Source: Isoetes taiwanensis (lineage: Eukaryota; Streptophyta; Lycopodiopsida; Isoetales; Isoetaceae). From it: 64,000 nucleotides of DNA. Under the pieces are notes generated by a model. That model ran no database searches and was not told the origin of the DNA. It saw nothing but the letters and a program-made list of their open reading frames with translations. Every line of letters starts with the position of its first letter. Position 1 is the stretch's first letter. Location of the stretch: positions 6,698,109 through 6,762,108 of the forward strand of contig JAJEKV010000004.1 in NCBI GenBank assembly GCA_021234155.1. Direction: 5' to 3'. Shown in pieces: positions 1 to 64,000 of the stretch. The position numbers and the translations under genes were made by a program.

Positions 1-411
1 TATCTACAAAAACACCAGCTGCTGTGGCAGAATTCACGGCCTTGGCACAAGACCTGGCTGGTGCAGAAGGGTGCAGAGGGGCTCCTATGCGCACAGGCTG
101 CTCCACTTCCAAGCGGGAGCCTATTGTGGCCAAACTCACACCTCTCACACAACCAATTGCTGCTTCAGAGGTTTGCACAGCAGGAGCATGAGGCGTGCAG
201 CAGGCCCTGGGTATCTATGGCAACAGATTGCTCCACTTCCATGTGGGAGCTGTTGTGGAAAATTGGAATCATCTGCAAGGCTGAAAGCCTTCCATAGACT
301 CCTACAGGCAGCAACAGCACTGCTCTCTGGAGTACAGAAGAACATCCTCTACCGTTCTAAAATAATATCAATGTATTTAATTCGGAATTTCACGTACAAT
401 ATAAAGTCTTT
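1..411. other. Flank with no supported gene
   Basis: No coding signal I trust. Two related stretches, near 98-130 and 227-260, share the word TGCTCCACTTCCA followed by a GGGAGC block, so this may hold a small diverged duplication. Positions 300-411 are AT-rich and lie just downstream of the minus-strand gene, so they probably hold its 3' UTR. Confidence 0.4.
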
Positions 412-1665
412 TTACTGATCTATAAAGTAGTTGTAAGGCATTAAATTACACGCACAATTGGCGACTAGTTGTATCTCACCGACCTCTTTGAAGGTTTGAT
501 CGTTTCCGTTGAACATAGGGCTATGTTCTTCCCTTTCTTCCTTTACGTTTGGAGTAGAACTTTCAGATTTACTAACTTCTTGAGAACTACTTATGTCGAG
601 TATAGGATGAGTCCAAGAATGCCAAAGACTCGAAGGTATACGGTCTTGAGCTCTAGACAAGCTATCAAAGCCTGCAGGAACTTGCCAGAATGCTCTTGCT
701 GTAACTTCAGCTAGATCAGCCATTACTCTATCTGCAACGCTGTCATACTCATAATGATCATCATTAACAATTTCATTTGCATTTGTGTAGATTACAGCTG
801 ATAGAAAGAAGCTTTCAGCTGTCTCTATATCAAATATATACCTGCATTCATTAAAGTCACATAAGCTACGGTGGCAGAACGAACCAATGCTTCTAGAAAG
901 TATACTCACGCATTTTCAACGGTAAATCCATATGCCCTTCCAATTTTGTTAAAAATGCGAAAGGCTCCTTTCGTACGTACACGGCAAATCCCAGGCAAGA
1001 AAAACTATAGCAGATGCAGAATATTTAATAATACCATTGAGAATAATTTCAAGATTACGACTTACCTTACAAAAGTCATCTGGAAGGCCCTCTCCGTCAA
1101 AGCATGGATTGCACGATTCTGATGGATACTGAGCCATAGCATCCATCATCATCATCCGTAGTCCCTCAGCAATGTGGACAGGAGCTGTGTCTAGCTTCAT
1201 CATGTAAAAAAAGTATATTTTGATGCTTTGATATTTAAAACCATTTTGTAGTTTCTTACACTCGAAACATGAGTAACACTATCATACCTCAATATCTTTA
1301 CGAACAACTTTTACAAGTAGATCTTGCAAATCAATAAGACTTATGGCATTCTTTTCCGAGAAGTCCATAGGCTCCATCACCTGTTAAAAAACGACACTAT
1401 GAACAATCCAAACAGCAAAATATACAAATCAGACACAATGAGAAATCTTAGTACCCGTCTTCCATCCTTCGTTACATGTGCTGACCCGATCTCCATTTCC
1501 ACTGCTGCAGTTCTTGGAAGAAAGAGCTGACTCCTTTTTGGTGGAAGTGTTATGATATTACCAGCTACTTCGATCTCAATGGGTCTGCATAGCAAATTTC
1601 TTCCTCCTAATGAAGTTGCAGAAAGATGGTGCCGTATCCTTACGCTGTTCAGACCTATATCCCAC
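412..1665 (-). CDS. Unidentified plant gene, 3' exons (multi-exon, 5' end not found)
   Basis: Five minus-strand exons read through in one frame with GT-AG junctions: about 1665-1455, 1380-1288, 1194-1066, 967-910 and 841-412 (stop TGA). The joined C-terminal part is about 300 residues. It has a basic, beta-rich start (LFLPRTAAVEMEIG), a helical middle (NAISLIDLQDLLVKVV; HIAEGLRMMMMDAM), the segment EPFAFLTKLEGHM, then YIFDIETAESFFLSAVIY and an acidic, Ser-rich tail that looks disordered. The clean phases across four introns and the lack of stops support a functioning gene. I do not recognise the family. No upstream exons were found in 1.7-2.7 kb, so the start is unknown. The 58-nt exon 967-910 is the least certain. 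Confidence 0.65.
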
Positions 1666-2006
1666 CTATACGTAAGAATAACAAAATGCCTGACAATCAA
1701 TCAATGGCAAGTCAACCAGAGAAAAGAGGCAGAGAATATGGCTGACATCATCTGGTTGATGGTGCGGTGACCCACAAAATCGTATAATCGGTTGAATGCT
1801 TTATTGTCTGAGACCTGGCATAAAATGGAACCTTAGAAGTATTTGATTCCAGAGAGGATTCAGGATTGACTACCAAGATTGAGATCCAATATTGAGAACA
1901 AGCAGCTTTAGCCTACGTTGAATGACGATAAACAATCTCTAGTCTTTGTCCAACAAAGAGTAAACGGCTTGTGCTGAGTTTTTTCTAAAAAAAAAAGATT
2001 TTTAGT
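1666..2006. other. Presumed intron or upstream sequence, no feature seen
   Basis: AT-rich sequence upstream of the first exon found for the minus-strand gene. No exon or repeat could be supported here. Confidence 0.4.
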
Positions 2007-2054
2007 GTGTCTTATTTTATGGCGGGGGAAATCCCCCGGAATAAAATAAGACAC
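2007..2054. repeat. Perfect fold-back hairpin with G5/C5 apex
   Basis: A 14-nt arm, GTGTCTTATTTTAT at 2007-2020, is exactly reversed and complemented at 2041-2054. Between them an inner GGGGG/CCCCC stem closes on AAAT. Thirty bases further, a second palindrome (2084-2104) is built from the same AATAAGAC word, and AAATAAGAC recurs near 2190. This looks like the end or the whole of a MITE-type element. No target-site duplication could be assigned. Confidence 0.65.
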
Positions 2055-2104
2055 CATTAACAATCCAAACCTATCCCGAACCTAAATAAGACATGTCTTA
2101 TTTT

Positions 2105-2793
2105 TTTATTTTTATAGTGGAAAAGTGAAATTTTTTAAGACAATAGGTGGCCAAACATCATTTGATAAAATATGTGACTTTTAGAAATAAGACTACCGTG
2201 GAAAAAGGGCCTCAATCAGGCCTACTAACTCAATTGAGGCCTCAATCAGGCCTACTCCTGGACACAAGTTCAAAAACACAAGACATGTCCAAGTAACAGA
2301 ACTTTCCAACTGCTAGTGGTGGAATCCTAAACTTTGAACCTGTGGGAGGGGAACATTAAGTTGCATGCCCCCTCCATATATATGACTTCACCTCCTCCAA
2401 CTATTCTCATTGATGGGCTAAGAGAATTATCATAACAGATTATACATAATCATCAAAATTTGTCAGTTCATGTACTCTATCAGTTTTCATTACCGCTTCT
2501 ATTTTATTCCTATATATATTCTTCTTTGGCCTATTGGAAGGTTCATCGTGCCACAAGCGTTACCTCACAAGACACTACAATCAAGATCAGGAAATCGTGA
2601 GAGAAGATTTCTTATTCATTAAGCTCCTATATGTGCGACGATTCATTGCAAAGAGAAAATTAAATAGTTTGAACTGATAAACAAACGACAAAATTAAAAA
2701 TCCACCATTCTACTATCTACAATCTCTTGCTACAGATTGGATGCTGCTTGGACGCTGCGAGAAGCGGTTGTTCAACTAGCTGAAGCTGAACCT

Positions 2794-2795
<2 letters not shown>
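2105..2795. other. Non-coding stretch with a short direct repeat
   Basis: An 18-nt repeat, GCCTCAATCAGGCCTACT, occurs near 2210 and again near 2240. The rest is AT-rich with no coding signal I could support. Confidence 0.4.

Positions 2796-2826
<31 letters not shown>
2796..2826. repeat. Poly-T tract (31 T)
   Basis: An uninterrupted run of about 31 T directly before the first copy of the 509-bp duplicated segment. On the minus strand it is a poly-A tail position, so the left copy may have arrived by retroposition. Microsatellite growth is equally possible. Confidence 0.8.
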
Positions 2827-2827
<1 letters not shown>

Positions 2828-3329
2828 TATATGGATGTGTATTGTTGGCATATCTGACAAACATAGTAATTATATCGGTCCCTAGTGGTTATACTTGGGG
2901 CATGGGTAACCCCAAAATGTATTCTATTGGAGTGAATGGTACCCATATAAATAGAAAGGCCAGTGGATGCTATTATGTTCACAGTATCCAGTTAGCTATG
3001 TATCAAGTTAACTTAGGCTTAAATGTTCCACCTTTAGCTCAAATTGGTGCCATATCGTATACAAGGGTGAGACTTGTTAATACCAATGTTTTTCTTAGAA
3101 CTCTCATTTTATGGAGTTGCAGGGTTACAAAAGAGTATAACCCTTTCAAATATAGGTTGTTAATTCCGTAGCATCTTGATGTTTATAATGGGTGGCTGCT
3201 TAATATCCGGTGGGTGACAATAGCATGAGTTTGCTGGGCTCTGCACAAGAAGATTTTTTGCAGACCATATCTAGGTAAGATTTTACCTTAACTAATTTTT
3301 TTCCCCCCCTTATACTTTTCTCTGCAAGA
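2821..3329. repeat. Left copy of a 509-bp direct duplication
   Basis: Nearly identical to 3661-4169, with an exact 840-bp offset, a handful of substitutions and single-base indels. The shared block begins at TTTTTTGTATATGGATG and ends near ACTTTTCTCTGCAA. Open frames inside are not conserved with any family I know, and indels between the copies break them. It may be a duplicated non-coding exon or an unrecognised mobile sequence. Confidence 0.85.
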
Positions 3330-3660
3330 TCTCAATAATTACTTCTCAATGTGGGATAAAACTACTTTCGTTCTAAACTTCTATTACAGGAAAGAAATCA
3401 GAGTCTCTTAAGGTACGCTGATCATATCTTTTGCATTTTTATTATTTTCAACTATTGGCAAACACTTGTCATAAGATGAGGCATGATTCCTGCATTTGTA
3501 GGGATCTGTCATCCCTATGTAAACTGTGTGACAGCTTAATTTGGCAGCTTGCTTGTATAGGGTGTGGCATTGCTCCTGCTCTAAGTAGGGGCATGCCACC
3601 CCTATATTTGATTAAAGCAGGAAATTTATTATGCCCCACTCTACGGTTGGAGGTAGGGTT

Positions 3661-4169
3661 TTTTTTGTATATGGATGTGTATTGTTGGCATAATTGACAA
3701 ACATAGTAATTATATCGGTCCCTAGTGGTTATACTTGGGGCATGGGTAACCCCAAAATGTATTCTATTGGAGTGAATGGTACCCATATAAATAGAAAGGC
3801 CAGTGGATGCTATTATGTTCACAGTATCCAGTTAGCTTATGTATCAAGTTAACTTAGGCTTAAATGTTCCACCTTTAGCTCAAATTGTTGCCATATCGTA
3901 TACAAGGGTGAGACTTGTTAATACCAATGTTTTTCTTAGAACTCTCATTTTATGGAGTTGCAGGGTTACAAAAGAGTATAACCCTTTCAAATATAGGTTG
4001 TTAATTCCGTAGCATCTTGATGTTTATAATGGGTGGCTGCTTAATATCCGGTGGGTGACAATAGCATGAATTTGCTGGGCTCTGCACAAGAAGATTTTTT
4101 GCAGACCATATCTAGGTAAGATTTTACCTTAATTAATTTTTTTCCCCCCTTAGAATACTTTTCTCTGCA
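3661..4169. repeat. Right copy of the 509-bp direct duplication
   Basis: Second copy of the 2821-3329 block. Upstream it is flanked by GGTTGGAGGTAGGG instead of the long T run. A shorter, strongly diverged third relative follows at about 4185-4270, sharing GATATCCGG, TTTGCTGGGCTCT and TTTTCTGC in the same order. The segment was therefore already tandem before the recent duplication. Confidence 0.85.
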
Positions 4170-4269
4170 AATACCTAACTTGTCCCGAATTATATGATGG
4201 TTGGGCGCCTTGATATCCGGCCTGTTTTGCTGGGCTCTACCCTATGATTTTCTGCCGACCTTCTTCTCT

Positions 4270-4811
4270 CAGAAATGGTGTCTTGACTCTCGCATATGAA
4301 GTAAGCACGGGATTTGGAGTTGCCCCCTTTTTTTAAGGATGAATGTCCTGTCCATAGACTCTGTCAAACACGGCATAGATGAGCCGTTCCTACACTACAC
4401 AGCAGTTGGCATTTTGCATGCACACAAGGATTGATCTGGAAGATTGCATGAAGCTCCCCATTTCGTCCTTAAAATGATGAGCTGCTGTCTTAAATCGAAG
4501 TAAACAAGGTATGGCAGTGATTTTTTCTTAATAAAAATAAATGGCATGAAGCTGGTTAATAAGTTTTTGATGGCTTATGTCCCGGATACAGTTTGTGCTT
4601 CTCTATATTATAAGTAATGTGATCCTTATGACTGTCATTTTGGGTTTTTGATACCCCTAAATACAGATTTCTTATCTAAACAGTGGTTCTTATAAGGATT
4701 ATTTGCATTCTGCTCATTGTTATTACTGTAACTGGGTTGAGTTAGTTCTCTCCCATTAGTTCAAAATAGGCTTTCTTTCTTTCTTTCCTTCCTATGCTTA
4801 TTTGATCTTTT
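4270..4811. other. Non-coding stretch with a CTTT microsatellite
   Basis: No coding exon could be supported. A short (CTTT)n run lies near 4770-4790. Confidence 0.4.
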
Positions 4812-4874
4812 GGGCAAAAGGTCTACATTAGGCGATCGGTGATGAACCGAGAAGCCCAATGTACCTTTTGGCCC
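4812..4874 (+). ncRNA. Long hairpin, possible miRNA-like precursor or conserved exon
   Basis: The left arm (GGGCAAAAGGT, then ACATTAGGC) pairs with the right arm (AGCCCAATGT, then ACCTTTTGGCCC) over about 25 pairs with two small bulges and a short loop. A related sequence in opposite orientation lies at about 26350-26470, including the downstream word GATTGACTGCAGGTAC, and a more distant one lies in each 3-kb repeat unit. In one frame the right arm reads GDEPRSPMYLLALALL before a stop. A conserved exon with incidental folding is therefore an equal alternative to an RNA gene. Confidence 0.35.
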
Positions 4875-5478
4875 TTGCACTGTTACCATTTTCATGCTAA
4901 CCGTGTATTGATTGACTGCAGGTACGGGCTTCTCTTCCTAATGTATCCCTTTTGTTCAATAGGTTTCAGATGAGCTGGAAAGTTCGCATGAGAAGATGAT
5001 TTGATCAGGAATGACTTGAAGATATTAATTTACCTACAAGTACATGGATTTGCATGTCACGTTTGGGAAACAGAAGCCCATTTACAAGCCTTGTATTTAC
5101 ATTTTGATATGCTGCAAACGTACTTTGTTGCTTATTTTAACTTCTACACAGCTACAAGTGGATGCTAGCTGGTATTTTTTAGGAAATATGTTCTATGTTC
5201 TCACATAAATTATTACCTTTTTGGAAGTCAATTCTTGGCTGTACTGTTTGCTATGCTATAACAGGCTGGCCGTTTGCCCTGCCACATTGGAATTTTTCAA
5301 ATGGAACTTGTAGCAAGTTATAGCCCAGCAGTGTTTGTCTTATGCTGGAGCCTCAAGATATTAAGTTTATATTTGAACTTTAGTGAAATGCTTCAATGAA
5401 ATAGTCTACTAAGCATGCCAGTGAACTGCTCTGAACTTAATATCAAAATTCCCTTGAAGCTCCTCCTCCGAAAGTAGC
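4875..5478. other. No feature seen beyond the hairpin homology
   Basis: Contains the word GATTGACTGCAGGTACG at about 4910-4926, which is shared with the minus strand at 26.36 kb. No coding exon could be supported. Confidence 0.4.
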
Positions 5479-5700
5479 ATGGATTCAAACATTTCAAGAA
5501 CTTGTTCCCAACCGCGCGAGGTTGGAGCTCCCTATTCTATAAGGACCCAAGGCTATAGGAATAAAGAGACAAAGAACATGCCATCGTCTCCTGCTCATGC
5601 ATATAGCAACACTTACCACACCATCAATGTAAACACTTCTACTCCAGTTTCTCCTGATTGGGACAGGAGATCGCGGCCACTGAGAACTCATGTTTCAAAA
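5479..5700 (+). CDS. Possible orphan exon
   Basis: An open stretch of 74 codons starts at ATG 5479 and runs into a plausible donor (AAAA|GTATCC at 5700/5701). The product is polar and rich in Ser, Thr, Asn and Pro, ending DWDRRSRPLRTHVSK. No domain is recognised and no partner exon was found. It may be a chance frame. Confidence 0.2.
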
Positions 5701-5889
5701 GTATCCCTTACACAGCATAACATAAAATGTAGATAATCCGTAGATAACCTAAAAATTTCAGCCCATCCCTCGCAATGCCTATTTTGCAAAACTGAGGCAT
5801 CGCTAACATTTTTGCCTCAGTGCTAATTTCGCCGGAATTAAACCACAGCCTATTTCTACCGGTGCATTTATTGGCATCCCATTTGGACT

Positions 5890-6200
5890 TGGATTCCAAG
5901 GGGGTATTTGACTCGTGGAATAAGGGGTATTAGACTCGTGGTTTCGGCATGCACACTTATTCCACAAGTCAAATACCCCCAATTTTGGGTTGATATTAGG
6001 CAAGTCAAATACCTCCCATTTCTCCTTGGCCGACCCCCTATCCCAAAAAGTCCCAAAAAAGGTATCAGACTTGTGGAATACCCAGGGGGTATTAGGCTCG
6101 TCTAAACTAAGGCTTGTATTGTGCAAGTCGAATACCCCCTTTTAAATACCACAAGTCGAATACTCCTTGCTTATTCCACAAGTCGAATATACCCCCCCTC
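5890..6200. repeat. Cluster of about nine inverted and direct copies of a CAAGTC(A/G)AATACCCC motif
   Basis: The word GGGTATTTGACTCGTGG and its complement-type form ACAAGTCAAATACCCC alternate in both orientations through this block, often joined to TTATTCC or GGAATA. The arrangement can fold on itself many times, like the ends of fold-back transposons. A second cluster of the same theme (TCGAATACCCC, GGGTATTCGGC) lies at 7480-7660, so the two clusters bracket the HemW pseudogene. Confidence 0.7.
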
Positions 6201-6636
6201 CCTTTTTTTTCGACCGGGCCGGGGCGTAAAAACCCATCTTATCTTATCTCTTTTGAGCCAATTTGTGGCCGGATAATAGCCCCGATCAGGTCTTCTACCC
6301 TAGTTTTATCTTTCATGTCAAGGTTTTAAACTTTGCAAGGTGTTTTTATCTTTCCCATCAAAGATCTAGACTTTGCAAGGTTTTTGCAGGTCTTTCAGGA
6401 CCTTCCGATTCCGAGGTAATTTTTTCTTAAGAATTTGATCTGGCCTGGTTTGAAGTTGGGTTTCTATGCGTTTTCTTATTAAATAGATACGTCATCACCT
6501 CATTTAATCTTGTAGTTTGAGACTGTTAGTTCAAAAAGGATGGCTATTAAATATGATGCCTTGCGCAAGATCAGAATGTTCATCATCCAAAAATTCTCGT
6601 GTCACTGATAATATTACAAAATAAATGCAACACATT
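6200..6636. other. No gene seen
   Basis: Contains a small repeat of the phrase TTTTATCTTTC...GACTTTGCAAGG near 6306-6380. Nothing coding is visible. It lies downstream of the HemW pseudogene, and no clear poly-A trace was found. Confidence 0.4.
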
Positions 6637-7378
6637 CTAACTTGCGTTAGAATGAAAGAACTGGGAGCACTTTTGGTAAGGCTTGCCCTGTGCTTCATTG
6701 ACAAGCCTTGTTCTAAGATGAGCCAGAAAAACTAACGTTGTTTTGTGTCCTATACAAAATCTTAAATCTGTTTCTGCCAGCAGGTTGCTTTTGTTGTTAT
6801 GCAGTGCAGTGCTGGTAGACTTTGTTTTCTTATTCGTTAAGGCAGAAAAAACTGATGCTAGTATTTCATTTGAAAATAAGAAGCCTTCAGGATCAGCAAG
6901 ACGGACATATGCTGCTTTTCCAAGTTCCAATGATGAAATAGGCCTCCTATTCCCATCTAATGCAAGAACGTAACCCTTCTGCACCATATGTTCCAGGATC
7001 CATTTCAATGGAAATTTCAGATGCAGAAGATAAACCATAATTCAATCTAACACAATCTATAATACGATGGAGTAGATATAGAGGAAGCAAGGAAGGAGTT
7101 CCTCCACCAAAGAATAGGGTTTCTAAAGGGCGCCCTAAATGGCATTTAGAAGTTGCAATAATTTCTCTACAGACTAAATCCACATAATCGAACATTAAGT
7201 CATTCTGGTTGCTTGCCTGTTTGGCAAGCGCCACAATGGTGAAGTCGCAGTAGAAGCAGCGGCGGCGGCAAAAGGGAATATGAACATATGCAAAGGTAGG
7301 GCAGGCATCGAAAGCACCTGAAACCATGTTGCGTTTGCCTTGAACTGAAAGGGCATGGAGACTTACAGTGTTAGAACT
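6637..7378 (-). pseudogene. HemW-like radical-SAM protein (CPO-like), internally deleted copy
   Basis: The N-terminal part matches the radical-SAM heme chaperone HemW/CPO-like family: YVHIPFC, then the iron-sulfur motif CxxxCxYCDF (cysteines near 7270-7245), and LETLFFGGGTPSLLP. The HemW C-terminus follows in another frame: GYVLALDGNRRPIS and AYVRLADPEGFLFSNE. The middle of the protein is missing. The two parts meet near 6975-7000, after ISIEMDPGT, with a frame shift. The copy has no introns, which fits a retrocopy, though the intron content of the parent gene is unknown to me. It cannot make a full protein. HemW proteins bind heme and a 4Fe-4S cluster; plant copies are usually organelle-targeted. 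Confidence 0.85.
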
Positions 7379-7479
7379 ATGTCTGGCCGCTGGTGTGAGA
7401 GCTGAGACAAGGCTCCATCTCCCATCTCCATCTAAACGGAGCCATGCCGGAGATGGGAGATGGGACCACGACTTCGGAA

Positions 7480-7665
7480 TTTCGGCTGGGGCGTATTCGG
7501 CTTCGGAATTTCGGGTGGGCATATTCGGCTCACAGTTTAGATTAGGTTGAATAGGCAGGTCGAATACCCCTTATGCCAGTTTTTTCCGCCGGCAAACAAA
7601 ACAGAAGATGCAGGCCGAATACCACGCTAGGGTATTCGGCTCAAAGTTTATTGGAATCGAGGCCG
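7480..7665. repeat. Second cluster of the GGGTATTCGGC / TCGAATACCCC motif
   Basis: CGTATTCGGCTTCGGAATTTCGG and a near copy occur side by side at about 7490-7530, followed by GGTCGAATACCCC, GGCCGAATACC and GGGTATTCGGCTC. The theme resembles the 5.9-6.2 kb cluster, with more CG. It begins within the 5' part of the HemW-frame reading, which explains why that frame can be extended artificially. Confidence 0.6.
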
Positions 7666-8685
7666 AAATGTGGTGCCAATATTTCCTTCGTATTTCTACA
7701 CCATGTGAATCTGCTCCAATCGAACATTGATAGAAAGAGATATGTTGTTACGACGCGCTCGGGAGGAATTGTACACAAAGCAATTTATTGGCTTTAAGTT
7801 TAACCAATAGCATTATGGGGTTAACCGACTTTTTACTTTTGATGGCAAAGTCATTTAATTTGTCTCTTATAGTACGTTCCCATGTTGTCGCCTGACTTCA
7901 AATTATTGCCAAATTTAATGCTAAAGTTGACTTTGAGTCTTCAGAAATGGTGGAGGATTTCTGAAAGCTGGGTTGACACCTTTGAATTTCGAAGTCCAGT
8001 TAGGCACTCATGGGAACGTAGCCTTTAAGATGACAATCTAAAACTTATGTCTCTTAAGGTGACAGTCTAACAGTCACGTCCTTCAATCTCTCTGCCAATT
8101 GCAAAGTGGTGCCGCTATTGGAATCCTCTATTCGCCTCTTCTCGAATAGAAATAATTTTTTTTTAAGGCTAGCAAAGATCCTCGTCATCCGTCCAAGCCA
8201 ATCACTAGCCAACCACTGAGCAAAGTCATCAGAGAGCTATAGTCAATCCCGAGGGATCCACCTTTATATGGAATATATGCCACATGCATGCATAGGGTAG
8301 CCGAAAAACCCCTAGTAACCCCTAATATGCATGTTTCTAATATGCATGTTTCTGGTAGGCAAATGTGACCCATTGCTGTATGGTTTTTATAACTAAAAGA
8401 ATATCAAAAAGCCTTATGACCCCTAGTATACATACGGAAAATACAAATTATCAAGGAGTATGGCCATATCGGACCCCTACAGATCTAAGCGTCAAACCTC
8501 TTTCTAATTTGACGAAGTCATCTTTGTGAGGTTGGTCAATGGCACTGCCATAGTGGAAAATTTCTTCACAAGTTTTCTGTAGCATATCCTACTAAGCCAA
8601 AAAAGCTTCTGACCTCGTGCATATTTTTTGGGAGCTGGCTACTTCTGCACTACTTCAATCTTTGCTAAGTCAGTAGCTATGGGTC
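7666..8685. other. No gene seen
   Basis: Scattered short repeats only, such as AATATGCATGTTTCT twice near 8323-8352. No coding exon or RNA gene could be supported. Confidence 0.4.
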
Positions 8686-8690
8686 GGTCC

Positions 8691-8873
8691 ATTGTTACCT
8701 CATAATAAAAGAAAGATATATATTATCTTAGTTCCAATTACTTCTCTGTTTGATTTTCAAGTGTTAAACGCCTAAAATGAAACGCTCCTAAGGCGTTTCA
8801 CACTTGAAAATCAAACAGAGAAGTAATTGGAACTAAAATAATATATAACTTTCTTTTATTATGAGGTAACAAT
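8691..8873. mobile_element. Fold-back MITE, 183 bp, 5-bp TSD GGTCC
   Basis: The two halves are near-perfect reverse complements. The left arm starts ATTGTTACCTCATAATAAAAG and the right arm ends TTTTATTATGAGGTAACAAT, with only a short centre (TAAAATGAAACGCTCC region). GGTCC is present immediately on both sides (8686-8690 and 8874-8878), so the insertion is intact. The arms are about 80 bp. It has no coding capacity, and the superfamily is not obvious from the 5-bp TSD. Confidence 0.9.
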
Positions 8874-9086
8874 GGTCCTTGGCACTCAAAATCCGAGTTT
8901 GCAACTACTCATAGTCTTTAGAAAACCTATGCCTTGACATCTCGGGTATTATCCCACGGGAAAAAATAATATATAACTTTCTTTTATTATGAGATAAACA
9001 ATGGTCCTTGCACTCAAAATCTGAGTTTCCAACTACTCATAGTCTTTAGAAAACCTATGCCTTGACATCTCGGCTATTATCCCACG
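8835..9086. repeat. Tandem duplication (2 x about 124 bp) covering the MITE 3' arm and its flank
   Basis: 8835-8958 is repeated at 8963-9086 with few differences (GAGGTAAC versus GAGATAAAC, GGGTATT versus GGCTATT). The duplicated block starts inside the right arm of the 8691-8873 MITE and includes its TSD and about 80 bp of flank. The duplication is therefore younger than the MITE insertion. Confidence 0.9.
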
Positions 9087-10569
9087 CTTCCCGCTGCGCA
9101 AAACTCACTTAGCTACTAACTCTGTCTGTAAAAAGGAAGAAGAGAAAGGTGGGATTAGTCCTGGGAAGGACTAGGTGGGTAAGTGGGTAAACCATTACCT
9201 TAACCTGAGGCGAATCGTTAGTCACAACGATCTAGTCTAATGATGCCCTAGGTGCTCCAAACTGTTTGTAGTAGATGAACTTTTGCTCAATCAAATTGCT
9301 TGGAATATTCTAGGTTGAGCAATTCTAGGTTGGAATATTCTTCCTCGGCACATCAAGTGGCGCTCTAAGGTTTGCTAGGTGCTCTTCCATTGACTTCGAA
9401 TACAATGACACGTTATTGAAGAATGCCACAACACCATTATGCAAGTATTTTCTGAATATGTCGTTCATTCGTGTTCCATAACTGAAAGGCTACCGTGAAT
9501 TCAATTGTCATTCGATGCATTGAAGGGAGCCCTATCAATGGCAACAATGTTGATATTCCCCCACATATGAAGTCCACACACAAAAGGAAAATGAAGTGGT
9601 GACGGATGCAAGTAATGAGGGCACACACAAGAGGAGTGCCACGTAATCTCAAGACCTAATTATCAATTGTGATTTTTACTCTTACATTATACTTTGAAAG
9701 TTTTGAAGATATAATTAATTCTTTAGTTTCATAATTGTCTCATTGCATGCTTCATACCATTGTCGCATTGCATGCTTCTTCCCTTCATAAGTCAATATTT
9801 TGAGGACAACGTCATTCCTTTTTAAGTGAACAGAGAGTGTACACTCCGCACCTATTGTACGGATACAGGATCTCAGTATCAGTTTGATTGGGGGGTTCTT
9901 AAACCCTATATCAATCAAATTGCTTGGAATATTCTAGGTTGAGGATGCTATCGCATGTCAGGGAACATCTCTAGCTATGTCTCGAGTGTTTTTAGTTTCT
10001 ATCAAGAGCTCTATGATCTTGTGTTGTATGCATGTGTAGAACTCTATATGTGTAGAACTCTAAGATAGATATCCTTGGCCTGGCCAGCGAGTAGTATGAT
10101 CCTAGCTAGAGACTTTGGACTAACATGCGACTCAGATCGTATCGAACATGTGGTCTGGATACCACACATGGAGGATTTGGCATAATTCTCTTTATTCAAG
10201 AACAAGTACTTGTCACATCTACACGTGTCATCCACAAAAGCTATAACTTCTTAAAATAAACAAATTTAGTGCATAAGTGGAGCATACCAAAAACAACTTT
10301 CTTATTTCGTGTGAGACTGTTATCTTCTCAGCATTGAAATTTGAAGGCTCCATATGGTCTATTTCTTCGCTTTTACATAATGGATACAACGATAGTGGTG
10401 TGGTGCAGGTTATTGCTCTTCCTGAAGGAACAAATGCAAATTCAACTACAACACACAATTAGGGAATGGTGGTATTAAGTAATGGAAAATGCTATGATGA
10501 ATATGACATTTATAAAGGATTAAGCCAGTAGCAATTTTGTTAGAAACTATAACACAATCACGTATGAGT
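9087..10569. other. No gene; one dispersed 32-bp direct repeat
   Basis: The phrase TCAATCAAATTGCTTGGAATATTCTAGGTTGA occurs at about 9288-9319 and 9911-9942. The segment between may be part of an old element. No conserved protein motif was recognised. Confidence 0.45.
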
Positions 10570-12290
10570 GGAACAGATTATAATTCTTTGCAGGCAAATC
10601 GGCTTTGATCTGGACAGCAAAGATTGGTAAAAATTGTGTGATCTTTTGAGTGCTTGTGTGGTTCTTGGAGGATTTAAGCATCCTTGAGGAAGTGTCGGGG
10701 TCAAGAATTATGGTAGGAGTTAATTACTGGATGGTACAAATTATCTCACATGAAGTGATTCTTCTAGATCTACTTGGGATTGTTGGATCTGAAAGTACTG
10801 TTCCATTCCATTTGGGATGCCAAAACCAAGTATGCAGAAGATAGGAAAGTGTTGTTACTTGAAGCTCTTGTTGATGTTGATCTTAGGTATCAATTACAAG
10901 CCCTGTAAGACTTTTGCAAAGGCTTGGCTTGGCAATTACAAGGCCAAGCATGGAAGGGTATCAAATATCAAACATAAGATGGCAGATCTTACTTTAGATG
11001 TTTATTCTGGAATTCACGACTATTTTTCACAGCTACAGACTATAAAAGAGGATTTGATTAGTCCTGGAGGCGATCAAAATTTTATTCTACTAGTAATAAG
11101 GCATTGGAGATAAGAATTATTGTATCCATTAAGATTGCAAGGAATTACAATTGGACATTTACTGAAGTCCAGTATGTGTTAGCTCAAGCAGAGTGAGAAT
11201 GTAGCAGAAAATTGAAAAAAACAAAGGTTAATATAGCTGTTGCTGAGGGCAAACGGAAGCAAGATGATGCATCAAAGAAAACAAATCCAAGTGACTTGAA
11301 ACACCATTGGCTGAAGGGTCATTATTGTCCAGTTTTGAAGATTACTACAAAATTCTATTTCTACTACTTCAGTCCTCTTTCTTCAGCACCATAGGATGCT
11401 AATGCAATTCTGGCATAGCAATTTTATCATCTAGGTTTACTAATGAGTCCCTTGCTTAAGCTGCTGGTAATGATCGGCATCTTGTATTATGTGATTGATT
11501 TGGGTGCTTCTTTTCACTTAACAATTTTGTCAATCACAAGCTACAAGGGCTATAGATTTCAAATCTTCAGCAGGGGTACATCTCCCACATGTGAGTCATC
11601 TTCCAGATCTCAATGCTAATCTTCTGTTTGTTTCTAGAATTGATAAAGACAAGGGCTACAGATTTTAAATCTTCAGCAGGGGGTTACATGTCCCAAATGT
11701 AAATCATCTTCCAGATCTCAATGCTAATCTTCTGTTTGTTTCTACATTCGTCAAAGGGTCCATCTGATTTTGTTTCACCCGAGCAGTTGAAGGTTCTTGC
11801 CACTGGCCATATGAATCAAGCAGTTTGCATACTGTAAATACATGTCCAGATCAAGCTTCTTTTGAGTGTACATCATTTGTTGCAGCAAAATTGCATAAGG
11901 AAGACCTGGGGCATGCCAGGTTTGTGCATAGGAGATCAAGGTAGAGCCTTAGGGGAACTTGCATTCACATCTGTGTTACATGCCTTGGGAGGTGCACAAA
12001 CACTAAGCATATAAGTTTCAAGTTATAGTATACAAAAGCTGGATGGAGGAGTTCTTTGCATTAGTTTTTCTATAAACACTATGGAAAAGCAGACATCGGA
12101 GTACATTGATAGAAAATGGAAACTAAAACTTAAGATTCCCAGATGTATTGGTGCTATGTATCGGAAAGACTTGCCATATGTTTGTGAAGATAAGTCATAG
12201 GCAATAGGCACTAAAACTCTGGATTTCAAAATGTATTAGCCGTATCATATGAACATTCAGGTGTATCAGAAAGACTTACCGTATGTCTGT
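10570..12290 (+). mobile_element. Decayed Ty1/copia gag-protease-integrase remnant
   Basis: Copia-like pieces occur in the expected order, in shifting frames with many stops: a gag-like stretch (MADLTLDVYSGIHDYFSQL near 10979), a protease-type IDLGASFHLT near 11495, the post-protease phrase VSHLPDLNANLLFVSRIDK near 11590-11650, repeated in diverged form at about 11650-11760, and a GAG-pre-integrase-like DLGHARFVH near 11905. The doubled linker phrase shows an internal duplication. No LTRs or RT domain were found. Assignment rests on short motifs. Confidence 0.55.
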
Positions 12291-13173
12291 TGAAGATAAG
12301 TCAGCTTTTGCAGAGCGCCAACAGCTACACAGAGTTTGATTGCACTACATCCAAAATGTGCACTCATAAGTATCTAACAGATACGAGAGGTGCACACAAG
12401 TCAAATTCTACGGTGAACTACCACGATGTGTCCCAAGATGGTCAAATGTCTTGTGACTAAATTCCTAGATTATTTCTCGATATTAGGCAGCTATTATTCA
12501 TTGTCAACTTTAAGAGAAATCTCTGCGAGATCCTATGCGATCAATAGTTGAGTTGCTCTCTCCTCCTTGCAATGAAATTGCTCCTCTCTTATGTCTATCA
12601 TGTTTTCTACCACAAACCCCTGTCAATCTAGTGACAGACAAATTATCACTGGGGTATCGATAAAAGTCAATTTGGCAGAGACCATCAGAAGTGTGACTTG
12701 GCAAAAGTAAACCATCAGCCCTGGGCTTAGGTAGACCATCAGAAGTGCAATTTGAAAAAATCGTCTCTCAGTTATGTGATAGGGTCAAAAAAAGCATTTG
12801 GAGTGTGATTTAATCAGGAGTTAAACAACCTATGGCAATATTTAATCAGACATTGGGTCAGAGTAACATGGAAAGAATAGGAAATATTTGAAGCTGCATG
12901 GTGTAGGTAAAATGGAGGATGAAGAAGATCAAAAATATCAAATATGTACCAAGTGGCATCATCAATAGCTTGCATTGCACAAACTGATCACAACTGATGA
13001 AGAATTGCCTATTAGAGTTAAGAAACGCCACTATAACTCCTCACTGGTAGTATGGCGACACGTGTCACCATGTCATCAGTTATAACTATTTAGTCATCAT
13101 CTTTTGTTATTCATATCTACATTGGTAAAACAATGCGCTTCTAATCTTCTCCTCTATGACTAAATACTAAAAC
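12291..13173. other. Possible copia LTR remnant, no gene
   Basis: Short internal echoes such as CAGAAGTGTGACTTGG / CAGAAGTGCAATTTG near 12687 and 12741. The stretch ends at a tRNA-primer-like site at 13174, so the last 200-300 bases may be an old LTR. Its borders could not be set. Confidence 0.35.
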
Positions 13174-13184
13174 GGTATCAGAGC
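13174..13184 (+). other. Primer-binding-site remnant (initiator Met tRNA)
   Basis: GGTATCAGAGC matches the 3' end complement of initiator Met tRNA used by most plant copia elements. The usual first T is replaced by C (CGGTATCAGAGC). It sits at the right end of a possible LTR remnant. Confidence 0.55.
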
Positions 13185-13364
13185 ACAGTTCTTTGGAAAA
13201 AGTTGAAGAGAGAGAATTTTTCCCTTTTTGCGACTTCTTTGAGAACTCTTGAAATCTAGCTCGGATTTGTGCTAGCTTTCAAATGCATCAATCCTTACAA
13301 TTTTCGAGTAAATCAGGGCAAACTTCATCAATACACTTGGCAGAGAAGGATCCCTGTTAAATTT

Positions 13365-13765
13365 CCATCCCACTTTATCCGGATGATGTCATCCTGGTGC
13401 CCTCTTGCAGAAATACATGTTGCTTCGAATGACTTTCGCAAAGAAAGAGAGCTACAGGTAAACTTGCAGAAGTCCAAAGTGATGATATTCAGCACTTCCA
13501 GCTGCCATGCACCATGGATTCTCCTTCCAAGGGCAAGCAGTACACTTTGGTTAAATTATGTGAGTTGTATGGTCAATCCCTCTTCAATTCTTAAGTGTAT
13601 CTATAAGTACAGGACAAGTTCTCATCATGTAGCTGGACGATGTCAAGGATAACAAGGGAACAAAGGATTGGTACTTTATGCTCCTCCAATCAAGTGGAAG
13701 ATGAAGACCACACGTTCCTGGCATGTGAACAATTTGAACACCTAAGAGAGAAACATAATATTTAG
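13365..13765 (+). mobile_element. Non-LTR retrotransposon fragment (RT plus zinc-binding part)
   Basis: A reverse-transcriptase active-site-like YPDDVILV (the YADD position) is followed, after a frame shift, by ELQVNLQKSKVMIF, which is the standard LINE RT context. About 200 bases on comes EDEDHTFLACEQFEHLR, resembling the zf-RVT region. Frames are broken several times and the segment between the blocks is shortened. It is a dead fragment with no visible tail. Confidence 0.6.
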
Positions 13766-13869
13766 AGTACTATATTTCTTCTCTCTACTGCAGTACCATC
13801 TAACACATTAGGAAAGTTTTTTATGGATATAGAGAAACATAGAACATTTTTGCTAAAGTTGAATAACAT

Positions 13870-14190
13870 ATAACGCTTCATGGCCCTAAAGGTGCTTCAT
13901 GACCCTAAAGGTCCAAAGAAAGTGTGATTCAAATAATATAATTATTCTTTATTGTTATTTTTATTATTAATGTCATCGTGTGTTTGAGGTTTCATGACCT
14001 TAAAGGCAGTCTAATTTTTACAGTCCTCATCATGCCACTCATTTTGCAGCATTTGCCTTTCTTTGAGGCTTTTGGGCTCGAACTTCGTATGCTAGAGGTA
14101 TCTTTGATAATCAGCCTTGTATCTGTTAAAACAGACAGTACGAGGTATTTTTAATGATCAACCTTGTATCTGTTAAAGCAGACAGTATTC
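13870..14190. repeat. Short tandem repeats
   Basis: TTCATG(G/A)CCCTAAAGGT occurs twice near 13880-13910 and in diverged form near 13992. A unit of about 50 bp (GAGGTAT...ATCA.CCTTGTATCTGTTAAA.CAGACAGTA) is repeated at about 14096-14140 and 14142-14188. Confidence 0.6.
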
Positions 14191-14665
14191 TTAAACGGTC
14201 TCAATTGATGGAGTTCAAAGAAACAATCTACAGTCAATACTAGTACCACTAAGGATGAGTTAAAGGCCATGTGTATTGATGCTCAAGAAATGCTATGGAG
14301 AAGTCTAGGGCATAACTTGGTATCAACGGCAAATCTGCTACCCATCCCTGGGATAACAATGGAGCTATTCAGCATGCTAACATGCAAAATGAGATCCTCT
14401 CACTACGCATGTAGATGCGCGGCTCTGCTATGTCACAGAACAGGTAGATAATGGTCTGATTTCTTTACATTACTGTCCCATCAAACAGCCGCTATTAGAT
14501 GCTTTGACAGAGCCTTTGATAGGCCATAGTTTAAGATTTATGAAAGGAGTACTACAAATTATTCCCTTGATGAAAGAAGAAATATGTTGACCTTACGAGG
14601 CAATCTCTAAGGGGAGTTCGCACAATTGATTACTCTACGATGATTAATACATGGCATCAGCAAAT

Positions 14666-14812
14666 TGATAGCCTGAGAAATCCATGAAGGATGAAAGAAA
14701 GACAGCGGCAGAAGCGAAAGCAAGTCCTAGCTGCCATGTCAGCAACAGGTGAATGATCAGGACGTACAGGCATCAACATCAACACATAGGGAGTATGATA
14801 ATACTCTTAATA
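14666..14812 (-). repeat. 3' LTR of the small element
   Basis: Ends in TATCA on the minus strand next to TSD CAAAT. It begins after the polypurine tract. The TG start appears mutated to TA. It is about 50 bp shorter than its partner. Confidence 0.75.
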
Positions 14813-16670
14813 TCCCCCCTGATGACGTGCATGGCTGAAAAACAAATCGACTAACAGAAACGAGATGCTAACTAGATGCTAACATCCCCCTGAAATAAAA
14901 CACTGGTCACTGCCCGTAAGGTAAAGCAAACTCAACCATAATATAAGCCAGAGTCTTGAACCATTGGTCTTTCTATCCCTGTACCAATCTTGATTGGTTG
15001 AAATATATACAATAAAACTACTGATATAATACTTCAAAGAGAACTCCACATAACCCACATCAACACCATGTAACCTCTGTAATCCAGTATCCTTACTGAT
15101 AAACTGGAAAAGGTGCTCCGCTAATGTTTCTTCACAAGAAAACAGCAAATGATACTCCATAATAACAACAGTAAGCCATCCTGGAATACTAACCAGACTT
15201 TCAATATTCACATAACTTATTGAAATCATGCTGAAGTTGATTGTTCGATGCATTATATGTAAGTAAGACCTGATTTTCAGAATGCACTGTTAATAGCTTA
15301 TTGAGCCACAAGATCACTGTGCATGAGATATTCCAAGCATACAGGCAGATCACTGTTCTGAGCTAGTTTCTCATCATGCGAACAACTGAATGGGATATGT
15401 AAACACATAGAAAGAGGCAAAGTCAATTCCTGTTGACGAACCTTGACAATGATTGAAGAGAATGTATCAGCACATGCATGAAGATCTATCCAAGGTAAGT
15501 CCAAGACCAGCTCTTCTTTGACATCACATCTAAAAGTCTGACATACTTACATGGTCCAAAGGTCCAAAGCTAACTCATCTGTAGCATAGCCTCCTACATT
15601 CACAATAATTTCATTCATGCAAGGTAAGTCAAGTTGCTGCTCCATATTCCTGAGGTCTTCGATACAGGTTAATTTCTCCTGTTTTCCCTGCAAATATATC
15701 TAGCAAAATTGGCCTCTTCTCATCTCCCTTTTCTACAATTACATGCCAAATATGCTTGATTAAGGAAGAACCAACACACCGATTGATCATCTTGAATCTC
15801 AGGAACTGGTAAGCTTATAATGTCAGCATTAAGATTTCACAATTTGCTTGTGACAGTATATTAACTTCCAAATTAAAAAACCCAAACTTGGGGTGACGTT
15901 CCCACAGTGCCTTGGAACTAAAAGAAATACCTACAACCCATGGGTAAACTTGCTGATTTATGCTAAATTGAATATTATCCCAGGCATTGCCATCGTTTGA
16001 ATCAAACCTTTGTGGATCTTGTGCCACTAATCTTGTAACCTGCCCACTGACAATTTCCCAGTAACCATGACATTGAAGTCATGTCCGATCCCAAACAACC
16101 CACGAGCCAACAATAACTGCAGTATGCAATCTTGCTTCGAATCTTGCCAATCCGACTCCGATTTTATAAATCAAACTACCCTTTATACGTAAATGTTGGG
16201 TACTTCCTTTCCGTTAAAGATCTTGTCAAAATGTCATGAAATTTCAAAAGATGTCGATATGCGTTACCAATTTTCCATTGAGGCACAAATCCGACTCCAA
16301 CCATTTTTGCTTAGAATCGTCCAAATATATGCTCGCCCAAACTTTGAATATGGCAAAATCCGTTCCACCAAACGCTACATCTGAGCAAACAATCCAATTC
16401 TTCTTCAATCTTGTAGATCCAAACAATGCAGCATACGTCAAAACTCTGTTCCTTTGCAGCCAATTGATCTTGCAAGTAGCCTTGCCAAGAAATTGACTCG
16501 AGTTTCACTGATCCAATCCACCCCAGATTTGTTAGAGCATCTGAACAAAGATTTCTAGAACATCTGGTGTCAATCGGACATCCTTTGAGAGCTTCGCTTC
16601 CAAGTCAAAAAAACTCAATGAGAATTTTGCATGCACTAACTTCCTCCTCCAAATATAGGCTCTGATACCA

Positions 16671-16867
16671 CGATAGCCTGAGAGAGTTCGTATGAAAGAA
16701 ATACACACGGACAGAAGCATAAGCAACCTCCTAGCTCCTAGTGAATGAACTTGAACTAACTCTAATGAGGCATGACTGTGCCTCATATAGTCAGTCATGC
16801 CCTGTCAGCAACAAGGTGGATGACTCAGGACGCACGGTCATCAGCAGATATGGGGTATACTCCAACA
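16671..16867 (-). repeat. 5' LTR of the small element
   Basis: Begins TGTTGGAGTATACCCC on the minus strand and ends CTATCG directly before the primer-binding site. The last base appears changed from CA to CG relative to the other LTR. Confidence 0.75.
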
Positions 16868-16872
16868 CAAAT

Positions 16873-18022
16873 CATTTGCAACTTGTCATCTACAAGTAGT
16901 TGAGCAGGCATTATCTGTTAGTCGTACGCCATCTTAGTGCAGTTGTTTTCTCCTGCATGTTTGCTCTTACTTTGGTCGCTATCTTAGAGTGGGGCTGACT
17001 TACGTTGATTTCTCATTTCTAATTTCTTTCATCGCTATAAAAATACGTTTCTAAGAGTTAAACTAACTCAAGGTCTGCAGGGAATCCTTATTTGTCAAAG
17101 AAAGTATGCTCAAGATCTCATTCATAAATATAACATGAATAATGCGAAGGTATCAGCCACACTAATTGAAAGTAGGAGAAAAGTACTCAACATTTCAGCA
17201 AGGTGACAAATCATGTGATGAAAGGCATTACATAGAATTAATTAGCCATTTGAACTACTTAATACTAAGTCAGACATTTTTGTTGTAGTAGGACTCTTGT
17301 GCAGGTCCAAGATAAAGCCAACAGCAACGTATTGCACAGCAGTTAAATGCATACTCAGATATATGCATTTGGCTCAAAACAAATCGGATGGTTAAAGATG
17401 AAAGATGATAAACCTATATGCATATTCAATTATAATATCAGCAGGATAAAAATGATGATGAATCGAATTTTTCTAAAGGCGAATGAAGCAAATAAAACCC
17501 ATTACGGGATGGGAGTTTAGACACTCAGTTTTGCAGGTCAGGTGACCAAGTTGCTGAGAACTCAGGACATCTATGGGCATGAAATCTATAAGCGACATCG
17601 TCAAATAAGAAGTTCACCTTACAAGAGTTTTGATAGCTATATATATATATATATATATAATGTAAAATGTGAACTACAACCATTTGATGGTTAAATAACC
17701 ACCCAACTTTGTCATGGGACCAAATCTTAGATTCTAGATATTCAGCGATTACTTTTTAAATAATATACTACTTTAAGAGATCCCTTCATTTGCCCAAAAC
17801 ATTTGACGATTGGATCTCAATGACATTAAATGTCTTCAATCTCAAATTTAACTCCATTTAGACAATTAAGAATGGCCCTTGCAAAAAATACTACAGGCTA
17901 CACTTGGATGGTATCAATAATTCTTCGGCTAAATTTTGCATTGCTCTGCTTTACAGCTTTTTTGACAGTTATATTACAGCACACATTCTACGAACATTAC
18001 AGCGGCAGCTGCGGCAACGTAC
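16873..18022. other. No complete gene; TA microsatellite at 17638-17660
   Basis: Contains a (TA)11-12 run. It lies downstream (minus strand) of the serine-hydrolase first exon, but no matching second exon was found. The rest of that gene is therefore absent or very far diverged. Confidence 0.45.
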
Positions 18023-18210
18023 CTGGCAGGATAAAAGTACTCGCTGTCCACACGATAGCCATGACGAACAAGATGAGAACGACCGCAAGGATCCTCCCGT
18101 ACCTCTGACAATAGAACTTGGAATCGAAACTTTTTGGCATCCCTAAGAAGAAAGCCGAATTTAGAAGGATAGGCTTCGAGCAAATTTCGCAAGGCGTCAG
18201 AAGTTTCCAT
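18023..18210 (-). CDS. First exon of a beta-lactamase-like serine hydrolase (partial)
   Basis: From ATG at 18210, 62 codons run to a strong donor (CCAG|GTACGT at 18023/18022). The end, LVRHGYRVDSEYFYPA, resembles the segment before the catalytic Ser-x-x-Lys of class A beta-lactamase-related serine hydrolases, where PAS-x-x-K follows. The exon stops after AG, so the next exon would complete a Ser codon exactly at the nucleophile. The upstream part (LRNLLEAYPSKFGFLLRD) is helical, as in that family. No downstream exon was recognised before the LTR element at 16.87 kb. Family assignment is from memory of the motif context. An alternative start 12 codons upstream is in frame. Confidence 0.5.
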
Positions 18211-18427
18211 GGCACTGAAATGGCAAGGTCCTATAAGAAAGCACAATCCTGTTTTTATGGTAGGGGTAATGTCCCTGCTAGGCCATTAAGCAGGGTAAGG
18301 GCATGGCAAGTCGCGTCAGCGGTGACGCAGCGAGCCAGGCCCCCCGTAATGGCCTACCCAAGGACATTCCACCATGTAATGTTCGAAGGGTAGGGAATTT
18401 TTGCTTAAGGCTTTTTTTTTTTTTTTT
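18211..18427. other. Upstream region of the minus-strand exon, GC-richer
   Basis: Contains a GC-rich segment (about 18290-18350) and, beside the MITE, a T tract of about 15. No coding signal was recognised. Confidence 0.35.
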
Positions 18428-18535
18428 GGAAAACTAACAAAATACCCCTATGAGTTTGTGTAATTACCAAAATATTTTGGTAATTATACAATTTGGTAAT
18501 TACACAAACTCATAGGGGTATTTTGGTAGTTTTCC
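18428..18535. mobile_element. Fold-back MITE, 108 bp
   Basis: Left arm GGAAAACTAACAAAATACCC... is reversed and complemented at the right end (...GGGGTATTTTGGTAGTTTTCC), with about 44-bp arms and a small AT centre that is itself palindromic (TTTGGTAATT). T-rich runs flank both sides, so a TSD made of T cannot be sized. No coding capacity. Confidence 0.85.
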
Positions 18536-20265
18536 CTTTTTTTTTCCTCCTTCCTTTCTTACGGCCGTTCTTCTCCATCTCCGGCATACGGCCGCTGCTC
18601 AGCCTTGAGGCGCTCTGCGTCCAGATTGCTCTTCATCGAGGCGCTAGTCTTCTGGAAGTTTTTCTTCGTAGTTTCTAATTGTTTGCTTGTGTTTTTGCTT
18701 ATTCTTAACTTTTGTTTGTGTCGAGACTACTCTGCATTGAGGTGTTACTCTGCTGGAGGTTGATTTTTCCAGTTTTTTTTATTTACGTGTATTTTTGTAA
18801 GTTTCTTAACTTTTCATTGTTCTTTGGCAGGATTTTGGTGATTCGCTGCATCTAGGCGAGTCTTACGTCGTCAGGAACTTTCTAGAGGCTATTTTCTACT
18901 TCTGGTACTGCGCGTTGTGCAATATCTCTTATTGGATGCTTTCTTGTTGTCTTTTTTAACTTAGCTTAATCTTGCATGCATTGTCCTGATCCCGCTTATT
19001 AAGCCTTTCCTGATGCTGTTGTGGTTTATTCCAGGCAATTTTCTCAAGGACGTCCTAGATTTGCCTTACAGGGCTCTGTAATACGTCATAATGGCTTCTT
19101 CCTTGTGTAATCTTTACCTTTGCCTTAGTTTTCCTAATGGTAGAATCTTAACTGTGTATGTTGTGAAGATGACTACTGTAGATGATTTTGCTACCCTCGA
19201 ACATTACACGGATGAGACATGGCATTCCTTTGCCCTTGTGCCACCCGAGCTTCTTGAAGATGATTCTGTCAATGAAAATGACAGTATTGATGGACTGATG
19301 GAGACTGTTGGAGGTGAAGAGGTTGATGCATTCACAAAGGAAGTTGAGCGGGCTGATTGGTATAATGTAGAGCATCAGTCCACTGATGAAACTTACCTTT
19401 GGATGACGAACTTGTGAAAGAAACTGAAAATGGAGGTCATGATGCTTCACGTGGTGTGTCTGTTTGGGCTAGGAGACGCTTTGATGAGTGGAGGAAATCC
19501 TTTGATTATAGCTGCTCTGTGCCATTAGAGGATGTGCCTTTGGTTGAATTAAACAATATGTTGGTGAAATTTATGCTACAGGTTAAGAAAAACAATGGCG
19601 AGTTATAAATTATATAACGTTGTAGATTTAAAATTTTAATGTTGTAGGTTTATAACTCTATTGTTATGTTTATATGCAGTTTAAGTGTACTTTATCGAGC
19701 TTATTGGAAGGATGATAAGAAAAAGACAAGAGAAGAGGATCGGGGAGACAGATGTGCAGGAGATCAAGTTCAATATAATACAAAATGAGATATTCAAGAG
19801 GTCGACCTATGCATTTGTCCTTGCTGTTAGGAGGTCCAGACTTCAAGGTGTTGGTGTGAAAATTTCTAAGGCCCCTGTCATTAGTCTTGCTACAGACAGA
19901 ACTGGAACTTTTAAGTGATGTTGACCATCAGATTACCCATAGTCGAGGCTATCAGAAATTATTGTACTATTACATTTGCTCCAGGTTTGGTGTAAGAGGT
20001 GCTTCAAAATTACATGGTTTGCTAGATTGTGATTTTACTCTCGATAGTGATCAGGATGGTGAGTATATTCAGTGTTGAGAGAGCAAGCAAAAATTATCAG
20101 GTGACTGCAACTAGATATGACACTTCTCACTTTTGGGAATCTGTCTTCACTCATGAATTAGATTTTGTGCAAACATATAAACAATATGTGAGGCATTTAT
20201 GCTGCCACATTTTGGCAGCATAGAAGAGCAATGCAGACAATTTGCATATCTTTGTCTAACTTTTA
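18536..20265 (+). pseudogene. Crypton/DUF3504-like tyrosine-recombinase gene, copy 1 (broken)
   Basis: Homologous to the minus-strand copy at 60.2-62.6 kb. Order: an acidic N-terminal region (19091-19417); WARRRFDEW and VELNNMLVKFMLQVKKNN (19460-19594), typical of the N-terminal part of the Crypton/DUF3504 domain; an intron at about 19600-19679; then FKRSTYAFVLAVRRSRL, DVDHQI, YYYICSRFGVRG (box with the first catalytic Arg) and TYKQYVRHL up to about 20200. Frame shifts occur near 19400, 19900 and 20080. The C-terminal catalytic part (second Arg, His, Tyr) is missing, replaced by unrelated LTR-like sequence from about 20230. It cannot be active. The 5' part (18.5-19.1 kb) looks like untranslated leader with possible introns. 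Confidence 0.7.
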
Positions 20266-21500
20266 GTACATGTGTGCAAGAACTAGAAGTTTGAAGACTC
20301 CCATCTTTGAAGATCACAAGTAGAGACCTTTGTTGAAGAACCAAGAGAAGGACATTCATTGGATATCATGCAAGTGTAGCAAGGAGGAAAAGATTCAAGC
20401 AAGTGTAGTTGAGTTTGAAGTTTGAAAGATCCCTCAAGATTGAAGTTTGGAAGACACCTCAAGATTCTTTGGTATGTGGCTAGTTCCAAATCATATTTTG
20501 GCATGAGTTATATTTCCCAAGGATTCTTACATGACCCTACCACCTCAATCCCATCCATAAACGCCATACATGCTTCATAACTCATATTTGCCTCACCATC
20601 ATTTTCCCTAGCCCAAGATGGCAAAGAGTCTTTTTCTAGTCAAAACACACCATACATGCATCACACACCATGATACATCCACCACCTTTGAAAAAAGCAA
20701 AGAATCCCACCAAATTTGGCTATTCCATTGTCTAAGATCATCTTCTCTCTCTCTAAAAGCTAAGCTAGAAAGAGAAAGTGCACATTTCATTCAAGCAAGT
20801 ATGGAGAAGTAAAAGATCTATTGTTATGTGCATTAGTGCCAAATTGGTTGCCAAATTGTCCATATCATCCTCAAAAATGTCAAATACCATCCACATCATC
20901 ACCGAAGCACATCCATGTCATCATATACGTGTCACCTACCACTAAACTTTTTTTCAAAAGTTTTGACCTAAGTAAAGTCATTTTGATACCCTAGGTGACA
21001 TGTCATCATCATGTGGTGCCACATCATACCCAAGTGCTCCCACATCATCTCACACATGTCATCCACATCATCTCCACTTTATAAAAAGTTTTTGACTAGA
21101 AAAATGTCATTTATTTTTAGCCAAAAAATGAAATGCTCTTTTTTGCAAAAAAATTCTCCCATCTTGTAGATCATCAAAAAAGATTTCTTGTGAAAAAAAA
21201 AAGAATTTTTGAAGAAAAATATTCCTATCTACCCCCCTCCCCCCTGGCCTAGTCACTCCCCCATCCAATCTCCCCCCGCCACGTGGTACACCCGGACATG
21301 TGGGGCGGCAATGGGCCGAATCCCATGTGGGCATAGCACGCATGAATTAATAATAAGATATTATTAGTGCTTATATACCCGAGCTGCTGCTTCTGAAAAT
21401 GCCTGTGGGATATTTCGACCCAAAACTTGAAGAACCCTAAAAAAAGATCACGCTAAGATCGAGATTTATAGAACGATTCAACAGCCTAATCATAGCTAAA
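20240..21500. mobile_element. Long-LTR remnant (probably Ty3/gypsy type)
   Basis: Contains the AGTTTGAAG / AGATTGAAGTTTGGAAGA type of repeats and a C-rich run of short phrases (CCACATCATC) that resemble the 43.75-44.3 kb region upstream of a gypsy gag fragment. A TATA-like GCTTATATACCC lies near 21369 and the gag fragment at 21.6 kb follows. Borders and a second LTR were not found. Confidence 0.4.
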
Positions 21501-21506
21501 ACAGTG

Positions 21507-21538
21507 CTGGTCCATGATCATACCAAATCATGGACCAG
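21507..21538. repeat. Hairpin (12-bp perfect arms)
   Basis: CTGGTCCATGAT at 21507-21518 and ATCATGGACCAG at 21527-21538 flank an 8-nt loop. It lies in the putative leader between the LTR remnant and the gag-like reading frame. It could be a leader RNA stem (dimerisation or packaging type), but that is inference. Confidence 0.7.
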
Positions 21539-21579
21539 TGCCAATCTATGCTAATTAAAAAGACAAGAAGAAGCCAAAG

Positions 21580-22030
21580 ATGGAGGATCCAGATAATCCT
21601 GTGGCTGATGTCAGGGATGGCATATCCAAAGTATCTGAAGCTTTGGTTGAGATCACAAAGCAACTCCAAGAAATGAAGAGTTCAAGGCCAGAGAAGAGAA
21701 TCTATCCCCCGTGTGCTCATTGCTCAAGAAACACACATTCTTCATACTATTGCTAGTACAGGCCATGCACCAAGTGTGATAAGAGAGGCCATTTTGATAA
21801 AGAATGCCCTGTTTGTGCTTTTTGCAAAGCAATAGGCCATTATGAAGACAATTATTGTGTGAAAGAGTAATTTACAAGGTACCAAAACTAATGAACCAAG
21901 TGCCTCGGTGAGATTTGTGCAGGAAATAGAAGATCAGGAAGAGATCATGGTTGTCCATACCAGAAGGATGATCAACTCAAAGGATAAAGAGCCAATTCAA
22001 GCCAATGAGGAGACTAATGCACCCGCATGA
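21580..22030 (+). pseudogene. Gag-like fragment with three CCHC zinc knuckles
   Basis: From ATG 21580 the frame gives an acidic, helical N-terminus (VSEALVEITKQLQEM). Three zinc knuckles follow: CAHCSRNTHSSYYC, CTKCDKRGHFDKEC (both CX2CX4HX4C) and CAFCKAIGHYEDNYC (CX2CX4HX5C). An in-frame TAG lies between the first two, and a frame shift near 21870 leads into VRFVQEIEDQEEIMVV. Three knuckles suggest a nucleic-acid-binding gag of a gypsy-type element. The copy is dead, and no protease or RT follows. A second three-knuckle gag remnant lies at about 49.6 kb. Confidence 0.65.
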
Positions 22031-24739
22031 CTTGCTCTCAAATGAAGATATGTCACTGTCTAAGTCATTAAACTAGCAGTAGGAAGAAAAAATGACTAGC
22101 AGCCAACATAGCACTCAAAAGATACGAAACTCTTCATTTTTTGCAGCATGCATCAATATCAATACCCCAAGTTATCCACAATTCAAATGAAGTTCATGAC
22201 TGTTTTAGGAACACATGTGCTTGCCCAGAATACGTGTAGCTCCCCACAATTATGTTGCCATACACAAATAGCCTTACAATTACAAGACTCTATTCTACGC
22301 ATTAATACCAAAGCCAGAGCCAACTCATAATAGCTCTACGCCATGCCATAATATGTAGTTACAACTAGAAATCCCCTACGCTCAAAAGATTCATATAATA
22401 ATGTAGCGATATGCAAGAAATCTAGCCTTGATTAAAGATACTCAGCCCTGAGGATCTACTCAATCTATGCAGAGATCCACTTGTTATTTAGAAATTTACT
22501 TTAATGCACAATTCTAGTGCATGGATCAGAACTTGCTGAAACCATTAACCTAAGCTCTTCTTATAAGTTTCTTATCTCCTTAAGCTACATGCTAGCATTG
22601 CAAGGAAGGAGCCAACTGACTCGAATTTCAATCTTTATCATTATTTAAAGCACATATTCTATAGAAGCATTCAATAAATGAAACTAGTCAGACCTGAGAG
22701 AAGCCTTTGTATCGACAATATTGCCTTCAATTTTGTTGAGATGTAGTTTACTGGTAGCTCTACAAATGTCTTGTTTAATTACAAGATTGTATTGGCTCCA
22801 CAAATGGCTATATTGGTAGCTCCCCAAATGCCCCCACAAATGCATCCAAACTGACCAATCGGTACCAGGACGTCCTTAATTTGAGCAATCTCTAGAATGC
22901 AAACGCATGGGACATTGATTTGCTAGAACCCTCCTCAATATATAGGCAACCCATTGTTAATGCCTTATATGCACCTTTTTGTGTAGTGCCAGCAAGATGA
23001 CTCCCTTGCAAGACTATATTATCTTCTTGTAATTATCTTCCCGCTTGATTTATTTCCTTCGGAAAGCACCTAGATAATGCCAAATTGAGATTGATCCTAC
23101 TGTGAAATTATAGAATAGTCAGATTATCTTCCACCTTTTTCCACATGTATATCTATAGGCTATGCGTGCCTTGAATAATTTGAGTTCATTTAAGCAATGA
23201 ATGTGCTTAATCAGTGGAAGTGCATTTAAGCAATGGAAGTACATAACAAATGAAAATCGTCAGAACTGTGTGAAGCCTTCTGAAGCAATGAATGTGCTTG
23301 ATCAGTGGAAGTGCATTTAAGCAATGGAAGTACATAATAAATGAAAATCGTCAGACCTGTGTGAAGCCTTTTGTTCCAATAGAAATGCCTTCAGTTTTGA
23401 TGATTTGTATGTTCCTAGAAGCACCTTCAATGTCTTGTTTGATCATAGAAACAGCAGCAGATACTTATCCAACAGAACATTTTCCACAATTTCATGAATA
23501 TAAAAGGCAGGCAATATTTGGCTTTACAATCTAATACAGGCAAAGAACCATATGCAGCTAGAAACAACATCTAACTCTAGCCACTTGAGCCGCAAGAATT
23601 ACATCAGTCCACTCTAATTAGGGTTCAACCAATGCACTGTATTAGGTCAAGTTCCGAAGCGGCTTCCTTAAATCCTTGAATACCTAAATCTTGAGCAACG
23701 GCCGAGAATAATCGAACATAAAGCATGCCAGATGTATGGTGCTCCCAGATCGCATCTGTTCAAGTAGATAGCATGCATGAAATAATTAGGGTTATCCAGT
23801 ATGTTTGTCCATGGCATGAAATGATTAGGATTTTTACTGGATAAAACCAATGTATTTAAACGAAAATAGGCCAAGCCTACATGTTCATCAAATTGTATCA
23901 AAATTATTTCCTCCCACACTTTCACCTAGGTCTTAAGCATTACATCGCGCTTATGCATTCCATTCCATGAGAAACAAAAACCTCATCTGTCATGCCATGT
24001 TGACTTCAAATTGTGCCGTCATAATTTACTCATCTTTTGCCCATCAATAAGCCATTTTTCTTATATAATCACCATATATTAACCAAGCGTCGAGAATCTT
24101 ATCTTTGTTGGAGCCCTCCTATAAACTTTTCGGTAAGCTCATGATACATCACTTTGCAAAAAGTGCCAATACTTTGCCATGTGTATCTCATAATGTTCTG
24201 CTAACTTGGTCAATGCAGTAAGAAATTTTGCCAACAATTATGCGATTCATTTAAGAAGAAATACTTCAATTGTGACCTTATGTCCAACTATTGTTGCTAT
24301 GCCTGGTACTGCTCAACATGCCCTTGCATGTAGAATTCATATATTACATCTTCAAATAATACCTGAGGCAAGCTAAAAGTTCCAAACAAAAGTTTTATGG
24401 GGGTATGGTGGTTTTTGCAACCTTTTCATAATTTGCACAAGTGTACAAATAAACCCATGTATCAAGTGTACATGCATTCCATACTATTCATAACCTGCAA
24501 CCTTTGTCCAAGCAACCTATAGTAAATAACTACAATGACAAAGCAATAATACCTTAGAGTCCTGATGCATTAGAGCCCTACGCATTCCATCATTACTTAT
24601 AATAATATTAAAAAAAAAAAGCCTGACCGAGCTAGTCCAGACCAACCATCCTACTAGCCCTTCAGACTTGATAGTCTTATCATTTCACAATATAACCGAG
24701 CATCTTTATATGTGAAACATCTAACCTGTGGTAATCAAG
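22031..24739. other. No gene; diverged direct repeats
   Basis: A 91-bp unit (AATGAATGTGCTTAATCAGTGG...) at 23196-23286 is repeated directly after it, to about 23371. Its last part (GTCAGACCTG.G.GAAGCC...GCCTTCA.TTTTG) also matches 22688-22735. The rest is AT-rich with no coding exon I could support. Confidence 0.5.
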
Positions 24740-24750
24740 TTACATAACTT
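24740..24750. repeat. Left target-site duplication of the LINE
   Basis: TTACATAACTT, repeated exactly after the poly-A tail at 25435-25445. Confidence 0.9.
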
Positions 24751-25434
24751 GATTACGATGGGTTCTCGATGGCGCTCGGTTTGGACGTGGACATGGAGCT
24801 CACTTCCTCCACCGAAGGTTAGGGTGCTTATGTGGCAGGTGGTGCACCGCTATATCAGGGTGAATGTCCTTGTGAGTCAGTTTAGGCCGGGTGTGAGCCC
24901 TCTTTGCCCTTGTTGTGGCCTTCATCATGAGACTGTGGAGCATTGTCTGGTTTTATGCCCTCACTTGCAGGCTGCCTGGGATTGGGTCGCCTCTTTTGTG
25001 TGAGATTGACTAGCCGCCATTCTTTGCTTCATGTGTATCCTGGTGCTTGGCCGCTCTTGCGGCAGCAAGCCTTGCATCTGTGCGTGGTTTGGTTAGTGTG
25101 GTTGATTTGGAAGCGGTGGCGGTTGTGGATCTTTCAGGGGATTCAGCAGCCTGCAGCCTCTCTGATTCCTCGATTCAGGTACAAGCTATTTCAAAGCTTT
25201 CTGGTGTTCCCGGGATTAGTAGAGCGGAAGTTTGCCATTTGGCGGGACTTCTTGGGTGTTGTAGATGGTGATGGTCAGTTTGTATAGCAGTAGAGTTGCA
25301 GTTTTTTTGTGAGTTTGTTGTGGAGTGTCGAGGTATCGCTGTCTCTTTGAGGCAGCTCTCCTCCTCCTCACTTGCTTTGTAACATTACCATTATTTTAAT
25401 ATATTGATGACACAGTTCTTCAAAAAAAAAAAAA
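24751..25434 (+). mobile_element. 5'-truncated LINE with zf-RVT domain, poly-A tail and 11-bp TSD
   Basis: A 684-bp insertion between exact TTACATAACTT repeats. It starts inside the RT C-terminal region, with the zf-RVT pattern WTWSSLPPPKVRVLMWQVVH, then a zinc cluster (CPCCG...ETVEHCLVLCP) and W. A stop interrupts near 25003, and the rest is a decayed C-terminus and 3' UTR ending in a 13-A tail (25422-25434). It is a standard dead-on-arrival LINE insertion. The intact TSD suggests it is fairly recent. Confidence 0.92.
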
Positions 25435-25445
25435 TTACATAACTT

Positions 25446-26340
25446 TATTGTTTTTCTTGAATATTAGATATTACTCATATATTTAACCATGCTTATTATA
25501 ACAACTTCTCTAAATACGCTTCTTGCATGTATACTTTATGCATGTCTTGTGCATGCGCACCACTGAAATAGCCTTTAGTTCTAAAGGGACTTTAATAGTT
25601 TTATCTTTTTGAATGACATGCAATCCAAGTCTTTTTTTTTTTTTATTTACATGCATACCCTTTAAGGAGTATAAGTCGATTTGGAAATGAAGGTACTATA
25701 TATTTTCTGTGTCTTATTTACTACAGACATGTTTTTATTCCCTTTTTCCAAGCCTTTTGTTCCTTTTCTTTAATTTTGCTGGACCTGTACACTTCATCGG
25801 GTCTTAATATGTCCAGCACTATAATCAAAGCTTATCCGACATTCAATAACTGTATATCTCATGTTAGGTATTGCTGTATCTAACCATAAACATCTTTATT
25901 GATTTTAGAACCAAGTTTGGTTATGTTAGGTATTGCTGTATCTAACCATAAACATCTTTATTGATTTTAGAACCAAGTTTGGTTATATAAACTTTCTGCA
26001 TATTCCATTACTAGATCATAGTGTTCATTAACATATTAAGCCACTTTAGGAGGCTATACACTAGGAATCAAAATCCTATGCTTTCATAATCAAAACTATT
26101 TAAGCTTCAATAAACTCCTGGATATCTGCTACCCATAGTCTTTCTGTCACAAAATTGAGTTTAAAACAGAGATACCTTGTGCCTTCAAAATTTGATATAG
26201 CAAGAAAAAAGGTTTATCACTTGTCAACTTGTAAATATATCCTTTCTTATGTAGAAATTTCCATCCAGTCATGTATCCAGTATTTCCTTTGTTACTCACA
26301 TCCTATTGGCCAAAACACCTCATAACAGCAAGAAGAGCAA
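25446..26340. repeat. AT-rich stretch with an exact 62-bp tandem repeat (25861-25984)
   Basis: ATGTTAGGTATTGCTGTATC... occurs twice head to tail (25861-25922 and 25923-25984) with no differences seen. The surrounding 0.9 kb shows no coding signal. Confidence 0.75.
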
Positions 26341-26344
26341 TGAA

Positions 26345-26475
26345 ATAAGAAACCCCACGTACCTGCAGTCAATCAGACAAATATTAGCAATATACTTGGT
26401 AATAATGTCAGGGCCAAAAGGTACATTAGGGGTTTCTTGGCTTATCACCCTTCACCCATTGCATCTCCTTGCCCT
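26345..26475 (-). other. Homologue of the 4.8-kb hairpin region and of the 3-kb units
   Basis: On the minus strand the segment reads ...GGTGAAGGGTGATAAGCC, then CTAATGTACCTTTTGGCCCT, and ends GATTGACTGCAGGTACG. Both the middle and end phrases recur at 4.85-4.93 kb on the plus strand. The first phrase recurs in each 3-kb unit (for example minus strand near 40315). In one frame it reads VKGDKPRNP, in a neighbouring frame LMYLLALTLLPSILLIF, so it could be a decayed exon. Confidence 0.5.
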
Positions 26476-26772
26476 TGATTAGTAAAAGCCTTTTAAGTAT
26501 GCAAAGCAAACAAAAGCAAATAAATTGAAACATAACTTATATTAATCCTTTGCTATCTGTGCATTACTTCAATGAGTCAAGCTCCTAGCTAAATACGATT
26601 TTTTTGAAGTATTTCAGCCTATAATATTTAACCTGTTCTTTCAAAAATCCGTCGACTGTCAAACCTTAAGCTCCATTGTCGGCTGAAGCATTATATTTCG
26701 AGCTGTTTACAGTTCATAATTCCCTTGATTGCATAAGGGATTAATCAACCTATATTGTAAAAAAGGTCATAC

Positions 26773-27081
26773 CTGTATATTGTCTTCCTCAGACTCATAT
26801 TCCTCGTCCATTTGTGTTTCTGGGACCCCTTGATCAAATTGGTTACCTCCCTTGTAATATCCAGTTTGTTTTCGATTAAAACTACTACTTTTTCTGGCAG
26901 CAAATCCCGGATTTCCATCATAGCCTCTTTTGATTTCATAACCTCTTCCGCTACCCCGTCTGTCCATACTTAGGGCTTCAAGTTTTACAGAGTTTTCACA
27001 CCACTCTAATTCCTTCCTCAGACCCTACAACGCCCAAGCTTCTTCTGAGTTTAAGGAATCACATCTATCATTTGAGTCCAT
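26773..27081 (-). pseudogene. Exon-like coding stretch with one in-frame TAG
   Basis: From ATG 27081 the frame runs 103 codons to a good donor (CAG|GTATGA at 26773/26772), interrupted only by TAG at codon 19. The product begins MDSNDRCDSLNSEEAWAL, then RKELEWCENSVKLEALSM, then a Gly/Arg/Asn-rich part and an acidic end (DEEYESEEDNIQ). An internal ATG at 26967 gives a 65-codon clean version. The acidic end resembles EKQIPNSYEEEDDINNH on the minus strand of the 3-kb units (near 39.6 kb), so this may be a diverged relative of part of that unit. Function unknown. Confidence 0.4.
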
Positions 27082-27172
27082 GCTCATTTTCACGAAACGT
27101 CCCAAGCTTTGCCCGGGAAAATAAAGACTGTTTTAATTCTATACTTAAAGACTGCCACATTTATTTATTTTT

Positions 27173-28440
27173 TTATTCTTTTTGTTTAAGGTCCATAGTA
27201 AGGAAGTCACCAGACAATCAAATCTAGTAGACACCTTCATATCCTATCCATATCGGGTTGCGCCGAATAGACCATAGTGGACATGTATCAACAGAAAGTT
27301 CTGCTACGTCGGGGTTCATCATTAATATAACCCCTAGCAACTCCCATCAAGAAATGACATCTAAAGCAGGTGTTTGAACCCTGACCAAAGTGCACAAATC
27401 TCAGACATCACTAGGTCTATACCAACTCGCCACACATCCATTGAGAAAAACTTTTGTGGTACATGTACACTTTGTAGACAGAGATATCTCCTGCCTTAGG
27501 AAGTCACGAGTATTTTTTTATTCTTTTTTATTCTTTTTGTTTAAGGTCCATAGTAAGGAAGTCACCAGACAATCAAGTCTAGTAGACACCTTCATATCCT
27601 ATCCATATCGGGTTGCGCCGAATGGACCATAGTGGACATGTATCAACAGAAAGTTCTGCTACGTCGGGGTTCATCATTAATATAACCCCTAACAACTCCA
27701 TCAAGAAATGACATCTAAAGCAGGGGTGTGAACCCCTGACCAAAGTGCACAAATATCAGGCATCACTAGGTCTATACCAACTCGCCACACATACATGTAC
27801 ACTTTGTAGGCAGAGATATCTCCTGCCTTAGGAAGTCACGAGTATTTTTTATTCTTTTTGTTTAAGGTCCATAGTAAGGAAGTCACCAGACAATCAAGTC
27901 GAGTAGACACCTTCATATCCTATCCATATCGGGTTGCGCCGAATGCCTTAGGAAGTCACGATGTACACTTTGTAGGCAGAGATATCTCCTGCCTTAGGAA
28001 GTCACGAGTATTTTTTATTCTTTTTGTTTAAGGTCCATAGTAAGGAAGTCACCAGACAATCAAGTCGAGTAGACACCTTCATATCCTATCCATATCGGGT
28101 TGCGCCGAATGCCTTGGGAAGTCACGAGTATTTTTTATTCTTTTTGTTTAAGGTCCATAGTAAGGAAGTCACCAGACAATCAAGTCTAGTAGACACCTTC
28201 ATATCCTATCCATATTGGGTTGCGCCGAATGGACCATAGTGGACATGTATCAACAGAAAGTTCTGCTACGTCGGGGTTCATCATTAATATAACCCCTAGC
28301 AACTCCCATCAAGAAATGACATCTAAAGCAGGGTTTTGAACCCCTGACCAAAGTGCACAAATCTCAGGCATCACTAGGTCTATACCAACTCGCCATACAT
28401 CCGTTGAGCAAAACTTTTGTGGTACATGTACACTTTGAGT
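27173..28440. repeat. Tandem array, five units of stepwise shorter length
   Basis: Units begin ATTCTTTTTGTTTAAGGTCC at about 27177, 27531, 27852, 28019 and 28139, giving spacings of 354, 321, 167, 120 and a final unit of about 300 bp. Full units contain GGTTGCGCCGAATGGACC, CTACGTCGGGGTTCATC and TTGAACCCCTGACC. The short ones are truncated after GCGCCGAATGCCTT. Copies are highly similar, so the array grew recently by unequal exchange or replication slippage. Confidence 0.9.
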
Positions 28441-28446
28441 TTTTTT

Positions 28447-28574
28447 GAACTTTTCTCTAGATTTATCTTGCATAGACTGATCACCTTAAGTGATCTGGAA
28501 GTTCTAATCCCAATTTGAGTGTAAACTCAGGTTGGTTCCTTGTGGTTGACCTTTAAGCCAGGTTTAGAGTCAAC
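28447..28574 (+). repeat. LTR/leader fragment shared with 45.5 kb
   Basis: Matches 45499-45625 (TAGACTGATCACCTTAAGTGATCTGGA, then CCAA.TTGAG...CTCA.GTTGG). In the 45.5-kb copy the phrase CCAACTTGAG-CATAAA-CTCAAGTTGG is a perfect 10-bp hairpin. It directly abuts the first 3-kb unit. Confidence 0.65.
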
Positions 28575-31312
28575 AGAATCCCATGAAACTGATTTGTATG
28601 CAGGGTCTGGAGCACAGGATTAATAAAGTCCTTTCTTGTAAATCCATTCCTACTAAACAAGTTCATTTTTGTAGAAATTTCCACAAATGTGGCCATAAGA
28701 TATGGCATATTTCCATACTCTTTTGTGGTGCGCAAGCTACAAATGTCAGCTTGGCAGAGATTTTAATGGCAAAATCCCTCTTTCAACCTCAAGAATGTTA
28801 AGTCTAAGGAGAGTTATGTTTGAAAGACATGTTTGGCAGATAAGAATAAAGTCTGAACTACATACCCAAAATTATCCACCTTGCCTCATTGTATTTGGGT
28901 AGAGACTAATCCCATGATTCAATGGTTGTTGATGTCATCCTCCTCCTCATAAGAGTTGGGAATTTGCTTTTCCTATAACAGATGTAAATATAAGTTAACA
29001 CTTTAAGTGTTATATAATTAAATAAATAAATAATTAAATGCACCCGAACAATAGACCTTAGCCAAAGTCTTTGGTTAAACCAAAGAACTGAATTAAGAAA
29101 AAAAAAAAACTTTTAACCTTTTAATCTTGATCGAATCAAGACATTTGTCCTAATAAATCTATTTAGATATATTAGGAACCAATTTGCAGCCCTAAGAACA
29201 AAATCAGGTGCCATTTGTCCTTAAGCAATGACTAGGTCAATATTTAACAATCATATCAAACTTTATTAAGCCAAAACTTACGCGGTAACTTGAACTAAAA
29301 TATTCAGATTTCAATGTTTCACTTTGATTTAGAACACATCCTAAAATATGCAGTCTAATTGCAATATTATAAAATGTTTACCTTCCATATTTTTGCCTCA
29401 ACCAATTTGGTTACAACATGTTAAGTCATAGGATGTCGCATGCTTGCATACTTGTCCATAGTTTCTGACTTCATAATTCATTTGAACAGTATCCAATATT
29501 TTGTGAAGTACTTACATTGTCTCATTTGAATGCAGAGTTTGCATATTCTAGAAACTTGTATTTATCACAACTTCATAACAAAGAGCAAGAAGTTCGGTTA
29601 CCTGTAGTAGAACCAGAGGACAGTTAGCCAAGAATGGGTAAAAGCCTAAGCTACTAACAGGTAAGCAATGAACTTCTTGGGTTTATCACCCTTCACCTTG
29701 CAAGAAGTTTCCCCAAATGGGCGTTAGATGTTCTAGGATGCAAAACAAAGAATGTGCATATGTGTTGTTCTGCATCTCAAAATAATAAAACATGATAGTT
29801 TCACTTTAGCGGTCTTTTATCCAATTGTGAAGCTCCATGTCTTTTCTGATCCACGTGCCATACACAGCCCTAAACTTTTGAGACTGAGCATAGTGGTTTG
29901 GGCAAGGGCACATGGTAGTCTACTTATTGAATCTAGTAGTATCACTAAGCAAATTCAGGAGCGAACCTATTGCCCGTTTATTGAGGCACACAGAGATAAA
30001 CGATACTGTCTACATCAAAGATACAAGACTGTTTAAGTCATTTTAGAGCATTTATACATCTAGCTTGAACAGCAGTAATGCATGAAGCATAATCATAAGA
30101 CATGCATCTGGAATGTGCATAATGCTATCTTCTGTAGTCCCTATCTCGGCCTATGCTTTAGGCATACAACGTATTAATCGGGTTATTTATCAAATAGAAG
30201 ACATCCAAATTATGCCTATAAGAGCTAGACTTCATGCCAAATGGATCTGCTACATTGGCTATTAAGACGGTCATTTGTTATATGTAAAAATAAAATGATT
30301 CAAACACAATTTCAATGCATAGAATCCAAAATTGTTATAAACAGGAAATGTAACCTGTTGTGCTCGAATTTGAAGGAAAACTCCAGCTTAATGCTCGAAT
30401 TTGGGGAAGACTCCAGCTTAATGAGCCACATTTCTGTCATTAGATTGATCCACATAATTTTCGTGGCCATCATACTGAATTGTTCCAGTGCCATAGAATT
30501 ACCAAAAATTGCTTAAGAGATGCTTGCAGGCTTATTATCAAGGTCTTCTTTCTACCATAGCCAAAATCCTGGCGAATACTAGCCCTTGCCTACAGATCCA
30601 GAAGAAAGTTGAAGCCATGTACCGGAATGCAACATCAAAAGTATCTTCACATAATCGGCTACATAGTCTGCTTGGCTACATAGATATTCTGCTTGCACGC
30701 CTTTGGCAGTTCGGCATTCGGCATACCACATGTGTTAGGGTATATTACAGAATTAGAAGGGTTATGGCGATATTTGCTTCAACCAGAGGATAATAATCAT
30801 CCTTGAAAAAGCATGGCATAGTAGCCGTAGCTACAAAAAAACATAAAATTGTGCATGCAAGCCAAACTTGGTAGGTTTAGACAAGTGGCAAACATGCCTT
30901 CAATATAATAAACAAAGTGCATAAATGTCAATATGAGAATCTTAAAAAGGCCCTTTGCACAAAATACAACCTTTCCTATATAAGGACATTCAAGAGCAAA
31001 AGCTCCAAATAGGATTTTATGTTTCTAGAGTTTATGAATTACTACGGTCATTTAATCACACTAAAGAAGTTGAGCAATGTTTATCCTTACCATTTTCTCC
31101 ATGTCAATGAAATAATTTGCCTTCCAACATTTGCCAATGCATCTATGCTTAATGGTCAAAGTGGATGTGTATACAACCCACATGGCTTTATCTTAGTCGC
31201 GCTAAAGAAGTTGAGTAGTGTGAACCAATCATAGTGTTACAACAATCACATAAAAGAAGTTGAATAGTGCACCTTTGCACTTTTGGACATTTTCTTAGTC
31301 AATCTTAATAAA
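28575..31312 (-). repeat. 3-kb unit, copy 1 (first about 160 bp missing)
   Basis: Colinear with the other units at 34441-43745, with few differences, but it lacks the leading AAATCCTTCC... segment. It has a 27-bp deletion near 31216. The orientation is given relative to exon-like minus-strand coding. Contained landmarks: the EKQIPNSYEEEDD acidic segment near 28.97 kb, the GTGAAGGGTGATAAACCC hairpin region near 29.68 kb, and the doubled GCTCGAATTTG...CTCCAGCTTAAT at 30361-30421. Confidence 0.9.
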
Positions 31313-31984
31313 CAAGGTGCTGTGCACGAGGGGTTGCCCTCCAGTAGCGTGAAAGTGTGTTTTCATGGTTTCTAAATCGTCATTTCGCGTCGGGTCTTTT
31401 TTGTGTGAACAATAAACTCTGGGTCTAAAACTTGAGAATGTGGATTGGTCCTCTGCCAGTTTACAGCCAACAATAAGTTTGGAGCATTTTTTGGCATATC
31501 CTAGGCATATTCTAGCATATGCCTAAGGCAAACACCCACATGAGAAAGGGCAACAATTGTTCAACACATAAGAAGTGTCTTGTCTATCTCGGACTAAAGA
31601 CTGATTGCTGGGACATGTATTTGTATAAACAAACAAAACATTTGACAAAGATTATCCTCCCATCCACATTATATATTGCTGAAAGCTTTCATTTAGCTTC
31701 CATTCAGTACATATTTGATTCTGCCATCTGTTTTGCATGTTTTGTATACATAACTATAGCGTGCAAATGTGCACTTCCTGAGACCCTAAAAGTTCATATC
31801 AATCTTATTTCAAATTTTTTACATTCTGCAGCTATCATATGCTGCTTCCGGCTACTTTATTGCTCCCCTCAATATACCTTTACACCAAGTATACTCTTCA
31901 GGCAGATGCATATCTTACCTGTATTAAGATGTCAGCTCACCAGCAGATGTCTGCAGTAATACAGAAGAACCGTAACAAGATACA
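31313..31984. other. Spacer between unit copies, no gene
   Basis: Unique sequence that begins at CAAGGTGCTGTGCACGAGG, where copy 1 stops matching. Open frames here have no recognisable domain. It is downstream of the AMP deaminase stop codon and may include that gene's 3' UTR. Confidence 0.45.
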
Positions 31985-32352
31985 TCACGCTTCAATCTTC
32001 TTAGGAACTTTTGCATTCAGTTCATCCTTCCAGACCTGTAAGGCGCAATGTCAGAGACTCACTACTTATAATTTCAAAAACTCAAAGGAACCAGCTTCGC
32101 ACCTCATGGCGGAATTCAATCCTCATGTGTGGAACATTAGTCTTGTGAATATCATTTCCTTCAGGCCCTCTAATATGATAGTCCATTCCAACCTAATGAG
32201 ACTAAAATAACAGGAATCAGACATGTCAAACTCAAGGGATGCAAAAGTTAAAGTCAAAGGCCGCTTCACACCTTAAGGCGATGAGAAAATCCAGACTGAA
32301 AGACAGAATTCCGGGCAACTTCACAAAGATCTGAGGATGACAATTTCCACAC
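31985..32352 (-). pseudogene. AMP deaminase, last three exons only
   Basis: Minus-strand exons 32352-32272, 32192-32103 and 32035-31985 (stop TGA) join in one frame with GT-AG borders. They encode [27 protein letters not shown], then GPEGNDIHKTNVPHMRIEFR, then VWKDELNAKV. This is the conserved C-terminus of AMP deaminase (AMP to IMP; FAC1 in Arabidopsis): VWKLS.CDLCEIARNSV.QSGFSH and GNDIHKTNVP.IRIEFR. The exons are open and well spliced. However, the upstream catalytic barrel with its metal-binding His residues is absent, and a receptor-kinase fragment begins immediately at the first acceptor. It is therefore a terminal gene fragment, or the end of a gene whose other exons lie far away. Confidence 0.85.
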
Positions 32353-33215
32353 CTGCAACAAAATTCTCATCAAGAAGAACATTGCTGGACTTGAAATCCA
32401 ACCAGTACTGTCTCCTCGTCCAATCAGTACTGTCTCCTCGTGTAAATATTGTAAGCCTACATCAAAATAAATCATCAAATTTCCGTATTGGTAAAAACAA
32501 CAGTAGTTTCAAATATTTGAATGCACCTTCTCCAGCACCAACAGCAATAGAAAGTCTTTGTTTAAAGTCATCTTTGTCTGTCAACACATAACATGTTGTA
32601 GTTATAACAAATTTTAAATAGGACAATAACCAAATCAATATAGTAGCCCATGGCATACCGTATAAAAGGCTGCAGACATTTCTATTAGGATCATATATCA
32701 GCATCTGAAGGTGACGATCGTTATCTTGACAACAACCAACGAGACTAACAAGATGTCTGTGGCGCATCTGACAAAGCCGTTCGGCCTGTCCAATGTGAAC
32801 ATGCCATGCTGAGAAACTTTGAGGTAGTAAACTTGCAATTATGAATTTAAAGAACGTATTAAAGAAGCAGCTGGTGTAGAGTATAAAGGGAGTGGCTATA
32901 AAACCAATTAAATAACAACTCATTTAACTCCTTCAATATTAGACATTAGCCAAACCTAGTTGCGATGATAATGAATCACCTGCCCAATGTGTAGGCAGCA
33001 AAATGTTTACTCAGCATACAACAAAAAAAGACACTTGCAAATACGAAACTCAAAGGATGGTTACCTGGATCTGCCACAGTTTTTTCTTTGATGTCCTCGC
33101 TGTTGAAGGCTAACTTCTTTAAAAAAATAACGGCACATACACTGAACTTTTTCCAGTATGCAGCAATTGGTGTTGAAGACGATAGCATGGTGGCTTTTTG
33201 CAAGTAATTACAAAG
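32353..33215 (-). pseudogene. Receptor-like kinase fragment (CrRLK1L-like)
   Basis: Kinase pieces on the minus strand in order: LCQMRHRHLVSLVGCCQDND (alpha-C to beta-4/5, near 32777-32720), a short LIYDPN...SLLYG piece, FKQRLSIAVGAGEG (near 32567-32525), and [16 protein letters not shown] (catalytic-loop-end region, near 32400-32352). The match is to the FERONIA/CrRLK1L style ([36 protein letters not shown]). The HRD motif, DFG, activation segment and C-lobe are missing, and the intervening sequence is AT-rich and stop-filled. A further minus-strand stretch at 33200-33070 (LKKLAFNSEDIKEKTVADPG) may belong to it. The fragment ends exactly at the acceptor of the AMP deaminase exon. Confidence 0.7.
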
Positions 33216-33709
33216 TCATCTTATAAGCCTATGATTTCAAGTAACAAAAATCTAATGCTTTGTTTGACAAAGCAGTAAGGAGGATAAAGGCACCTTCTTC
33301 AGGAAGAGTCAACGCATCTTTTTGCATAGGGCAGAGGTAGGTCCTTCAGATCTGCTTAAGTGCTAGGGACCTCCTCACTGTGAGATGAATTCCTTAATCA
33401 TGTCTCTTTGAAAGTGGTAGCATGTTCTCCTTGCGTCAAATTGCAATCTCACACTGAAGGGGTCTAGGTTTCAAAAGGTCTAATGCTTTGCCTTGAGCAG
33501 AAACTGTAAGAGCAATCTAATCTCTTTTAAGTCTTACCCTTCCTTATCTAAAGAAAAATCATCCCATCTTCTACAGCAACTCCCCCTAATGCGAAATCAA
33601 AGACACCTTTTCTGCTAATGAATGCATGTGTATGAATGAAAAATCGGGGGAAAAATACAAAAAAATATGTACATATCAGCAAGAAATATCTTAGAGCAAG
33701 TAGCTAGAC
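33216..33709. other. No feature seen
   Basis: No coding exon or repeat could be supported in this part of the spacer. Confidence 0.35.
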
Positions 33710-33793
33710 CTGTAGGATGTTATATGCATTTTCATAGCATCTCGAAATGCTAGCAGAACCCAAATCCCTTTCAAACTCAAGATAGACAGCCAT
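33710..33793 (-). CDS. Possible orphan exon, 28 codons
   Basis: Bounded by acceptor TTCTCAG| before 33793 and donor CTACAG|GTCTAG after 33710. It reads MAVYLEFERDLGSAS, then SRCYENAYNILQ. The FERDLG...CYENA pattern recalls one HAT repeat of RNA-processing factors, but one short exon is not enough to assign a family. Confidence 0.25.
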
Positions 33794-34440
33794 CTGAGAA
33801 GCGCAAAGGAATGAGATAAATTAACATTAGAAGATAGTCTTGTACGCATGGCATGGAAAATCCAAGTTCAAAGTGACGCAATAGTAATGGTATGCTACTT
33901 AACTTGCACACTTTCTACTGCATAAACAAAGGTTCTCTGTAATAAAATAAACAGGAAATACAGCGTAAAATATGGTTCTATATGGAATACAGTTGAATGC
34001 CAATGAAAAGGAGTTAAGCTTTCTGACTTGTTCTGCCTCAAACAACCCCAATCATAAACAAATGCAGGGCTAGAAATATTGAGATCATAATGTGTTTTTA
34101 AGATGGCTAAGGTGTGTGCATGTTAAGAATACTACAAGCTAGCTATCCAAAGAGCATCCTTAGATTAGTACACTGAGAGCACATAGACTTAGGGATAGAC
34201 CACAATGCAAGTAAAAAAAAATGCAACGATGATGTGAGAATGATATGGTCCTAATAGTTACCTTGTCTTAAATCTGCCATGATTCGAATGCAATCTGAAA
34301 GAACAATCCTAACCGGTTTCTCATCTTACTAAGATAGAAGCGTAACAGACAGATTACAACCTTGAACTCTAGCAAAAGTTTTGATTTTATCCAAAATGTT
34401 CACAATTTTATTATCACACATATACTTTGGCATTTATAAT
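33794..34440. other. No feature seen
   Basis: AT-rich spacer with no coding or repeat signal I can support. The next repeat unit begins at 34441 in mid-unit. Confidence 0.35.
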
Positions 34441-36416
34441 ATTGCAATATTATAAAATGTTTACCTTCCATATTTTTGCCTCAACCAATTTGGTTACAAC
34501 ATGTTAAGTCATATGGATGCCGCATGCTTGCATACTTGTCCATAGTTTCTGACTTCATAATTCATTTGAACAGTATCCAATATTTTGTGAAGTACTTACA
34601 TTGTCTCATTTGAATGCAGAGTTTGCATATTCTAGAAACTTGTATTTATCACAACTTCATAACAAAGAGCAAGAAGTTCGGTTACCTGCAGTAGAACCAG
34701 AGGACAGTTAGCCAAGAATGGGTAAAAGCCTAAGCTACTAACAGGTAAGCAATGAACTTCTTGGGTTTATCACCCTTCACCTTGCAAGAAGTTTCCCCAA
34801 ATGGGCGTTAGATGTTCTAGGATGCAAAACAAAAAATGTGCATATGTGTTGTTCTGCATCTCAAAATAATAAAACATGATAGTTTCACTTTAGCGGTCTT
34901 TTATCCAATTGTGAAGCTCCATGTCTTTTCTGATCCACGTGCCATACACAGCCCTAAACTTTTGAGACTGAGCATAGTGGTTTGGGCAAGGGCACATGGT
35001 AGTCTACTTATTGAATCTAGTAGTATCACTAAGCAAATTCAGGAGCGAACCTATTGCCCGTTTATTGAGGCACACAGAGATAAACAATACCGCCTACATC
35101 AAAGATACAAGACCGCTTTAAGTCATTTTAGAGCATTTATACATCTAGCTTGAACAAAGAGAATGCATGAAGCATAATCATAAGACATGCATCCGAATGT
35201 GCATAATGCTATCTTACTGAGTCGCCTATCTCGGCCTATGCTTTAGCCGCATAAACCGTATTCCATCGGGTTATTTATCAAATAGAAGACATCCAAATTA
35301 TGCCTATAAGAGCTAGACTTCATGCCAAATGGATCTGCTACATTGGCTATTAAGACGGTCATTTGTTATATGTAAAAATAAAATGATTCAAATACAATTT
35401 CAATGCATAGAATCCAAAATTATTATAAACAGGAAATGTAACCTGTTGTGCTCGAATTTGAAGGAAAACTCCAGCTTAATGCTCGAATTTGGGGAAGACT
35501 CCAGCTTAATGAGCCACATTTCTGTCATTAGATTGATCCACATAATTTTCGTGGCCATCATAATCAATTGTTCCAAAGGCCATAGAATTACCAAAAATTG
35601 CTTAAGAGATGCTTGCGCGTGCTTATTATCAAGGTCTTCTTTCTGCCATAGCCAAAATCCTGGCGAATACTAGCCCTTGCCTACAGATCCAGAAGAAAGT
35701 TGAAGCCATGTACCAGAATGCAACATCAAAAGTATCTTCACATAATCGGCTACATAGTCTGCTTGGCTACATAGATATTCTGCTTGCACGCCTTTGGCAG
35801 TTCGGCATTCGGCATACCACATGTGTTAGGGTATATTACAGAATTAGAAGGGTTATGGCGATATTTGCTTCAACCAGAGGATAATAATCATCCTTGAAAA
35901 AGCATGGCATAGTAGCCGTAGCTACAAAAAAACATAAAATTGTGCATGCAAGCCAAACTTGGTAGGTTTAGACAAGTGGCAAACATGCCTTCAATATAAT
36001 AAACAAAGTGCATAAATGTCAATATGATAATCTTAAAAAAGTCCTTTGCACAAAATACAACCTTTCCTATATAAGGACATTCAAGAGCAAAAGCTCCAAA
36101 TAGGATTTTATGTTTCTAGAGTTTATGAATTACTCCGGTCATTTAATCACACCAAAGAAGTTGAGCAATGTTTATCCTTTCCATGTCAATGAAATAATTT
36201 GCCTTCCAACATTTGCCAATGCATCTATGCTTAATGGTCAAAGTGGATGTGTATACAACCCACATGGCTTTATCTTAGTCGCGCTAAAGAAGTGGAGTAG
36301 TGTATCTTTTCCATTTCGCCAATCTGAACCAATCATAGTGTTACAACAATCACATAAAAGAAGTTGAATAGTGCACCTTTGCACTTTTGGACATTTTCTT
36401 AGTCAATCTTAATAAA
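34441..36416 (-). repeat. 3-kb unit, copy 2 (latter two thirds)
   Basis: Begins in mid-unit at ATTGCAATATTATAAAATG (equivalent to 29358 in copy 1) and runs to AATCTTAATAAA, where the next unit joins head to tail. Highly similar to copies 1 and 4. Confidence 0.92.
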
Positions 36417-36527
36417 AAATCCTTCCTCCTTCCGTAGATCAGGGGGCCTTTTGTTTCAATTAGATTACCAGTAGATAACTAGCTACTCTTGTTACAACAA
36501 AGCTACTCTTGTTACAACAAGGGGAGT

Positions 36528-36557
36528 AGGGCCTTGCTGCAACACAAAGGCCCTACC
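36528..36557. repeat. Small GC hairpin inside the unit
   Basis: GTAGGGCCTTGC...CAAAGGCCCTAC forms a 10-11 bp stem, preceded by a doubled GCTACTCTTGTTACAACAA. The same structure is present near 39090 and 42070 in the other units. Confidence 0.7.
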
Positions 36558-36618
36558 CTCACTATTTTATCCATTACTCTTTATTCAAGAACATACTGTC
36601 AAAACAGTCTATACTTAC

Positions 36619-36820
36619 AATAGAGTTTAACGTTGCTATCACATCTGCAAGTTCGAAGAGAATCCCATGAAACTGATTTGTATGCAAGGTCTGGAGCACA
36701 GGATTAATAAAGTCCTTTCTTGTAAATCCATTCCTACTAAACGAGTTCATTTTTGTAGAAATTTCCACAAATGTGGCCATAAGATATGGCATATTTCCAT
36801 ACTCTTTTGTGGTGCGCAAG
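36619..36820 (-). CDS. Exon-like coding stretch of the repeat unit, unknown protein
   Basis: The acceptor TTTGTAG| at 36820 and the strong donor |GTAAGTATAG at 36619 enclose about 67 open codons: LRTTKEYGNMPYLMATFVEI, then FSRNGFTRKDFINPVLQTLH, then FHGILFELADVIATL. The same exon is present in the other units (42363-42162; near 39370-39170 with an 11-bp deletion; 28736-28575 without its donor). Other exon-like minus-strand pieces of the unit read QAEYLCSQADYVADYVKILL (near 35790-35730) and KFRAVYGTWIRKDMELHNWI (near 34960-34895). They look like exons of one large helical-repeat host gene that I cannot name. Confidence 0.4.
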
Positions 36821-37279
36821 CTACAAATGTCAGCTTGGCAGAGATTTTAGTGGCAAAATGCCTCGTTCAACCTCAAGACTGTTAAGTCTAAGGAGAGTTA
36901 TGTTTGAAAGACATGTTTGGCAGATAAGAATAAAGTCTGAACTACATACCCAAAATTATCCACCTTGCCTCATTGTATTTGGGTAGAGACTAATCCCATG
37001 ATTCAATGGTTGTTGATGTCATCCTCCTCCTCATAAGAGTTGGGAATTTGCTTTTCCTATAACAGATGTAAATATAAGTTAACACTTTAAGTGTTATATA
37101 AATAAATAAATAAATAAATAAATAAATGCACCCGAACAATAGACCTTAGCCAAAGTCTTTGGTTAAACCAAAGAACTGAGTTAAGAAAAAAAAAACCTTT
37201 TAACCTTTTAATCTTGATCGAATCAAGACATTTGTCCTAATAAATCTATTTAGATATATTAGGAACCAATTTGCAGCCC

Positions 37280-38511
37280 TAAGAATAGAATAGAATAGAA
37301 TAGAATAGAATAGAATAGAATAGAATAGAATAGAATAGAATAGAATAGAATAGGTTTTTTAGGTCCCACTTTTAGACCAATTGGCCTATGGGACCCAAAC
37401 AAAGAGAGCAGCAAGCATATTATCGACAGATTAAAAACCCCCACCGGCGAAGGGTTTTCGAGGGAAAACCTTAGCAAGAATAAGCATGCCGGCACACCGC
37501 ATAAATTGCATAGGACAGTTCAAGACCGCCCCAGAGGGACACAACGCTGTCCCTCAGTGCATCCATAACCTCCCCGGAGGTATGACCCCAACAAACCCAC
37601 CGACGCCGTAGTCAATAACCGATGCAACGGCCGCCGTGCACTAGTAGTCGAACATACCTCTCTGATATGGGCAAATGCCGGGCAGATCCGGAGGGTATGA
37701 CATTCATCCTCAATCGCTACCGTGGCAACACCGCAAAGCCTTTGCTCTCGCGGCTTCCCGAGCCCAACGCCATGTTTCAATGCGGAGGCGATGTGCACCC
37801 GCGCGAATGGAAGCTATAAGTCCGCGCTTCTTCATGGGCAAAATGGGTGTACAAGTATCGGGTGCCGCCTCTCTGTGAGCCTAGGATTGACTTGTCGCCG
37901 ATAGTGTGCCGCCTTAACGCGGCGCCGAGCCTCGCATCCCGTGAGCTTGCGAAGGAAAGTAGCATCTAGGTACGCTTTAAGTGCCTCGCGATCTTTCTTT
38001 GTCCCGACTGACGATCTGTTTTGCACGCCCCCGGAGAACCACCGAGCTTGTTTGTCTTTCCAAACAGGATTTCAGCGCTGGGGACCCATCGCCTGTGGTC
38101 AAAGCAAGATGGGGCAAGCATGTATCAGCCATAGCGACCACCTTTTGGAAGTAAACGATATGGCGTTCCAATGCAGCCCGTTGAAGGGGTAGAAAGCCTG
38201 TCTCCTGGAGTAGGATCTGGTACGGAACTGTGGACTTCACCCCCAGGGCCCGTGCCAAGAAGGCCTTCTGCACCTGCTCGAGGTCATTCCATGTGTTGAG
38301 GGGAATGACCGGACCCCACACTTCTGCCCCATACAGCAGGACCGGCTCAACCAAGGCCCGAAACAAATGTGACTGGTGGCCCCAGGCGTACAACTCTGCC
38401 CTGTGGCTGTTGTTCTGCATGGCATATAGTGCTTTCCAACCCGCCGTGACCCGCAACCTGATAGCCGCATCCCAATGGGTGGTAGTTGAGAACTCAATCC
38501 CCAAGTAAGAA
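37280..38511 (-). mobile_element. LINE insertion (37286-38505) with (TATTC)n tail and 6-bp TSD TAAGAA
   Basis: Flanked by TAAGAA at 37280-37285 and 38506-38511; uninterrupted unit copies carry the empty site. The minus strand encodes the C-terminal part of a non-LTR RT protein (LFRALVEPVLLYGAEVWGPV near 38350; WNDLEQVQKAFLARALGV) and, further on, a zinc-knuckle-like DECHTLRICPAFAHIREVC near 37700. The 3' end is not poly-A but 13-14 repeats of TATTC (37286-37352). It is 5'-truncated and has frame shifts near 37800-37980. The pentanucleotide tail defines a distinct LINE family. Confidence 0.9.
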
Positions 38512-38974
38512 CAAAATCAGGTGCCATTTGTCCTTAAGCAATGACTAGGTCAATATTTAACAATCATATCAAACTTCAATGTCCTTTCCTATATAATGTC
38601 CTTCAATGTCCTTTCCTATATAAGGACATTCAAGAGCAAAAGCTCCAAATAGGATTTTATGTTTCTAGAGTTTATGAATTACTCCGGTCATTTAATCACA
38701 CTAAAGAAGTTGAGCAATGTTTATCCTTACCATTTTCTCCATGTCAATGAAATAATTTGCCTTCCAACATTTGCCAATGCATCTATGCTTAATGGTCAAA
38801 GTGGATGTGTATACAACCCACATGGCTTTATCTTAGTCGCGCTAAAGAAGTTGAGTAGTCTATCTTTTCCATTTCGCCAATTTGAACCAATCATAGTGTT
38901 ACAACAATCACATAAAAGAAGTTGAATAGTGCACCTTTGCACTTTTGGACATTTTCTTAGTCAATCTTAATAAA

Positions 38975-41956
38975 AAATCCTTCCTCCTTCCGTAGATCAG
39001 GGGGCCTTTTTGTTTCAGAATTAGATTACCAGTAGATAACTAGCTACTCTTGTTACAACAAAGCTACTCTTGTTACAACAAGGGGAGTAGGGCCTTGCTG
39101 CAACACAAAGGCCCTACCCTCACTATTTTATCCATTACTCTTTATTCAAGAACATACTGTCAAAAGAGTCTATACTTACAATAGAGTTTAACGTTGCTAT
39201 CACATCTGCAAGTTCGAAGAGAATCCCATGAAATTGATTTGTATACAGGGTTTGGAGCACAGGATTAATAAAGTCCTTTCTTGTAAATCCATTCCTACTA
39301 AACAAGTTCATTTTTGTAGAAATTTCCACAAATGTGGCCATAAGATACGGCATTTTGTGGTGCGCAAGCTACAAATGTCAGCTTGGCAGAGATTTTAATG
39401 GCAAAATCCCTCTTTCAACCTCAAGATTGTTAAGTCTAAGGAGAGTTATGTTTGAAAGACATGTTTGGCAGATAAGAATAAAGTCTGAACTACATACCCA
39501 AAATTATCCACCTTGCCTCATTGTATTTGGGTAGAGACTAATCCCATGATTCAATGGTTGTTGATGTCATCCTCCTCCTCATAAGAGTTGGGAATTTGCT
39601 TTTCCTATAACAGATGTAAATATAAGTTAACACTTTAAGTGTTATATAATTAAATAAATAAATAAATAAATGCACCCGAACAATAGACCTTAGCCAAAGT
39701 CTTTGGTTAAACCAAAGAACTGAGTTAAGAAAAAAAAAACCTTTTAACCTTTTAATCTTGATCGAATCAAGACATTTGTCCTAATAAATCTATTTAGATA
39801 TATTAGGAACCAATTTGCAGCCCTAAGAACAAAATCAGGTGCCATTTGTCCTTAAGCAATGACTAGGTCAATATTTAACAATCATATCAAACTTTATTAA
39901 GCCAAAACTTACGCGGTAACTTGAACTAAAATATTCAGATTTCAATGTTTCACTTTGATTTAGAACACATCCTGAAATATGCAGTCTAATTGCAATATTA
40001 TAAAATGTTTACCTTCCATATTTTTGCCTCAACCAATTTGGTTACAACATGTTAAGTCATATGGATGCCGCATGCTTGCATACTTGTCCATAGTTTCTGA
40101 CTTCATAATTCATTTGAACAGTATCCAATATTTTGTGAAGTACTTACATTGTCTCATTTGAATGCAGAGTTTGCATATTCTAGAAACTTGTATTTATCAC
40201 AACTTCATAACAAAGAGCAAGAAGTTCGGTTACCTGCAGTAGAACCAGAGGACAGTTAGCCAAGAATGGGTAAAAGCCTAAGCTACTAACAGGTAAGCAA
40301 TGAACTTCTTGGGTTTATCACCCTTCACCTTGCAAGAAGTTTCCCCAAATGGGCGTTAGATGTTCTAGGATGCAAAACAAAAAATGTGCATATGTGTTGT
40401 TCTGCATCTCAAAATAATAAAACATGATAGTTTCACTTTAGCGGTCTTTTATCCAATTGTGAAGCTCCATGTCTTTTCTGATCCACGTGCCATACACAGC
40501 CCTAAACTTTTGAGACTGAGCATAGTGGTTTGGGCAAGGGCACATGGTAGTCTACTTATTGAATCTAGTAGTATCACTAAGCAAATTCAGGAGCGAACCT
40601 ATTGCCCGTTTATTGAGGCACACAGAGATAAACAATACTGTCTACATCAAAGATACAAGACCGTTTAAGTCATTTTAGAGCATTTATACATCTAGCTTGA
40701 ACAGCAGTAATGCATGAAGCATAATCATAAGACATGCATCTGGAATGTGCATAATGCTATCTTACAAAGCTGCCTATCTCGGCCTATGCTTTAGCTGTAC
40801 AACTGTACCACTGGTTATTTATCAAATAGAAGACATCCAAATTATGCCTATAAGAGCTAGACTTCATGCCAAATGGATCTGCTACATTGGCTATTAAGAC
40901 GGTCATTTGTTATATGTAAAAATAAAATGATTCAAACACAATTTCAATGCATAGAATCCAAAATTATTATAAACAGGAAATGTAACCTGTTGTGCTCGAA
41001 TTTGAAGGAAAACTCCAGCTTAATGCTCGAATTTGGGGAAGACTCCAGCTTAATGAGCCACATTTCTGTCATTAGATTGATCCACATAATTTTCGTGGCC
41101 ATCATACTGAATTGTTCCAGTGCCATAGAATTACCAAAAATTGCTTAAGAGATGCTTGCAGGCTTATTATCAAGGTCTTCTTTCTGCCATAGCCAAAATC
41201 CTGGCGAATACTAGCCCTTGCCTACAGATCCAGAAGAAAGTTGAAGCCATGTACCAGAATGCAACATCAAAAGTATCTTCACATAATCGGCTACATAGTC
41301 CAGCAGCTACATAGATATTCTGCTTGCACGCCTTTGGCAGTTCGGCATTCGGCATACCACATGTGTTAGGGTATATTACAGAATTAGAAGGGTTATGGCG
41401 ATATTTGCTTCAACCAGAGGATAATAATCATCCTTGAAAAAGCATGGCATAGTAGCCGTAGCTACAAAAAAACATAAAATTGTGCATGCAAGCCAAACTT
41501 GGTAGGTTTAGACAAGTGGCAAACATGCCTTCAATATAATAAACAAAGTGCATAAATGTCAATATGATAATCTTAAAAAGGTCCTTTGCACAAAATACAA
41601 CCTTTCCTATATAAGGACATTCAAGAGCAAAAGCTCCAAATAGGATTTTATGTTTCTAGAGTTTATGAATTACTCCGGTCATTTAATCACACCAAAGAAG
41701 TTGAGCAATGTTTATCCTTTCCATGTCAATGAAATAATTTGCCTTCCAACATTTGCCAATGCATCTATGCTTAATGGTCAAAGTGGATGTGTATACAACC
41801 CACATGGCTTTATCTTAGTCGCGCTAAAGAAGTGGAGTAGTGTATCTTTTCCATTTCGCCAATCTGAACCAATCATAGTGTTACAACAATCACATAAAAG
41901 AAGTTGAATAGTGCACCTTTGCACTTTTGGACATTTTCTTAGTCAATCTTAATAAA
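38975..41956 (-). repeat. 3-kb unit, copy 4 (complete, 2,982 bp)
   Basis: The only copy without insertion or large deletion, so it defines the unit length. Starts AAATCCTTCCTCCTTCCG and ends AATCTTAATAAA, where the next copy starts. It contains all landmarks named for the other units. Confidence 0.93.
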
Positions 41957-43745
41957 AAATCCTTCCTCCTTCCGTAGATCAGGGGGCCTTTTTGTTTCAA
42001 AATTAGATTACCAGTAGATAACTAGCTACTCTTGTTACAACAAAGCTACTCTTGTTACAACAAGGGGAGTAGGGCCTTGCTGCAACACAAAGGCCCTACC
42101 CTCACTATTTTATCCATTACTCTTTATTCAAGAACATACTGTCAAAACAGTCTATACTTACAATAGAGTTTAACGTTGCTATCACATCTGCAAGTTCGAA
42201 GAGAATCCCATGAAACTGATTTGTATGCAAGGTCTGGAGCACAGGATTAATAAAGTCCTTTCTTGTAAATCCATTCCTACTAAACGAGTTCATTTTTGTA
42301 GAAATTTCCACAAATGTGGCCATAAGATATGGCATATTTCCATACTCTTTTGTGGTGCGCAAGCTACAAATGTCAGCTTGGCAGAGATTTTAGTGGCAAA
42401 ATGCCTCGTTCAACCTCAAGACTGTTAAGTCTAAGGAGAGTTATGTTTGAAAGACATGTTTGGCAGATAAGAATAAAGTCTGAACTACATACCCAAAATT
42501 ATCCACCTTGCCTCATTGTATTTGGGTAGAGACTAATCCCATGATTCAATGGTTGTTGATGTTATCCTCCTCCTCATAAGAGTTGGGAATTTGCTTTTCC
42601 TATAACAGATGTAAATATAAGTTAACATTTTAAGTGTTATATAATTAAATAAATAAATAAATAAATGCACCCGAACAATAGACCTTAGCCAAAGTCTTTG
42701 GTTAAGGCCAAAGAACTGAGTTAAGAAAAAAAACCTTTTAATCTTGATCGAATCAAGACATTTGCCCTAATAAATCTATTTAGATATATTAGGAACCAAT
42801 TTGCAGCCCTAAGAACAAAATCAGGTGCGATTTGTCCTTAAGCAATGACTAGGTCAATATTTAACAATCATATCAAACTTTATTAAGCCAAAACTTACGC
42901 GGTAACTTGAACTAAAATATTCAGATTTCAATGTTTCACTTTGATTTAGAACACATCCTGAAATATGCAGTCTAATTGCAATATTATAGAATGTTTACCT
43001 TGAAAACCTTTCGAGGCAGGGGTTTTTTAATCCTAGTAGTAATGATTGTACTAGCCCATTGTATGGGTCCCATGACCTATTGGTCTCCGTGGACGTTAAA
43101 AAAACTATTCTATTCTATTCTATTCTATTCTTCCATATTTTTGCCTCAACCAATTTGGTTACAACATGTTAAGTCATATGGAGGCTGCATGCTTGCATAC
43201 TTGTCCATAGTTTCTGACTTCATAATTCATTTGAACAATATCCAATATTTTGTGAAGTACTTACATTGTCTCATTTGAATGCAGAGTTTGCATATTCTAG
43301 AAACTTGTATTCATCACAACTTCATAACAAAGAGCAAGAAGTTCGGTTACCTGCAGTAGAACCAGAGGACAGTTAGCCAAGAATGGGTAAAAGCCTAAGC
43401 TACTAACAGGTAAGCAATGAACTTCTTGGGTTTATCACCCTTCACCTTGCAAGAAGTTTCCCCAAATGGGCATTAGATGTGCTAGGATGCAAAACAAAGA
43501 ATGTACATATGTGTTGTTCTGCATCTCAAAATAATAAAACATGATAGTTTCACTTTAGCGCTCTTTTATCCAATTGTGAAGCTCCATGTATTTTCTGATC
43601 CACGTGCATTACACAGCCCTGAACTTTTGAGACTGAGCATAGTGGTTTGGGCAAGGGCACATGGTAGTCTACTTATTGAATCTAGTAGTATCACTAAGCA
43701 AATTCAGGAGCGAACCTATTGCCCGTATATTGAGGCACACAGAGC
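41957..43745 (-). repeat. 3-kb unit, copy 5 (first 1.66 kb plus LINE end)
   Basis: Same start as copies 3 and 4. Interrupted by a short LINE 3' fragment at 43002-43129 and cut off at 43745 (GAGGCACACAGAG|CTTAGGTC), where LTR-like sequence begins. Confidence 0.9.
43002..43129 (+). mobile_element. Short LINE 3'-end insertion of the (TATTC)n-tailed family
   Basis: The unit sequence TTTACCTTCCATA is split after TTTACCTT. The inserted 128 bp resembles the 3' UTR of the 37.3-kb LINE (GGTCCCAT...CCTATTGGTCT...TTAAAAAA) and ends in about five TATTC repeats. A 3-bp TSD (CTT) is possible. This is the second independent insertion of the same family, in opposite orientation. Confidence 0.85.
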
Positions 43746-45805
43746 TTAGGTCAAGCCATTTTGGAGAAATCAAATCAAAAGAACTTGGTAGTCAACATTG
43801 ATGTGAAGGTCAAACAACATTAATCTTCAAGGATCTACACCAATACTCAAGGTCAACTTTCATGGAAGGTACTCTATTTGAGGTCAAAGCTAGTCAAAAA
43901 GATGCTGGGTTAAAGAAGTTTGGAAGATGCTTTTTGAAGATTGGAAGTTAGAGTTTGGAAGATCCCATGGTACTTGGTTCCATCCCTTAGCCATGTTTTT
44001 ATCCACCCTCATACCATATTCTTATTCCCTTTTAACTTTTCCTAGTCATTTTTCCCTATACCCATACTCTTCCTTGCCACCTTTTGCAAATCACACATTG
44101 CCTTGCTTAAGTCCATTTTCTAATGCATTTTATTTCCCCATGAGATACCTTGCTATTCCATATCTTTTTGCCTTACTTTCATTCCCCATATCACACCCAT
44201 GCCAATACCCCTGGCCTAACCCTTATTTGCCATCTTTTATACCCCCTTACTTCATTATGCACTAAGTATCCTTGCTACACAAATATCCCCCATGGAATAT
44301 TCCATTCATGGTATCTACCTAGTATATTCTTCAAAATATTAGGGTTGCCTTAAGACCCAAATGGCTAAAGCTCCATAGTTATTTTTGGATATCTTTTGAA
44401 CCATGGCATAGCTTCTTAAAATTGCTAAATACAGCATATTCCCAGGTTATACCTCAAAAAATACGGCCACCGTATCGCGAAAATCCTGGAAAAATACTGT
44501 CGAAGAACCCTAAGTTTGGAAAATTGCTCGAATCACGCCGGAATGGGGTCATTGGGCTCTGAAAACTACCTATTTCTGTATTCCCGCCATTAAGCATTCT
44601 ATCAAGCCTAAATTTAAGCTCTAAGATGCCGGAACCGTTAAACCTAAACATATATACTGGGAAAACAATGACAGAAGATTTTTGAAGGCCCAGACGCATC
44701 AAACCTCAACATTGATACATGTTGAGCATGATCTGAAGACGTTTATGAAGTATCTGAGTGTTCCACAGTTCGATTTGAGAAAATTGGACTGATATTCCTG
44801 TTATGAAATTACTTTATGACCTCCTGACATATTTTGATGATTGATTTATGATCCTAAGACCTTTATTCATCTTGTACTACCTTCATATCAATGAAAATTG
44901 CCTGCCAAGTATCTAAAAAGGTGACTGTCATGATCTTCTAGTATTTTTGCCTCACAAACATTTTTACAGTAAGAAATTCCATCATTTTTTCTTGCATATG
45001 ACCACCTGCCCTTCTTTTCCTATCACATTTGCACCTATGTGCACAAAAAGTTTGAAAAAAAACCATTTTTAACTCGAGTTATCATTTTTTGCATTCTGTC
45101 TGACACAATTTTAGACTGTTATTCACAAAACAGTGCCAAAAAAAATAGTTTTCATGATCCAAATTATGATTTGATTGCATGCCCCTCACCTTTGGGACCT
45201 ATACTTCATCTCTGCTTTGGAATCTCTTCAGAATTCCATCTGCAACTCAAGTTACAAAATTCTGAGATCTGCCTGTAGTTTTGACTGATATTGACCAAAA
45301 ATTGACCCAACTTTGAGATCGAATATCTTGCAGACTAGAACTCAGACTTGGTCAAGATCTTCTCCCTTGTTTGCCTATAACTTTTCTGTACAAGTCACAA
45401 TGATTTGACCTTGGAAATCAATCCACCTATAAGAGCTACATCAATTTGAGTAAGGGATCCATATTCTTGAATTGGGTAAGGTATGAATGCTTGATATTTG
45501 AACTTTTTGAGAAATTCTTGTGTAGACTGATCACCTTAAGTGATCTGGAGGTTCTAACCCCAACTTGAGCATAAACTCAAGTTGGCTTCTTGTGTTTGAC
45601 TCTCTAGCCAGGTTGAGGGTCAACATACCCTTTAGGGAAAGCTGTGCCAGATAATTGTTGGAGCATTTTCCTTGGAACTTTTGCACTCAGAGTGGTTGCC
45701 TTAAGCAACGTGGAGGTTCTAAACCATTGAGGTTGAAGGTTTTGCCAGGAACACCTTCAACATTTTGGAGGTTCTACCGAGATCATTTTCCTGGAATTTG
45801 AACTC
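43746..45805 (+). mobile_element. Gypsy-type LTR and leader remnant
   Basis: No coding signal. It contains GAAGTTTGGAAGATGC-type phrases like those at 20.3 kb, long C/T-rich stretches, and the perfect hairpin CCAACTTGAG-CATAAA-CTCAAGTTGG at about 45559-45584, followed by AACGTGGAGGTTCTA repeats. It leads directly into the gag start at 45806, so it is most likely LTR plus leader. Neither LTR border nor primer site could be fixed. Confidence 0.5.
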
Positions 45806-46430
45806 ATGGCACCCAGGAGAACTAATGAGGCATCTGATCATGCTGAAGCACAGGAGAATCATGAAGCCACTACTGTAGCACCTACTGTGACTATACAAGC
45901 AAATTCAGGTATGCCTTGTCATTATTTTGAGTTGAATATGCCTATTCCAGTTCCATGAATGCTAACAATTTTCTGAAGACTTTTGAAGAGTACTACCAAG
46001 ACTATGGGCACAAAAAGGGTTGTAAGTTCTCTGAATTTAAGAAATGCTTCACTTGAGTATGTTATAAGTTTAGGAGCTAACTCTTGGGATGAATTGGTTA
46101 AGAAATTCTTGGCACGTTTTGGTAAGCTTTTGGATCGTCAAGATTTGATATTTGAATTGCAAACTTTTCGCATTAAGCATGGTGAAAGTGTGCATCAGTA
46201 TGTGGAAAGGTTTAATCTTTATCTTATCAAATGCCAGATCAACCAAGTTCCTAACCACACCGTGCATCTTGTGGCATCTTTTATCGGAGGATTGAGCAGT
46301 AGACCAAGAATACATAGGAAGCTGCTAAAAATTCAAAAGCAATAAGGCTTTGACACAATACATAAGGCTTTTACTAAGGCCACTGAAATTGCAGATATGA
46401 TTTCATACTTGCCAGATGACATGCATCTTT
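45806..46430 (+). pseudogene. Ty3/gypsy gag fragment
   Basis: ATG 45806 starts MAPRRTNEASDHAEAQENHE. After an in-frame TGA and frame shifts, the retrotransposon-gag domain is clear: SWDELVKKFLARFGKL, FELQTFRIKHGESVHQYVER, a Cys in KCQINQVPNHTV and FIGGLSSRPR. A later stop at 46345 separates FTKATEIADM. No protease or RT follows before the sequence changes at about 46.5 kb. Dead copy. Confidence 0.75.
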
Positions 46431-47860
46431 CATAGTTCTGCCCAATTCTAAAAGTTCAACAAAAATACTGTTCAGCCCCCTCTGGACTTAGCTTTACAAT
46501 TATGGCAAGATTATAGAAATGTTAGGAAACGGATCTCAATATTGGTCAATAGGAAAATACTAGAGCATCAGTCTTGATCTCAAAGTATCTACTTTGAAAG
46601 GCTTTCCACCTCTTCTCTAAAGCCGATAAACTTACCCTTTGCCTTGAGGCACATTTCAAAACAATGTAATTAGAATCTGATTATTGCAATGTAGACACAA
46701 TAACCTCCTTATTGTTCACTCCTTATTGTTTTTTAAGGTTCATTGGATTTCAACATATTCCTGAAAATATGCCAGATCTAGGGTCCCCAATTATACACAT
46801 CATACCCCCGTATACTTCAACACTCCCCTGCATATGTATATACGTAGGAAAATACGTATAGCCATGGCAAACACAGGGCCATGCAGAATATCCCGTCCAC
46901 CTCTACGCTCACTGGAGCCTCTCCGGAAAACTGCTTCAGATATCACAAAGCCGGAACCAGACTTCATGATTTCGGAACTACAGATCAAAGGCGGATGAAA
47001 CCCAGAGCATAGCTGCAAGCAACGAAAAATTCAAGGCCATCTGTTCTTCCGAAAATTCCAACCCTGTTCTTCTGCTTTCTTCGCTTCTTCACCTCTGCCC
47101 TAATTCATCCTGCAATTCCGACCTGGTAGCATCTGGCCGCTGGACCTGGTAAGATCCTGCAATTCCGACCTGGTAGGATCTGTTCCGGCTTCCTTCCAGC
47201 AAAGGAGTGCTACTGCTCTGGCCTCCATGCCCAGCAACACATGGCGATGCACTCCATTCTTAAACCATGGCTTCTATTAAACAAAAATAAAACCCATTCT
47301 CCCTTTTCCACCTAACCATTGCCAAAATCATTGTAAACACATAATTTGGGAACCTTATCGAGCAAACATTTGAAAGAAAGACAACTTCTTCAACTCAAAT
47401 CAAATGCCTACAATGCTCATATGCATACACAAATACCCTGAAATGCAGTGCTTACATGCTCGCAAACATCTGAAACCTTAGGTTGCTCCCTTGCATTTAT
47501 ATGAGGGAATCATGCTTCTCAAAATATTTTTTTGTAAAACAATCTTAATGTCCATAAAATTCAACGAACAACGTTAGACTAGCAAATACAACCAAATTAA
47601 TGTGGCTTCTCTGGTTTGCTGCTTATGATATTAACTGTACTTAAATTAATTATGGTAACCATTACAGCTAACATAAGTGTTTTCAAATGGGCATAAGTAA
47701 ACATCTGTTGATTTTAAATACTCGTTTCCAATGGTCTAAGCAATCTAAACACAACAACAACTCAGTTGTAATTGCTAACTTGATCTTTTATCATTTTTCT
47801 TTCTATTAGTCCTATGCTAAAAGTCTCGTGGGAATAACCCTAACAATGACACACCAAAGA
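46431..47860. other. No gene; short duplication near 47.1 kb
   Basis: ATCCTGCAATTCCGACCTGGTA occurs twice (about 47107 and 47153). The block around 46790-47270 is more GC-rich and may belong to another LTR. Nothing coding could be supported. Confidence 0.4.
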
Positions 47861-50800
47861 AAAGACAAAGGGATTTCATGGGGAGAGGTCATCACGGCCT
47901 TGGAGCATGAGTTCTCCACGGCAGGAATCACTGCCTTCATGAGCTAACAACCATCAGTTAAGAAGATTCCTCAGGTATTAGCAGAGATCTTGGGAGTAGG
48001 TAGCCGCTATATCCCCAAATGACAGTTTCGCCATTATGGGCCCAAGGCCATTGTACTATATCTATCAGAAGTATAAATTTAGTTAGATAAGATTTAGCCT
48101 TTTATTGTTTGTGTTTGCGCATTCCACGCAAGACTCCTTATATGTCATTATCATCACGTCACGAGATCCTCTTTTTGTTATTGAGGTTTTTCTTGTTTTC
48201 TTTGTTGTTCATTCGGTTCATTTGTTCTTTCAAAATCCCGCGTGACATTCCTTGCTCAGGATCTGTCTGTTTTCCCCAAGAGTCCTCACCGAGGACTGTC
48301 TTGCAGACGATCCAGATCCCGACGAAGACCCCAAACACTGTCACCACTACCGAGTCTCCATTATTCTTTTCTCCTCAAAGCTGTCTACTCGTACTTTCAC
48401 TTAGGAGGAGCATTCAAATCAAACTGCTACTCATTTGGAACGCCATCAATGTCAAGAAGCGCTCTGCGATCCCTTTCTGGGCGATTATGATATTGAAGGA
48501 GGTCGGCCATGCTCGCGCACTCAATCTGCTTTCTCTACATCTTGCGTTTCTTCATGCCCCTCGTCTTCAACACATTGTCGAAGTTGCTCCCAACCACCTT
48601 CACCTCGTCTCACTTCCATCCATGGGCGAACTCCATAGTATTATCAAACTCTCGAAAGTACTCATATCCGCATTCCTCCGTTGTCGCCACATCATTCGCA
48701 ACCCTTTTCTCCTCATCATGGTATGGGCTTCTCTTAAGTTTCTTTTGGTTTCACTTATGTCAACGAATTTTAATCCTCTCCATCTCTTCAATCCTTTGTC
48801 AATCTTTATAATAGCGATGTTCAGCAAGACGTTGAGGGTAACCTAGGGGATGCACATCCAAATCTCAAGGATCCTGCCTTCTCGGCACCTCCTGGCTTTG
48901 GTTTATTCACTTCTCCCATGCAACAGCCTATGACTACCGCTGGTCCTTCATTTTCTCATCAGGCACCATAAATACCCGTTCCTAATATTGCTACTTATAT
49001 TTCTAGAAATCCTACAACTCCTTTCGTATCAGCTATGGGTCTCAATCTAAAACTTTTCTATCCCATTTTTGGCAATGCTAAAGGCAAGCATACTCAAGAT
49101 CAAAGTGTTGAAGCACATATCGAAGAGTTTGAGAGTCCTCAGCTGCAGGTCAAGTTTCACAATTTTCCACCAGATTGCGTGGAGTACAATACCAATGGCT
49201 CATAGCCAATAAGAGCCATTGAAAAAAAAAGTTGGTGGAAAGTGAAAGTGGCATTTCTTGCCCATTATGTAATCAACAAATTTTAAGGCAACTTAATGAT
49301 AAGCAATAGCAGATTATGGACTTTCCGCATGATTTTGATGTTGTCAGTAAGCTTAAGGAGTATCCGACAAAGAGCCAGATACTCCTTGGTTTTTTCAAGG
49401 ATTGCCTTCTGTTATTTGTCTCATGACTGAATATTTGTGGCCCATGTCTTTGGGCCAGCCCATCTAGTTGGTAAATCATCTTGTTAATGTGTCCTTACAT
49501 GGTGTTCCTCTTTCCGATCTTCCTTCTATACAACCAGTGATGGTCCCTCAAAATTCCATGCAATCTCTCTTTCAACCACAACGCAATCAAATTTGGTGCT
49601 ACATCTGTAAGTATCAAGGACATCTTGCCACATAGTGTAATTCCTCTAATGGCCCCCTTCATTGCAAACGTTGCAATATGTGGAACTATAGTACATAAGA
49701 ATGCACACATGCTCATCCCAGTTCCTTCCGACAAAATATGGTCTTTCAAGTGCAAACTATGCCTCAATAATACCAACAAAATTCACAACAACATAAACAA
49801 TAAGGTCAATCTTCTCGAGCTCCTTTTGATCCTACTAAATCTCAGTGTTGTTACTATTTTGAATGGGGCCACACTGCTACCTCATGTCCTCAACATCCTT
49901 AGGTTCAAGTTCAACTTCTAGGCAGTAGCTAAAATACTTCGTACGCCTCACAGCTTACCAGCTTTGGGTCGCCAATTGTAAATAGGACTTCCGACCCACT
50001 ATGAATCGTTCTCCATGTCCTTCGCAACAACAATAGTCTGAACAACCTTCAGCATAAGCTCCTCTAGACCAACAGGCTTAAGAGAAAATCTATCATACGT
50101 TCAATTTTCCTGTACAATATTCGAACTGGATTGGCATTGTCTCACGCTCACGGCACTCGGCCATACACTCTTACGCCACAAGGCATGCAGTCAGTATATG
50201 CAGTTGTTGTTATCCCACCCGAGACTTCGACTGAGTCCACTCACTTTGATCCGGACCCAAGCTACGAAAGAGCATTCTTCGTCTAATGCAAGCTGCTGAA
50301 GGACGCGCGCTAAAAATGCTTATGCTACTATATGCGCACAATGATGAGCTGTTGATCCAGCCCCAACCATTGCCATCTTCATGCACTCAATCATATCCTA
50401 GCATTGTTGATGAGTAGAGATTTTGAATGAAGTATCCGTCTTATTGCCAAAGGACCCCATACCTATGGATTCTACAACTTCTTTTGCTCATGTGCCATTG
50501 GAACTTCAAGAGGAACTTGTGAAAATCAAAATTTCCCTCAGCTTGACCACCATTTTGAAGCTCTATCTTGCCCTTCACGAGCAACTTTTGCTCTCTACTA
50601 TTTTAGATAGTGCAGTCGCTACGTCCACGCCTACTGTCCATGCCACCCTAAGCAATCATCAAGTCAACTTTATGCAGATCGATGGCAGCAGTGCTACAAT
50701 CTTATCACTGACAAACTAAGCCATCAACTGGATATCAAACAAATTGATAGAGCTCCTTACGATATCAAACTTGCAAATGGCCACATCACAGTCATTCCAC

Positions 50801-51280
50801 AACTCACCATTAGCATTGGTGATTTCAAAGTCCCTCTAGAATTTGGCATTTGAAAGCTGGTGAAGATCCTGGTGTTCATAAAATGTTGGTTGGATGACCT
50901 TCCCTCCACCATGCTAAAAGCATTCACTATTGGGCCACTGACCAACTGGTCAATATATATGGAAATCTGAATGCCATCATGGATCTAGAAACGGGTCAAC
51001 TTATCTCAGTTGAACATGTAGAATTGTCATTATCAGACTGTGATTCAGATACTCTTCACAACACTTATCAGGTGCAAGCATCAGCTGCCTCACCCCCTCA
51101 CCCATCTCAGCTAGAATATGAAGACCCTTGGACTGATGTGGAACCTGACAATGATAACACAATCGTCATCCTCCTTGATCCCTATCTAACACCTTATCAT
51201 CAGGTGCAAATCGTCCGCCATAGGAAGAGGATGATATCCATCACCTTTCTTCTCAGGAAGTAGCACCTGAATTTTAATAA
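47861..51280 (+). pseudogene. Ty3/gypsy gag-protease remnant with three zinc knuckles
   Basis: Element pieces in order: a gag-like stretch (GEVITALEHEFSTAG near 47880; AMGLNLKLFYPIFGNAKGK near 49035); zinc-knuckle region CYICKYQGHLAT, CKRCNMWNYST and CYYFEWGHTATSC (near 49590-49890) with stops in place of codons; then a protease-like MQIDGSSATILS and IDRAPYDIKLANGHI (near 50670-50785) and the linker IHYWATDQLVNIYGNL (near 50925). The DGSSATI motif corresponds to the aspartic-protease active site (usually DGGSS or DTGAS type). Many stops and frame shifts. RT, RNase H and integrase are absent downstream. Confidence 0.7.
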
Positions 51281-51950
51281 ACTGTCGTTGATAAGGATCA
51301 AGAAAACCCTTTCAAATCAACATCAAGAAAAGCTTCTACTGCTCCAGGTGGATCAATAGAGATGGCTGATGAAGAGTACCGAAACGACGATATTTTATAG
51401 ATAGAATGGGATCACGAGTACTGGAACGACGGATGAAGCAAAAAACTTTTGCATACTTCATTTTTCTCTAGAATGGGCATCTGTTGTGAAAAGCTCTGAG
51501 CCATGACTGTTAAATATAGAGTTTGTTGGTTTGCGGCAGCTGTGAGTATTCCAGCTGCATCCATTTCCTTTGCGGCGACTTCCTTCCAAACTGAAGGGCA
51601 TGAGATATATTAATCTTGCAGCGTCATGAGATATCTTGCAGCATCCGGATTTCAAAAACGAACGATGCAAAGGCGTGATGGCTTCTTTGATGGCTTGGAC
51701 AAAACAGAGCGAAAAGGGGCAAAATATGGGAAGCGTAATGGTCGGATAGAAGAAGAAAGATTATCAAGAACAGAGCACCAGGCGGTGATGAACAACATCA
51801 CTGCTTCACAAAAAAAAAGGAAGAAGCCAATTTTACGCCCTATAAAATTGACAAAATATGGCAGTAATTTGAAACATCTATTCATTACGTTATCAAAAAG
51901 TCCACAATGATTAAGTGATGCCACTATTTGATACAAATCTACCTCCTATG
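51281..51950. other. No recognised gene
   Basis: A basic, Lys/Arg-rich open stretch (51626-51910) has no domain I recognise. It may be non-coding sequence downstream of the gypsy remnant. Confidence 0.35.
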
Positions 51951-52043
51951 AAGGGGATAAACACTCCTGCGATCCCCTTACAATAGATAAACGGGCAAGC
52001 CCGGAGGGGCGAGCAGGGGCAAGCAAGGGTGTTTATCCCCTTT
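51951..52043. repeat. Inverted repeat with AAGGGGATAAACAC ends
   Basis: AAGGGGATAAACAC at 51951-51964 is reversed and complemented near 52030-52043, around a GC-rich centre (CGGGCAAGCCCG, GGGGCGAGCAGGGG). Possibly a MITE. TSD not determined. Confidence 0.6.
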
Positions 52044-52077
52044 AACGGGTAGGCAAGTTTCCTCACCCATTCCTGCA

Positions 52078-52169
52078 CCCACAGCTCGATAATCATCTCC
52101 CAAGATTATCATAGATTTGGGACCTTCTAGAGCTAAATTATCGGCTCCGAGGCTGAATCCGATGCCCAA
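52078..52169 (-). CDS. Possible orphan exon
   Basis: Minus-strand open stretch GIGFSLGADNLALEGPK then SMIILGDDYRAVGAGM up to a donor-like GGAATGG|GTGAGG. No family recognised and no partner exon found. Could be chance. Confidence 0.2.
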
Positions 52170-52394
52170 AGGTGTAAATAAAGATCGACGCTACCTGTTT
52201 CCACGTTTTTACTTGCATCTTCATCCCTGTGGGGTGGGTTGGGTACCTCTTATGCCCTATCACAAGGCTTCAATCAACGGTGGACATCGCTTGGATTGGA
52301 AAGCCTGCCAGTTAAGGGATGCTACCATGCCCTATGGTGTGACATAGAACGTACTACCTACCTACCTACTTATCTATCTATCTTTGTTTCTTTT

Positions 52395-52555
52395 GCAGTA
52401 AAATTGAATTGGCATTTCGGTAATTTTCCCATTTATTTATTTGGTTGGCTTAGTCATAATCAACTAGTCTATCATTTGTAGTAGGATTGAATTGGCATTT
52501 TGGTAGTTTTTCCATTTATTTATTTGGCTTAATCATAATCAGGTAGTTTTAGTTT
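52395..52555. repeat. Tandem repeat, 2 x about 80 bp
   Basis: GTAAAATTGAATTGGCATTT...CCATTTATTTATTTGG...CATAATCA is repeated in diverged form directly after. A TACC/TATC microsatellite lies just upstream (52352-52384). Confidence 0.75.
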
Positions 52556-52769
52556 TGGGCTATTGAATATGGAGCATACTCGTTCCATCCACATACTCGT
52601 TCCATCTGGACCATTGATCCGCGAAATATGCCAGAGGATATTCCGTTGGCCCAAAAAGAAGATGGGGTCAAATCCCATTTTCCATGTCAGCCTATGATTT
52701 TGAGGGCTGGTTTCAAGTCAATGATGCAGTTTTGGCTTTATACACAATAGTCTGTAATACAATTATCTT

Positions 52770-52995
52770 GTGCAATATGTCATACAATTAAAGAAGATAA
52801 GAATCTGTCATACTCCAAGAGGGTCTGTCATACAGTTGAAGTACGTGTGCCCCTTACACACAATTAAACAAGATAACAATTTGTCATGCTCCAAGAAGGT
52901 CTATCATACAATTGAAGGACGTGTGCCCTCACACACAATCATACAAGATAACAATCTGTCATACTCCAAGCAAATCTGGCATAATAACAGACATA
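52770..52995. repeat. Tandem repeat, about 78-bp unit, nearly three copies
   Basis: The phrase ACAAGATAACAATCTGTCAT, then CTCCAAG..GGTCT.TCATACA.TTGAAG.ACGTGTGCCC, recurs at about 52785, 52868 and 52946 with scattered changes. Confidence 0.8.
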
Positions 52996-53069
52996 TTTAT
53001 TTAGAACAGAGACTGAACTTGTGCATCATGAGAAACTGAACTTCAACAAGGGATTGAATGGCAGGTTGC

Positions 53070-54898
53070 TGTAATGGGCCTGGCCAGTTAACCTTTATGG
53101 TAACTGGCGATCCCATTAATCTCGCCCATTGGATCTACTTAGGCTTAAAAACTTAAGAAATTAACTCATGCATCCGCAACAATAACACTTAGGTAAAGAA
53201 TTTAGTCTTTATATCAATATTCCAAGGTCCCAAAAACTATTCCCCCATAACCAATAATAATATTCTCACGCTATATCCATGAACTTAGCAATTATAGTTT
53301 CAACCCAGTTCTTGTAATAATCAACAAGTTTGTTTATTTGCAATCCAGATCCTACCATCGCCTTCCCAAAGCTTAGTTACACTCCAGAGCCTCTTGCACG
53401 TCTGCTTACACCGTCAACAATGGGGTTAGTCACAGGGACTAAGTGAGGATCGAGGTTCTAGGACATGCCTAAGCATCAACAACATAATGTATCCATCCAA
53501 AAATGATAACTTAACCTTACCATAGCCTCGCCCCTGAAACTCAAGTTAGTAATCCATATAAGCATGTCCCACAATGCACAATTTACCCATGAATAGCTAC
53601 TACATACTACAACCATTGCAATTCAATACAGGACATCCCAATCAACATAATAACAACTTAGCAACCATGGCAACATAGACAACAACCAATATTCCTCTGG
53701 GTCTGAGCATGGTCAACTCGGCTGATCAGGCCAGTGACATAGAGGCGGGGTAAACCACGTGTGTACACACCCATCCACGCTGCGTCCAGCATTGGAGGAC
53801 CACTTAACTGTGCAAGACGTTGTACCCTACGGTACCAACGCCCGATGTTCCAAATAAACCATTTACATATCATTGTGCAATAACCGCGAGTCTAGACCAT
53901 CGTACCTAGACTCCGGCCCCAGAGGATTATATCACAGAGCATTCTAATACTATTATAGCACTTCGCATAAAAATATATCATAGCATATTTCAACAAGGGA
54001 TTCTCAATGTCAACCAAATTATGTAGCAAATTATAATGCCATATTAGTGGGTAACCAACCACACCATGATATATCCCAAAGACATGTTTTTAACAATAAT
54101 CCATGCACACATAATTATACTTTACTAAGCCAACCAAATCAGAGATATGATAAATCATAATTCCTTTAATTAAATGCAAACATTAACAACATGCTACAAT
54201 GACAATAGTAAGTATGATCCCATGCTCCTAGGACAATTAAATCACCGACATGATATACTTTCAAGGACCAACAACCTAAGACAATTTAATAACATCATCG
54301 AACCATAACACAATTATGTGTGTTTAACTCATCAATCTCAGCTATTCAGAATCAATCTCTACTATATGATTATATAAAAACCACAGATGATACTAAAAGC
54401 ACTATTTTTCCTTCTTTTTTACATTCAAGAATCTATCTTTGATTATGTTAATTCAATTCAGATCATGTCTCAATCCATTAAATCTACAAACCATCATCAA
54501 ATCTCATTAAGTTTTCCCAAACTACGTCAACCAAAACATAGACATCACAAGAACCCCAGGTGTAAGACTTGACCCCCACCTGGAAATACTTTGTTCCTTC
54601 TCCTCGGTTCGATTCTGATCAATCTGGTGCAAGCGCATCCACCACAACAAAAAAGGCTTCTTTCCCATAGAAACTCCTTCCCAAAAAACCAAGAATAATA
54701 TTGTTGCGCGTATATAACCTAACAATGACCTTGCATGCATGCACACACTACATGCATGCACACACTGCATGGATGGACACATTGCATGTATGTATTCCTA
54801 GCGCATAATCATTTATTTTACCATTGAAAATGCACTCTTATATAATGGCAACGTTACTTACACCTTAATGTTGGTGCTAGGTTGCTAGGTCCATTACA
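53070..54898 (-). repeat. 3' LTR of the 5.7-kb element
   Basis: Starts TGTAATGGGCC and ends CCATTACA, so the ends form an 8-bp inverted repeat. Near-identical to 56979-58782 over 1.8 kb, with scattered substitutions and small indels. Contains a TGCATGCA-rich patch near 54730-54790. Confidence 0.95.
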
Positions 54899-56978
54899 GT
54901 CTCTCCTCCAAAAATTCAACCCATGTCCTCATGGGTGCATCTTAGAGCACTCATGAAAAATCCAGTTTGTATCTCCCTTTGTGACATCTTCCTTGGAACA
55001 AACCCAACCATTGATCTATTTTTTTTTTTTTTATAGTCTGCCTCCTTAATTCCCCGGGTCTCTTCCCTTTATGCCTTCACATCTTAATCCTCAATTCAAC
55101 ATACTCCCAAATGAATACAATTTTGTCCCTCAGAACTGACCCATCCTTGTCAAACACAATTGCTTAGCCTTCCAATCCAAGATGATGCCTCTCTAAACTT
55201 GAAAGTTTAAAGCTAGCTTCATACAAGTAATTTAAGCTAAAGGAAAGATACATATTAGATAGCTCCAATGCACGACGCTTCTAACATTCAATTTAACATA
55301 CCGTCGAGTCTAGAACTAACTCAAATATTAATAACATTGAGTATACTCTATGCATCAATAACAGGAACATACATATCCAATTCAATATAATAAACGTAAT
55401 GCAGTTAATGCAACTTTTCATAAAGAAGGTACGTGCCATAGAAGAAAAAAAAACCCACCATTCCAAAGAGATACTCAGGTCGAACTAGATATGTAATCTC
55501 TCGAGACTTCTTGGGTGGCCAAATCCAAAAAGTAACAAGCAAAATACATAATCAAGTCCCCCAGTCTGGGTATCTTATAGCTAGGTTAGCCTACTTCCTT
55601 ACATATTAACCCATCACACTGGTTAGTCTTTCAACAAGATTTTATAGGCATCAATTGCCGTTAATTTCAATGAAGCTCGCTCTTCATGTATTTCGTTCAC
55701 AACTTCAATCCTTTGACTATATCCTTAATCAAGTAATGCAATCACCATCCCTTCATTAATCTACAATCACTTCTACCATGCCAAATAACTACGATACATG
55801 GAAGCACCATAACTAGATGTGCTTACAACTCTTCTATTACATTCTAAGATTTTCAAAAAATGGCACTTCCCCATGTCTATACATTCCCCTCTGCCTTTAT
55901 CTCATGTCTGGGCTTTATCTGACAACTCTTTCGTTCAACTTCATCGTTTACCTACCACCACGATTAAATATGTTATTCCTCTATTCATCTTCTTCTTCTT
56001 CATTATCCATAAGATGGATAACATTGTTCAATCTTGGCCAATCAATTCTTCAATCTGCCATAATTTGGGTGGATATCATTCTCTAAATATAAATGCTTAA
56101 CCTGACTACTTTGTTCCATTAAGTGCTTTCTTATACTCCAAGAATTTTTTCAAGGCCAATAACTTTTTCAAGGCTATCACCGACTATTCTAGCCATAACC
56201 CTAGGGCTAACAACTTTATAGACCTCAAGTAGGACCATGATGTAATCATGACATTTCCTTCCACGTCACACATTTGCTATTTACACATGAGCTTCAATCC
56301 GACTATCATATCAATCTTATTTTATAACCATATCTAAGCATTCTCAAAATTTGTCTTACAACCACCGTGTTGTAACCTTATCCAACCATAGCCTGAATGC
56401 TATCAACTTAGCAACCTATTGTTATTTTATCACTGGATATCAATATATGGATGCTGCCTAGTTTTCTCAATTTTAGCTTCAAAAGGATGCACCTAACATC
56501 ACATCAAGAATCTTATTCATCCGATATGGTAAGATGAACCTTCCCTGAATATCGTAGGCATTATATATCGTGCACTGCTTATTCCAAATTTTCTTGCCAG
56601 CAGAGTATACTACTACGAGATCACATCTACACTATAAGGAGTGGTTACCAAAGTGAAACGTAATACCTGTAACTTAATCTCCCTCAAGCATCACTTCCAT
56701 GCTATGCGCACATTGGCAACCCTAAATCAAAGTTAGCCCCTTGATGAAGTACATTTTTCTAGCTTATCTGCTTTGCAGGATAGAAAATCAACCAAGATTA
56801 TAGAAATACCATGTAACCAATTTCATATACCTTCATAAAACAATTTGTCACGCCTCCTCTAAGGCCGTCATCTTCATATATATTCAATTGAATAGTATTA
56901 GCATAATCCAACAACCTCAACTTGAATCTAGACTTTGCTATCATACATCCAAGGATCCAACTATGCTATGATACCAAT

Positions 56979-58782
56979 TGTGACGGGCCTGGCCAGTTAA
57001 CCTTTATGGTAACTGAAGATCCCATCAATCTCGACCATTGAATCTACTTAAGCTTAAAAACTTAAGAAATTAACTCATGCATCCGCAACAATAACACTTA
57101 GGTAAAAAATTTAATCTTTATATCAATATTCCAAGGTCCCAAAAACTATTCCCCCATAACCAGTAATAATATTCTCACGCTACATCCATGAACTTAGCAA
57201 TTATAGTTTCAACCCAGTTCTTGTAATAATCAACAAGTTTGTTTATTTGCAATCCAATTCCTACTATCGCCTTCCCAAAGTTTAGTTACACTCCAAAGCC
57301 TTTTGCACGTCTGCTTACACCATCAACAATGGGGTTAGTCACAGGGACTAAGTGGGAATCGAGGTTCTAGGACATGCCTAAGCATCAGCAACATAATGCA
57401 TCCATCCAAAAACGATAACTTAACCTTACCGTAGCCTTGCCCCTGAAACTCAAGTTAGTAATCCATACAAGCATGTCCCACAATGCACAATTTACCCATG
57501 AATAGCTACTACATACTACAACCATTGCAATTCAATACAGGACATCCCAATCAACATAATAACAACTTAGCAACCATGGCAACATGGACAACAACCAATA
57601 TTCCTCTGGGTCTGAGCATGGTCAACTCGGCTGATCAGGCCAACGACATAGAGGCGGGGTAAACCACGTGTGTACACACCCATCCACTATGCGTCCATCA
57701 TTAGAGGACCACTTAACTGTGCAAGACGTTGTACCCTAAGGTACCAACGCCCGATGTTCCAAATAAACCATTCACATATCATTGTGCAATAACCGCGAGT
57801 CTAGACCATCGTACCTAGACTCCGGCCCCAGAGGATTATATCACAGAGCATTCCAATACTATTATAGCACTTCGCATAAAAATATATCATAGCATATTTC
57901 AACAAGGGATTCTCAATGTCAACCAAATTGTGTAGCAAATTATAATGCCATATTAGTGGGTAACCAACCACACCATGATACATCCCAAAGACATGTTTTT
58001 AACAATAATCCATGCACGCATAATTATACTTTACTAAGCCAACCAGATCAGAGATATGATAAATCATAATTCCTTTGATTAAATGCAAACATTAACAACA
58101 CGCTACACTGACAATAGTAAGTATGATCCCATGCTCCTAGAACAATTAAATCACCGACATGATATACTTTCAAGGACCAACAACCTAAGACAATTTAATA
58201 TCATCCAACTGTAATACAATTATGTGTGTTTAACTCATCAATTTCTCAGCTATTCAGAATCAATCTCTACTATATGATTATACAGATGACAATCTAAAAG
58301 CACTATTTTTCCTTCTCTTTTACATTCAAGAATCTATCTTTGATTATGTTAATTCAATTCAGATCATGTCTCAATCCATTAAATCTACAAACCATCATCA
58401 AAGCTCATTAAGTTTTCCCAAACTACGTCAACCAAAACATAGACATCACAAGAACCCCAGGTGTAAGACTTGACCCCCACCTGGAAATACTTTGTTCCTT
58501 CTCCTCGGTTCAATTCTGATCAATCTGGTGCAAGTGCATCCACCACAACAAAAAAAGCTTCTTTCCCATAGAAACTCCTTCCCAAGAAATGAAGAATAAT
58601 ATTGTTGCGCTTATATAACCTAACAATGATCTTGCATGCATGCACACGCTACATGCATGGACACATTGCATGCATGTATTCCTAGCGCATAATCATTTAT
58701 TTTACCATTGAAAATGCACTTTTATATAATGGCAACGTTACTTACATCTTAATGTTGGTGCTAGGTTGCTAGGTCCGTTACA
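56979..58782 (-). repeat. 5' LTR of the 5.7-kb element
   Basis: Starts TGTGACGGGCC (mutated from TGTAATGG) and ends CCGTTACA on the plus strand. Partner of 53070-54898. Confidence 0.95.
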
Positions 58783-58787
58783 GTTGC

Positions 58788-59242
58788 AACATACCATACC
58801 TGCATTTTTGACCACATTTGTGTGGCGCCATCACCATCTCAATGGCTCCTGCCACAGATGCAACCTCTGCTTCACCTGCAAGCCAGTCGAAGTGTGGTAG
58901 CAGCAAACGAAATGACACAACATGAAGCATGGGGATTGAACCCCACCAACTTGCATCGGTTCCAGAATGCTTCACCTGGCATAATGCAATGCCCAAAAGG
59001 GCCTTGCATCATACCAGGGGGCTAATCCCATGCAAATGCTCAAACAGACACATGCATACGCAATTTTTTTTGTCTTATCATATTTTTTGTCTTGTCTACA
59101 ATGTCATGTTGGATTCACACAGTGCAATGCAACTACAAACTGCAAATAAATAAGCAAAATAGTCTCCAATGTCCAATGAACAATCACAACTACTTACTTG
59201 TAATGGTAGAGTTCACAACCCTTGTTGTTTTAAGGGAGGTTC
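58788..59242. other. No gene seen
   Basis: The sequence right of the LTR element continues the pre-insertion host sequence (GGCAGGTTGC|AACATACC). A phrase GGGGATTGAACCCCACCAAC resembles a tRNA T-arm, but no cloverleaf could be built around it. Confidence 0.4.
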
Positions 59243-59881
59243 TTAAAACCCCCTAGCAGTGCAGATGATCCATTTCGGATCCCCTCTCAAGTGCAATAGC
59301 ACTGCAAGGGTCTCCTTCTTTACGAATGCCACCAGTGTGTCAAACATTTTCAATGGCACATCCCTTCCAGCATACCCCAGTGTCAGGCTAACATCAAGTA
59401 GCCTGTTGTCTCTTACCTTACCCTTGCCCTTATTGTTCCCTAAAGAAAAAACATCATCTATGCAAGCAAAGCTTGCCTTAGGAGCACCACCGTGCTTCTT
59501 AGGCCTAGCTGCTTCCTTCAACATATTACCTAAAGAAGATGAGATGCTTCTGCAACCCCGACAACACAACAAATCACGAACAACACTTCCGACACAGTTT
59601 TCAAGTGACTCCAAACCTAGGAGCCCAAAACAGAATCAACCTAAACCTTGAATATGGAGCTTACCTCTGACTGCCACAGGACGACTACAAGAACTCCACC
59701 CCCATAAGGAAATCTCCCGGTCCTCTGCTCCACCGTCTCCACCCGTTCGCGAGGCCACTGCCAGACAACCGCTCAGAGAATGAAAGGAACTCCAACAAAC
59801 TCCTGACCATGCAAAACCCAAACCAAAATTACTGACGTCGGCAATATACGGTTGGGCCATACTGATACCCCCCTTAACCAT
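59243..59881 (-). CDS. Two open stretches of unknown nature
   Basis: 59614-59243 is open for 123 codons (DVSLTLGYAGRDVPLKMFDT, then a Lys/Glu stretch) and 59881-59636 for 81 codons. They are in different frames and could be exons of one gene or part of the flank of the Crypton-like element. No domain recognised. The right edge lies within 10 bp of the left inverted repeat of the recombinase unit. Confidence 0.25.
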
Positions 59882-59888
59882 ACCAAAT

Positions 59889-59912
59889 CGAAATTTTCAA
59901 CACCTTGAAATT
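59889..59912 (+). repeat. Left 24-bp inverted repeat around the recombinase gene
   Basis: Exact reverse complement of 63306-63329 (core AAATTTTCAACACCTTGAAA). A weaker match (CCAA) continues outward. Just inside, AAATCACCTTGA / TCAAGGTGATTT (59920-59960) forms a further small fold-back using related words. The following 60000-60130 holds short TTCAAAATTACATTG tandem repeats. Confidence 0.75.
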
Positions 59913-60159
59913 ATAGCCTAAATCACCTTGATTTTTCAAACCGAAATTTCAAGGTGATTTTGAGGTGATTTTCAGTTGATATTTTGGTTCAAGGTTTCAG
60001 AGAATTTTATTGCAACAAAATTACATTAAACAACAGAATCACATTGCACTTCAAAATTACATTGCACTTCAAAATTACATTGAGTTCACAGTTTCAAAAT
60101 TACATTGAGTTCAAAATTACATTGAGTCACATTGAACTTCACAGTTTCAAAGTGCTGCA

Positions 60160-62600
60160 TCAAGTGCTGTGCAGCTTTTTCAGGATATCAGAAGCTATGG
60201 CAGGATTATCGCACGTAACAAAGACGCAACCAGAAAATGTGGCACCAAGGAAATTTTGCCCACCTGCATTGCTAACCGTATTTCCCTTTGTAACATTGTA
60301 GTGTCCTCCCTGTAACGCTCTCCTTGCCAATGGATCTGCCATCATCAACTCGTTGACAACGCCTTCGTCAATAAAATCCAATTCGTCCTGTATCTGCTTG
60401 TCAGGTAATTCTATGTTTTCTTTCCCAGCCAAACAAACAACCTGAAAAAATAAAAAACGAAAGACATTCATACGAAGATAGTGATTTAAAATTCAAAATA
60501 AATCAGATAAAATTACCTGCTCTTTGCACTTGGTTGAACATTCGCCTTCCATAAAAATTCCAGAATCAACCTGTTCAACATGATCTTCAGAATTTACAGC
60601 AGCAACAGTTGAGGAACCCATAACAACCTGCTACACAACATGAAACTATAAATATTTGAATGAAAAAAGATTTCAATAAAAAATAATCATGGTACCTGCT
60701 TCGGAACAACGAGCCCATTTGGAACACGATCATCCTGCACTCCAAATAACACCTTCCGCTTACTATTCATTTTGCTCACTAAGGACCTCATTATATACTT
60801 TCGAAGCTTCCCATCATCATCAACAGGGCTTTGATAGAATGGACATAGTCAGTAATGTCGACTTGAATTTCTTTGCTCTGTCATACCTAATTACAAAGAA
60901 AGTCAATGAAGTTAAGAAAATAACCTAACAATAATAAAAAAATGATAAAAAGGGAGAAAACCTTACTTTATGATACCGTCCAAGCGTGTTATGACCTGTA
61001 ACCTGCATCCCCACTTCAGCTGGCACACCAGCCAATGCCAATCGCGTCACCAAAGTCACGCGTCCAGATTTGTTGCAGATGTCGGCATTAACAGTCTGAC
61101 CCATCACTTTAAGCCATTTTGTGACCTGATTTGTGCCAACCCTTTGCTTATGGTACCAAACCTACAACAGATCTAATAAGTAAACATCTAAACCAAAAAA
61201 ACAAAACACAAAATCAAAGAACTTACATTACTGCACGCATTATCGATCGCAGTCAAGAATAGTGCGCCCTCCGTCTTATCGTCAGCCCCAAACTGCCTTG
61301 AAGGTAAATGCCTCACATACTGTTTGTAGGTGAACACGAAATCTTCTTCATAACTCCACACTGGATCCCTGAAATGATGGTCTTCATAACGCGTAGCAGA
61401 AGGATTATAATTCTTGCTGCATGCTTCCTCGTATTTCACAAACTCGCCACTCTCACTATTCTCCAAGGAAAATTGATACACCTTTAAATTCCAAATCTCC
61501 TTAACTGCCCTGATCCCAAACCTGCTACAGATATAAAAACAGAGACGTTTTTGGCAACCCCTAGGATGGAAAATTTGATGATCAACATCACCAAGCAGGT
61601 CATTCTCAACACTGAAAGGAATAACAGGTGCTTTCTTCTTCTTCCCCTTAACTCCAAGTAACCTCGAACGTCTAACAGCTACTATAAAGGCATATGTACT
61701 CTTTTTAAAGACATCTGACTTAAGGATATTGAACGGACGCTCCTCGATACCAGTCTGACCAAGTCTAACCTCTTGTTTTTTTCTTAAAATCCTGCCGAGA
61801 GTCCTATACAAGCAACCAAGACTGCAAATAAAACAAATAATCTATCAGATAAACTAGCCTAACAGAAATCTGACCCTAACAGAAATCTATGAGATAATCT
61901 ACCCTAACAGAAATCTGACACTAAGACTTAAATATCTGACCCTAACAGAAATCTGACTCTAACTATCTAACCCTAACTATCTGACCCTAAGGTATCTAAC
62001 CCTAAAGTATCTAACCCTAAGTATCTGACCCTAAAGTATCTAACCCTAAGTATCTGACCCTAACTATCTGACACTAAATATCTAACAGAAATCTGACCCT
62101 AACACAAATTAAACATCAAGCAAATTACAGTACCTTCCCGGTGGATAAACATCCTTGTTCTTTTTCTTGATCTGCAGCATAAACTTCATGAGCATGTCAG
62201 CCAGTTCAACCGATGGAATCTCTTCAATTGGTATCCTGCAATCAAACCCAAACCGTGATCTCCAACTATCAAATCTCCTTCTAGCCCATTTAGTTAGCCC
62301 TTTAGAGCCATCCCTCGCCTCCCCTTACGCTTCTTTCATCGGATCCGGGTCCAAAGCAAAGAACTTCGTCCTTATCATCACCAAATTTTGATCTTCTTGA
62401 AACCAGGGCCTCATTCGGATTTCGCAACAAAGTTATCAAGCTCGGGCCTTGAAATTTATTTAACAGTGCCGTCCAATATCTTCAAAGGCATCATCCAAAG
62501 ATTCAAAAGCAACAAGGCCAGGTAAAAGGTTAACCCCACAAGCTTCCCGAGTTGCATTGAGCTCAAAGCTAGGGTTCGCACCACTTGCACACACGTCCAT
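60160..62600 (-). CDS. Crypton/DUF3504-like tyrosine recombinase, copy 2
   Basis: Exons on the minus strand: a 5' part from ATG 62600 with stops, WARRRFDSWRSRFGFDC to KKKNKDVYPPG (about 62330-62136), 61833-61225, 61164-60977, 60886-60696, 60627-60517 and 60441-60160 (stop). The domain order fits the Crypton-derived DUF3504 family: VELADMLMKFMLQIK and YPPGSL; then FKKSTYAFIVAVRRSRL; SRFGIRAVKEIW (first catalytic Arg); TYKQYVRHL; then SGRVTLVTRLALAGVP (second Arg), VTGHNTLGRYHK (His and Tyr). The HxxR His appears as Lys (NKSGR). The C-terminus NFLGATFSGCVFV resembles the end segment of such proteins. Disablements: an in-frame TAA near 62320, a broken N-terminus, and a frame change near 60830. 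These could be real or mis-splicing on my part. Confidence 0.7.
61850..62110. repeat. Telomere-like minisatellite in an intron of the recombinase gene
   Basis: About fifteen imperfect copies of TATCTGACCCTAA or ATCTAACCCTAA, 12-14 bp each, plus ACAGAAATCTGACCCTAAC forms. Each contains CCCTAA or CTAA, the plant telomere word minus one A. It lies wholly inside the intron between the YPPG exon and the LGCLYR exon. Confidence 0.85.
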
Positions 62601-62698
62601 GCTATAAAACACACAAAAAAAAAACAATAAAGCACTTCATTCCAAAATGCATTTCTTCAAGATAGTCGGGTCTTACTCCACTATTTCTTCAGAAAGGC

Positions 62699-63170
62699 GA
62701 ATCTGCGAGAAAGGAAATGTTAGAAAACAAAAAAATTTCAAAAACTAACTAATGGAAACGCACAATCACCTGCATGCAAGTCCAGCAGCACTAACTCGGT
62801 AGAAATAGAAGCAAAATGCCAAAAAAGCTCCAAGAACCAAGAAAACGCCTCCAAAACTCGCAAGAACGAAGAAAAAATGGCGCTCCAAGGCGCTGACCTA
62901 AGACATTATGGCGCTCCAAGCAGTTATGGCGATTACAACATCTGCGAGAAAGGAAATGTTAGAAAACAAAAAAATTTCAAAGACCTAACTAATAAAAACG
63001 CACAATCACCTGCATGCCAACAGTAACTCGGTAGAAATGGAAGCAAAATGCCAAAAAAGCTCCAAGAACCAAGAAAACGCCTCCAAAACTCGCAAGAACG
63101 AAGAAAAAATGGCGCTCCAAGGCGCTGACCTAAGAGATTATGGCGCTTGAAGCAGCTATGGCGATTACAA
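62699..63170. repeat. Tandem duplication upstream of the recombinase gene, 2 x about 235 bp
   Basis: AATCTGCGAGAAAGGAAATGT... (62699-62938) is repeated at 62939-63170. The second copy lacks about 8 bp (CAGCAGCA region) and has a few changes. Each copy includes TGGCGCTCCAAGGCGCTGACC. As it lies 100-570 bp upstream of the ATG, it may double the promoter or first-exon region. Confidence 0.88.
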
Positions 63171-63305
63171 CCGGATCTACCACGAAAAAGAGCCAGATTT
63201 CAACTCCGGCAGCATGCCGGATCGAAAGTTACACGGCAGAGAAAGGTCGAGAATGAGAAAAAAAATTTCTTTTATACTTTTGACACGTAGGCGCCACGTC
63301 GACAA

Positions 63306-63329
63306 AATTTCAAGGTGTTGAAAATTTCG
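63306..63329 (-). repeat. Right 24-bp inverted repeat around the recombinase gene
   Basis: Perfect reverse complement of 59889-59912. Together they bracket 3.44 kb containing the whole recombinase gene, its intron minisatellite and the upstream duplication. Confidence 0.75.
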
Positions 63330-63331
63330 TT

Positions 63332-63426
63332 GGCGAATTTTTCTGAGCTGATGGCGGGCCGCTCGTGGCCCCGCCACGTCAGCTGGAAATTTCGAGGCGA
63401 AATTTCCAGCTGAGAAAAATTTCGCC
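63332..63426. repeat. Nested palindrome with AAATTTCG cores
   Basis: CAGCTGGAAATTTCG-AGG-CGAAATTTCCAGCTG (63380-63412) is a perfect 15-bp fold-back. Outside it, GGCGAATTTTTCTGAGCTG (63332-63350) pairs with CAGCTGAGAAAAATTTCGCC (63407-63426). The same AAATTTCG word ends the 24-bp inverted repeat, so this is probably the complex end of the same element or a neighbouring fold-back insertion. Confidence 0.8.
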
Positions 63427-63510
63427 TTCCATAACTAATACCTGGCCTTCCCAACATATATGTTTATGAAAGTAGGATAACAAAAGCCAAGACATGATCA
63501 TTGCCTGATT

Positions 63511-63922
63511 ATGGAGGACGCGGCCTTGAAAGAGGAGGGATGGCATCTTCAATCCGTAGTAGTAGAAAACCTGCGAAAGCAAATGGAAGGTTGTGTAGAC
63601 TTATTGGCAATGATCAGGACCGAACTTCTTGATATCGATCTTAAGCAAGTTGGGACTCCATCTCTGCCTCTTCGGCACCGGCTGATTGGGCGTCTAGTTT
63701 TACAGGTTAGGATCTCTCTCTGCAAGTAGCTTTCCATTTAAGGTATTACAAATAACGTATGTCAGTCAGGTTGTCAAAATTGAGGACATTGGCGAAAGTA
63801 GGGAAACAGGGGTAGGCAATCGAATGTTGAGGATCCATTTGACGGATGGGCACTACACAATGACTTCTATAGAATACAAGCATGTGCCAATTCTTTCTCT
63901 CGATATCCCACCAGGCACTAAG
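63511..63922 (+). CDS. RMI1/TDRD3-like OB-fold protein, first two exons (cut by window edge)
   Basis: Exon 1 is 63511-63705 (ATG to ...RLVLQ), the intron 63706-63769 is GT-AG, and exon 2 is 63770-63922, ending at donor AAG|GTGAG. Exon 1 encodes a helical N-terminal (DUF1767-like) segment, DIDLKQVGTPSLPLRHRLIG. Exon 2 encodes the first OB-fold strands: QVVKIEDIGESR, NRMLRIHLTDGHYTM, EYKHVPILSLDIPPGTK. This matches the RMI1/TDRD3 pattern (LQ..KV.N...P......RML...LTDG...C.A.E..P...L....PPGTK). RMI1 works with topoisomerase III and a RecQ helicase on recombination intermediates; TDRD3 pairs with topoisomerase 3-beta. Which one this is depends on the missing C-terminus. Codon frames and splice sites are intact. 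Confidence 0.8.
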
Positions 63923-64000
63923 GTGAGAACACTTATGTGACCAATGTATATCGTCATAGAAGCTGACATCTTTGCTCAGATACAATCATAACTTTTACAT

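What the first reader, a model, noticed from the sequence alone, without database searches (positions are those of the whole stretch)
60160..62600. Crypton/DUF3504-type tyrosine recombinase gene in a plant
The sequence shows the domain order of Crypton-derived recombinases, ending in GRVTLVTRLALAGVP and VTGHNTLGRYHK, which carry an Arg, a His and a Tyr in the right spacing. Cryptons are well known in fungi, oomycetes and animals. From memory they are rarely described in land plants, so this may be an undescribed plant lineage.
Basis: partly seen in the sequence, partly recalled or inferred. Interest (0 to 1): 0.85.

Follow-up and report, generated by a model that had tools for sequence, protein, structure and literature searches.

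The report
Crypton-like jumping genes in a quillwort
The sequence is one worn-out copy of a family of jumping genes that move with an integrase-like DNA-rejoining enzyme, a kind that recent reviews call undescribed in plants, and here its ends and landing sites can be read almost to the base.

Summary
The minus-strand gene encodes a DUF3504/Crypton-type tyrosine recombinase. It is one decayed copy (59889-63430, 3,542 bp) of a multicopy DNA transposon in a 1.66-Gb assembly whose size matches Isoetes taiwanensis.

The window's own Pfam scores are below cut-off. The link runs through relatives in the same genome: one passes Phage_integrase, another DUF3504, and both align with the window's group (E 2e-59, 7e-26).

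Copies share fixed ends, and about 1-kb derivatives keep both. Uninserted paralogues, found for 6 of 11 copies searched, show no target duplication. The target preference (TTTW before the insertion, T at +1, A at +9) repeats in a second set. This points to recombinase-type integration.

A 2024 paper and a 2026 review say Cryptons are not identified or described in plants; some plant surveys list tiny 'Crypton' fragments. Departures from the textbook: Lys instead of the box-II His, and imperfect inverted ends. Placement among named Crypton groups could not be tested.

The parts
59889..63430 (-). Whole element (3,542 bp); gene-sense 5' end GGAAGG at 63430, 3' end AAAATTTCG at 59889
   Evidence: Common ends of sister copies with unrelated flanks, checked; two uninserted paralogues of this site
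62134..62665 (-). Exon 1, frame-broken in this copy (start approximate)
   Evidence: Match to intact exon 1 of sister copies with 4 stops; donor at 62133
61822..62133 (-). Intron 1, largely a 14/29-bp tandem repeat
61227..61821 (-). Exon 2, open: catalytic Arg (GIR) and Lys (SKN)
60967..61161 (-). Exon 3: box II (NKSGR) and TGH; 1-nt insertion near its end
60696..60886 (-). Exon 4: codon of the catalytic Tyr (KYDR in sisters); 1-nt deletion in this copy
60519..60627 (-). Possible further exon (splice signals only)
   Evidence: acceptor at 60628 and open frame
60160..60441 (-). Last exon, C-terminal tail, open
63379..63413 (.). 16-bp perfect palindrome arms near the 5' end (GAAATTTC motif)
   Evidence: I7
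59920..59960 (.). 18-bp, 89% palindrome arms near the 3' end
   Evidence: I6
63401..63424 (.). 24-nt stretch that matches the inverted 3' end (59889-59912) at 79%
   Evidence: I3
62701..63171 (.). 232-bp tandem duplication in the 5' untranslated part

Best explanation
A decayed copy of a Crypton-like DNA transposon. Shown: a multicopy element with fixed ends; a spliced gene for a DUF3504-type tyrosine recombinase; no reverse transcriptase, DDE transposase or Rep/helicase among the ORFs scanned; short derivatives with the same ends; insertion without target duplication, after a T-rich tetranucleotide. Inferred: the enzyme pairs the two ends, cuts with its Tyr, releases a circle and inserts it by strand exchange at a TTTWG-like site that resembles the element's own TTTCG end. 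The window copy is judged inactive; some other copies keep all tested exons open, and some pairs of copies are 99% identical over exon 2, so movement was fairly recent.
For: About 120 distinct places (my count of the listing) among 122 scored candidates match the protein, of 2,629 first-look candidates. Three-group alignment, 8 rows: Lys of SKN/SKT and K-S-G-R in 8 of 8, Arg I in 7 of 8, Tyr in all 7 rows that reach it. Relatives: Phage_integrase 31.6 over 27.1, phage-integrase PHROGs in 5 of 5 (best 4.2e-10), DUF3504 32.6 over 29.7; alignment to the window group E 2.4e-59 and 7.2e-26, two unrelated E. coli proteins 0.56 and 0.44. Common ends. Eight of ten loci picked for close-set ends are 0.9-1.6 kb copies with both ends; L080 matches the two ends of L023 at 93% and 96%. 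Uninserted paralogues for 6 of 11 copies, no duplication. Target bias seen again in a second set. Median dN/dS 0.10 in group 1, 97 of 171 pairs usable.
Against: Window and group-1 proteins score below the Pfam cut-offs, single exons of L021 give no recombinase hit at all, and the DUF3504 genome search missed this copy. PDB profile search: none for A1, two chance-level hits for A2. XerD versus A1 E 0.75, no better than the unrelated controls. Box II has Lys where the tetrad has His; group 3 has Gln in place of the His of TGH. A predicted G at +5 did not replicate (6 of 20). No circle, transcript or movement was observed.
Confidence: 0.93

Rival explanations
1. A domesticated DUF3504 host gene, like ZMYM or QRICH1, that uses the old recombinase fold to bind DNA.
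For: DUF3504 homology; one of 8 members has a weak QRICH1 match (E 0.017).
Against: About 120 places in one genome, common ends, and uninserted sites; box-II Arg and Tyr kept in sister copies, which the animal DUF3504 genes lost (PMC3212892 passage). A single domesticated member elsewhere in the genome is not excluded.
Confidence: 0.02
2. A tyrosine-recombinase retrotransposon (DIRS, Ngaro or PAT) that lost or lacks its reverse transcriptase here.
For: These also integrate by a tyrosine recombinase and leave no duplication (recalled).
Against: No reverse transcriptase in ten of the 17 ORFs of 70 aa or more of L021, a copy with open exons; copies of 3.3-3.6 kb share both ends with nothing else between them.
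Confidence: 0.03
3. A non-autonomous element moved by another transposase (Helitron or a DDE transposon) that merely carries a recombinase gene.
For: No target duplication would also fit a Helitron; imperfect inverted ends would fit a DDE element.
Against: No duplication at 6 of 6 resolved sites speaks against DDE; ends GGAAGG..TTTCG are not TC..CTRR (motif recalled); recombinase under strong purifying selection in the group.
Confidence: 0.02

Closest known systems
Cryptons (groups A, F, I, S in PMC3212892: outline, sections 3, 5, 8, 17 and passages seen; group V named in PMC5753468: passages seen)
   Same: Only mobility enzyme is a tyrosine recombinase; short similarity between ends and target in place of long terminal repeats; non-autonomous derivatives; DUF3504 homology.
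   Different: Host is a land plant; more than a hundred places scored where most reported hosts have few; Lys at the box-II His in the sequences aligned here; imperfect 24-nt inverted ends in the window copy; an intron just before the catalytic Tyr codon.
DUF3504 genes (KCTD1, KIAA1958, ZMYM2-4, QRICH1, WOC)
   Same: Same domain by profile through relative L002.
   Different: Those are host genes that lost the catalytic Tyr and second Arg (PMC3212892 passage); this is a repeated element whose sister copies keep them.
DIRS/Ngaro/PAT retrotransposons
   Same: Integrate by a tyrosine recombinase.
   Different: No reverse transcriptase found in the ORFs scanned.
Phage integrases (PF00589, phrog_1)
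   Same: Catalytic half recognised in sister group A2.
   Different: Spliced eukaryotic gene; direct comparison of the window group with XerD not significant.

Membership tests
Crypton | DNA transposon whose only mobility enzyme is a tyrosine recombinase | tested here: met
   Homology chain A1-A2-L002; no other mobility domain in ten of 17 ORFs of L021
Crypton | Catalytic Arg I, box-II Arg and Tyr | tested here: met
   A1: box-II Arg 8 of 8, Arg I 7 of 8 (Lys in L034), Tyr 7 of 7 rows that reach it. A2: all three invariant in 5 of 5. L002: all three
Crypton | Box-II His of the R-H-R-Y tetrad | tested here: not met
   Lys in 8 of 8 (A1), 5 of 5 (A2) and in L002. I treat it as a variant, because DUF3504 proteins are classed as Crypton-derived by homology without the tetrad (PMC3212892) and Lys at this place occurs in other tyrosine enzymes (recalled). 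Whether known Cryptons share it could not be tested
Crypton | Integration without target duplication | tested here: met
   6 of 6 resolved sites; 5 of 11 copies searched gave no uninserted site, in searches that scored 40 candidates each
Crypton | 4-6 bp direct repeats at both ends | tested here: inconclusive
   Target TTTWG against element TTTCG; perfect over 5 bp at L021, imperfect at the others
Crypton | No terminal inverted repeats | tested here: not met
   24-nt, 79% inverted match of the ends in the window copy (I3); in other copies mainly AATTTT and GAAATT are shared. Described as absent in fungal and animal Cryptons (PMC3212892)
Crypton | Clusters with a named Crypton group in a recombinase tree | not testable with these tools
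   No eukaryotic sequence collection; two scans of viral contigs found no relative
DIRS/Ngaro/PAT retrotransposon | Reverse transcriptase in the same element | tested here: not met
   ten of 17 ORFs of L021
Helitron | Rep/helicase protein and TC..CTRR ends | tested here: not met
   (end motif recalled)
Domesticated DUF3504 gene | Non-mobile host gene with lost catalytic residues | tested here: not met

The most novel reading that the evidence does not exclude
A distinct, long-resident land-plant branch of Cryptons with a Lys-type box II, split into several deep recombinase groups within one genome with different ends, some recently active, that integrates by near base-exact strand exchange at a loosely symmetric TTTW-G-T-N7-A target. 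It would overturn the statement that plants lack Cryptons and give one of the best-resolved Crypton target sites known.
Probability: 0.4. Interest if true: 0.82.

Novelty: new variant of a known kind. Interest (0 to 1): 0.74.

Why it matters
Recent plant literature says Cryptons are not identified or described in plants (PMC11397423, PMC13317346, passages). How Cryptons choose and join their target is largely inferred by analogy, as most reported hosts hold few copies (PMC3212892). A genome with more than a hundred copies, short derivatives and uninserted paralogues makes ends, core and target readable and testable. It also places a spliced tyrosine-recombinase DNA transposon in an early vascular-plant lineage, which bears on whether Cryptons are an old eukaryotic inheritance.

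Tried and rejected
Structure prediction of window exon 2 alone gave pLDDT 33.6 and was not used; no fold search was made. PDB profile searches gave none and two chance-level hits. Two scans of viral contigs found no relative. NCBIfam gave none. A genome search with the QRICH1 model found none, with silent controls.

The idea of a target core G-T-N-N-N-G was noted before new ends were fetched. T at +1 held (16 of 22, then 13 of 20); G at +5 did not (11 of 22, then 6 of 20); A at +9, visible in the first set, came again (14 of 22, then 16 of 20). In one search a pattern anchor misplaced some 3' ends; anchors all 20 by match coordinates, and two of them (L118, L119) do not end in G. Two of the 20 new 5' ends (L140, L141) have the same flank and are one event.

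Joined ends as a recombinase site with a GGAAGG core between inverted arms fit the window copy and L015 (CGAAATTTT) but are weak in other subfamilies, so this stays a suggestion. A head-to-tail junction in L155 is a single case. In the dN/dS count 74 of 171 group-1 pairs and 777 of 990 pairs among the others were dropped for saturated or tiny dS; L088 was dropped before the tree.

Searches scored 40 candidates each, and the second was crowded by repeats of the L015 flank, so the five copies without an uninserted site are no evidence of absence.

Full report
What is there. On the minus strand of 59889-63430 lies a spliced recombinase gene inside a repeated element. In the genome that holds the window (1,658,258,908 bases, 1,110 contigs) the protein has 214 exon-wise matches; by my count of the listing they include about 120 distinct places that cover exon 2, among 122 candidates scored of 2,629 in the first look. 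The size agrees with Isoetes taiwanensis (1,658.30 Mb; 204 scaffolds and 909 contigs; PMC8566536, passages). That the host is this quillwort is an inference.

Catalytic residues. The splice sites of sister copies show that exon 3 ends in ..TGHNT-DGY(R or Q)-AA and exon 4 starts G-TAT-GAC, so the protein reads KYDRSKE with Tyr nine residues after the His. Its exon 1 is broken too and its exon 4 matches only from residue 19. Of 19 group-1 copies (window plus 18), four have each of five tested exons as one stop-free match (L015, L021, L022, L023); L023 has Arg for the His of TGH. Across three groups (8 rows, one a composite) the Lys of SKN/SKT, K-S-G-R and TG are invariant; Arg I is Lys in one row, and the His after TG is Gln in the three rows of group 3.

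Is it a tyrosine recombinase? Directly, the window copy scores 20.5 bits for DUF3504 (cut-off 29.7) and 12.3 for Phage_integrase (cut-off 27.1); the group-1 proteins scanned are below cut-off as well, and of the 8 members of A1 five match each model at E up to 1. A genome search with the DUF3504 model listed only L001 and L002. The link comes through relatives. In a sister group with long open frames (L105-L112), L105 passes Phage_integrase with 31.6 bits, and all five rows of A2 match it at E up to 1 and a phage integrase family at 0.001 or better, best 4.2e-10. L002 passes DUF3504 with 32.6 bits and has Phage_integrase at 4.9e-5. The window's group aligns with A2 at E 2.4e-59 over 281 columns and with L002 at 7.2e-26 over 301 columns, in register at TGH and Tyr. 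Two unrelated E. coli proteins gave 0.56 and 0.44; XerD gave 0.75, not significant, though box II and GH fell in register.

The element. Copies share a 5' end GGAAGG and a 3' end AAAATTTCG with unrelated flanks; 25 5' ends and 22 3' ends were placed. I paired hits of the two ends (40 and 51 hits) and fetched ten loci chosen for close-set ends. Eight are 0.9-1.6 kb copies with both ends, L081 had no clear 5' end, and L088 is 3.1 kb. As they were chosen for shortness, this is no estimate of their share. L080 matches the two ends of L023 (634 bp at 93%, 464 bp at 96%), as an internal deletion would. Ten of the 17 ORFs of 70 aa or more of L021 were scanned: no reverse transcriptase, DDE transposase or Rep/helicase; only weak chance matches.

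Integration. Joined flanks of 11 copies were searched in the genome. Junction-spanning uninserted paralogues turned up for 6 (window, L015, L018, L021, L023, L083), not for 5 (L016, L027, L028, L031, L032). Sixteen were aligned. At five sites the uninserted sequence has left flank, one G, right flank; this is clear in ten paralogues and ambiguous in an eleventh (L101). At L015 the base is C in five of five. L083 has a T run of different length and about 80% identity, so its exact point is less sure, and the window's paralogues cover only 26 bases of the left flank. No site shows a duplicated target. The left flank is T-rich at -4 to -1 (T in 20, 18, 15, 17 of 25; in a second set 14, 15, 11, 15 of 20, two of which are one event); T at +1 in 16 of 22 and 13 of 20; A at +9 in 14 of 22 and 16 of 20. 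A predicted G at +5 did not replicate. TTTW-G in the target resembles TTTC-G of the element, as expected if strand exchange needs local similarity; that step is inferred.

History. Exon-2 dN/dS has median 0.10 within the window's group (97 of 171 pairs usable) and 0.20 among the others (213 of 990, dS near saturation), so the enzyme was under selection as it spread. Six pairs are 99% or more identical over exon 2, the window copy and L015 among them, and a tree of 64 exon-2 sequences shows several deep groups. One group-2 pair (L037, L158) has other ends, with TTTACG at the 3' side and TTTTG at the 5' side. The L002 protein has 184 listed matches, some to the A2 group.

What is known. Cryptons were reported from fungi, animals, oomycetes and a diatom, with low copy number in most hosts and without inverted ends (PMC3212892, sections 3, 5, 8, 17 and passages). 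[quoted passage not shown] 'not described in plants' (PMC13317346, passage); not described in Arabidopsis (PMC7385966, passage). On the other side, a survey lists Crypton in all taxonomic groups (PMC4438587, section 8), and two angiosperm surveys list 24 and 13 tiny fragments (PMC6294377, PMC4743950, passages). Ten library searches were made. In some searches not all terms were required, so many listed papers lack the word; from the listings I opened only the papers named here and PMC11630846, PMC3537659, PMC5753468, PMC4157794 and PMC7353026 (passages). 'Crypton' with 'Isoetes' gave none. The Isoetes genome paper has no 'Crypton' in its main text; its supplements were not read. Repbase Reports and most subscription journals are not held, so priority is not settled.

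Verdict. 'Works like a Crypton' is strong. 'Is a Crypton' holds by homology and life style, with two departures tested (box-II Lys, imperfect inverted ends) and one test not possible (tree with named groups). I file it as a new variant.

Noticed in passing
window 63511-63922 (+): Start of a gene that looks like RMI1, about 80 bp beyond the element's 5' end; the Pfam match (RMI1_N_C, 36.6 bits) is in 63770-63922, the first frame from 63511 alone had none.
   Followed up: partly
window 61839-62119: Intron 1 is mostly a 14/29-bp tandem repeat whose unit contains CCCTAA, as in plant telomere repeats (telomere unit recalled).
   Followed up: no
L155, position 3834 of the reverse strand: A 3' end runs straight into a 5' end with one shared G, a head-to-tail junction like that expected of a circle or of insertion beside another copy.
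   Followed up: partly
L105-L112, L156, L157: Sister recombinase group with one long open frame in several copies and a 12-nt inverted pair (ATGGTATTTGGG) near the ends of L156 and L157.
   Followed up: partly
L001, L002, L113, L114: Another DUF3504 group with several introns, 184 listed matches with the L002 protein.
   Followed up: partly
window 37977-38516 (-): Open frame that looks by eye like the C-terminal part of a LINE reverse transcriptase; no Pfam match at 0.01.
   Followed up: no
window 6947-7570 (-): Radical-SAM exon, 29.2 bits, just under the 29.5 cut-off.
   Followed up: no
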